Assembly (NCBI GenBank): GCA_913058405.1
Contig: CAJXRC010000012.1
Location: 1-42,666 of the forward strand
Reading direction: 5' to 3'
Length of the DNA: 42,666 nucleotides
DNA from: an uncultured Colwellia sp.
GTDB taxonomy: Bacteria > Pseudomonadota > Gammaproteobacteria > Enterobacterales > Alteromonadaceae
This document shows, piece by piece, positions 1 through 42,666 of this stretch. The position numbers and the translations under genes were made by a program. Each line of letters begins with the position of its first letter. The stretch's first letter is position 1. The notes under the pieces were generated by a model. It saw only the letters and a program-made list of their open reading frames with translations. It was not told where the DNA came from and searched no databases.

Positions 1-47
1 CTACACTATCCTCTTCGTCGGCAGCGTCAGATGTGTATAAGAGACAG
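1..47 (+). other. Illumina Nextera adapter (non-genomic)
   Basis: Bases 15-47 are the complete Nextera Read 1 transposase adapter, ending in the 19-base Tn5 mosaic end AGATGTGTATAAGAGACAG at 29-47. Bases 1-6 (CTACAC) match the end of the P5 oligonucleotide, and bases 7-14 (TATCCTCT) match the i5 index I know as S503. The stretch is therefore library-construction sequence left on the contig end, not bacterial DNA. Read on the minus strand it adds about 14 artificial residues (including the well-known spurious peptide SYTHLTLPTK) and a stop codon to the gene next to it. Confidence 0.97.
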
Positions 48-795
48 CAGTAATATTTTGAGGATAAATTTCTAATGCTTTTTTATAATCTATATAAGCA
101 TCATTGGCCTGTCCTGCAGCTTCATAAAGTACGCCAGATAAGTAAAAGGTATAAGCATTTTGAAAACCATTTTTTACTTGGCCAATAGCGTTACTCATTG
201 ATGGATATTTACTTGCTAAGCTTTCTGAACTGACACCTTTTTTTGCCATTTCTTCTTGGGTTTCATAAAGTGCTTCTTGGTTGGCCTCGAGAGCTTTTTG
301 TTGAACCAAATTCGCACGTCGAATTTCAACTAAGGCACCAGAAAGATCGTTTTGGTTTAAATAATTCAGCGCTTGGTAACAATGCAACATACTTTGTTCA
401 TAATAATGAATGTCATATCGGATTGCATTATCGTTACTTACAACAGCCTGCACATTCTCTATGCCTCGGCTTAGCTGAATTTTAGCCGCTTGTTCGGTTT
501 GTTGTACTTGTCGGTATACCAAAGCAAAGTCTTGCTGGCTTTCGGTGTGGTTATTGGCGAGAAATTCTAAACGGGCTTTTTCTAATAAGCTTAAACCATA
601 ACTGCCGTTGCTTTCGCTGCGTTCAGGTAACAATGATACTGCTTGTTGAAAATTGCCCTGTTGTTGGGCGTTTTTCACCCCTTGCATTTGTTTATTGTAG
701 TTACTAAATAAATCACTAAATGAAGTGCCAGCACAAGCACTTAGCGTTAGTGTAAATAAAATGATTGTGGTAATTTTGGCAGGAATATTCAGCAT
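48..795 (-). CDS. COG3014-like lipoprotein with TPR-type repeats, 3' end missing
   Basis: The gene starts with ATG at 795 and its genuine coding sequence runs to base 48, where adapter sequence begins, so about 249 native residues are seen and the C-terminus is lost. The N-terminus is a lipoprotein signal with lipobox LSAC (cysteine near residue 21), so the protein is expected to be lipid-anchored in the envelope. The rest is helical and rich in Gln and Ala, with TPR-like segments (around residues 40-80, 130-170 and 215-248; the last reads AYIDYKKALEIYP). This pattern agrees with the COG3014 family of uncharacterised lipoproteins. The biochemical function is unknown. It is transcribed divergently from the cupredoxin gene. 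Confidence 0.75.
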
Positions 796-999
796 ATTAG
801 TAGCTTATCTTGTTACCAGCATATAGCAAGAAAATAGCTGTATAAAAAGTGTAAGTTTATGCAACTATATGAAACACATGAGGGTGATCTAGAATAAATG
901 CTTATTACGAGAATACAGTATACTTGAGATAGATTTTATTCGATTTACGCATCGATTATGATGCCATAACAAACGAGTAGTAAGTAAGGTTAGCTATCT

Positions 1000-1033
1000 A
1001 ACTAAGTTAACTAAGCCAACTAAGCCAAATAAG
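1000..1033 (+). repeat. Four 9-bp tandem repeats (AACTAAG core)
   Basis: AACTAAG occurs at 1000, 1009 and 1018, followed by the variant AAATAAG at 1027, with an exact 9-base period. The last unit runs directly into the Shine-Dalgarno sequence (AAGGA, 1031-1035) of the cupredoxin gene. It is a short direct-repeat tract in a 5' untranslated region. No function is known. Confidence 0.7.
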
Positions 1034-1039
1034 GATGAG

Positions 1040-1375
1040 ATGATGCATAGAAGTAAAGTATGGTTATTTATTGCAGCTAGCTTGTTATGTTCAGCAGGCC
1101 AAGTACAAGCTAAAGATGTCATTGTTGAAATATACAAGAAAAAGTTTATTCCTAGCGAAGTAACTATTGAAGCTGGCGATAGAGTTATTTGGAAAAATAT
1201 TGAAAAACGTCAATATCATAATGTTTGGTTTAAAGGCTCAGGCGAAGAAGAACCAGATTACTTTTTTCCTGACGAAAGCTATGAACGAAAATTTGATCAG
1301 TTAGGTGATTTTGCTTATGAATGTGGACCTCATCCTAAAATGAAAGGCAAGGTTATCGTTAAAAAGGCCGAGTAA
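1040..1375 (+). CDS. Secreted cupredoxin (plastocyanin/pseudoazurin-like)
   Basis: This 111-residue protein has a signal peptide (residues 1-24, cleavage after VQA), so the mature form is periplasmic and about 87 residues long. Type-1 copper ligands are visible: His60 in the YHN motif, then Cys95, His98 and Met101 in CGPHPKMKG. This is the classic blue-copper arrangement for single-electron transfer. ATG at 1040 is followed by a second ATG at 1043; the SD AAGGA (1031-1035) fits both. It has its own terminator at 1417-1455 and lies just before norCB. It may donate electrons to a periplasmic respiratory enzyme, nitric oxide reductase being the nearest candidate; this is inferred from position only. 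Confidence 0.87.
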   Translation: MMHRSKVWLFIAASLLCSAGQVQAKDVIVEIYKKKFIPSEVTIEAGDRVIWKNIEKRQYHNVWFKGSGEEEPDYFFPDESYERKFDQLGDFAYECGPHPKMKGKVIVKKAE

Positions 1376-1416
1376 TAACCTTAAAAATGTTGTTGATATA
1401 AACTCGACTTTACCTC

Positions 1417-1455
1417 GCTATAACCCTAATTTAACTGGGGTTATAGCCGTTTTTT
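1417..1455 (+). terminator. Rho-independent terminator after cupredoxin
   Basis: A 10-bp perfect stem (GCTATAACCC at 1417-1426 with GGGTTATAGC at 1438-1447) is followed by CGTTTTTT. It separates the cupredoxin transcript from norCB. Confidence 0.88.
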
Positions 1456-1547
1456 GTTGTGAAATAAGGTGATATAAAAGCAAATTTTTTGATGTAGCGC
1501 AAAATTACTCCTAATTATGTAACTATTTATTACAACCCCTCGAAAAC

Positions 1548-1589
1548 TTGATTTCCATCAAGTTGCTTACTAAGCTTCCTCGCTATCAT
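1548..1589 (+). promoter_or_regulatory. FNR/DNR-type box and -10 element of the norCB promoter
   Basis: TTGATTTCCATCAA at 1548-1561 is a perfect match to the FNR/ANR/DNR consensus TTGATNNNNATCAA. A -10-like TATCAT lies at 1584-1589. A start site near 1596 would put the box centre (1554.5) at about -41.5, the position of class II FNR-activated promoters. This predicts activation of norCB at low oxygen (FNR) or by NO (DNR/NNR type). The box cannot tell which regulator binds. Confidence 0.8.
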
Positions 1590-1608
1590 CTACTTGCTTT
1601 ATAAAAAC

Positions 1609-1667
1609 ATACCAATTCTATTTAGTTTATTCTCATTGGGTGGGAATAAACTTAATAGACTTGGTAT
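1609..1667. repeat. Palindromic ATACCAA...TTGGTAT repeat element (compact copy)
   Basis: A 59-bp near-perfect inverted repeat: arms of about 26 bases begin with ATACCAA (1609-1615) and end with TTGGTAT (1661-1667), with only a few mismatches. It can form a long hairpin. Sequence at its right arm resembles the repeat at 42612-42666 and the ends of the element at 30458-30723. It lies between the predicted norCB start site and norC, so it would be transcribed into the norCB leader. Confidence 0.75.
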
Positions 1668-1698
1668 CACGCATGAACTATTTCATTAAGGAAACACC

Positions 1699-2145
1699 AT
1701 GTCAGAGAGCTTTACTAAAGGCATGGCAAGGAATATTTATTACGGTGGAAGTATATTCTTCTTCTTAATATTCTTAGCTTTGACTTTTCACACAGTAAAA
1801 GAGATGCCCAAACGGGATAATCGAGAAAATATTACCGAAGCAGTTGAACGCGGTAAACACTTATGGGAAAAAAACAACTGTATTGGTTGTCATACGCTTA
1901 TTGGTGAAGGCGCATATTTTGCTCCAGAACTAGCAAACGTTTATGATCGTCGTGGCGGTGGCAATGAAGTAGCTTTTAAAGCTTTCTTAAATGGTTGGAT
2001 GAAAGCTCAGCCATTAAACATTCCAGGCCGTCGTCAAATGCCTAACTTCCACTTAAATGACCAAGAAATTGATGATTTAGCTGAGTTCCTTAAATGGACA
2101 TCAGAGCTAGATGACAATAATTGGCCACCAAACATTGAGGGGTAG
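1699..2145 (+). CDS. norC: Nitric oxide reductase subunit C (cytochrome c)
   Basis: This 148-residue protein is the small subunit of cytochrome-c-dependent nitric oxide reductase, which passes electrons from periplasmic carriers to NorB. An N-terminal membrane anchor lies at about residues 13-33. The heme c site is C61-I-G-C64-H65, followed by the family signature TLIGEGAYFAPEL, and Met114 in RRQMPN is the probable axial ligand. Length and motif order match NorC. SD AAGGA (1688-1692) precedes the ATG. norB starts three bases after the stop, so the two are one operon under the FNR-type box at 1548. Confidence 0.96.
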   Translation: MSESFTKGMARNIYYGGSIFFFLIFLALTFHTVKEMPKRDNRENITEAVERGKHLWEKNNCIGCHTLIGEGAYFAPELANVYDRRGGGNEVAFKAFLNGWMKAQPLNIPGRRQMPNFHLNDQEIDDLAEFLKWTSELDDNNWPPNIEG

Positions 2146-3540
<1,395 letters not shown>

Positions 3541-3567
3541 TGTAAATACATTCTGTTGACTGACAAA

Positions 3568-3597
3568 AAGCCGTGACAGTGTCGCGGCTTTTTTTTA
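3568..3597 (+). terminator. Rho-independent terminator after norB
   Basis: Stem AAGCCGTGAC (3568-3577) pairs with GTCGCGGCTT (3581-3590, one G-U pair) and continues into a run of T. It closes the norCB operon. Confidence 0.9.
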
Positions 3598-3808
3598 TCT
3601 TTTTTTATCTTTTTTTTATTCATCCTATTTTATCTTCACTTCACCGAAAATCGTTTCATCCCTTTGCTACTAGCTGTTACTTTGCTCCTTCCTAATTAAC
3701 TAATGTTAATTTCAGTACTCTTAATCTGATGAGGATTTAATTATCTTTGCTTCAATCGTTCGAACAATCCAACATAAGCAGAAAGGCTTAAGCTTTCTAC
3801 TTCCTTTC

Positions 3809-5323
3809 ATGATGATACTTAGCTTCTTCCCTAGCTTAGCTTTAGCCGCTAATGAGGAGGTTGAACAGCAACACAGTGTTCATGAGCGAAAACTGACTAT
3901 TGATGGCAAAAATGTCACCAAGCACAGTACCAAAGTCAATGGACAAAAGTTTAAATATACCGCCACGACAGGTACTCAACCTGTATGGGATGAAGAAGGC
4001 AATCCAATCGCAAGTTTGTTTTATACTTACTATCAGCGCAGTGATGTAAAAGATCGTGCTAAACGGCCATTACTTATTTCTTTTAATGGTGGACCTGGCT
4101 CTGCTTCTGTATGGATGCATGTAGCTTATACTGGTCCTAGAGTGCTGAATGTAGACGATGAAGGATATCCATTACAACCCTATGGTGTGAAGACTAACCC
4201 CTATTCAATTCTAGATGTTGCAGATATCGTTTTTGTTAACCCGGTAAATACTGGCTACTCACGTGTATTACCTGGTAAAGACGGAAAAATGCCAAGTAAA
4301 GAGCAGCAGAAAAAAATGTTCTTTGGCGTAAATGCTGATATCGACTATTTAGCAGAGTGGCTTAATACTTTTGTAACGCGCAATAATCGCTGGCGTTCAC
4401 CTAAGTATCTTATTGGTGAAAGCTACGGCACCACACGTGTTTCAGGTTTAGCGAAAGAGCTACAAGAACGTCAATGGATGTATGTTAATGGTGTGATTTT
4501 AGTTTCGCCAACCGATATTGGTATCAAACGAGATGGCCCGGTAAAAGCGGCAAACAGGTTGCCTTATTTTGCTGCTGCCGCTTGGTATCACAAAGCCTTA
4601 ATCCCAACACTTCAACAAAAGCCCTTAGCAGAACTACTCGCAGAAGTTGAAACCTTTACATTGAGTAAATATTTACCTGCTTTAGCTAAAGGTGGCTTTA
4701 TTTCAGCGCAAGAGAAGCAAGGTATTGCTGAGCAAGTCGCAGAATATGCTGGTTTATCGATAGAGGCAGTCATTGCTAATAATCTGGATGTTAATAACGC
4801 CTTTTTTTGGAAAGAATTATTACGTGATAGAAAACAAACTATTGGTCGTTTAGATTCGCGTTATTTAGGTATTGATAAAAAAGTCGCGGGCTCAAGCCCT
4901 GACTATAATGCTGAATTAAGCTCATGGTTACACAGCTTCACTCCGGCAATTAATTACTATTTACGTGAAGAGTTAGCCTATAAAACAGATATTAAATACA
5001 ACATGTTTGGTAACGTCCGTCCATGGGATCGTACCGGTAATAAAACAGGTGAGGGACTTCGTTCTGCCATGGCACAGAATCCTTACCTACAAGTCATGAT
5101 TCAATCAGGTTACTTTGATGGCGCAACCAATTATTTTGATGCTAAATATACTATGTGGCAATTAGACCCAAGTGGTTTGATGAAAGATAGATTGTCATTT
5201 AAAGGGTATGAAAGTGGTCACATGATGTACTTACGCCATGAAGATTTACGAGATGCTAACCAAGACATTCGTGAGTTTATCAAGCAAAGCATGCCGGCGA
5301 AAGGACAAGCCGCGAAATACTAA
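3809..5323 (+). CDS. Secreted S10-family serine carboxypeptidase-like peptidase
   Basis: The protein (504 residues from the ATG at 3809) has a hydrophobic N-terminus ending ALA|ANEE, a signal peptide. Motifs of the alpha/beta-hydrolase S10 family are present: oxyanion-hole NGGPGS (from Asn93), nucleophile Ser205 in GESYGTTR, Asp437 in SGYFDG and His471 in ESGHMMY. It probably removes C-terminal residues from peptides in the periplasm or outside the cell. The start is uncertain: there is no SD before 3809, while the frame stays open back to 3725 and encodes a basic stretch (KQKG) that would complete a normal signal peptide. SD-like GAGGA (3731-3735) precedes ATT/ATC codons at 3740/3743. A terminator follows. 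Confidence 0.88.
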   Translation: MMILSFFPSLALAANEEVEQQHSVHERKLTIDGKNVTKHSTKVNGQKFKYTATTGTQPVWDEEGNPIASLFYTYYQRSDVKDRAKRPLLISFNGGPGSASVWMHVAYTGPRVLNVDDEGYPLQPYGVKTNPYSILDVADIVFVNPVNTGYSRVLPGKDGKMPSKEQQKKMFFGVNADIDYLAEWLNTFVTRNNRWRSPKYLIGESYGTTRVSGLAKELQERQWMYVNGVILVSPTDIGIKRDGPVKAANRLPYFAAAAWYHKALIPTLQQKPLAELLAEVETFTLSKYLPALAKGGFISAQEKQGIAEQVAEYAGLSIEAVIANNLDVNNAFFWKELLRDRKQTIGRLDSRYLGIDKKVAGSSPDYNAELSSWLHSFTPAINYYLREELAYKTDIKYNMFGNVRPWDRTGNKTGEGLRSAMAQNPYLQVMIQSGYFDGATNYFDAKYTMWQLDPSGLMKDRLSFKGYESGHMMYLRHEDLRDANQDIREFIKQSMPAKGQAAKY

Positions 5324-5363
5324 TGAACCGGTTATAGATTACGTTAATGTTGTCTAATTTTTA

Positions 5364-5396
5364 AAAAGCTTACTTGTAAAGAGTAAGCTTTTTTTA
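5364..5396 (+). terminator. Rho-independent terminator after the S10 peptidase
   Basis: Stem AAAAGCTTACT (5364-5374) pairs with AGTAAGCTTTT (5382-5392) and is followed by T residues. Confidence 0.88.
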
Positions 5397-5397
5397 T

Positions 5398-5765
5398 GTC
5401 TAATACCTTTGCTAAATAAGGTTTAATAGCAAAGTTTTAATTTGTAATGAAAAGATAACAACGTTGAATTATAAGAATTTATTGTTAAAGAGAATCATTG
5501 TGCTATGTTTTTAACATAAGCGTTTATTTCACAAAGTCGAACATTTTTACTTTGTATGAAATGAAAAATCTCACGTCAGTCTATGCTGATTATTTTGCAA
5601 ATAAAGTGAAAAGGAATGTGATCTTCATTGTTTAAATCACCGTAGATACTAAGGAATAGTTAACCTTGATTAAGGCGCTACTTTAAACAGCTAAATTAGA
5701 TATTAACTTTGCTGTTAATTTAAAAGAACGTAATCACTTAAACACACTTAAGGTAACTGAATAGG
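5398..5765 (+). promoter_or_regulatory. Upstream region of the GS-like/ovoA pair with a possible promoter
   Basis: This non-coding stretch holds one plausible promoter: TTGTTA (5482-5487), a 16-base spacer and extended -10 TGCTATGTT (5501-5509). A 15-bp inverted repeat, TATGTT-TTT-AACATA (5504-5518), overlaps the -10 and could be an operator. The leader would then be about 250 bases. I see no gene, riboswitch or known box in the rest. Confidence 0.35.
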
Positions 5766-6917
5766 ATGTTCAAAAAAGCCATTATATTACTGCAAGATTA
5801 CCTAAGTCACTTAGGATTTAAGGCTCAAATTCACTTTGAATTAGAAGGCTGTTATAAAATCCTGCCGAATAGTAAAAAAATTGACCTTAACTCCATTAAC
5901 CACAGACTAGCTCTGCTGGGTATCGACGGTGAAGTTGTTAATGAGTATTGGAAAAACCAATGGGAATATGTATCTTTATTTAACGGCCAATCTCCACTGA
6001 AAGAAGCAGATAATTTAGTTCGAGCTATACATCATTTGCCTAGAATATTTGCTCAACATGGTATTACGGAAACATTAATAAAACCTGTCGTTTGGTCTGG
6101 TGATCAAGGGAAATTAGCGCTAGGTTCTAGAGATATTTTCACCACAGATACTAGGGCTGTCCATATTCCTAATGCGATACAAGTTAACGTTAGTGTTATC
6201 AATAAGCAGGGCGTTAATATTATTTCCAAGGACGGCTTTGGCGAATACTTACAACAATGCTTTTTGCAAACGAGTAAAGCATGTAGCTTATTATATCTAC
6301 CTGAAGAAGAAGCTTTTGAACGTTTAAAACTCAAATCAGCCTATGGTTTATCAGCGGAGCTTTGTTCTCCTTGCGATATTTCGGGTGGTCATCAAGGCAG
6401 TATTGCGCTTTATAAGAAGCTAGGTAAGCATAATCAACAAATGGGTCAAGAGACGTTATTGTTTGATCAGCATAGTAAAACACTCGTTACCGAACAGAAT
6501 TGGCAAAAAACAGCCCGCATAGAACACAGACTAGGTGCGTCAAGTACGTCTTATAATCCACATGCTAATGTCTTATTTTCTTTGATGAATGTCGTCGATG
6601 CGATAGAGGTTTATATACAGGAAAGCTGCGTGTCAGATTTATCTTCTTCATTACAAACCATCGAATTACCTGAATCACTATATAACAGATACCAAAAAGG
6701 GATTGAAGGCGCTAAAGACTCTCTTGGCGCTATTGAACTCTTTATTCGTTGTCCTTGGTTTAGTGAACGAATCAATAAGGTGCAGCAGTTCATGCATTTA
6801 ATAAACAGTGATTGCAGCGAATCGGCTCATTTAGGCGATTTGATTAAGCAACAAATTCTCCAGAAGTATCAAGCAGGTAAAATCGCATTACCCACTAACT
6901 TTAGTCTCATTTTATAG
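5766..6917 (+). CDS. Divergent glutamine synthetase-like (catalytic-domain) protein next to ovoA
   Basis: This 383-residue protein resembles the glutamine synthetase C-terminal catalytic domain and has no N-terminal beta-grasp domain. Matching blocks: FELEG (E25, E27) for the first metal glutamates, WEYVS (E67), the helix ADNLVRAIHHLPRIFAQHG for the ADEIQ...A.RFG block, NAIQVNVSV for MHCHMSL, and RIEHR (R251, E253, R255) followed by NP (264-265) for the signature ending in ANPYL. Key positions differ: the metal and ATP-site histidines of MHCHMS are Gln139 and Asn141, and the Glu of ADE is Asn83. It is therefore probably not an ordinary glutamine synthetase. ovoA starts 10 bases after its stop, so a shared transcript is likely. 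A gamma-glutamyl ligase acting on ovothiol or a precursor is conceivable but unproven. Confidence 0.6.
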   Translation: MFKKAIILLQDYLSHLGFKAQIHFELEGCYKILPNSKKIDLNSINHRLALLGIDGEVVNEYWKNQWEYVSLFNGQSPLKEADNLVRAIHHLPRIFAQHGITETLIKPVVWSGDQGKLALGSRDIFTTDTRAVHIPNAIQVNVSVINKQGVNIISKDGFGEYLQQCFLQTSKACSLLYLPEEEAFERLKLKSAYGLSAELCSPCDISGGHQGSIALYKKLGKHNQQMGQETLLFDQHSKTLVTEQNWQKTARIEHRLGASSTSYNPHANVLFSLMNVVDAIEVYIQESCVSDLSSSLQTIELPESLYNRYQKGIEGAKDSLGAIELFIRCPWFSERINKVQQFMHLINSDCSESAHLGDLIKQQILQKYQAGKIALPTNFSLIL

Positions 6918-6927
6918 GCGGCGTTTA

Positions 6928-9183
6928 ATGAACATTAACCAATATAACGAAGTAAGCGAGCCCAAATCACCGACATTAACGGGTAATTGCATAAATAGTA
7001 AACGTGCTGAATTGAAGCGTTATTTTAAAGCAACGTGGCAGCGTTATGACTCTTTGTTTTCATTGATCAATAATGATGAAGCATATTACCAAAGGCCTGA
7101 ACCGTTAAGACATCCACTAATTTTTTACTTTGGACATACCGCCTGTTTTTATATTAATAAACTTATATTAGGTAAGTATATCGACGAGCGTATTAACCCT
7201 CAAATTGAAGCTATCTGTGCTGTTGGTGTTGATGAAATGAGCTGGGATGATCTTAATAGTGCGCATTATGATTGGCCAACAGTTGATGAAATAAGAGTTT
7301 ACAGACAACAAGTTTTCAATGTCGTTGACCGTATTATTGACACTATGTCGTTAGTATTACCGATTAAACAAAATTCACTCGCGTGGATTATTTTAATGGG
7401 CTGTGAACATGAACGTATTCACATTGAGACCTCTTCGGTGATTATGCGCATGTTGCCATTAGCCGTATTAACATCGAATGAACAGTGGCCTACTTGCCTA
7501 CAAACAGATAGCCCGCCAACTAATGTGTTAGTACCAGTAAAAGGAAGTGTTATTAATTTTGGTAAGCCAACTTCTGACGATAGCTTTGGTTGGGACAATG
7601 AATACGGAAATGCATCGGTATCGTTAAATGATTTTCATGCGGCAAAATATTTAGTATCTAATGAAGAGTTTTTGGGCTTTGTTAAGGACGGAGGTTATCA
7701 AAATAAGCTTTTCTGGACTCAAGAGGGCCAGCAATGGTTGGCATTTACTGAAGCAAAAATGCCACGGTTTTGGTTAATGCAGTCGGGTGAATATTGGCAG
7801 CGGAACTTACTAAATGAAATGCCTTTGCCCCTTGATTGGCCAGTAGAAGTTAATTATCTCGAAGCTAAAGCTTTCTGTAATTGGAAGAACAGTCTAACCG
7901 ATGAGGGCTTGACTGATAATGACTTAACCAATAAAGAGAACCAAGGCCACTATAGATTACCCTCTGAAGGTGAGTGGATAGCGCTGAGAGGGCAGGTTGA
8001 GGGAGACTTATTGTCATGGCAACAAGCACCAGGAAACATCAATAGTGAATATTTTGCGTCTTCTTGCCCAATAAATAAGTTCTCACAAGGTGATTTTTAC
8101 GACATTGTCGGTAATGTATGGCAATGGACAGAATCAGCCATTGACGGTTTTAATGGTTTCACCATTCATCCTTTATATGATGACTTCTCCACACCAACCT
8201 TTGATGGTAAACACAACCTAATTAAAGGAGGATCTTGGATCTCAACAGGAAATGAGGCGATGCAGAACTCTCGCTATGCTTTTCGTCGTCACTTTTTTCA
8301 GCATGCAGGCTTTAGGTATGTTGTGAGTAAATCTGAGAGTATTCCAAATTTAGCAGATAATCACTATGAAACTGATACTCAAGTTTGCCGACAACTTGAA
8401 AATCACTTTGAACAATTGAATTCTTTGAGTTCTTCGTTATCCGATAAAGAGCAACAACCTATAAATGAGCTGAATCAAGCTACCAATGAACAGCATTTAG
8501 CAAATAATTACTTAGAAAAACTCGCTGACACCATTATTAGAGTAATCGATAAATATAACGTTAAACCAATGTCAAAATGCCTAGATCTAGGCTGTAATGT
8601 CGGTGGTTTGAGTTTTATCTTGGCTAAGTATTTTACTACAGTTGATGCAGTAGATTTTTCTGCGAGATATATTCAATACGGCGTAAAGCTTCAACAAGGT
8701 GAATCGATACGGTATGTAATGCCTCGTGAAGGAGAGTTAATTGATTTTAAGGAGTTTACTTTAGCTACTGAATTGTATGCAGAATCAAAGAAAATTCACT
8801 TTAGCCAAGGAGACATTAGTAATTTAAAGAATATATTTGCAGGTTACGACGTTATTGTGGCACAAAATGTTTTGGAGCAAAGTTATGACCCCGCATTATT
8901 TCTAGCACACGTGCATAATCGACTTAATGCAAAAGGGCTGTTAGTGATTATTTCGGATTATCAATTTACCGAAAAAATCACAGAGAAAACTAAATGGTTA
9001 GGTGGGCAGAAAATCAATGGTGAAAATGTGACAGGGTTTGAAGCATTAACAACGTTGTTGGATAAAAATTTAACCTTAATAAATGAGCAAGAACTTACAC
9101 AAATAATTAAGACAGACACACGTCACTTTAGTGTTATTAACTCTCATTTAACAATTTGGCAGTTAAATGATAATAACTCATAG
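6928..9183 (+). CDS. ovoA: OvoA: 5-histidylcysteine sulfoxide synthase / 4-mercaptohistidine N1-methyltransferase
   Basis: OvoA begins ovothiol A synthesis by iron-dependent oxidative coupling of histidine and cysteine and ends it by methylating 4-mercaptohistidine. The 751-residue protein has all three parts. A DinB-like N-terminal domain carries the iron site: His70, and His161/His165 in HERIHIE (the HX3HXE motif). A formylglycine-generating-enzyme-like sulfoxide synthase domain spans about 200-470 (YRLPSEGEW, GNVWQWTES, GGSW, then RRHFFQHAGFRYV). A SAM methyltransferase domain starts at about 510, with CLDLGCNVGG at 551-560. ATG at 6928 is 10 bases after the GS-like gene and has a weak SD. 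The C-S lyase OvoB is not in the window. Confidence 0.95.
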   Translation: MNINQYNEVSEPKSPTLTGNCINSKRAELKRYFKATWQRYDSLFSLINNDEAYYQRPEPLRHPLIFYFGHTACFYINKLILGKYIDERINPQIEAICAVGVDEMSWDDLNSAHYDWPTVDEIRVYRQQVFNVVDRIIDTMSLVLPIKQNSLAWIILMGCEHERIHIETSSVIMRMLPLAVLTSNEQWPTCLQTDSPPTNVLVPVKGSVINFGKPTSDDSFGWDNEYGNASVSLNDFHAAKYLVSNEEFLGFVKDGGYQNKLFWTQEGQQWLAFTEAKMPRFWLMQSGEYWQRNLLNEMPLPLDWPVEVNYLEAKAFCNWKNSLTDEGLTDNDLTNKENQGHYRLPSEGEWIALRGQVEGDLLSWQQAPGNINSEYFASSCPINKFSQGDFYDIVGNVWQWTESAIDGFNGFTIHPLYDDFSTPTFDGKHNLIKGGSWISTGNEAMQNSRYAFRRHFFQHAGFRYVVSKSESIPNLADNHYETDTQVCRQLENHFEQLNSLSSSLSDKEQQPINELNQATNEQHLANNYLEKLADTIIRVIDKYNVKPMSKCLDLGCNVGGLSFILAKYFTTVDAVDFSARYIQYGVKLQQGESIRYVMPREGELIDFKEFTLATELYAESKKIHFSQGDISNLKNIFAGYDVIVAQNVLEQSYDPALFLAHVHNRLNAKGLLVIISDYQFTEKITEKTKWLGGQKINGENVTGFEALTTLLDKNLTLINEQELTQIIKTDTRHFSVINSHLTIWQLNDNNS

Positions 9184-9387
9184 TATGAGCAAAACCGACA
9201 GAACTATAACGCTTTTTATTAACGGTACTTATTCGTTGTGTTAGATAAGTGAAAATCGTCCGTAACACTCGGTTTAACTCGGTTGTGTATCTCTAAATGT
9301 TGGTTGCAGAATGTAAGTGACATGATGAATTAAACACTAATAGTAATGGTTCTGGCTTTATTGATTTCTTTTTAGCCTAAACAACTG

Positions 9388-9393
9388 TATAAT
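9388..9393 (+). promoter_or_regulatory. Probable -10 element for typA
   Basis: A perfect TATAAT lies 74 bases before the typA GTG. A weak -35 (TTTCTT at 9365-9370, 17-base spacing) can be drawn. The surrounding 9184-9467 gap shows no other feature. Confidence 0.55.
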
Positions 9394-9467
9394 GCGCGCC
9401 CAATTATAGTCCTATTCGTTCACCCACTTATAGTAGCGGTCAACGACAGTAACAGCGAGTAACGCCT

Positions 9468-11285
9468 GTGTTAGATAAATTAAGAAATGTGGCAATTATT
9501 GCTCACGTTGACCACGGAAAAACCACTTTAGTTGATAAATTATTAGAACAGTCTGGTACGTTAGATACGCGTGGCGGTCTAGAAGAACGTACGATGGATT
9601 CGAATGACATCGAAAAAGAACGTGGTATCACAATCTTAGCTAAAAACACAGCTATTAACTGGAACGGCTACCGTGTAAACATCGTAGATACTCCTGGCCA
9701 TGCTGATTTTGGTGGTGAAGTTGAGCGTGTAATGTCGATGGTAGATTCAGTTTTACTTATCGTTGATGCGCAAGAAGGCCCTATGCCACAAACGCGTTTC
9801 GTAACGAAAAAAGCGTTTGCTCAAGGTTTAAAACCAATTGTTGTTATTAACAAAGTTGATAAGCCTGGTTCTCGTCCTGATTGGGTTATGGATCAAGTTT
9901 TTGAATTATTTGATAACTTAGGTGCTACTGATGAACAACTTGACTTTAAAGTTGTTTACGCTTCAGCAATTAATGGTTGGGCTACGCTTGAAGAAGGCGA
10001 AACTGGCACTGACATGACACCATTGTTTGATACTATCCTTAAAGAAGTTCCACAACCAGTAGCTGATCCAGAGGGTGCATTCCAAATGCAAATCTCTCAA
10101 CTTGATTACAGCTCATATTTGGGTGTTATCGGTGTTGGTCGTATTACGCGTGGTTCTGTTAAACCAAACCAACAAGTAACGATACAATTAGCAAACGGTG
10201 GTGTTCATAACGCTAAAGTTGGTAAAGTATTCGGTTACTTAGGCCTAGAACGTCTTGATATCGAAGAAGGTTTTGCTGGTGACATTATTGCAATTACCGG
10301 TTTAGGTGAGTTAAAAATATCAGATACTATTTGTTGTCCAAGTGAAGTAGAAGGTTTACCAGCATTATCTGTTGATGAACCTACTATCAACATGACTTTC
10401 CAAGTAAACACTTCACCATTTTGTGGTAAAGAAGGTAAGTACGTTACTTCACGTAACATCAAAGATCGTTTAGACAAAGAATTAATTCATAACGTTGCAT
10501 TACGTGTTGAACAACTAGCTGATGCTGATAAATTTAAAGTATCAGGTCGTGGTGAACTTCATTTAGGCATCTTAATTGAAAACATGCGTCGTGAAGGTTT
10601 TGAATTAGCTGTATCACGCCCAGAAGTTATTATTCGTGAAGTAAATGGCGAGTTACAAGAACCATATGAAACAGTAACGATTGATGTTGAAGAACAACAT
10701 CAAGGACCTATCATGGAAAGAATGGGTGTTCGTAAAGCTGAATTAACAGATATGGCACCAGATGGTACTGGTCGTATTCGTATGGACTTCATCATGCCTA
10801 GTCGTGGTTTGATTGGTTTCCAAACTGAGTTCATGACATTAACGTCAGGTTCTGGTTTGATTTATCATACATTCTTTGAATACGGACCTCACAAGGGTGG
10901 CGAAATTGGCCAACGTAAAAATGGTGTAATGATTGGTAATGCAACAGGTAAAGCATTAACTAACGCTATCTTTAACTTACAATCTCGTGGTCGTATGTTA
11001 ATCGGACACGGTGTTGATATTTATGAAGGTCAAGTTATTGGTATTCATAGCCGTGATAACGATTTAACAGTAAATGCCCTTAAAGGTAAGCAGTTAACTA
11101 ACGTTCGTTCATCAGGTACTGATGAAGCACAAACATTAACGCCACCTATTGTTATGTCTTTAGAGCAAGCATTAGAATTTATCGATAACGATGAATTGGT
11201 AGAAGTAACACCGGAAAGCATTCGTATACGTAAAAAATTCTTGAAAGAGAATGATCGTAAACGTGAAGGTAGATCAGCTAAGTAA
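9468..11285 (+). CDS. typA: Ribosome-associated GTPase TypA/BipA
   Basis: TypA is a translation-factor GTPase related to EF-G and LepA that binds the ribosome and matters for assembly and growth in the cold and under stress. The 605-residue length is standard. G1 is [10 protein letters not shown] (residues 13-22), the switch region carries the RGITI motif, G3 is [12 protein letters not shown] and G4 is [10 protein letters not shown]. The C-terminal TypA domain ([19 protein letters not shown]) is intact. The start is GTG at 9468, matching the conserved [17 protein letters not shown] beginning. It is monocistronic, with a strong terminator at 11311. Confidence 0.97.
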
Positions 11286-11310
11286 TTACTGGTTTCTTTT
11301 ATGGTTATTG

Positions 11311-11346
11311 AAAGCGCCTATTACGAAAGTAATAGGCGCTTTTTTG
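11311..11346 (+). terminator. Rho-independent terminator after typA
   Basis: Stem AAAGCGCCTATTA (11311-11323) with TAATAGGCGCTTT (11330-11342), a short CGAAAG loop and a following T-run. Confidence 0.93.
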
Positions 11347-11612
11347 TGGCTGACATTATTAGTTTTTCGATATTAAAAATAAAACGTTTGTAAGACATAT
11401 CTGCAATTATTGCCAGCCTTCTCAACAATCGTAATAATTCTTTTAGGTAAGTGACTGTATCTTTAGTAGTAAATGATAAAAATGACAAAGACATTCATAT
11501 TTTGTTACTTCTGTTATAAAAATAATTAAGCAGGGCACGTTTATCATTACTACGCTTATGGGTATCAAGCGGTAAGTTATAAAGCGCTTTTTCAAACAAA
11601 AGGAATTGTATT

Positions 11613-11798
11613 ATGTCACCAGCTCAACTAAAAGAACTTCAAGAGTTAAGCCACATCTTCAGTCAAGGTAAAGCCGACCCAAAACAAATTCATCAGCTTT
11701 CAGCTTTGTTAGCACAAATTAACTGTTTTGCCGAAGATAGCAAAGTTAAGGAAGCAGGGCCGGTTAGCTTTATTAGTGCTCCTAACCTAGGTTTATAG
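11613..11798 (+). CDS. Small hypothetical protein (61 aa)
   Basis: A 61-residue acidic to neutral protein without signal peptide or membrane segment. It is mostly helical in appearance (residues 1-40, with LKELQELSHIF and IHQLSALLAQI), with one Cys at about residue 38. AAAGGA lies about 8 bases before the ATG, so translation is plausible. I cannot assign a family. It stands alone between typA and a convergent small membrane protein gene. The 266 bases upstream hold no clear promoter or repeat. Confidence 0.6.
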   Translation: MSPAQLKELQELSHIFSQGKADPKQIHQLSALLAQINCFAEDSKVKEAGPVSFISAPNLGL

Positions 11799-11850
11799 TG
11801 AGGTTGTATCTGATGCTTTGCGGCTAATACCAGCTTACTGCTTTGTTTTA

Positions 11851-12075
11851 TTAGCCATTATCTCGATAAGTCGCCGCATCTATTATTGCCCATAAATGAA
11901 AGATCCCAGCAATAATAGCTGGAACGACCATCCACCAAAGCGCATAACCACCGACGCATACAATGGCAAAAATTAGTGCCGCCATTAACCTACCTTGAAC
12001 TAGTTGCCCTAAACCAGGGAAAAAAACATTACAAATTGCAGAAATTACATTGCCTGCAGAACCTTGACTAGACAT
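11851..12075 (-). CDS. Small membrane protein with PGLGQ motif (74 aa)
   Basis: The protein has two predicted membrane helices (about 11-27 and 31-67, the second a long hydrophobic stretch that may form a hairpin) and the motif FFPGLGQLVQGR before the second helix. This motif is typical of small TM2-like inner-membrane proteins. The tail (IDAATYRDNG) is polar. The ATG at 12075 is preceded on the minus strand by a GGAG-like sequence (ATTTGGAGTGACTA), a good SD. The function is unknown. It is convergent with the 61-residue gene and divergent from yihY. Confidence 0.7.
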   Translation of the reverse strand: MSSQGSAGNVISAICNVFFPGLGQLVQGRLMAALIFAIVCVGGYALWWMVVPAIIAGIFHLWAIIDAATYRDNG

Positions 12076-12183
12076 TAGTCACTCCAAATTATTCTATAGT
12101 GAAACTAGCATAAGCTAGCTAATTAATTGTCTCTATCTTAATATATATGCCAAATAGGGCAAATCAGTAAATTGTTAACAAAT

Positions 12184-13083
12184 ATGAGTTTATTTAAAGA
12201 AACAAAGCTATTAAGTTTTTGGCACGACCATAAAGGGCTGCTATTTTACTTTGCTCGTCGTATACAGCGTGAGCAGATACAAGTAGTTGCCGGTTATTTA
12301 TCATATGTTTGTTTGATGTCTTTGGTTCCATTAGTTGTTGTCATGTTATCGGTAATGACAGCATTTCCACTTTTTGCTGAACTGCAACACAGTATCGAAC
12401 AGTTTGTTTATCAAAATTTTGTGCCTGCTGCAGGTGATGTGGTGCAACAGTATTTAACTGGCTTTGTAGCAAACGCCTCCAAAATGTCGGCTGTCGCAAT
12501 CTCCTTTTTGTTTGTCGCTGCACTGCTTTTGATCTCATCGATTGATGGTACCTTTAATAAAATTTGGCGAGTCACTGATAAGCGACGCACCATCACCTCG
12601 TTTGCTATGTATTGGATGGTCTTAACACTAGGCCCAATATTGGTTGGCGCAAGTATTGCGTTATCCTCTTACTTAGTTTCAATTGTCGCTGTTGATGAAT
12701 ACGATGTATTAGGTCTGTCTGATATGTTTTTACGCATGCTACCACTGCTTTCTTCAATTATTGCTTTCATTATCCTCTACATCGCAGTGCCTAATAAAGC
12801 TGTACCTTTCAAATTTGCTCTATCTGGCGCGATTGTAGCCGGCGTCTTATTTGAGTTAGCTAAAAAAGCGTTTGCTCTTTATATAACAGCATTTCCTTCT
12901 TACCAAGTTATTTATGGCGCACTGGCAACCATTCCTATTATATTCCTGTGGGTTTATGTTTCTTGGATCATTGTGCTAACAGGGGCATTAATAACGGTTT
13001 CTCTACAAGAATATGGAATTTTACAAGAACAGAAAGTAAAAGAAGTCGATAAAGTACAGAAAAAGGATGAGGAAGCATCATGA
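12184..13083 (+). CDS. yihY: YihY/BrkB-family inner-membrane protein
   Basis: A polytopic membrane protein of 299 residues with about six helices, belonging to the YihY (formerly mis-assigned RNase BN) family. Family signatures: [54 protein letters not shown] and [12 protein letters not shown]. The molecular function is not established. I prefer the ATG at 12184; an in-frame TTG at 12172 would add four residues, and neither start has a clear SD. The stop overlaps the dtd start (ATGA at 13080-13083), so the two are translationally coupled, the same pairing as in enterobacteria. Confidence 0.92.
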
Positions 13084-13517
13084 TAGCGTTAATGCAAAGA
13101 GTGAGTCAGGCAAGTGTCACTGTTAATGGTGAGATAATTGGTGAAATAGAAAAAGGTTTGTTAGTTTTTTTGGCTGTTGAACCGTTAGATAACGAACAAA
13201 AAGCAAAACGATTAGCAGAACGTGTTGCAGGTTATCGTATTTTCAATGATGAAAATGACAAGATGAACCTGAATGTAAAACAAGCGGGTGGGAATATATT
13301 AGTGGTATCGCAATTTACTTTAGCTGCGGATACATCAAGTGGTATGAGACCCAGCTTCACTACAGCAGCAAAACCGGAATTTAGTAATCATTTATATGAG
13401 TTTTTTGTTAGCCAGTTAAGGGATAAAGGTTTTGATGTTCCAACTGGGGAGTTTGCCGCCGACATGAAAGTAGCCTTAATTAATGATGGCCCTGTTACCT
13501 TTACCTTAACAATTTGA
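13080..13517 (+). CDS. dtd: D-aminoacyl-tRNA deacylase
   Basis: Dtd hydrolyses D-amino acids (and glycine mischarged on tRNA-Ala) from tRNAs in the cytoplasm, keeping D-residues out of proteins. The 145-residue length is typical. The active-site motif [17 protein letters not shown] and the cross-subunit NDGPVTF motif near the C-terminus are both present. The gene overlaps yihY by four bases. Confidence 0.97.
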
Positions 13518-13598
13518 CCTCCTATAGCGATATAAGTCTTATCACCCAAAGCACTGTTTATTTTTTAACTAATTAAACTATCACTTTATGTTAAGTGG

Positions 13599-13607
13599 TG
13601 TTATAAT
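13599..13607 (+). promoter_or_regulatory. Extended -10 promoter of the spc ribosomal operon
   Basis: TGTTATAAT is a perfect extended -10 element (TGN then TATAAT), followed by a GC-rich CTCGCGCCCG stretch resembling the discriminator of growth-rate-controlled promoters. The rplN leader is then about 165 bases and contains two small hairpins: AAGAC-GGGG-GTCTT near 13660 and CTTGC-ATTTA-GCAAG near 13730. Confidence 0.65.
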
Positions 13608-13777
13608 CTCGCGCCCGTTAAGTTTGAGTTGTGACTTTTTAGTCTAAATTTCATACAAGACGGGGGTCTTTCAAAAGGCAGTGACGGGTCAATTTTCGGC
13701 CTTAAATTTTATATTATCTTATTGTTTATCTTGCATTTAGCAAGGTTTAGAAAAAAGATAACAATGGAGCAAAATCA

Positions 13778-14146
13778 ATGATCCAAATGCAATCACAGCT
13801 GAATGTTGCTGATAACAGTGGCGCTAAGCGTGTTCAATGTATAAAGGTTCTTGGTGGCTCGCACCGTCGCTATGCACGCATTGGTGATATCATCAAAGTT
13901 GCCGTAAAGGAAGCAAGTCCTCGCGGTAAAGTAAAAAAAGGTGATGTTCACACTGCGGTAGTGGTGCGCACTAAGAAAGGTGTTCGTCGTACAGATGGTT
14001 CTGCTATCCGTTTTGACGAAAACGCGGCTGTAATGTTAAACGCTAACTTACAACCAATTGGTACTCGTATTTTCGGGCCTGTGACACGTGAACTTCGTAA
14101 TGAGAAATTTATGAAGATCGTATCATTAGCACCAGAAGTACTTTAA
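13778..14146 (+). CDS. rplN: 50S ribosomal protein L14
   Basis: Standard 122-residue L14, starting [17 protein letters not shown] and ending with the conserved [14 protein letters not shown]. It sits at the 30S interface next to L19. It is the first gene of the spc operon here, behind its own promoter. SD is ATGGAGC before the ATG. The gene immediately upstream is dtd, not rpsQ of the S10 operon. Confidence 0.98.
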
Positions 14147-14158
14147 GGAGTCACGATA

Positions 14159-14473
14159 ATGGCATCTAAAATTCGTCGTGATGATGAAGTAATTATACTT
14201 GCAGGTAAAGACAAGGGTAAGACTGGTAAAGTCACTAAAGTTCTTGTTGAAAGCGGCAAAGTATTCGTAGAAGGCGTTAACTTAATCAAGAAACACACTA
14301 AGCCTGTACCTCAGTTACAGCAGCCTGGTGGAATTGTTGAAAAAGAAGCACCTTTACAAGTTTCCAACGTAGCGATTGTTAACCCAGCAACGGGCAAAGC
14401 AGATCGTGTTGGTTTTAGAGTTGAAAACGACAAGAAAGTACGTTTTTTCAAATCTAATAACGAATTAATTTAA
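14159..14473 (+). CDS. rplX: 50S ribosomal protein L24
   Basis: A 104-residue assembly-initiator protein of the 50S subunit. The KOW motif is near the N-terminus ([17 protein letters not shown]) and the conserved [14 protein letters not shown] follows. It starts 12 bases after rplN with SD AAGGAG. Confidence 0.98.
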
Positions 14474-14485
14474 TTGGAGTAAACG

Positions 14486-15031
14486 ATGGCGAAACTGCAT
14501 GATTTATATAAAGATACAGTTGTAGCTGAATTGCAAAAGCAATTTGGTTATAAAAGTGTCATGCAAGTCCCTCGGATTGAAAAGATCACCCTTAACATGG
14601 GTGTTGGTGAAGCTATTTCTGATAAGAAAGTTTTAGAACACGCCACAAATGATCTTACTGCAATCTCAGGGCAAAAGCCGATCACGACAGTAGCACGCAA
14701 ATCAGTTGCGGGCTTCAAAATTCGTGAAGGCTACCCTATAGGTACAAAAGTAACTCTACGCGGCGAGCGTATGTGGGAATTTTTAGAGCGTTTAATCTCT
14801 ATTTCAATCCCTCGTATCCGTGATTTCCGTGGTTTAAATCCAAAGTCATTTGATGGCCGTGGTAACTACAGCATGGGCGTTCGTGAGCAAATCATCTTTC
14901 CAGAGATCGAATACGATAAAATCGATAAGATCCGCGGTTTAGATATCACTATTACTACTAGCGCGAAAGATAACGAAGAAGGACTAGCTTTATTGTCTGC
15001 CTTTGAATTCCCGTTCAAGAAGAAGGTGTAG
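14486..15031 (+). CDS. rplE: 50S ribosomal protein L5
   Basis: The 181-residue L5 binds 5S rRNA in the central protuberance. Recognisable blocks are [36 protein letters not shown] and [15 protein letters not shown]-type sequence (here [15 protein letters not shown]). It is about two residues longer than the E. coli protein. SD is TTGGAG. In E. coli the rplX-rplE junction is where S8 represses the operon; I did not verify that structure here. Confidence 0.98.
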
Positions 15032-15035
15032 AGTT

Positions 15036-15341
15036 ATGGCTAAAACGTCAATGAAAGCTCGTGAAGCTAAAAGAACCAAGTTAGTTGCACAATACGCTGA
15101 AAAGCGTGCTGCACTAAAAGCAATCATCTCAGGTACAGATTCTTCTGATGAAGAACGCTGGGATGCCGTATTGAAACTTCAAAGTTTACCTCGTGATTCG
15201 AGCAGTAGTCGTCAACGTAACCGTTGTAACATTACTGGACGTCCACATGGTTACTTACGTAAATTTGGTTTGAGCCGTATTAAATTACGCGAAACTATGA
15301 TGCGTGGTGAAGTTCCAGGTCTTAAGAAAGCTAGTTGGTAA
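15036..15341 (+). CDS. rpsN: 30S ribosomal protein S14
   Basis: A 101-residue S14 of the long, zinc-independent type (no CXXC pairs; [20 protein letters not shown] present). The start is ATG at 15036 ([10 protein letters not shown]); the open frame extends to an ATG at 15003 inside rplE, but that start is rejected because the conserved N-terminus begins at MAKTSM. It begins five bases after the rplE stop. Confidence 0.97.
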
Positions 15342-15360
15342 TTCACGGGAGTAAATGGTT

Positions 15361-15750
15361 ATGATGACTGATCCTATCGCGGACATGTTTACACGCATCC
15401 GCAACGGTCAATCTGCAGCAAAAGTTGCAGTACAAATGCCATCTTCAAAAGTTAAAGTTGCAATTGCAACATTACTTAAAGAAGAAGGTTACATTTCAGA
15501 GTTTTCAGTATCAGGTGATGTAAAACCTGAACTTGCTGTTACATTGAAATATTTTGAAGGTAAAGAAGTAATTGAAAAGATCAAACGTGTTTCACGTCCT
15601 GGTCTTCGTATATACAAAAGCTGTGATGAACTTCCTAAAGTTCTTGCTGGCATGGGTATTGCGATCATTTCGACTTCTAAAGGTTTGATGACGGATCGTG
15701 CCGCTCGCTCTGCGGGTATTGGCGGTGAAGTTCTTGGTTTCGTAGAGTAA
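15361..15750 (+). CDS. rpsH: 30S ribosomal protein S8
   Basis: S8 binds the central domain of 16S rRNA and in enterobacteria represses the spc operon. Conserved blocks are [33 protein letters not shown] and [13 protein letters not shown]. Three in-frame ATGs occur at 15355, 15361 and 15364. SD GGGAG (15348-15352) gives the best spacing to 15361, so the product is 129 residues; 15355 would add two. Confidence 0.96.
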
Positions 15751-15760
15751 GGAGAATAAT

Positions 15761-16294
15761 ATGTCTCGTGTTGCAAAAGCACCTGTCGTTGTTCCTGCTG
15801 ACGTTACCATTACGTTATCAGGTCAAGACATTACAGTTAAAGGTCCAAAAGGCGAATTATCTCGCACGATCCATAGTGACGTTGTTGTTTCTCAAGAAGA
15901 AACTAACATCATTACTAATATCGTAGCTGATGTTAAAGGCGCTTGGGCTCAAGCCGGTACTGCACGTGCTTTAATCAATAATATGGTTGAAGGTGTTAGT
16001 AAAGGTTTTGAAAAGAAATTAGTTTTACAAGGTGTTGGTTACCGTGCCAAAGCTGCTGGTAAGTCTTTAGATTTATCATTAGGTTTTTCACACCCAATCA
16101 AACACGCAATTCCTGAAGGAATTAAATGTGAAACTCCTAGCCAAACTGAAATCACACTTTCGGGTTGTGATAAGCATTTAGTTGGTCAAACCGCTGCGAA
16201 CATTCGTGCATACCGTAAACCTGAGCCTTATAAAGGTAAAGGTGTTCGTTACGCTGATGAACACGTTCGTCGTAAAGAAGCTAAGAAGAAGTAG
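15761..16294 (+). CDS. rplF: 50S ribosomal protein L6
   Basis: A 177-residue L6, built of two similar domains, located near the factor-binding site. It begins [15 protein letters not shown] and ends with the conserved [17 protein letters not shown] block and a basic tail. SD is AAGGAG, 10 bases downstream of rpsH. Confidence 0.98.
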
Positions 16295-16303
16295 GGTAAT
16301 ACT

Positions 16304-16657
16304 ATGGATAAGAGAACATCTCGTTTGCGCCGCGCTAAACGCGCTCGTGCAAAAATTAGCGAGTTGGGTGCGAATCGTTTAGTTATATTCCGTACTCCTC
16401 GTCACATTTACGCTCAATTGATAGCGCCAACTGGTTCTGAAGTAATCGCATCTGCGTCTACTTTAGACAAAGAAGTTGCAGCTCAAATTGAAAAAACAGG
16501 TAATGTTGCAGCAGCAACTGCAGTAGGTAAAGCAATCGCTGAACGTGCTGTAGCAAAAGGTATCTCTAAGATAGCTTTTGATCGCTCTGGTTTCCTTTAC
16601 CATGGTCGCGTAAAAGCGTTAGCAGAAGCAGCTCGTGAAGCTGGCCTTCAGTTCTAA
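16304..16657 (+). CDS. rplR: 50S ribosomal protein L18
   Basis: A 117-residue 5S-rRNA-binding protein with a basic N-terminus ([17 protein letters not shown]) and the conserved end [26 protein letters not shown]. It lies between rplF and rpsE in the invariant spc order. Confidence 0.98.
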
Positions 16658-16666
16658 GGGTTTATA

Positions 16667-17176
16667 ATGGCTAATCATAATCAAGAAAACTCACAACAAA
16701 GTGATATGGCTGAAAAGCTAATTGCAGTTAACCGCGTTTCAAAAGTGGTTAAAGGTGGTCGCATATTCAGTTTCACTGCACTAACAGTAGTTGGTGACGG
16801 TAACGGTCGTGTTGGTTTTGGCTACGGTAAAGCACGTGAAGTGCCTGCTGCAATCCAAAAAGCAATGGAAAAAGCACACCGTAACATAGTAAACGTTGAC
16901 CTGAAGGGTACTACTCTTCAGCATGTCATTACTGGCAAGCATTCGGGTTCTAAAGTTTACATGCAACCAGCTTCTGAAGGTACAGGTATCATCGCCGGTG
17001 GCGCGATGCGTGCAGTACTTGAAGTTGCAGGCGTTCAGAACGTATTGTCAAAAGCATACGGTTCTACTAACCCAATCAACGTAGTTCGCGCTACTGTTTC
17101 TGCCCTAGTGAATATGCATTCACCAGAAGGCATGGCAGCTAAACGTGGCAAGCGCGTTGACGAAATACTGGGGTAA
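16667..17176 (+). CDS. rpsE: 30S ribosomal protein S5
   Basis: S5 shapes the mRNA entry region and decoding accuracy. The 169-residue protein has a hydrophilic N-terminal extension (residues 1-14, Asn/Gln-rich) before the core starting [20 protein letters not shown]. The [18 protein letters not shown] and [22 protein letters not shown] blocks are intact. Confidence 0.98.
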
Positions 17177-17182
17177 TTGAGC

Positions 17183-17362
17183 ATGTCTAAAACAGTTAAA
17201 GTAACTCAATTAAAAAGTTCTATCGGTCGTTTACCGAAGCATAGAGCTACATTAAGAGGCCTTGGTCTACGTCGTATCAATCATACAGTTGAGTTAGAAG
17301 ATACTCCATCTGTACGTGGTATGATTAACAAGGTTTACTATATGGTTAAGGTGGAGGATTAA
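17183..17362 (+). CDS. rpmD: 50S ribosomal protein L30
   Basis: A 59-residue L30 ([33 protein letters not shown]). The start is ATG at 17183; an upstream in-frame TTG at 17177 directly at the rpsE stop is less likely. This is the short bacterial form found between rpsE and rplO. Confidence 0.97.
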
Positions 17363-17364
17363 TT

Positions 17365-17799
17365 ATGCATTTAAATACTTTATCCCCTGCACCGGGATCT
17401 CACAAAGCTAGAAAACGCTGTGGTCGTGGTATTGGTTCAGGCATCGGTAAAACTGGTGGTCGTGGTCACAAAGGTCAGAAGTCTCGTTCTGGCGGTAGTG
17501 TACGTCCGGGTTTTGAAGGTGGTCAAATGCCATTGAAACAACGTTTACCTAAATTTGGTTTTACTTCACGTAAATCTTTAGTTCGCGCTGAAGTTCGTTT
17601 ACACGAATTAAACCTAATCACAGGCGATGTTGTTGATATTCACGCACTTAAAGACGCTGGCCTAATCACACGTAATATCGTAGCTGTTAAAGTTATGTTA
17701 TCTGGCGAAATTACTCGTCCAATTACATTACGTGGTATTGCAGTAACTAAAGGCGCACAAGCAGCTATTGAAGCTGCTGGTGGCAAAGTAGAGGAATAA
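17365..17799 (+). CDS. rplO: 50S ribosomal protein L15
   Basis: A 144-residue late-assembly protein with the glycine-rich arginine N-terminal extension ([20 protein letters not shown]) that runs into 23S rRNA. SD is GGAGG within the rpmD end, so the genes are closely coupled (two bases apart). Confidence 0.98.
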
Positions 17800-17805
17800 T
17801 ACACA

Positions 17806-19143
17806 ATGGCTACACCAGGAACGGCTACCTCACAAGGTAGTAAGGGCGCAGGCGGTTTGTCTGAGCTTAAACAAAGATTATGGTTCGTATTCGTTGCCTT
17901 AGTTGTGCTTCGTTTAGGGTCTTTTGTGCCAATCCCTGGTATTGACGCCGCTGTATTAGCTCAGTTCTTTGAACAACAAAAGGGCACTATCGTAGAGATG
18001 TTTAACATGTTCTCCGGTGGTGCACTTGAGCGAGCCTCAGTATTGGCGCTTGGTATTATGCCGTACATTTCAGCTTCGATTATTATGCAATTGCTTACTG
18101 TGGTTCATCCCGCAATGGCAGAGCTTAAAAAAGAAGGTGAAGCTGGACGTCGTAAGATCAGTCAATACACACGCTACGGCACTTTAGTTCTAGCAACAGT
18201 ACAATCGATAGCGATTGCCAGAAGTTTACCGGAAATGATGCAAGGGCTTGTTATTAACGCAGGCTTTAGTTTCTATTTCACCGCAGTCATTAGTTTAATC
18301 ACGGGTACCATGTTTTTAATGTGGTTAGGTGAGCAAATTACTGAACGTGGAATTGGTAATGGTATTTCGATTATTATCTTTGCAGGTATTGTTGCTGGCA
18401 TGCCATCCGCAGTTGGTCAAACGGCTGAAATGGCGCGTCAAGGTGAATTGCACTTATTAGTATTATTGCTAATCGGCGTTGTGGTATTTGCAGTAACTTT
18501 CTTAGTAGTATTTGTGGAACGTGGTCAACGACGTATTGTTGTTAATTACGCTAAACGTCAGCAAGGCCGTAAGGTGTTTGCTGCACAAAGTACTCATTTA
18601 CCTTTGAAAGTGAATATGGCTGGTGTTATACCGCCAATCTTTGCCTCAAGTTTAATCTTGTTTCCAGGCACGCTTGCGAGCTGGTTTGGTCAAGGTGACG
18701 GCCCCGTTGCTGACTTCTTACAAGGTGTTTCAGGAGCTATGTCTCCAGGACAACCTTTGTATGTGATGATGTTAGCGGCAGCAATTATATTTTTCTGTTT
18801 CTTTTACACGGCTCTTGTATTCAATCCGCGTGAAACAGCAGATAACTTGAAAAAGTCAGGTGCGTTCATTCCAGGGATTCGTCCGGGTGAACAAACATCC
18901 AAATATATTGATAAAGTAATGACACGTCTAACCCTAGCTGGTGCAGCGTATATTACCTTTGTCTGTTTGGTTCCACAGTTTATGATCATGGCATGGGACG
19001 TACAGTTCTATTTCGGCGGGACATCTTTATTGATTATCGTAGTAGTGATTATGGACTTTATGGCACAAGTACAAACGCATATGATGTCTCATCAATATGA
19101 CAATGTACTTAAAAAAGCGAACTTGAAAGGCTATGGTCGTTAG
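17806..19143 (+). CDS. secY: Protein translocase subunit SecY
   Basis: SecY forms the channel of the general secretion pathway in the inner membrane, with SecE and SecG. The 445-residue protein has ten predicted helices, the plug region (around residues 60-75, [20 protein letters not shown]) and the cytoplasmic loop arginine region ([37 protein letters not shown]). A 15-residue Ser/Gly-rich N-terminus precedes the first helix. Six bases separate it from rplO, the usual place in the spc operon. Confidence 0.98.
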
Positions 19144-19173
19144 ACCGAGTTGATTTAGTTAACGGAGTATAAA

Positions 19174-19287
19174 ATGAAAGTACGTGCATCCGTAAAAAAG
19201 ATTTGTCGTAATTGTAAAGTGGTAAAGCGTAAAGGCGTAATTCGCGTTCTTTGTGTTGAACCAAAGCACAAACAAAGACAAGGTTAA
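19174..19287 (+). CDS. rpmJ: 50S ribosomal protein L36
   Basis: A 37-residue protein beginning [20 protein letters not shown] and ending KHKQRQG. Zinc-ribbon residues are Cys11, Cys14, Cys27 and a following His (C+ type). SD AACGGAG precedes the ATG. It is the last gene of the spc operon; short inverted repeats follow (AGGTTAA/TTAACCT at 19281-19302 and GGCATTAT/ATAATGCC at 19320-19349), neither with a clear T-run. Confidence 0.96.
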
Positions 19288-19340
19288 GCTTAGCTTTTAA
19301 CCTAATATCTTTTAGAAGTGGCATTATGTAGATTTATCTG

Positions 19341-19346
19341 TATAAT
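19341..19346 (+). promoter_or_regulatory. Possible -10 element of the alpha operon
   Basis: A perfect TATAAT lies 98 bases before rpsM, just before the S4-binding leader structure. No good -35 is visible, so this may be a secondary promoter supplementing read-through from the spc operon. Confidence 0.4.
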
Positions 19347-19373
19347 GCCGCTTCGATTTGCAGAAAAAGAGAA

Positions 19374-19455
19374 TGGTTGGGTATCCTAACGGGCTTTCCA
19401 ACCAAAGTAATTTTAATTATAAATAGGAGATGTGATTAGTGGCCCGTATCGCTGG
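19374..19455 (+). ncRNA. Alpha-operon leader pseudoknot (S4 translational repressor site)
   Basis: A hairpin TGGTTGG (19374-19380) / CCAACCA (19398-19404) encloses a loop containing TATCCT and ACGGGC. ACGGGC (19389-19394) is complementary to GCCCGT (19442-19447) just inside rpsM, and TCCT (19384-19387) to AGGA of the Shine-Dalgarno region (19425-19430). This nested arrangement and the GTATCCT...ACGGGCTTT sequence match the E. coli alpha-operon pseudoknot to which ribosomal protein S4 (rpsD, three genes downstream) binds to repress its own operon. Confidence 0.75.
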
Positions 19456-19795
19456 CATTAACATCCCTGATCGTAAGCATGCAGTAATCGCCATTACTGC
19501 GATTTACGGTATTGGAGCTACACGTGCGAAAGCAATTTGTGCAGCTACTGGTATCGCTGAATCAACGAAGATCAGTGAATTAGACGAAGCAAAAATAGAT
19601 TTGCTACGCGCTGAAGTGGATAAATTTACCGTTGAAGGTGATTTACGCCGTGAAGTTTCAATGAACATTAAACGTCTTATGGATTTAGGTTGTTACCGTG
19701 GCATTCGCCATCGTCGCAGTCTTCCTCTACGTGGTCAACGCACTAAAACAAATGCGCGTACCCGTAAAGGTCCTCGTAAGCCAATTAAGAAGTAA
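19439..19795 (+). CDS. rpsM: 30S ribosomal protein S13
   Basis: A 118-residue protein of the 30S head, starting [17 protein letters not shown] and ending [18 protein letters not shown]. It starts with GTG at 19439, as in E. coli; SD TAGGAGA is at 19424-19430 and takes part in the leader pseudoknot. First gene of the alpha operon. Confidence 0.98.
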
Positions 19796-19808
19796 GAGGA
19801 ACTAGACA

Positions 19809-20198
19809 ATGGCTAAAACACCAGTTCGTACGCGTAAACGCGTAAAAAAACAAGTTGCTGATGGCATGGCTCATATCCATGCTTCTTTCAACAACACAAT
19901 CGTGACTCTTACAGACCGTCAAGGTAATGCGTTATCTTGGGCGACTGCCGGTGGTTCAGGTTTCCGTGGTTCACGTAAATCAACTCCGTTCGCTGCGCAA
20001 GTAGCTGCAGACCGCGCAGGCGCTGTTGCAAAAGAGTTTGGCTTGAAGAATATTGAAGTGTTCGTTAAAGGTCCAGGTCCAGGTCGTGAATCTGCTATCC
20101 GTGCCTTAAATGCTGCTGGTTTTAAAATCACCAACATTACTGACGTTACACCTATTCCTCATAATGGTTGTCGTCCTCCTAAGAAACGTCGCGTTTAA
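19809..20198 (+). CDS. rpsK: 30S ribosomal protein S11
   Basis: A 129-residue platform protein contacting mRNA near the E site. Conserved blocks include [42 protein letters not shown] and the C-terminal [17 protein letters not shown] is AGAGGA. Confidence 0.98.
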
Positions 20199-20229
20199 TT
20201 GCACTTTTTAGGATAGTTGGAGAAAGAAA

Positions 20230-20850
20230 ATGGCTAGATATTTAGGTCCTAAGTTAAAGCTTAGTCGCCGCGAAGGTACAGATTTGTTCCTTAAAAGCGG
20301 TGTTAGAGCAATTGACACTAAATGTAAAATCGAAACAATACCAGGTCAACACGGCGCCCGTCGCGGTCGTTTGTCAGACTACGGTGTTCAACTTCGTGAA
20401 AAACAAAAAGTTCGTCGTATTTATGGCGTACTAGAAAAACAATTCAGTAATTACTACAAAGAAGCGGCACGTCAAAAAGGCAACACAGGTGAAAACTTGT
20501 TACAGCTTTTAGAAACTCGCTTAGATAACGTAGTTTACCGTATGGGTTATGCAAGCACTCGTGCTGAAGCCCGTCAATTAGTTAGCCATAAAGCTATCGT
20601 GGTAAACGGCGTTGTAGTTAATATTCCATCTTTCACTGTTAAAGCTGAAGATACTGTTTCTGTTCGTGAGAAGTCTAAAACTCAAGCGCGTATTATCGCT
20701 GCTTTAGAATTAGCTGATCAACGTGAGAAGCCACTTTGGATTGAAGTAGATAATAAGAAGCTTGAAGGCGTTTTTAAACGTATTCCAGATCGTGCTGACC
20801 TATCTGCCGAAATTAATGAACAGTTGATTGTTGAACTTTACTCTAAATAG
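20230..20850 (+). CDS. rpsD: 30S ribosomal protein S4
   Basis: S4 starts 30S assembly by binding the 5' domain of 16S rRNA and is the expected translational repressor of this operon through the leader at 19374-19455. The 206-residue length equals that of E. coli. It is the zinc-free form with an intact S4 RNA-binding domain ([30 protein letters not shown], about residues 96-125). Confidence 0.98.
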
Positions 20851-20878
20851 TAAAGTTGCACTTTAAGAGAGGACATAT

Positions 20879-21868
20879 ATGCAGGGTTCTGTAACCGAAT
20901 TCCTTAGACCACGCTTAGTTGGCATTGAAACCGTTAGCCCTCGTCGTGCTAAGGTAACTTTGGAGCCACTAGAACGTGGTTTTGGTCACACTTTAGGTAA
21001 TGCGTTACGTCGTATTCTTTTATCTTCAATGCCGGGTTGTGCCGTAACTGAAGTTGAAATTGACGGTGTTTTACATGAGTACAGTAGTAAAGAAGGTGTT
21101 CAAGAGGACATCATCGAAATATTGTTAAACCTTAAAGGGCTTGCAGTTTTGTTAGAAGGCAAGAATGAAGCCGTTCTTACCATAACTAAGTCTGGTGAAG
21201 GCCCTGTAACGGCAGCTGATATACAACATGACGGAGATGTAACAATTGCAAATCCTGATCATGTTATCTGCACCTTAACAGGTGAAGGTTCTGTTAGCAT
21301 GCGCATTAAAGTTGAAATGGGACGTGGTTATGTTCCCGCTTCTGCGCGCCGTGATGCCGAGGAAGAAGATCGTGCTATTGGTCGTTTGTTGGTTGACGCC
21401 TCATTCAGCCCAGTAGTTAGAATTGCTTATGATGTTGATTCTGCACGTGTTGAACAACGTACAGATTTAGACAAATTAGTTTTAGATATGGAAACCAATG
21501 GTACATTGGATCCGGAAGAAGCTATCCGTCGTGCTTCAACTATTCTTGCTGAACAGCTTGATGCGTTTGTTGAACTTCGTGATATCAAAGAAGTAGAGCA
21601 AGTGGAAGAAAAACCATTGTTCGACCCAATCTTGCTTCGTCCTGTTGATGATCTAGAATTAACTGTTCGTTCAGCTAACTGTTTAAAAGCAGAAGCAATT
21701 CAATACATTGGTGATTTAGTACAACGTGCTGAAGTTGAGCTTCTTAAAACGCCTAATTTAGGTAAGAAGTCTCTAACTGAAATCAAAGACGTGTTAGCGT
21801 CGCGTGGTTTGTCTCTGGGCATGCGCCTAGAAAACTGGCCACCTGAAAGCATTGTTGACAACGACTAG
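20879..21868 (+). CDS. rpoA: RNA polymerase alpha subunit
   Basis: The 329-residue alpha subunit nucleates RNA polymerase assembly through its N-terminal domain ([17 protein letters not shown], about residues 38-54) and contacts UP elements and activators through its C-terminal domain (about residues 250-325; [14 protein letters not shown], then [15 protein letters not shown]). Both domains are intact. The C-terminal domain is what a class I FNR site, as proposed for feoA, would contact. Confidence 0.98.
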
Positions 21869-21911
21869 TTCGATCATCATTTTTTTAATAGTTTGAGAGA
21901 AGGATTAACTT

Positions 21912-22316
21912 ATGCGTCATCGTCAAAGCGGTCGCCAGTTAAACCGTAATAGCAGTCATCGCCAAGCGATGTTCCGCAATATGGCAAGCTCTTTAGTAAA
22001 GCACGGCGTTATTAAAACGACTGTTGCTAAAGCTAAAGAACTACGTCGCGTTGTTGAGCCACTGATTACATTGGCCAAAACCGACAGTGTTGCAAATCGC
22101 CGTTTAGCGTTTGCTCGTACACAAGATAAAGAAGTAGTAGGTATTTTATTCAAAGAACTTGGTGCTCGTTACCAAGAACGTCCAGGTGGTTACACTCGCA
22201 TTTTAAAATGTGGTTTCCGTACTGGTGATAAAGCGCCTATGGCATATATTGAATTAGTAGACCGCCCAGTAGTAGAAGATGCTCCTGAAGTAGTTGAAGA
22301 ATCAGCAGAAGCTTAA
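21912..22316 (+). CDS. rplQ: 50S ribosomal protein L17
   Basis: A 134-residue L17 ([36 protein letters not shown]) with an acidic C-terminal tail. Last gene of the alpha operon; a strong terminator follows 24 bases later. Confidence 0.98.
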
Positions 22317-22340
22317 ACGAAAGTTTATACTTTTATTAAA

Positions 22341-22366
22341 AAACCGAGCTTAGGCTCGGTTTTTTA
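22341..22366 (+). terminator. Rho-independent terminator of the alpha operon
   Basis: Stem AAACCGAGC (22341-22349) with GCTCGGTTT (22354-22362), a TTAG loop and a T-run. Confidence 0.94.
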
Positions 22367-22446
22367 TTGTCTTAAATTTGATGAATATATTAATCATATA
22401 GATAGTGATTATGCCGTTTTCAACGTGAAACTTGTCGCTTTCTTGC

Positions 22447-22475
22447 TTGACCTAAACGTAAATTCACCGTATAAA
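22447..22475 (+). promoter_or_regulatory. Candidate sigma-70 promoter for prkB
   Basis: TTGACC (22447-22452), a 17-base spacer and TATAAA (22470-22475), 37 bases before the prkB ATG. Confidence 0.55.
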
Positions 22476-22511
22476 ATATCTATTATACTTTAGTTTATTC
22501 TTTGAGCCTTT

Positions 22512-23411
22512 ATGTCGTCACGAAATCCAATAATCGCAGTCACCGGTTCATCAGGAGCAGGTACATCTACAACGACTGCTGCATTCGAGCATATCTTTAG
22601 AACACTCGGTATATCCTCTGTTAATGTTGAAGGTGATAGTTTCCATCGTTTCTCTCGACAAGAAATGGATATGGAAAAACGTAAAGCAAAAGAAGCGCGT
22701 ACCAATATCAGCTATTTTGGTGATCTTGCTAATGACTTTACTGCGCTAGAAAAGTTGTTTCACGATTATAGCGAAACAGGTAAAGGACAAATTAGACGTT
22801 ATTTGCATACCTTTGATGAAGCTGTGCCCTACAATCAAATGCCCGGAACTTTTACCCCATGGGAAGAGTTTGGTGAAGGTACTGATTTGTTATATTACGA
22901 GGGGCTTCATGGTGGCGTTGTAACTAAGGATAATGATGTCGCAAAGCATGTTGATTTGCTTATTGGCATGGTCCCAATAGTCAATTTAGAGTGGATTCAA
23001 AAAATTATTCGCGATACCAATAAACGTGGACACTCTAGAGAAGCGGTAACCGCAAGTATAGTGCGCAGTATGGAAGATTATATCTCTTTCATCACACCAC
23101 AGTTTTCTCGCACTCATATCAACTTTCAACGAGTACCTACGGTAGATACTTCTAATCCATTTAGTGCAAAGGCGATCCCTAGCTTGGACGAAAGTTTTGT
23201 CGTTATTCGTTTTCGTGAAGTCAAAAATGTAGATTTTCAGTATTATCTTCGTATGATTGATGGTTCATTTATGTCGCGAATTAATACCCTTGTAGTTCCT
23301 GGTGGAAAAATGGGTCTAGCAATGGAATTAATTTTAACACCGCTAATACGAGATTTAATGGATCGTAAAAACCAAGCGAATAAACAATTAGATTGGATGA
23401 GCGACTTATAA
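22512..23411 (+). CDS. prkB: PrkB-type phosphoribulokinase/uridine kinase family protein
   Basis: A 299-residue P-loop kinase. The Walker A motif is GSSGAGTST (about residues 12-20); NVEGDSFHRF and the YYEGLHGG block are typical of the short bacterial PrkB (YhfF-region) family. Despite the name, members occur in organisms without a Calvin cycle, and no RuBisCO gene is in the window, so the physiological substrate is unknown. In enterobacteria prkB adjoins the OsmC gene yhfA and crp; here the OsmC gene is likewise close, with speD between. It is convergent with speD. Confidence 0.9.
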   Translation: MSSRNPIIAVTGSSGAGTSTTTAAFEHIFRTLGISSVNVEGDSFHRFSRQEMDMEKRKAKEARTNISYFGDLANDFTALEKLFHDYSETGKGQIRRYLHTFDEAVPYNQMPGTFTPWEEFGEGTDLLYYEGLHGGVVTKDNDVAKHVDLLIGMVPIVNLEWIQKIIRDTNKRGHSREAVTASIVRSMEDYISFITPQFSRTHINFQRVPTVDTSNPFSAKAIPSLDESFVVIRFREVKNVDFQYYLRMIDGSFMSRINTLVVPGGKMGLAMELILTPLIRDLMDRKNQANKQLDWMSDL

Positions 23412-23506
23412 CACTTTTTTTATTGACTGTACTCATGGCGATTCTTCATTAGAGCGTAAATTGAATTGGTTAATACGAGGGAATAAAGCACCTGTTCGAC
23501 AAGTGT

Positions 23507-24265
23507 TTATTTCCCGATAAAAAGTTCGTTTAATTCTGCAGCTAATTGTACTTTTATTTTTGTTTTATCTTGAACTGATATCTGATGCTTAACAAGATGA
23601 GCATCAATATCGAAGACATGTTGTTTCAAGTCGATAGATTGCCTAACTAGCTTGCAATGAAATAAGTTGTGGGTTGCCATCACACTATCTTTCACACGAT
23701 ATTTCTCACGGGTTTCCTTAGCTAGATGCTCACTGATATGAGATATCTCATGATCATTAAAGTGTTTTTTTCCACGTTGATCACGAGTCATACCTCGAAC
23801 GCGATAGTCTATATCTACAACATCCGCTGAGAAGGCCTCAATGACGTAACCCAGTACCTTCAGCGGAGAAATAACACCACAGGTCGATAATTCAATATCG
23901 GCTCTAAAAATGGCAATACCATTCTGCGCAGTTTCCTCTGGATAGGTGTGAATACATAAATGACTTTTATCTAAATGGGCAACTAAAGACTCTGGTTGTG
24001 CTTCTTCTGAAATCATTAGAGTTACACTCGCTCCTTGAGGAGTGTAATTTTGGCTTGCAATGTTGAGAACATTTCCCCCAATCGCGTGACAAACCTTGAT
24101 AAGTAAAACTTCAAGTTGTTGACTGCTATAGGTTTGATTGATGAAAGAGTCATAACAATCAACGGATTCAGTTGAAGGTAAATAATGGACCCTATATAAC
24201 GAAAAACTTAAACTTTTCGTTAAATTATTGAAGCCATACAAGGGGATTTTGTTATCTGTATCCAT
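23507..24265 (-). CDS. speD: S-adenosylmethionine decarboxylase proenzyme (long bacterial form)
   Basis: SpeD makes decarboxylated SAM, the aminopropyl donor for spermidine. The 252-residue protein resembles E. coli SpeD, including the N-terminal GFNNLTKSLSF. Self-cleavage should occur at Lys100-Ser101 in AHLDKSHLCIHTYPE, with Ser101 becoming the pyruvoyl cofactor. ELSTCGVISPLK and DYRVRGMTRD are further family blocks. No spermidine synthase gene (speE) is adjacent. The gene lies 12 bases after the OsmC gene and is probably cotranscribed with it. Confidence 0.95.
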   Translation of the reverse strand: MDTDNKIPLYGFNNLTKSLSFSLYRVHYLPSTESVDCYDSFINQTYSSQQLEVLLIKVCHAIGGNVLNIASQNYTPQGASVTLMISEEAQPESLVAHLDKSHLCIHTYPEETAQNGIAIFRADIELSTCGVISPLKVLGYVIEAFSADVVDIDYRVRGMTRDQRGKKHFNDHEISHISEHLAKETREKYRVKDSVMATHNLFHCKLVRQSIDLKQHVFDIDAHLVKHQISVQDKTKIKVQLAAELNELFIGK

Positions 24266-24277
24266 AAGGTTGTAGGG

Positions 24278-24682
24278 TTATGGCGCAACAATTTTAAAAT
24301 CGTGAGTAATATTAACTTTAGCGTTTAACATTAAAGCGACTGAGCAATATTTGTCTGCTGATAAGTTCACAGCACGCTCAACATGCTTCGCTGCTACATC
24401 GGTACCAGTGATCACAAAATGAAGGTGAATTTTTTCGAAGAGTGCGGGCACGCTATCAACACGAGTACCAGAAAGTTCGACATGACAGCCGGTTATATTT
24501 TGACGGGCTTTTTGCAAAATACTCACTACATCCACTGATGAGCAGCCACCAAGAGAGATTAGTACGCCTTCCATTGGACTTGGGGCTAAGTTACCACTGT
24601 TGGCATCTAAAACCATGGTGTGGCCACTTTCTGAGGTGCCCATGAATAACTCTTCGCCTAACCATTTTACTTGTGCTTTCAT
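24278..24682 (-). CDS. yhfA: OsmC/Ohr-family protein (YhfA-like)
   Basis: A 134-residue OsmC-fold protein. The two redox-active cysteines of the family are visible: Cys47 (SLGGCSSVDVVSIL) and Cys113 (SADKYCSVALM). OsmC/Ohr proteins reduce organic hydroperoxides; for the YhfA subgroup the substrate is not established. Length and motifs equal those of E. coli YhfA, which also neighbours prkB. Confidence 0.85.
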   Translation of the reverse strand: MKAQVKWLGEELFMGTSESGHTMVLDANSGNLAPSPMEGVLISLGGCSSVDVVSILQKARQNITGCHVELSGTRVDSVPALFEKIHLHFVITGTDVAAKHVERAVNLSADKYCSVALMLNAKVNITHDFKIVAP

Positions 24683-24827
24683 TATCGACTCTATTTACAA
24701 TTAATATGTATGGGATTCTATCGAAGATGAAGCACCTTCACCAGTCGTTATGTGTAATAGAGTATTTATAAAGTGACAGCAGCTTATTAACTGTGGGAAA
24801 TAGAAAGGAAATTAGCTCAGGTCAGTT

Positions 24828-25172
24828 TCAATCTTTGTGAATAACGGTATCAAAGAGGTTTTTAATTAAACCTGCAAATTCAGTTATGAAGGCTTGCTGC
24901 TTGGCATTGACCGGATTATTAACAACACCTGATAATATTTCTTCAAGATCATAGACTATCGCATCTACTTCTCGAATTATGGCATTACGTTGATTAAAGG
25001 TTAGACTTTGGTTTTGACTGCAAACATTAATAATTTGGTCACATAGCTCGATTTCAATTGCTGACATTACCGTTTCAGTAGCTTGAGCTGGTGCTACTGC
25101 GTTTTCAAATAAACTGAGATGTTCAGTAAGATACTCGATTATTTGAATGTAGCCGTCAGTGTCTGTAACCAT
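24828..25172 (-). CDS. DUF3802-like hypothetical protein (114 aa)
   Basis: A small acidic helical protein without signal or membrane segment, beginning MVTDTDGYIQIIEYLTEHLSLFE. From memory this resembles the DUF3802 family of Shewanella- and Alteromonas-type bacteria; the function is unknown. It is in the same orientation as the OsmC gene and the ast genes but has gaps of about 150 bases on each side. Confidence 0.6.
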   Translation of the reverse strand: MVTDTDGYIQIIEYLTEHLSLFENAVAPAQATETVMSAIEIELCDQIINVCSQNQSLTFNQRNAIIREVDAIVYDLEEILSGVVNNPVNAKQQAFITEFAGLIKNLFDTVIHKD

Positions 25173-25328
25173 AATGTCTTGATTTACCTTTGTAGATGAG
25201 TAGTACTTTTGTTTGAGTATAGCAGGAAGTTTAGTGTTTTTAATCGCTGGGAGTCAATAGCCCACTATCTTTGTATAAACCGTTATAAAAAGTTTATGAT
25301 AGAAGGCTATAAAGTAGTGGGGGGTCGT

Positions 25329-26486
25329 TTATTTGAGTGTAGTAGGAACAACCATCAACACAGCACGTTGACCATTACCGACATTAGCATTAGGAAAAAC
25401 AATACTCTCGCCTGGTAGAGTAGTACGGTATTCTTGATTTATATCAGTAGAGAGTAGAGTACCCACGGGATAGTCAGTAAAATTACTTGCTTTATCAGCG
25501 ATATAAAGTTCGAATTCATCGCTAACTTTAGTGATATCACCTAGTGCTTCAAATAAATTAAAATCGCTATTGTTAAAACTTTTAAGCGTAACTTCTTCAT
25601 CGCTAACTAATGCGCTTAAATTGTCTGTCATAGCTTTAAAATTTGCCATGTTGTTTTCACCAAAGGGTCTCACTTTACCCAATTCAATCGTAAAAGCGTG
25701 AGCGGCAAAGTTGGCACTACTGAAATAGGAAAATGTGCCGCTAGGTCCATGGCCAAATAAAATAGTATTAACACCACAGTTAGCCATGAAGCTTAACTGT
25801 TCTTTATCCCATGGTTTACCTGCTTGATAAGGATAAATGGCAAACTTTTCATATTTAGAATCACGAATAGCAGTATGTAAATCGTAGTGGTAGTTTGTAA
25901 CTTGGGCTGAATTAGTAGCTTCGCTATCGCTGCTATGAAAGCTAAGATCTTTAGCCGTGCCAGCGTTAAAGAAGTCACTAACATAACCTTCTAACTTTTC
26001 TGCACGATATTTTTCAAAACAAGGGTCTATCTCTTGATGTTTACCACAGAATAAGCGATTCAAATTTTCAGTTTGAAAACGCTTTGCGATATTCATAGAC
26101 ACAGGGTTACCCATAATTAATAGGGTGCGATGCTTCACTTGAATTTTTTGCGCAACAATGTCACTAATCAATTGCTGTACTATTTCAATTGGTGCAGTTT
26201 CATTGCCATGAATGCCTGATGAAATAACAATACTCTTACTTGGCGTTGCCCACTTTGTTGGCTCCACCAATAAAACACCGGTATCGAGTAAGCTAATTTT
26301 TGCTTGCTTGACGTTAAAACTCAATTGGTTTTCTGCGCCAGTTTGAACAAAGCCTTGCTCGAACTGGCGTGTTAACGCGATAAAGTCACCTTGTGCAACA
26401 AATTGTTGATAAGCTTGAGTAAAGCTATCACCTGTAATGTCTGTAAGGTTCGATGTTTCTGCTGTAAGAGTATTATTGTTTTGCAT
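25329..26486 (-). CDS. astE: Succinylglutamate desuccinylase
   Basis: AstE releases succinate and glutamate from N-succinylglutamate, the last step of the arginine succinyltransferase pathway. It is a zinc-dependent M14-like hydrolase: His93 and Glu96 in SSGIHGNETAPIE, the third ligand His in NYHYDLHTAIRDS and the catalytic Glu in FTIELGKVRPFG. The 385-residue length is a little longer than E. coli AstE. One base separates it from astD, so it is the last gene of the ast operon. No clear terminator follows. Confidence 0.95.
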   Translation of the reverse strand: MQNNNTLTAETSNLTDITGDSFTQAYQQFVAQGDFIALTRQFEQGFVQTGAENQLSFNVKQAKISLLDTGVLLVEPTKWATPSKSIVISSGIHGNETAPIEIVQQLISDIVAQKIQVKHRTLLIMGNPVSMNIAKRFQTENLNRLFCGKHQEIDPCFEKYRAEKLEGYVSDFFNAGTAKDLSFHSSDSEATNSAQVTNYHYDLHTAIRDSKYEKFAIYPYQAGKPWDKEQLSFMANCGVNTILFGHGPSGTFSYFSSANFAAHAFTIELGKVRPFGENNMANFKAMTDNLSALVSDEEVTLKSFNNSDFNLFEALGDITKVSDEFELYIADKASNFTDYPVGTLLSTDINQEYRTTLPGESIVFPNANVGNGQRAVLMVVPTTLK

Positions 26487-27965
26487 CTAGAATTTCATAC
26501 CTGGAGTTAATGTTGCAGGTAGACTCACTTTTTCTGCTTCTACTGAGGCAATTGGGTATGCACAATAATCAGCGGCATAAAATGCACTGGCTCTGTGGTT
26601 ACCACTAGCACCTATGCCACCAAATGGTGCAGCGCTACTTGCGCCTGTAATTGGCTTGTTCCAGTTAACAATTCCGGCACGAATCCGTGTAAAGAAATGA
26701 TTATATGACTCTTCACTATCGGATAACAAACCGGCAGAAAGACCAAAACCAGTATTATTAGCTTCGTCAATTGCTTTATCGAAATCAGTGTAGCGATATA
26801 GTTTAACCAATGGACCAAAATATTCTTCATCAGGTATGTCGGCAATAATATCACTAACATCAATAATACCTGGTGAAACAAAACCAGTACCAACTTCTAG
26901 GTGTTTAAGTTCTACAATCGATTTTGCACCTAGTGCAGTTAATTTAGCTTGTGCATCGACTAAGCTCAATGCCGCTTTTTCTGAGATCATAGAACCCATA
27001 AATGGTTGCTCTTCATCATCGTAGTAACCAATAGTTAAGTTTTTAGTTACTTCAATAAGACGGGCCAAGATAGCATCGCCTTGTTCATTGGCTTCAATGA
27101 ATAAACGACGAGCACAAGTACAACGTTGGCCAGTAGTAACGAAAGCAGATTGCACAATATCATGTACAACGGCATCAATATCACTAACATCTTTAATAAC
27201 AAGTGGATTATTTCCACCCATTTCTAGCGCAAGAATTTTACCTGGCTGACCAGCAAATTGTTCATGCAATAAATGACCTGTCGTTGAGCTACCCGTGAAA
27301 AATAAACCATCAATAAGTTTATGGCTAGCAAGGGCTTTACCTGTTTCTACTTCACCTTGAACTAGGTTGATAACACCGTTAGGTAAACCTGCTTGTTCCC
27401 AAAGTTTTAACATTTCTTGTGCAACGCGAGGCGTTAATTCACTTGGCTTAAATACAATAGTATTACCGGCAATTAATGCTGGTACTATGTGGCCATTTGG
27501 TAAGTGACCAGGGAAATTATAAGGACCAAAAATAGCGACAACACCATGAGGTTTGTGACGGATAAATGCTTTAGCGCCAGGCATAGGGTTTTCAACTGTG
27601 CCAGTACGTTCTTGGTAAGCTTTAAGTGAAATAGCTACCTTAGCTACCATTGCGCCAGCTTCCCCTGTAGTTTCCCACTTAGGCTTGCCTGTTTCTAAAG
27701 CAATCGTTGTTGCTAACGCATCTTTGTTCTCAGCTAATAACTCAGCAAATTTTGTTACTACAGCAACACGTGCTTCTAAGCTGATATTTGCCCAGCTTTC
27801 AAATGCTTTACGCGCGCTTAATACAGCATCGTTTACTTGATCTGCACTGGCCGTTTTACCTTGCCAAATGATTTCATTACGAGCAGGATTTGATGAACTA
27901 ACATCGTGACCTAAGCCTGCTTGCCATTGACCATTAATAAACTGAACTGGGTTTGTGTGAGACAT
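26487..27965 (-). CDS. astD: Succinylglutamic semialdehyde dehydrogenase
   Basis: AstD oxidises N-succinylglutamate 5-semialdehyde with NAD, the fourth step of the pathway. The 492-residue aldehyde dehydrogenase has catalytic Glu248 (LEMGGNNP) and Cys282 (TTGQRCTC), plus the NAD-binding GSSTTG block at 225-230. The order astA-astD-astE is typical. Confidence 0.96.
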
Positions 27966-28090
27966 GGTGTTTCCTTCTCATTGATAGTGGTGATAGAGAG
28001 GTTCTGCTACCACCATTAGTAATTTGATGCGCGGCCAGTGTTAGCCACGCTAAATTTGTAAGTTGTTGTGCTAAGACAAAGTGGTAGGGG

Positions 28091-29107
28091 TTAGTTGGAT
28101 ATTATGCGAACCCAATCACCAGGGCTGACCATCAAGGCATCAGCAACTGCTTGACTAATCACAACTTGGTTAGCGGTGTCGCGTAATGAAAGTGGCGCTT
28201 GAGTGGCTCTAAAGTCTTCAACTTTACTATTACAAATAATGTAATTATCAGTTGATTGCACTTCATCAATGATCACTTGGCAACGCTTACTTTGGTTAAC
28301 CGATCTAATATTGTTAACATTCGACTCCACCGTTGGACCCGCATCAAAAATATCAACATAACCACGTCTTGCAAAACCTTCCGCTTCTAATAAGCGAAGT
28401 GCTGGCACTGTTTGCGGATGTACCTTGTCAATCACGTCTTGTGCTTCTTTACTTAGCAAGTTCACGTAAATTGGATACTTCGGCATTAACTCAGCGATAA
28501 ATTCTTTTTTACCTATACCAGTTAAGTAATCGGCAGTAGGGAAGTCCATTGAGAAAAAATGCTCTTCAAGCCAATTCCAAAATGGTGAGCGACCTTCATT
28601 GTCTGAAACACCACGCATCTCTGCAATAATGGTGTCAGAAAATCGCTCTTTATGTTCCGCGATAAAAAGAAAGCGGAAACGTGATAGAAAACGACCATTG
28701 TTATTTTTACGATGGCTATCACTTAAAAATAAGGTACAAATTTCACTCGCACCGGTGTAATCATTACACAGTGATAAAGTTTCTACGGTATTGTAAATAT
28801 TCAGTTCACGTGAGCTATGGACAACTTTACCTAAGTGATAATGATAAAAAGCATCATCTAAACCAACAGCAGCTTCGATACCACTGGTACCAACAACATC
28901 ACCCGTTTCGGTATCTTCCATAACAAAAAGATAACCTTCTTTTCCTGCTTGGCTAACTTCTTTTGAAAAGGATTCTTCAGCAAGGCTAATGCGTTGTTGA
29001 AGTAATTGTTCATTTACTGGTAGTGACGTAAAACCGTGGCCAGAATCTATTGCGATTTGGTATAAGGCTTTCAAGTCACTTGTTTTAATAGGACGTACAA
29101 TTATCAT
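28091..29107 (-). CDS. astA: Arginine N-succinyltransferase
   Basis: AstA transfers succinate from succinyl-CoA to arginine, the first committed step of the pathway. The 338-residue protein begins MIIVRPIKTSDLKALYQIA and has the family blocks ETGDVVGTSGIEAAVG, SLCNDYTGASEICTLFL and PIYVNLLSKEAQDVIGKVH-type sequence (here ...DVIDKVHPQTVPALRLLEAEGF). It has 125 bases between it and astD and 94 to the transaminase gene upstream. Confidence 0.96.
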   Translation of the reverse strand: MIIVRPIKTSDLKALYQIAIDSGHGFTSLPVNEQLLQQRISLAEESFSKEVSQAGKEGYLFVMEDTETGDVVGTSGIEAAVGLDDAFYHYHLGKVVHSSRELNIYNTVETLSLCNDYTGASEICTLFLSDSHRKNNNGRFLSRFRFLFIAEHKERFSDTIIAEMRGVSDNEGRSPFWNWLEEHFFSMDFPTADYLTGIGKKEFIAELMPKYPIYVNLLSKEAQDVIDKVHPQTVPALRLLEAEGFARRGYVDIFDAGPTVESNVNNIRSVNQSKRCQVIIDEVQSTDNYIICNSKVEDFRATQAPLSLRDTANQVVISQAVADALMVSPGDWVRIISN

Positions 29108-29201
29108 AAATGCTCTCGATGAAAAGAAGTGGAAACCTGCTCAAACTCTCGAAAGCATGAACAGGTAACTATTAGCATTAACTAGGCTAGTCTCGGTTAA
29201 G

Positions 29202-30416
<1,215 letters not shown>

Positions 30417-30457
30417 TTAAATCCTCATTCATAAGTGGGTAATTTTTTTAATAGCTT

Positions 30458-30723
30458 ATACCAATTGAGCTAATTTATTAATCAAATTAGAATTTCATTA
30501 GCGAGCTTAGAACAAACAAAAATTATTTAAACATAGTTATTCTATATTTGATTAATTTTGCGATGTTATCAGTTCGCTAATGACTTCCCAAAGGGCTAGT
30601 TTAAAAGGTTTACATACATCGTTATTGGTTTTGACAAGGGAATAACCATTCTCTTCAACCAATGCCTTGCCTGTAATCCTTTTAACTCTCGCTAATTGAG
30701 TAATTAATTAATTCACTTGGTAT
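30458..30723. repeat. MITE-like repeat element, 266 bp
   Basis: The element starts ATACCAATTGA (30458) and ends TCACTTGGTAT (30723), with imperfect terminal inverted repeats of about 45 bases; both arms contain the AGCGAG / CTCGCT motif (30500s and 30680s). It contains no open frame of note. Its right arm, reverse-complemented, aligns with 42612-42666 (roughly three of four bases identical by eye over 54 bases). It lies between a candidate ArgR operator (30869-30907) and the astC/argD start. Confidence 0.65.
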
Positions 30724-30727
30724 CACT

Positions 30728-31079
30728 GCATATTCTTGATAAAGCTTAATGAATATCTAATTATTGTGAAAAATAATAACAGTGAGTTAAAAAATAGAGC
30801 AATAGTATGACAGGAAATAGACGGCTTGTCTTGCTGTGCTAGCCTGTAGCCCAGAAGAAACAAAGGCTTAGCTAACTTTATTCATAAAAGGTGAATATTT
30901 ATTGTATCGGATTGTTTTGTTGAGATAAGAAGATAAGTGAGTGAGTAGGCGCTTGCTTGATGAAAGTCATCAGGGGTATTTTTTAATAATTAATCAGAAA
31001 AAAATCATGGAAAAAACTGAGTTTTGTGGCAATTGAACGAAAAACAGAGGAAAAGAATCTGTTAAGACTATTTTTTAAC
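30728..31079. promoter_or_regulatory. Gap between HDOD gene and repeat, with candidate ArgR operator at 30869-30907
   Basis: Two 18-base windows separated by exactly 3 bases (30869-30886 and 30890-30907) resemble paired ARG boxes. The inner half-sites ATTCA (30880-30884) and TGAAT (30892-30896) are perfect, followed by TTTATT in the second box; the outer halves are weak. Three-base spacing is that of E. coli ArgR operators. It would control the astC/argD transcript from about 480 bases upstream. The remainder shows nothing recognisable. Confidence 0.35.
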
Positions 31080-32225
31080 TTAACTGAAGTTCAGTTTGAT
31101 GTGATCAATATCGCTTTTCTTTAGTAGTGTTATTTCTGCGGGTGTTAAATTAGCTGTATTGAGTAGCTTTTTACTTTCATCACTATTAATTAGCTCTTCT
31201 TTTGCTAAAGCACGAAAGGCAACATAAGCTTTAGCTTTAGCAACAAGTTGTGCGATAGGGTGCATTTTTTCGAGACTATCTGCGTAAGCCAAATCAAAAA
31301 TAGGTTCAGTTATAGCAAGACGTTTAAAATGCATCTTCTCAATTAAATCAGCAGAAAGCTGCGAGCTTCGCATAACTAGTTGTTCGAGAAGCAGATCTTC
31401 ACTCGTTTCTATTTTCGATAAAACATTATGCAAACGTTTATCTTTTTGCTCAAATGCATTACGCAATTCTTTTTTATGCATATCACTAAATTTTGTTAAA
31501 TAGCAGCGAGTTACGGCAAGCCTACCTATATTTGACAGCATACCTGTGGTAAAAGCAGTAAACTCATCAAGTCCTTGCTCTTTGGCTAACACGCTCGATG
31601 CTAGCGCAATGGATAAGCTATCATTCCAAAGCTTGCGTTTCATTAAACCGTAAGGAGCAGTGCTAGTGGGTAACCAGTGTTTTAGGGTAAAAGTTGGCAT
31701 AACCAATTTTAAGTTATCTAAACCAATGTAGCTTAATGCTAGTTTGGCATCGGTCACTTGTACATCAGCACGTTTTCTATATTGTGGTTTATTTACTAAG
31801 CTTATTAAATCAATAGTTAACCAAGGTAATGAAGCAGCAAGATCTTTGATTTGGTTTACTGAAGCGGCCCGAGCAGATAAAATATCAAGAATAGCAGGGC
31901 AGGCATCTTCAATGCCTAAAATGTAATGGTATAGGTGTTCTTTATTATCAAAGTCACTATTAATTTCTGTACGAAGCCTATTAAAGAAGTTCTGTTTAGT
32001 TTGTTTTCGAAAATGCTCTTCACCATGCTCAGCAATAATTTTCTCTTGTTGAGCTTGTACCTCAACAGATAACAACTCTCGGCGGCGGTTTTCTTGCTCG
32101 CTACCTTGATGGTCAACCAATGAAACTTTACCACTTTGCTTTTCCGCAAAATCTTTACAGATAGATAGGCTAATAGCGCGTTGATAGATTGTGGCGACTG
32201 TTTGATTGTTTTCAAAAATTTGCAT
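31080..32225 (-). CDS. HDOD-domain protein
   Basis: A 381-residue cytoplasmic protein with a charged, helical N-terminal region (1-95) and an HDOD domain (about 105-330; ILDILSARAASVNQIKDLAASLPW, LALSYIGLDNLKLVMP, TGMLSNIGRLAV). HDOD domains derive from HD phosphohydrolases but usually lack catalytic residues and act in signalling, often with cyclic-di-GMP or motility systems. Nothing here identifies the pathway. It lies between pabA and astC/argD on the same strand, 122 bases after pabA. Confidence 0.85.
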   Translation of the reverse strand: MQIFENNQTVATIYQRAISLSICKDFAEKQSGKVSLVDHQGSEQENRRRELLSVEVQAQQEKIIAEHGEEHFRKQTKQNFFNRLRTEINSDFDNKEHLYHYILGIEDACPAILDILSARAASVNQIKDLAASLPWLTIDLISLVNKPQYRKRADVQVTDAKLALSYIGLDNLKLVMPTFTLKHWLPTSTAPYGLMKRKLWNDSLSIALASSVLAKEQGLDEFTAFTTGMLSNIGRLAVTRCYLTKFSDMHKKELRNAFEQKDKRLHNVLSKIETSEDLLLEQLVMRSSQLSADLIEKMHFKRLAITEPIFDLAYADSLEKMHPIAQLVAKAKAYVAFRALAKEELINSDESKKLLNTANLTPAEITLLKKSDIDHIKLNFS

Positions 32226-32347
32226 AGAGGTTTTATTGCTTACCTAGAAAATAAAATTGAGCATTGAATGCGTTACGTCTAGCGTTTTAATTGCTATAAG
32301 GCAGTAAACACCACTTTATATGGCTTTACGCTAAAAAGCTCTTGTTA

Positions 32348-32947
32348 TTAGTTTATCGGATGATTTTTAAATTGCTTGATAAAATTTGCTAATAAAGATT
32401 GCCCTTGCTCGGTAAGAATTGATTCCGGATGAAACTGCACGCTGCTAATTGCTAGAGTTTTATGCTCTAGCGCCATAACTTCATCCACTTCACCTTGTTC
32501 ATTTTGGCTCCATGCTGTCATGGTGAGTTCAGCAGGTAATGTATGCTTATTTACAATGAGAGAGTGATAACGTGTAACTTGTAATGGGTGATTTAATTCA
32601 GCAAATAAACCTTGTTGATTATGTGAAATCTTTGAGGTTTTTCCATGCATAACTTTTTTGGCTTTTTCTACACTCGCGCCAAAATGTTGCGCAATACATT
32701 GGTGGCCTAAACACACACCTAGTAAAGGTATTTTACCGGCGAATTCTTTGACAACGCTAAGGGAAATTCCTGCTGAATCAGGATCACAAGGACCTGGGGA
32801 TATAACAATATACTGAGGTTTTAGCTGTTCAATTTCTTTAAGGCTAATTTCATTATTTCTATAGACAACAACCTCTTGACCTAGCGCTTGAAAATAATGC
32901 ACTAAATTAAAAGTAAATGAGTCGTAATTGTCGATCATTAATAACAA
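32348..32947 (-). CDS. pabA: Aminodeoxychorismate/anthranilate synthase glutaminase subunit
   Basis: The glutamine amidotransferase subunit that supplies ammonia to chorismate-using synthases for 4-aminobenzoate (folate) or anthranilate (tryptophan). The 199-residue protein has the class I triad Cys79 (LGVCLGHQC), His173 and Glu175 (VQFHPES), and the N-terminal MLLMIDNYDSFTFNLV block. It is named PabA rather than TrpG because no trp gene is near and the argD-type neighbour matches pabA loci; the enzyme could serve both pathways. Confidence 0.92.
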   Translation of the reverse strand: MLLMIDNYDSFTFNLVHYFQALGQEVVVYRNNEISLKEIEQLKPQYIVISPGPCDPDSAGISLSVVKEFAGKIPLLGVCLGHQCIAQHFGASVEKAKKVMHGKTSKISHNQQGLFAELNHPLQVTRYHSLIVNKHTLPAELTMTAWSQNEQGEVDEVMALEHKTLAISSVQFHPESILTEQGQSLLANFIKQFKNHPIN

Positions 32948-33025
32948 AAAAGGTCGCCTAGCAGCTAATAAAATTCGCGGCTATTCTAATGCTTTTATTG
33001 AAATGGGGCAATGCAATGAGAGGAT

Positions 33026-33060
33026 AAAAAGTAAGAAGCTAGCAAGTTGCTAGCTTCTTA
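33026..33060 (-). terminator. Rho-independent terminator after the porin gene
   Basis: A 29-base perfect inverted repeat centred at 33046 (TAAGAAGCTAGCAA / TTGCTAGCTTCTTA). On the minus strand it is followed by CTTTTTAT, so it acts for the porin transcript. Confidence 0.85.
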
Positions 33061-33081
33061 TTGTATCGCTTATCGTTTTAC

Positions 33082-34284
33082 TTAGAACTTAGCTGTCATT
33101 TGAACCCAAAGTTTATTGGTATCAGTTGGTGCTATGCCTGAATCACCTTCGCTGTAGTTAGCAGCTTTAACTAAAACACCGTAGTTTTTGTTAATTTGGT
33201 AAGTCGCTACTAAATCAATCTCGTTACCGAAATCAATGCTACCTTCATCAGATGAGAAATCATGGTAAGTTGCAGCCCATTTAACGCCCGACACTTTGCC
33301 TTTAGCAGTTAAATAAATATCTTGTAGACCTTCTTTTGGAGTACCTAAGAATTTATCAGCCCAACCGTTGAATTTATGTTTAGTTGCTAATGGTGTATTG
33401 AATGCTACTTTACCATCATCACTACCTAATAACTCATAACCACCTATAACAGTAACTTGATCAAAGTTATAGCCAGCTTCAGCATTGATATACATAGCTG
33501 AATAGCTCATTGGGTTATCACCGCTGTCGCTTTGACTTGCAAGGCTAGCATTTACTAGGAATTTACCAAACTTGCCATTATACAAAGCACCTACTGTACT
33601 GCTAGAATTTTTATAATTCGCAACAGCTTCATAGTCTAAAAGGTATGCAAAACCAGCTAATTTGTGGTTTTTGTTAATCTTGTATTTCGCATTGATTAAA
33701 TTAAACTCACCTTTTACATCCGCATCAGTAATGCTACTGATACTTTGGATGTAGCTATAATCAACAGAGAAAGCATCCGCTTTATACTGTGCGCGAACTC
33801 CATCATATGTCTGTTCATTTTGACGCCAGCCTACACCACCAACAAAACGTTGGTTGTTATGTAAAATACGTTGGCGACCAGCAACAGCGGTAAAACCATC
33901 GTTAGCATATTTGATAAAACCTTGGTTTACACCAGTGCCTTGAGGATCTGCAACTACAGGGTATTCAGTTTTACCGTTAGTTTTACTATTGTAGTCATCT
34001 ACAAATGCATCAACTTTATCTATTTCTAAACCAAGTGAAAAATTGCTGTAACTGCCAGTATTTACAGTGATACGACTTTTTAGTGTTAACGCAGATGCTT
34101 TTTTATCTATACCGTCTTGATCAACGCCTTCATAACGAGCACGTAAATTAACTTTAACTGTGCTTTCACTTAATGCTTCAGTAATACTGTTGCCGTGTTC
34201 TGTTTCACCAGCAAAAGCGGTAGGAGCTGCTAAAATAGCGGCACTGATTAATGATAAGGTAAACTTGTTTACTACAGTTTTCAT
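33082..34284 (-). CDS. Outer-membrane porin, alginate-export/OprD-like beta-barrel
   Basis: A 400-residue outer-membrane protein with signal peptide (residues 1-25, cleavage after AFA) and a C-terminal aromatic residue after alternating hydrophobic residues (LWVQMTAKF), the barrel-insertion signature. The sequence has many amphipathic strands and a pattern (VNLRARYEGVDQDG; GRQRILHNNQRFVGGVGWRQNEQTYDGVRA) that I associate with alginate-export-like or general porins. The substrate is unknown. Two perfect FNR boxes upstream suggest anaerobic expression. Confidence 0.85.
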   Translation of the reverse strand: MKTVVNKFTLSLISAAILAAPTAFAGETEHGNSITEALSESTVKVNLRARYEGVDQDGIDKKASALTLKSRITVNTGSYSNFSLGLEIDKVDAFVDDYNSKTNGKTEYPVVADPQGTGVNQGFIKYANDGFTAVAGRQRILHNNQRFVGGVGWRQNEQTYDGVRAQYKADAFSVDYSYIQSISSITDADVKGEFNLINAKYKINKNHKLAGFAYLLDYEAVANYKNSSSTVGALYNGKFGKFLVNASLASQSDSGDNPMSYSAMYINAEAGYNFDQVTVIGGYELLGSDDGKVAFNTPLATKHKFNGWADKFLGTPKEGLQDIYLTAKGKVSGVKWAATYHDFSSDEGSIDFGNEIDLVATYQINKNYGVLVKAANYSEGDSGIAPTDTNKLWVQMTAKF

Positions 34285-34341
34285 AATAATATCCTAATTT
34301 CATGTTTTTTAAGAGGGTACGTTAACTTCGTTCTTATTATT

Positions 34342-34454
34342 GTTATAGGTAACTGATGGGGGGAGTTTTGCACTGCATCAGATTGAATAGTTTGATTTAA
34401 ATCAAATTGTTAATATATGTATTTTAATAGGTTTACTAACTTGATTTAAATCAA
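34342..34454 (-). promoter_or_regulatory. Porin promoter region with two identical FNR boxes
   Basis: TTGATTTAAATCAA occurs twice, at 34392-34405 and 34441-34454, both perfect matches to TTGATNNNNATCAA and 49 bases apart centre to centre. On the minus strand a -10-like TATAAC lies at 34347-34342; a start near 34335 puts the proximal box at about -63, near the class I position (-61.5), and the distal one near -112. The rest of the 34285-34659 gap, including the part before the glutaredoxin gene, holds nothing else recognised. Confidence 0.75.
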
Positions 34455-34659
34455 GCTTAGCCTCAACTTTAATGTAGATTCATATTGTTGGTACTCTTCT
34501 GGCTTAAAGTTTTTTCACAATGATAACTGTACTTAAGAAAGTGTTACCCAGTTAAGCGCAGCTTAGGATAAAATAGCAAACATCATGCCATGGCTTATCA
34601 CGTAAACAGGATAGTCCAAATTCTTAATATAGCTAGGTCGACGTAATTAAGGTAAAAAT

Positions 34660-34887
34660 ATGAAAAGAGTTGTTTTGTATACCATGGAAAAGTGCCCTCA
34701 TTGTCAAACGGCAAAACGTTACCTTGAACAGCAAGGTATCGCTTTTAGGTTATGTAATATTAAAACGGCAAAAGGACAAAAAGAATTCGCAGCTACCGGC
34801 TTTCGTGGCGTACCTGTGCTGAAGGTAGGTGATCAACTACTGAACGGATTTTCAGTCAAAGGGTTTACTGATCTTTATAAAAGCTAA
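34660..34887 (+). CDS. Glutaredoxin-like protein (75 aa)
   Basis: A short thioredoxin-fold protein with the dithiol site C12-P-H-C15 near the N-terminus (VLYTMEKCPHCQTAKRYL) and the cis-proline segment GVPVLKVGD at about 51-59. It is the size of a minimal glutaredoxin or NrdH. CPHC rather than CPYC occurs in GrxA-unlike small Grx proteins; the electron partner is unknown. SD AAGG precedes the ATG. It is a single gene before the glnK-amtB promoter region. Confidence 0.87.
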   Translation: MKRVVLYTMEKCPHCQTAKRYLEQQGIAFRLCNIKTAKGQKEFAATGFRGVPVLKVGDQLLNGFSVKGFTDLYKS

Positions 34888-35097
34888 ATCTTGTTAATAG
34901 TCTAAAGAAAAATAATCCCCCCACATTATCGTTTTTGAAGGCTAAAATTAAGGCTAAGTGCCCTGATTGATTTTCTTCAGTCACAACGCTAGTGAATATA
35001 GAACACAGCTTAATGATACAAGTCTACTTCCTTTCTCCTATATTTTTTATTTAGTACCCTCACATTGCACCAGATGCTATCAGCGGGGTAAATTCCT

Positions 35098-35191
35098 GCA
35101 CGCTCTTGGTGCGAACACGACACTCTTAATACACGACTATCATTTAACCTATTGATTATTATATTTAATTCATCTTGGCATATGAATTGTA
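35098..35191 (+). promoter_or_regulatory. NtrC enhancer site and sigma-54 promoter of glnK-amtB
   Basis: GCAC-GCTCT-TGGTGC at 35098-35112 is a perfect match to the NtrC half-site pattern GCACN5TGGTGC. A sigma-54 promoter, TTGGCATATGAATTGTA, lies at 35175-35191: GG at -24, ten bases, then GT in place of the -12 GC. The roughly 70-base distance between them is normal for enhancer action. The start would be near 35203, 35 bases before glnK. A weaker GCAC half-site lies at about 35067. The rest of the 34888-35237 gap shows no gene. Confidence 0.72.
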
Positions 35192-35228
35192 TTATCAAGT
35201 TATCAGATAAATAAAATACGATAACTAG

Positions 35229-35576
<348 letters not shown>

Positions 35577-35588
35577 AGGAGAAGGATA

Positions 35589-36869
35589 ATGGAACAAAAT
35601 ATTTTTCAATTACAATATGCGTTAGATACCTTTTATTTTCTAATGTGTGGTGCTTTAGTTATGTGGATGGCTGCAGGTTTCTCGATGCTTGAAGCGGGTT
35701 TAGTAAGAGCTAAAAATACAACAGAAATATTGACTAAAAACGTCGCACTATATGCTATTGCTTGCATCATGTACCTTATTGTCGGATATGACATCATGTA
35801 TGGTGGCGGTATCTTTCTTAATGGTATCGCTTTAGATGGCGCAAGTGATGCTGAATCTCTTGTTGGTGCCGTATTAGCAGAATCGGCTGAAGCAGGTTTT
35901 GATGGAGGTGCGGTTTATTCCAATGCTTCTGACTTTTTCTTCCAAGTAGTATTTGTTGCTACCGCGATGTCAATTGTCTCAGGTGCAGTTGCTGAACGTA
36001 TGAAATTATGGGCATTCTTAGCATTTACTGTCGTATTAACAGGTTTCATTTATCCGATGGAAGGTAGTTGGACTTGGAACGGTGATGCTGTCTTTGGTTT
36101 ATATACATTAGGTGACTTAGGTTTCTCAGATTTTGCTGGTTCAGGTATTGTTCATATGGCGGGCGCTTCTGCAGCATTAGCTGGTGTTCTATTACTAGGT
36201 GCCCGTAAAGGAAAATACAGTAAAGACGGTAAAGTTAATGCGATACCCGGTGCTAACTTACCTATGGCGACTTTAGGAACCTTTATCTTATGGATGGGCT
36301 GGTTTGGCTTTAATGGTGGCTCAGTATTGAAACTTGCGGACATTAACAGTGCTAACTCAGTCGCTATGGTGTTTTTAAATACCAATGCAGCCGCTGCAGC
36401 AGGTGCAATCTCAGCGCTTATCTTTGCTAAAATATTGTTCAAAAAAGCGGATTTAACCATGACATTGAACGGTGCATTAGCTGGTTTAGTGGCTATTACC
36501 GCTGAGCCATCAACGCCATCGCCATTACAAGCGACAATCTTTGGTGCTATTGCTGGCGTTATTGTAGTGATGTCAATTCTAGCATTAGATAAAATTAAGA
36601 TTGATGATCCTGTGGGCGCGATTTCAGTTCACGGTGTAGTGGGTTTCTTTGGTCTTATGATTGTACCTATTACTAATTCATCTTCTAGCTTTAGCGGTCA
36701 GCTTATTGGCGCTGCAACTATCTTTGTTTGGGTATTTGTAACGAGTTTCATCGTTTGGTTTAGTTTGAAGAAAATCATTGGTATTCGAGTGAGTGCTGAA
36801 GAAGAATATGAAGGTGTTGATATCTCTGACTGTGGTATGGAAGCTTACCCAGAGTTCACTAGAGGTTAA
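35589..36869 (+). CDS. amtB: Ammonium transporter
   Basis: AmtB imports ammonium across the inner membrane. The 426-residue protein has about 11 helices and the pore histidines His189 (GSGIVHMAGAS) and His348 (AISVHGVVGFFG). Family blocks MLEAGLVRAKNT and GGWFGFNGGS-type sequence (WFGFNGGSVLKL) are present. There is no cleavable signal peptide of the E. coli kind; the first helix starts at about residue 12. SD is AAGGAGAAGG. A terminator follows at 36950. Confidence 0.97.
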   Translation: MEQNIFQLQYALDTFYFLMCGALVMWMAAGFSMLEAGLVRAKNTTEILTKNVALYAIACIMYLIVGYDIMYGGGIFLNGIALDGASDAESLVGAVLAESAEAGFDGGAVYSNASDFFFQVVFVATAMSIVSGAVAERMKLWAFLAFTVVLTGFIYPMEGSWTWNGDAVFGLYTLGDLGFSDFAGSGIVHMAGASAALAGVLLLGARKGKYSKDGKVNAIPGANLPMATLGTFILWMGWFGFNGGSVLKLADINSANSVAMVFLNTNAAAAAGAISALIFAKILFKKADLTMTLNGALAGLVAITAEPSTPSPLQATIFGAIAGVIVVMSILALDKIKIDDPVGAISVHGVVGFFGLMIVPITNSSSSFSGQLIGAATIFVWVFVTSFIVWFSLKKIIGIRVSAEEEYEGVDISDCGMEAYPEFTRG

Positions 36870-36949
36870 GAGTACGAGAGGTTAAAATTAACCTTCCTAG
36901 TAGTAGGCGTTAATATACAAGTCTACTAGTATTCAAAATTGCAGCCAAA

Positions 36950-36985
36950 AAAAGCCGTCTATCGTAATTGATAGGCGGCTTTTTA
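36950..36985 (+). terminator. Rho-independent terminator after amtB
   Basis: Stem AGCCGTCTATC (36953-36963) with GATAGGCGGCT (36970-36980), one G-U pair, followed by TTTTTATT. The A-run before it suggests it may also work on the minus strand for the convergent cyclophilin gene. Confidence 0.92.
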
Positions 36986-37038
36986 TTTGTCTATTGTTTG
37001 ATTCAGTTAATGACTTAAACAATAGTTATTATTAACAG

Positions 37039-37911
37039 CTAGCTTTTAATAAAACGTTTTCGTGTTGAAACGAGTGCTAACATAACAAGTGAAAGCCATG
37101 CGATTGAGCCGCCACTTTCTTCCACGTCAGGAACACTTTTATTAGGATCACTTGGGAAAGCATCATCGATATCCTTGACACCATCACCATCACTATCAGG
37201 ATATTTTGATAGTAGAGGATTCAAACCACTATCAGTAACTTCTGAACTATCGATGATTGTTATTTGTTCAATCACAACAAAATTTTCCACTCCAGGTGAA
37301 CCCATATCAAGACATGTTTGACCAGCTTCCATCAGCATAGGAATACCTATTAAGCCTTCATTAGTACATAGGTTCTGAATTAGGGCTATTTCTTCGACTA
37401 TATCCATGCCTTCAATTACTTGGCCAAAAACGGTAAAGCCACCATTTTGCCGGTCTAAGTTATTAGCGTCTGAGGTGTCATTGTTATCTTTCAAATTGAA
37501 AAACCATTGATTCGTAGCACTATTAATATCATTGCCTTTTTTAGCCATGGCAATGGTACCTTTGACATTAGAATAAATCGGTTCGTTTACCACAGGGGCG
37601 TTGGGCACTAAAGGCGTTAATGGCCAAGTACCGCTAAATTCAAACCCACCTGCTTGCACAACGAAACCAGGGGAAACTCTATGCACAACAGAGTTGGTGT
37701 AATGGTTAGTATCAACATAATTGAGGAAGTTTTTAACAGTTTTAGGCGTTGTTTTATCAAATAAATTAACTTTAATACTTTCATCACTTAGCGATGTTTT
37801 AATTTCAACTATTGTGGCGTTAGCCGTATTAATAAAACTAAGGCTTGCCGTGGCTATGCTGACAAGGGAAAGTAAAGTACGGGTATTTTTCTTTGTTATT
37901 TTTGGAAACAT
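37039..37911 (-). CDS. Exported cyclophilin-type peptidyl-prolyl isomerase with GlyGly-CTERM tail
   Basis: A 290-residue protein starting at ATG 37911 (an in-frame TTG at 37917 is less likely). Signal peptide 1-32 (cleavage after ANA); cyclophilin domain about 33-215 (VHRVSPGFVVQAGG, FNLKDN, GFTVFGQVIEGMDIV); a calcium-binding thrombospondin-type-3-like motif DSDGDGVKDIDDAFPSDP at 239-256; then Gly267-Gly268, a hydrophobic helix (270-282) and a basic tail (RKR, 284-286). The last three elements form a GlyGly-CTERM sorting signal, known to be cut by rhombosortase for surface delivery through type II secretion. A surface or secreted foldase is thus likely. Confidence 0.88.
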   Translation of the reverse strand: MFPKITKKNTRTLLSLVSIATASLSFINTANATIVEIKTSLSDESIKVNLFDKTTPKTVKNFLNYVDTNHYTNSVVHRVSPGFVVQAGGFEFSGTWPLTPLVPNAPVVNEPIYSNVKGTIAMAKKGNDINSATNQWFFNLKDNNDTSDANNLDRQNGGFTVFGQVIEGMDIVEEIALIQNLCTNEGLIGIPMLMEAGQTCLDMGSPGVENFVVIEQITIIDSSEVTDSGLNPLLSKYPDSDGDGVKDIDDAFPSDPNKSVPDVEESGGSIAWLSLVMLALVSTRKRFIKS

Positions 37912-37987
37912 GGACAACCTAAATTTGTAGTTAATGGTTCGAATTTGTGGATCATAGTAAATACTGTGATTGGGGTTAACAAGTGAC

Positions 37988-38026
37988 AGTTACATTTTAG
38001 TAACTAAAATTCAAATGTAACGTTAC
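37988..38026. promoter_or_regulatory. Cluster of four GTAAC/GTTAC half-sites (possible operator)
   Basis: GTTAC-ATTTTA-GTAAC (37989-38004, a 16-base inverted repeat) is followed 12 bases later by the perfect palindrome GTAACGTTAC (38017-38026). They lie in the 289-base gap between the divergent cyclophilin and beta-barrel genes. I do not recognise the binding protein. Confidence 0.4.
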
Positions 38027-38200
38027 TTTTGACGCACTGCAGTTCTAGGCTTTTGTTTCACACACTTCGATAGTTTGGGCGTAGCTTACTAACATAAACT
38101 TTTCATTGAAATAAAAGACAGCGCACTTGCTTTGGAACTGAAAGACACTAAAATAGCGGAAAATTTGTTAAATATGCTCTTATAAATTCAAGGAATAAAT

Positions 38201-38596
38201 GTGAAAAAACTTTTGTTAGTCACACTCTTTATATTACTTTCATCTGTGCCTCGTTTTGCGCAAGCTGATATGAAAATTGGTGTCGCTATTGATATGGATT
38301 TGAGCCTTGTCGCGCAAATAGATCGCTATAATATCGTCTTAGGTGATAGCGGCTTTGCGGTTGATTACTTAATTAAAACAGGCCAGTTTGACAATAAAAC
38401 ACCATTATCTTGGTATTTTGCAGGGGGTGGCTGGACTGAGTGGGATGATGGTTTTGGTGTTCGAGCTCCTGTAGGAGTTTCCTGGTATTTTGCTAAAGGT
38501 TGGGATCTATACGGGCAAGTACAACCAGTAGCCAATTTTGATGATGGCTTTAAGTTCAGCGTTGATGGTGCTGTTGGAGTACGCTACTCATTTTAG
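38201..38596 (+). CDS. Small exported beta-barrel-like protein (131 aa)
   Basis: The protein has a signal peptide (residues 1-22, cleavage after AQA) and a body of alternating hydrophobic and polar residues with many Gly, Trp and Phe (FAGGGWTEWDDGFGVRAPVGVSWYF), ending in VGVRYSF. A terminal Phe is the barrel-assembly signal, so a small outer-membrane barrel of about eight strands is plausible. The family is not recognised with certainty. The start is GTG at 38201 with SD AAGGA eight bases upstream. A long palindrome follows. Confidence 0.75.
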   Translation: MKKLLLVTLFILLSSVPRFAQADMKIGVAIDMDLSLVAQIDRYNIVLGDSGFAVDYLIKTGQFDNKTPLSWYFAGGGWTEWDDGFGVRAPVGVSWYFAKGWDLYGQVQPVANFDDGFKFSVDGAVGVRYSF

Positions 38597-38641
38597 GCAC
38601 ATAGGCTGAATATCTGATAAGTTGAATACTCAATAGACCCC

Positions 38642-38679
38642 AGTACCACAAAAGCGCCTTAAGGCGCTTTTGTGGTACT
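38642..38679. terminator. 38-base perfect palindrome, probable terminator
   Basis: AGTACCACAAAAGCGCCTT (38642-38660) is followed at once by its exact reverse complement (38661-38679). The inner hairpin AAAAGCGCC-TTAA-GGCGCTTTT behaves like a bidirectional rho-independent terminator, and the arms extend it by nine more base pairs on each side. Confidence 0.75.
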
Positions 38680-38744
38680 AGATCAATAACCATAATGTTC
38701 AATTTGTTTACACTGAGTTAATAAATTATATTGAGTACTTAGTT

Positions 38745-39599
38745 ATGCGTTGGCGCCATTTTATTATTTTACAAGTTATTATCTTGCTGGTGGTAGCTGG
38801 ACTCGTTTATAAACATCAAGATAAAGCTAAGTTGATTAAAACCCCACCGGTTGAATTGGCAAAGTGGTACAAGCCTGAGAATAAGCGTCAAGTTTGGCTG
38901 CATAATATGTTTAAACTTCGCCGTGAAATGCAGGCGGTAGAGTTTTATGCGCAACAACAAGATGCAGAACACATGCAAATGTGGACAAAACAACTAGCTG
39001 AACACTACCTTAAAATTGCCGACATGGTACCTGCTTGGCAAAAGAAATTAACGATAAACACGATGGAAGACTTGAAGTTTGCTAGCGAGCAACAGGATTT
39101 CTCATCGGTATTAATTAAGCATAAAGCATTACAGCAAAGTTGTGACTCTTGTCATGATGATTATCAAGCTATTACGGCGTTGACCTATAGAACACCTGAC
39201 TTCTCCAACATTCAAATTACTCCCGAACTTAGCTTTGTTGATCATATGGATACATTGACAAGACAAGTAAACCAAATAAAAATTTCAGCACAAGATGGCA
39301 ATAAATCTTTGGCATTATCATCTTTAGCTGGCCTTAATGATGAAATGATAACGCTGGGTGAAACTTGTGTAGATTGCCATAAAAAAGATAGGAAGCCTTA
39401 CCCGAGTGAAGTGATGAAACAAACATTGAATAGTTTGAAAACTTCTCTAGAGTCAGGTACAGCTAAACAACAAGGTCGCGATCTTGGAACGTTAGCCGTA
39501 TTAGCCTGTGCTCGTTGCCATGGTACGCACCGTATTGCTTATGGCGCTAAAAAGCACTTAGCTAAAGACGTTAGTTTCAGTGATCTAATTAAACATTAA
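38745..39599 (+). CDS. Membrane-anchored triheme cytochrome c
   Basis: A 284-residue protein with one N-terminal membrane helix (residues 5-22, no obvious cleavage site) and a periplasmic part with three CXXCH heme sites: C133-C136-H137 (CDSCH), C208-C211-H212 (CVDCH) and C255-C258-H259 (CARCH). The first two sites each end a helical stretch (about 45-140 and 160-212), which suggests a duplicated cytochrome c'-like helical bundle; the third is close to the C-terminus. It is probably an electron carrier or gas-binding protein. I do not recognise a named family. It lies alone upstream of the FNR-controlled feoAB. Confidence 0.82.
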   Translation: MRWRHFIILQVIILLVVAGLVYKHQDKAKLIKTPPVELAKWYKPENKRQVWLHNMFKLRREMQAVEFYAQQQDAEHMQMWTKQLAEHYLKIADMVPAWQKKLTINTMEDLKFASEQQDFSSVLIKHKALQQSCDSCHDDYQAITALTYRTPDFSNIQITPELSFVDHMDTLTRQVNQIKISAQDGNKSLALSSLAGLNDEMITLGETCVDCHKKDRKPYPSEVMKQTLNSLKTSLESGTAKQQGRDLGTLAVLACARCHGTHRIAYGAKKHLAKDVSFSDLIKH

Positions 39600-39777
39600 C
39601 TGTTAAATACCAGCTAGCGAGTTTGTGTTGACATAATCTATCAAGTTAATAACTGATGGTTGGGCGAGAGTGGCGCTATTAATTACTCGATGCTGAATAT
39701 GGGGAGAGCCATTTAGGGATACTAAACGTTAATCGCTTATTGGCCTTTAGCGTCGTTTAAATTTTATCAATGCTAAC

Positions 39778-39840
39778 TTGATCAAAATCAAGCGAGCAAA
39801 GCAGCTTTTGCTGTTGTATTGTACGACTAAATGCTATTAT
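39778..39840 (+). promoter_or_regulatory. FNR box and -10 element upstream of feoAB
   Basis: TTGATCAAAATCAA (39778-39791) is a perfect FNR-type box. A -10-like TATTAT lies at 39835-39840; a start near 39847 puts the box centre at about -62, the class I position. The 39600-39777 part of the gap shows nothing else. Confidence 0.72.
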
Positions 39841-39843
39841 CTA

Positions 39844-39862
39844 AATAATAGTAATTATCATT
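39844..39862 (+). promoter_or_regulatory. Fur-box-like sequence before feoA
   Basis: AATAATAGTAATTATCATT matches 13 of 19 bases of the classical Fur box GATAATGATAATCATTATC. It overlaps the predicted transcription start, where iron-loaded Fur would block it. Dual FNR activation and Fur repression is the established pattern for E. coli feo. Confidence 0.5.
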
Positions 39863-39916
39863 AGCTCTTAGGTTACACCTTTGAGTAAGATGAATTTGAT
39901 TTTTTGGATTTATATC

Positions 39917-40138
39917 ATGACGCTAGCTGAACTTCCCTTAAATAAACCAGCCAAAATTAGTGCGCTGCCGAAAGATGAGACTATTGCTGCTCAATTAATT
40001 GAACAGGGTTTCACGCTTAGATCACATGTATCATTAGCGCATAAAGCGCCTTTCAATGGTCCAATGGCTTTTCGCTTACACAATACTAAAATTAGCATTC
40101 AACGTGATATTGCAGAGCAAATTGGCGTTAATTTTTAA
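39917..40138 (+). CDS. feoA: Ferrous iron transport protein A
   Basis: A 73-residue SH3-like cytoplasmic protein that supports FeoB. It begins MTLAELPLNKPAKISALP; the frame stays open to a TTG at 39881, but the family N-terminus and a TTGGA SD-like sequence favour ATG at 39917. The conserved end (FRLHNTKISIQRDIAEQI) is present. feoB starts 50 bases later. Confidence 0.9.
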   Translation: MTLAELPLNKPAKISALPKDETIAAQLIEQGFTLRSHVSLAHKAPFNGPMAFRLHNTKISIQRDIAEQIGVNF

Positions 40139-40188
40139 TCAATACATGAGCTAATCATTCATAACAAGCAACCAAAAAGAATTTTTCC

Positions 40189-42372
40189 GTGACACAATCA
40201 AAACATTTCGCACTGGTTGGTTTTGCCAACTCAGGCAAAAGTACTCTATTTAATCTGTTATTATCCGATAGCGAGAGCAATAAAAAGCAGAGCAAGCAAA
40301 ACGTAGGCAATTGGTCTGGTGTTACTGTTGCAGCTAAGAAAACAAAAATCACCCTTAATAAGCAGGCTGCCTATTTATCTGACCTTCCTGGTTTAAGTTC
40401 ATTAGAACGACATGCCGAGCAGGGTAAAGATCTCACTATTTCCCAATCATTTCTGCAAGATAATGATATTGATTTTTTAGTCAATGTTGTTGATGTTAAT
40501 CAGCTCAGTCGTCAACTTTATTTAACAAGTCAGTTATTAGAGTTGGGTGTACCTATGATAGTGGTACTTAATAAGATTGACCGACAGAAAAATTTAGAAA
40601 TTGATACCACGCAATTAGCCGCTGAATTAGGTTGCCCCGTGGTTGCCATCAGTGCACAACGTGATGATGCCCTAGAAAAAGTACAACAAGCACTTGGTCA
40701 AATGACCGATGAGCTATCTGACGTTCATCAAAAAATAATTGAAAGTGCCCAGACTGAGCAACAAGATAAAATCGGTCCAAACGTGAAAGTAATGCAAGCT
40801 CGTTACGATTACATATCGGATATGCTGGCGCGCGTGAGTAGTGTTGAGGCAACTAATGCAGCCTTTGCCAATCCAACATGTAGCAACAAACCTTTTTCAG
40901 AAAAAATTGATAATTTCGTATTGCATCCAATTACAGGCATTCCTGTATTTCTTGGGATGATGTACTTACTCTTTATGTTTGCTATTAATGTTGGTAGTGC
41001 TTTCATCGACTTTTTCGATATTCTCAGTGGAACTTTATTCGTTGATTACCCATTACATCTTCTTGCCCCATTAGATTTGCCACAGTGGATACTCACCATT
41101 GTTGAGGGCTTGGGCAGTGGTATGCAAACGGTGGCAACGTTTATTCCTATTATTGCCTGTTTATTTATTGGCTTATCGTTGCTTGAGAGCTCAGGTTATT
41201 TAGCCCGTGCTGCTTTTGTAGTCGACAGCTTAATGCAAAGAATTGGTTTGCCAGGTAAAGCTTTTGTACCTTTAATTGTTGGTTTTGGTTGTACTGTTCC
41301 TGCGGTAATGTCTGCAAGAATTCTTGATAGTGAACGAGAACGTATTACCACAGTCATGATGTCTCCTTTTATGTCTTGTGGGGCAAGATTGCCCGTTTAC
41401 GCACTATTTGCTGCTGCATTCTTCCCAGATAATGGTCAAAATTTAGTGTTTTTATTATACTTAGTGGGTATTGCGGCTGCGATATTCACCGGGTTCTTAT
41501 TAAAGAAAACGGTATTATCAGGTACTACTTCTTTAAATATTATGGAATTGCCACCGTACGAGATGCCAAAAATTACTGCACTCAGTCAGCGTGTTTGGCA
41601 ACGTACCAGTAGTTTTGTTACCGGTGCAGGTAAAACCATTGTGATTGTGGTGTGTTTACTTAACTTTTTTAACTCTATTGGTATTGACGGAAAGTTTGGT
41701 AGTCAAGATAGTGAAAACTCAGTATTGAGCCAAGGGGCAAAAGTTGTTATGCCGCTATTAGCTCCTATGGGTGTTCAAGAAGATAATTGGCAAGCTGGTG
41801 TAGGAATTATCACGGGTATATTTGCCAAAGAAGTACTGGTTGCCACGTTTAATAATTTATATTCACCACATGCTTCAGAGGATGGTGATGAGCCATCGTT
41901 GGTGCAAAGTTGGCAAGAAGCTACAGACAGTATTAAAGAAAATTTATTTGGTATTGCCCCTGATGATCCTTTGGGCATCAGTGTTGGAGAAATCAGTGAT
42001 TTAAACCTTGCAGCTGAAGAGCAAGGTGTTGAATTAACGACATACCAACGCATGCAATTAGCTTTTGTTAGCCAGTTAGGTGCTTTTAGTTATTTGTTAT
42101 TTATCTTACTTTATACTCCTTGCGTAGCTGCAATGGGAGCTATAAAAAACGAAGTCGGTAGTCGATGGGCCGGATTTGCTGGAATATGGAGCTTTGTTTT
42201 TGCTTATTTGGTGTCAACGTTATGTTACCAAATTGGTAATTTCTTGGCCGCACCGTTAAGTGCTAGTATTACTATTGCTTTAGCCTTATTAACCTTTGTT
42301 TTGATTTACTTTTGGCTTAAACATAAAGGTAAACAGGTATTAACTATTCCGGTAAGAGTGAGTTACAGCTAA
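40189..42372 (+). CDS. feoB: Ferrous iron transport protein B
   Basis: FeoB is the inner-membrane Fe(II) transporter with an N-terminal GTPase domain. G1 is GFANSGKSTLFN (about residues 11-22), the NWSGVTV switch I follows, G3 is DLPGLSS and G4 is NKID. The membrane part has the two Gate motifs: GFGCTVPAVMSAR with its Cys, and the paired CGARLPVYALFAAAFF. The 727-residue length is slightly shorter than E. coli FeoB. The start is GTG at 40189 with only a weak SD, which suggests translational coupling to feoA. No feoC gene follows. Confidence 0.96.
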   Translation: MTQSKHFALVGFANSGKSTLFNLLLSDSESNKKQSKQNVGNWSGVTVAAKKTKITLNKQAAYLSDLPGLSSLERHAEQGKDLTISQSFLQDNDIDFLVNVVDVNQLSRQLYLTSQLLELGVPMIVVLNKIDRQKNLEIDTTQLAAELGCPVVAISAQRDDALEKVQQALGQMTDELSDVHQKIIESAQTEQQDKIGPNVKVMQARYDYISDMLARVSSVEATNAAFANPTCSNKPFSEKIDNFVLHPITGIPVFLGMMYLLFMFAINVGSAFIDFFDILSGTLFVDYPLHLLAPLDLPQWILTIVEGLGSGMQTVATFIPIIACLFIGLSLLESSGYLARAAFVVDSLMQRIGLPGKAFVPLIVGFGCTVPAVMSARILDSERERITTVMMSPFMSCGARLPVYALFAAAFFPDNGQNLVFLLYLVGIAAAIFTGFLLKKTVLSGTTSLNIMELPPYEMPKITALSQRVWQRTSSFVTGAGKTIVIVVCLLNFFNSIGIDGKFGSQDSENSVLSQGAKVVMPLLAPMGVQEDNWQAGVGIITGIFAKEVLVATFNNLYSPHASEDGDEPSLVQSWQEATDSIKENLFGIAPDDPLGISVGEISDLNLAAEEQGVELTTYQRMQLAFVSQLGAFSYLLFILLYTPCVAAMGAIKNEVGSRWAGFAGIWSFVFAYLVSTLCYQIGNFLAAPLSASITIALALLTFVLIYFWLKHKGKQVLTIPVRVSYS

Positions 42373-42455
42373 TAACTAGTCGTTTCGCTGTACTTGGGCT
42401 TAACTCTGTCTAAAGAGTTTGTCCAACAAGTCTCATATCAATTTACATCGTTGGT

Positions 42456-42489
42456 CATAGCTAACAATCGCTCGTTATTGTTAGCTATG
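42456..42489. terminator. Perfect 13-bp inverted repeat after feoB
   Basis: CATAGCTAACAAT (42456-42468) and ATTGTTAGCTATG (42477-42489) enclose an 8-base loop. It could end the feoAB transcript, but no T-run follows, so it may instead be a repeat element or an RNA-stabilising hairpin. Confidence 0.45.
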
Positions 42490-42585
42490 TCACCTTTATT
42501 GCTCCCTTCATTGTCACCTTCACTTTACTTTCATATCAGCCAAAACTTCACTACTTAAAGCGTTTACTTTAACCAAAGTCATATT

Positions 42586-42666
42586 ATACCAATCGTAATA
42601 ATTTATTAATTATACCAAATTGATTAAGTTCTTTCCCACTCAGCGAGAATTAAAAGGCTTAGAGAC
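42586..42666. repeat. Truncated copy of the ATACCAA repeat family at the contig end
   Basis: ATACCAA occurs twice (42586-42592 and 42612-42618). From 42612 to the end the sequence aligns with the reverse-complemented right arm of the 30458-30723 element, including AGCGAGA.TTAAAAGG, and with the right arm of the 1609-1667 palindrome, including ATTAAGTT and TTCCCAC. The window stops inside the element, so the rest is missing. Confidence 0.65.

Follow-up and report, generated by a model that had tools for sequence, protein, structure and literature searches.

The window, i.e., the whole stretch of 42,666 nucleotides that was analysed, carries a gene resembling glutamine synthetase (GS) immediately before ovoA, the gene for making the antioxidant ovothiol, and the question raised by this locus is what a relative of GS may do in ovothiol metabolism. 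We use the name GSL for the GS-like protein. Both open reading frames are real genes, and the spacing of 10 bases between them agrees with the original prediction. The identity of OvoA was supported by the NCBIfam models TIGR04344 (ovoA_Nterm, 639 bits against a cut-off of 400) and TIGR04345 (ovoA_Cterm, 243 against 170). The host genome has GS genes of its own, with three PF00120 matches of which one is complete, and GSL is not among them. Scans for promoters (11 vs 14.2) and terminators (2 vs 2.9) both gave chance-level results, GSL had no match among 72,556 plasmid records up to an E value of 0.01, and a PADLOC search returned no match for it up to E 1.

Table 1 Positions of the GSL and ovoA genes and of conserved or notable GSL codons; counts are from the alignment of 62 distinct GSL proteins.
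Feature	Coordinates	Strand	Basis or conservation
GSL gene (ATG ORF, 383 aa)	5766..6917	+	Translation, predicted fold, profile match to GS with controls
ovoA (751 aa), 5-histidylcysteine sulfoxide synthase with C-terminal methyltransferase domain	6928..9183	+	Scores above both NCBIfam cut-offs (TIGR04344, TIGR04345)
Codons E25-L26-E27; E25 and E27 align with E129 and E131 (GS metal ligands)	5838..5846	+	E27 62/62; E25 61/62 and one X
Codons E60 to E67 (an E-x6-E stretch that includes Q65-W66); E60 and E67 align with E212 and E220 (GS metal ligands)	5943..5966	+	62/62 each
Codons Q139 and N141, aligned with GS H269 (metal) and H271 (ATP phosphate)	6180..6188	+	62/62 each
Codon R186, paired with R321, a glutamate-binding residue of GS	6321..6323	+	62/62; pairing from one alignment setting, elsewhere in others
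Codons K221-H222, basic, where the GS phosphate arginines are lost	6426..6431	+	62/62 each
Codons R251-I-E253-H-R255, aligned with GS R355, E357 and R359	6516..6530	+	R251 and E253 62/62; R255 61/62 and one X

Conserved linkage to ovoA in other genomes, the lack of which would have refuted the original reading, was found. GSL occurred in 83 of 395 sampled genomes of the host family, all 83 of which also contained ovoA, and ovoA lay directly downstream of GSL in 82 of them, the remaining one being split by contig ends. A separate locus survey placed GSL next to ovoA at 34 of 34 loci, and the pair was also present, and linked, in four of four genomes of other families; on these counts the idea of a chance neighbour was rejected. 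The profile search covered samples of the class, family and order, the pattern scan of genome contigs used patterns from one sequence, and the neighbour survey of genomes with ovoA only covered 19 of 38 (20 loci). Neighbour ORFs were cut at the first Met, by which some GSL and OvoA ORFs were lost or shortened. An AmtB-like gene followed ovoA in 9 of 54 loci, all of them in Colwellia, and was taken as local gene order.

Co-occurrence of the two genes had a hypergeometric P of 5e-56, a value that ignores relatedness, and in an OvoA tree (a quick tree, rooted at the midpoint and supported by SH-aLRT values alone) three changes suffice to explain the presence and absence of GSL. Since the P value disregards kinship and the tree requires so few changes, the pattern reflects lasting co-inheritance, not many independent origins. 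GSL without ovoA was not seen among the genomes searched, while ovoA without GSL was present in 38 of the 395 sampled family genomes, and in two lineages GSL seems to have been lost while ovoA was retained; this asymmetry points to a step that depends on OvoA.

Two AlphaFold models of GSL (pLDDT 80.5 and 89.6) matched GS structures in Foldseek with best E values of 2.7e-11 and 5.6e-13 at a TM score of about 0.55, i.e., a moderate overlap, and the best 50 of 119 PDB fold matches (E up to 0.001) were all GS or GS-like ligases, with gamma-glutamylmethylamide synthetase and 1-naphthylamine GS among the matches listed. The profile comparison by hhalign was weak (E 0.0009–0.0015, probability 17–23%) and separated from 19 controls (E 0.088–0.91); against GlnA alone the GSL profile gave E 0.03. 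A Pfam search with the GSL sequence returned no family up to E 1, and Gln-synt_C (PF00120) was touched by 3 of 44 family members (best E 0.032, below the Pfam cut-off) and, in another Pfam run, by 1 of 28 (best E 0.088). The predicted fold thus bears out the proposed GS catalytic-domain homologue, for which a missing structural match to GS would have been a refutation; no family library names GSL a GS. A global profile alignment, when forced, places the start of GSL at GlnA residue 108, so the N-terminal GS domain with its D50 is absent, as had been proposed, and we regard GSL as the GS catalytic domain alone on the strength of its modelled fold.

Several other database matches were rejected. 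MAAL_C outscored Gln-synt_C in Pfam (5 of 44 members, best E 0.0017; 5 of 28, best 0.00086) and beta-methylaspartase topped the PDB sequence matches of the GSL profile (E 0.028, profile positions 12–81), but methylaspartate ammonia-lyase was treated as a chance match, with no ammonia-lyase among the 50 fold matches listed. Matches to IF-5A (E 0.16) and to VP3 capsid proteins (E 0.24 or worse) were likewise attributed to chance.

Residue conservation was counted against a GS reference of 31 rows. Five of the six GS metal ligands (E129, E131, E212, E220 and E357) have an invariant counterpart in GSL, R355 is also matched, and the glutamate-site residues E131, R321 and R359 correspond to E27, R186 and R255, the pairing of R186 varying with the alignment setting. 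The E.E, WE and RIEHR residues read from the single sequence were accordingly recovered as E25/E27, W66-E67 and R251-I-E253-H-R255, and the replacement of the MHCHMS histidines by Gln139 and Asn141 held in all 62 proteins. The further claim that Asn83 replaces a metal glutamate was wrong, because the ligands E212 and E220 align with the invariant E60 and E67; position 83 itself varies (N 52, D 5, S 2, Y 2 and H 1 in 62 rows). In GS, H269, H271, R339 and R344 are present in 31, 30, 31 and 31 of the 31 rows. GSL residues 187–250 contain no conserved Arg, across the 62 proteins, for R344 or for R339, the ATP-phosphate arginines of GS. The predicted catalytic core hardly varies among proteins down to 42% identity, and a decayed pseudogene was rejected on that ground; the exceptions are genome G529, in which the GSL gene is in two pieces, and Psychromonas, which carries scraps of a second GSL copy.

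A dedicated role of GSL in ovothiol metabolism is therefore well supported by the GS fold and the ovoA linkage, and this part of the original prediction stands; glutamate ligation is suggested by the fold and the kept residues. Since GSL was found only together with ovoA, it probably contributes an undescribed step to the ovothiol pathway, perhaps the attachment of glutamate to an ovothiol molecule. Our leading explanation, to which we assign a probability of roughly 0.4, is an accessory pathway enzyme that arose from an ancestral GS catalytic domain and modifies 5-thiohistidine or ovothiol, in the simplest case by gamma-glutamylation. GSL would bind divalent metals and a glutamate, activate the gamma-carboxylate with ATP, and join it to the alpha-amine of 5-thiohistidine or ovothiol A, the sulfoxide being a less likely acceptor; the product would be a gamma-glutamyl thiohistidine and, as a dipeptide thiol, would resemble glutathione. 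D50 of GS lies in the N-terminal domain, which also completes the ammonium site of the neighbouring subunit, and loss of this domain may leave room for an amino-acid acceptor. No report of gamma-glutamyl ovothiol was found in the literature searched.

There are precedents for such a reaction. Relatives of GS are described as gamma-glutamylating amines (PMC5403932, PMC6529630, PMC11335346), and the gamma-glutamylamide synthetases PuuA, PauA7, GlnA3, GlnA4, GmaS and NpaA1 share with GSL the fold and the proposed kind of reaction. Unlike GSL, these enzymes retain the N-terminal domain and the H269/H271/R344 set, whose equivalents are reported for the characterised GlnA3, GlnA4 and PauA7, and they serve amine breakdown, not thiol metabolism. 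The second precedent is 5THNAT, which is encoded beside ovoA and acetylates the alpha-amine of 5-thiohistidine, the position proposed for GSL; ovothiol A itself is stated not to be accepted (PMC12631010). This enzyme differs from GSL in being an acetyl-CoA-dependent GNAT-type protein of Bacteroidota with an unrelated fold and a measured activity.

The altered ATP-phosphate site, as read from the alignment, speaks against a simple GS-like reaction and would leave other chemistry possible. GSL could instead serve the ovothiol pathway as a metal-dependent enzyme that activates a different carboxylate, e.g., that of 5-thiohistidine or ovothiol to form an amide, or that has turned the GS active site to a transfer or hydrolysis needing no ATP. 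The kept metal glutamates, the lack of counterparts for H269, H271, R339 and R344, and the fixation of Gln139 and Asn141 give the impression of a site remodelled for a new task, but the glutamate arginines R321 and R359 still have counterparts and no known enzyme of such a kind is at hand for comparison; we consider this alternative unlikely. Less likely again is a non-enzymatic sensor or partner that binds glutamate, ATP or thiohistidine and regulates or completes OvoA. The lost phosphate-site residues, a TPR-GGDEF signalling gene that lies upstream at 30 of 54 GSL loci, and the two lineages in which OvoA functions are retained without GSL would fit such a role, whereas the near-invariance of the predicted core exceeds the needs of binding.

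Glutamate-cysteine ligases share the catalytic fold of GS and lack its N-terminal domain. One of them, EgtA, makes gamma-glutamylcysteine in mycobacterial ergothioneine synthesis, a sister pathway that uses a related sulfoxide synthase (PMC9103826), and thus offers a likeness to GSL as an ATP-dependent gamma-glutamyl ligase working alongside a histidine sulfoxide synthase. That GSL similarly acts before OvoA, supplying gamma-glutamylcysteine or another activated substrate, is improbable, because OvoA from E. tasmaniensis is reported to prefer free cysteine strongly over gamma-glutamylcysteine (PMC9103826), OvoA columns are conserved alike with and without GSL, and no EgtC-like amidase is present among the annotated recurrent neighbours. 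GSL has no Pfam match to this other family, and hhalign gave E 0.43 and 0.29 against E. coli GshA and YbdK, a comparison of little power with one sequence each.

According to the 5THNAT report, the processes behind the usefulness of ovothiol are little known, and the discovery of enzymes using 5-thiohistidine is called a prerequisite for understanding it (PMC12631010). GSL is an undescribed, stripped-down relative of GS, and, since the genomes searched show it nowhere but next to ovoA and its predicted active site is conserved, it provides a direct handle on the use of ovothiol. We hold only tentatively, and with some doubt, the more far-reaching idea that a GS-fold family which lacks the N-terminal domain and has a remodelled phosphate site evolved for the sole purpose of conjugating 5-thiohistidine or ovothiol, yielding a glutathione-like thiol not seen before, such as gamma-glutamyl-ovothiol, in marine relatives of Colwellia. 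If gamma-glutamylation by GSL is true, a GS catalytic domain would work in the absence of the N-terminal domain, the part by which the active site of GS is completed, and bacteria would make a second-generation thiol from ovothiol.

The gene for the glutamine-synthetase-like protein (GSL) is paired with ovoA, which encodes the 5-histidylcysteine sulfoxide synthase of the ovothiol pathway. In the window, ovoA follows GSL on the same strand after a spacing of 10 bases. One scan of genome contigs yielded 34 GSL loci from Colwellia, Cognaticolwellia, Pseudocolwellia, Thalassotalea, Thalassomonas, Psychromonas, Paraglaciecola, Marinifaba and one further Colwelliaceae, and in all 34 ovoA lay directly downstream on the same strand (as two frames in L029). 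A sample of 395 genomes from the family of the window had GSL in 83 (21/52 genera) and ovoA in 121 (26/52 genera), the 83 all being among the 121. In 82 of them GSL and the ovoA that follows it share contig and strand, with 21 to 160 bases between the two matches; in the remaining genome, G700, GSL stands at the end of one contig and ovoA at the start of another. GSL also occurred in 9 of 384 genomes of the order sample, including four outside the family, each with adjoining ovoA, and in 2 of 369 genomes of the class sample; the locus set and the three samples have species in common and so cannot be summed. Six GSL queries gave no match up to E 1 against 20 ovoA loci of 19 GSL-less genomes. 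The pairing on which the original prediction was built is thus conserved. Both ORFs were called in 52 of 54 loci retrieved with flanks, where the median spacing was 18 bases; three gaps exceeded 350, which probably reflects ovoA ORFs that were called too short, as seen in L034.

Features of the window and of related loci (L numbers)
Feature	Position	Strand	Remarks
GSL gene	5766-6917	+	383 aa
ovoA	6928-9183	+	751 aa, both domains; TIGR04344 639 bits (cut-off 400), TIGR04345 243 bits (cut-off 170)
Peptidase_S10-like gene	ends 5323		precedes GSL, 442 bases upstream
Sequencing-adapter end (presumably Nextera)	1-47, contig end	-	exact 19-base match at 29-47; chance expectation none
ORF	1-795		false C-terminus from the adapter end (SYTHLTLPTKRIV)
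Cytochrome c adjoining large heme-copper-oxidase-like subunit	1699-3540		norC-norB pair by eye
TPR-GGDEF cyclase, example	L002:4061-5956		secreted or membrane, just before GSL; absent from the window
PLP enzyme, example	L002:9280-10482		nearest GntC, VioD, PRK07324; gene coupled to ovoA
Scraps of second GSL copy, Psychromonas	L187 ~7870-8070; L188 ~6790-7090		decayed, upstream of the intact copy
AmtB-like gene, nine Colwellia loci	L004, L005, L008, L010, L013, L019, L030, L031, L033		after ovoA, at some loci alongside a GlnK-like gene; names assigned by eye from the starts of the proteins

GSL alone had no Pfam match up to E 1, and a search of solved structures by sequence gave no credible match. 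The window's genome has its own glutamine synthetase (GS) genes (three PF00120 matches, one complete and two partial), and GSL is not among them. AlphaFold2 models were built from 28 relatives (pLDDT 80.5, pTM 0.85) and from 44 more diverse ones (pLDDT 89.6, pTM 0.89). Against the PDB, Foldseek returned 104 and 119 matches, respectively, at E <=0.001 (best E 2.7e-11 and 5.6e-13), and the best 50 of each were all glutamine synthetases or GS-like ligases. The overlap was moderate, with TM ~0.55 and rmsd of 6.5 to 12.9 Å among the matches listed for the 44-relative model. A profile of 44 GSL rows compared with one of 31 GS and GS-like rows gave E 0.0015 or 0.0009 in two column settings, with HHalign probabilities of only 17 and 23%, against E 0.088 to 0.91 in 19 control alignments (12 with shuffled columns, one reversed and six unrelated); against E. 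coli GlnA (GS type I) alone, E was 0.03. A forced global alignment placed the GSL start at GlnA residue 108, so GSL corresponds to the catalytic domain alone and the predicted absence of the N-terminal domain holds. In L142, L193 and genome G499, GSL carries an insertion after about residue 40, giving an open frame of ~460 aa.

Passages of PMC6529630 and PMC5403932 list E129, E131, E212, E220, H269 and E357 as GS metal ligands, E131, N264, G265, R321 and R359 as glutamate residues, H271 and R344 for the ADP phosphates, and D50 and E327 for ammonium. In our alignments, E25/E27 of GSL paired with E129/E131, E60 with E212, E67 with E220, R251/E253/R255 with R355/E357/R359, Q139 with H269 and N141 with H271; R186 paired with R321 in one setting only. 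R339 (ATP phosphate) and R355 are further GS residues with assigned roles. Across 62 distinct GSL rows (42 to 85% identity to the window's protein), E27, E60, E67, Q139, N141, R186, E198, K221, H222, R251 and E253 were identical in all, and E25 and R255 in 61 each, with one X. In the 31 GS rows, H269, R339 and R344 occurred in 31 and H271 in 30. The 62 GSL rows have no conserved arginine in 187-250, where the conserved basic positions are K221, H222, K/R 217 (60/62) and K/R 190 (62/62). These pairings and this conservation indicate that GSL keeps the metal residues and the glutamate-paired arginines and has its phosphate residues replaced. The proposed exchange of the GS histidines for Gln139 and Asn141 was confirmed, and the replacements are themselves fixed; the proposed loss of a metal Glu to Asn83 was not, since position 83 is variable (N 52, D 5, S 2, Y 2, H 1) and the ligand in question is E60.

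The dependence between the genes is one-way: no GSL was seen without ovoA, and ovoA occurs without GSL. Such asymmetry would be expected of an accessory step that acts on the product of OvoA. Mapping the presence of GSL onto a 79-row OvoA tree took 3 changes, against a mean of 18.0 in 500 shuffles, none of which reached so low a count, and one branch separated 17 GSL-less rows from 59 GSL and three GSL-less rows. A single gain plus two losses is consistent with this distribution; with the root at the midpoint, early presence followed by three losses may also account for it. OvoA of Psychromonas falls within Colwelliaceae at modest support (83), suggesting that GSL and ovoA were transferred jointly. 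Between the 59 GSL and 17 GSL-less rows, 164 OvoA residue columns showed the same conservation in both groups (182 printed, minus 18 that were gap columns), whereas 7 distinguished the groups. At each of these 7, the three rows that have lost GSL retain the residue of the GSL side, so the columns reflect ancestry. Divergence was alike, with median identities to the window's proteins of 56.7% (GSL) and 55.5% (OvoA) over the 34 loci.

We compared the 54 GSL loci with 20 ovoA-only loci. A TPR-GGDEF diguanylate cyclase gene lay upstream of GSL in 30/54, against 1/20 ovoA-only loci, and overlapped GSL or ended <=22 bases from it in 14 of 29 measured pairs; this neighbour may tie ovothiol to c-di-GMP signalling. 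A PLP enzyme of the aminotransferase fold that weakly matches alliinase followed ovoA in 20/54 GSL and 3/20 ovoA-only loci; in 16 of the 20 GSL loci its gene overlaps ovoA or lies no more than 18 bases away. A PatB-type C-S lyase gene was near ovoA in 11/20 GSL-less and 0/54 GSL loci. We infer that the PLP enzyme is the C-S lyase of the GSL lineage, a candidate OvoB of a lineage other than the PatB type. No close copy of the PLP enzyme occurs in the genome of the window, where the best match has 25% identity.

GSL is a predicted GS-fold protein, strongly constrained and tied to ovoA. Its most likely role, at a probability of roughly 0.4, is that of a ligase that would attach glutamate to the amine group of 5-thiohistidine or ovothiol. 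This reading draws on the GS fold, the retained residues, the lack of an N-terminal domain, the one-way dependence and two precedents. According to passages of PMC12631010, 5-thiohistidine N-acetyltransferase (5THNAT), found beside ovoA, acetylates the same amine of 5-thiohistidine and does not acetylate ovothiol A; GS relatives gamma-glutamylate amines, as parts of PMC6529630, PMC5403932 and PMC11335346 describe. However, GlnA3, GlnA4 and PauA7 keep H269, H271 and R344 (passages of PMC6529630, PMC5403932), which GSL does not, so the phosphate site counts against glutamate ligation. That GSL runs another metal-dependent reaction is rather unlikely, and a role as sensor or partner is unlikelier still. 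That GSL acts ahead of OvoA, like EgtA, the gamma-glutamylcysteine ligase of mycobacterial ergothioneine synthesis, is improbable because Erwinia OvoA strongly prefers free cysteine (a passage of PMC9103826).

Full-text searches of the ovothiol literature, covering mostly non-subscription papers and no preprints, returned, among the papers listed, no title or abstract on the GSL-ovoA pair, and no paper on glutamyl or conjugated ovothiol (five names), ovothiol with Colwellia or ovothiol with c-di-GMP. PMC12631010 states that enzymes producing other derivatives of 5-thiohistidine were not known before that work. The fold of GSL is ordinary; its context and active site are unusual, and as a candidate new step in ovothiol metabolism it is specific and testable.
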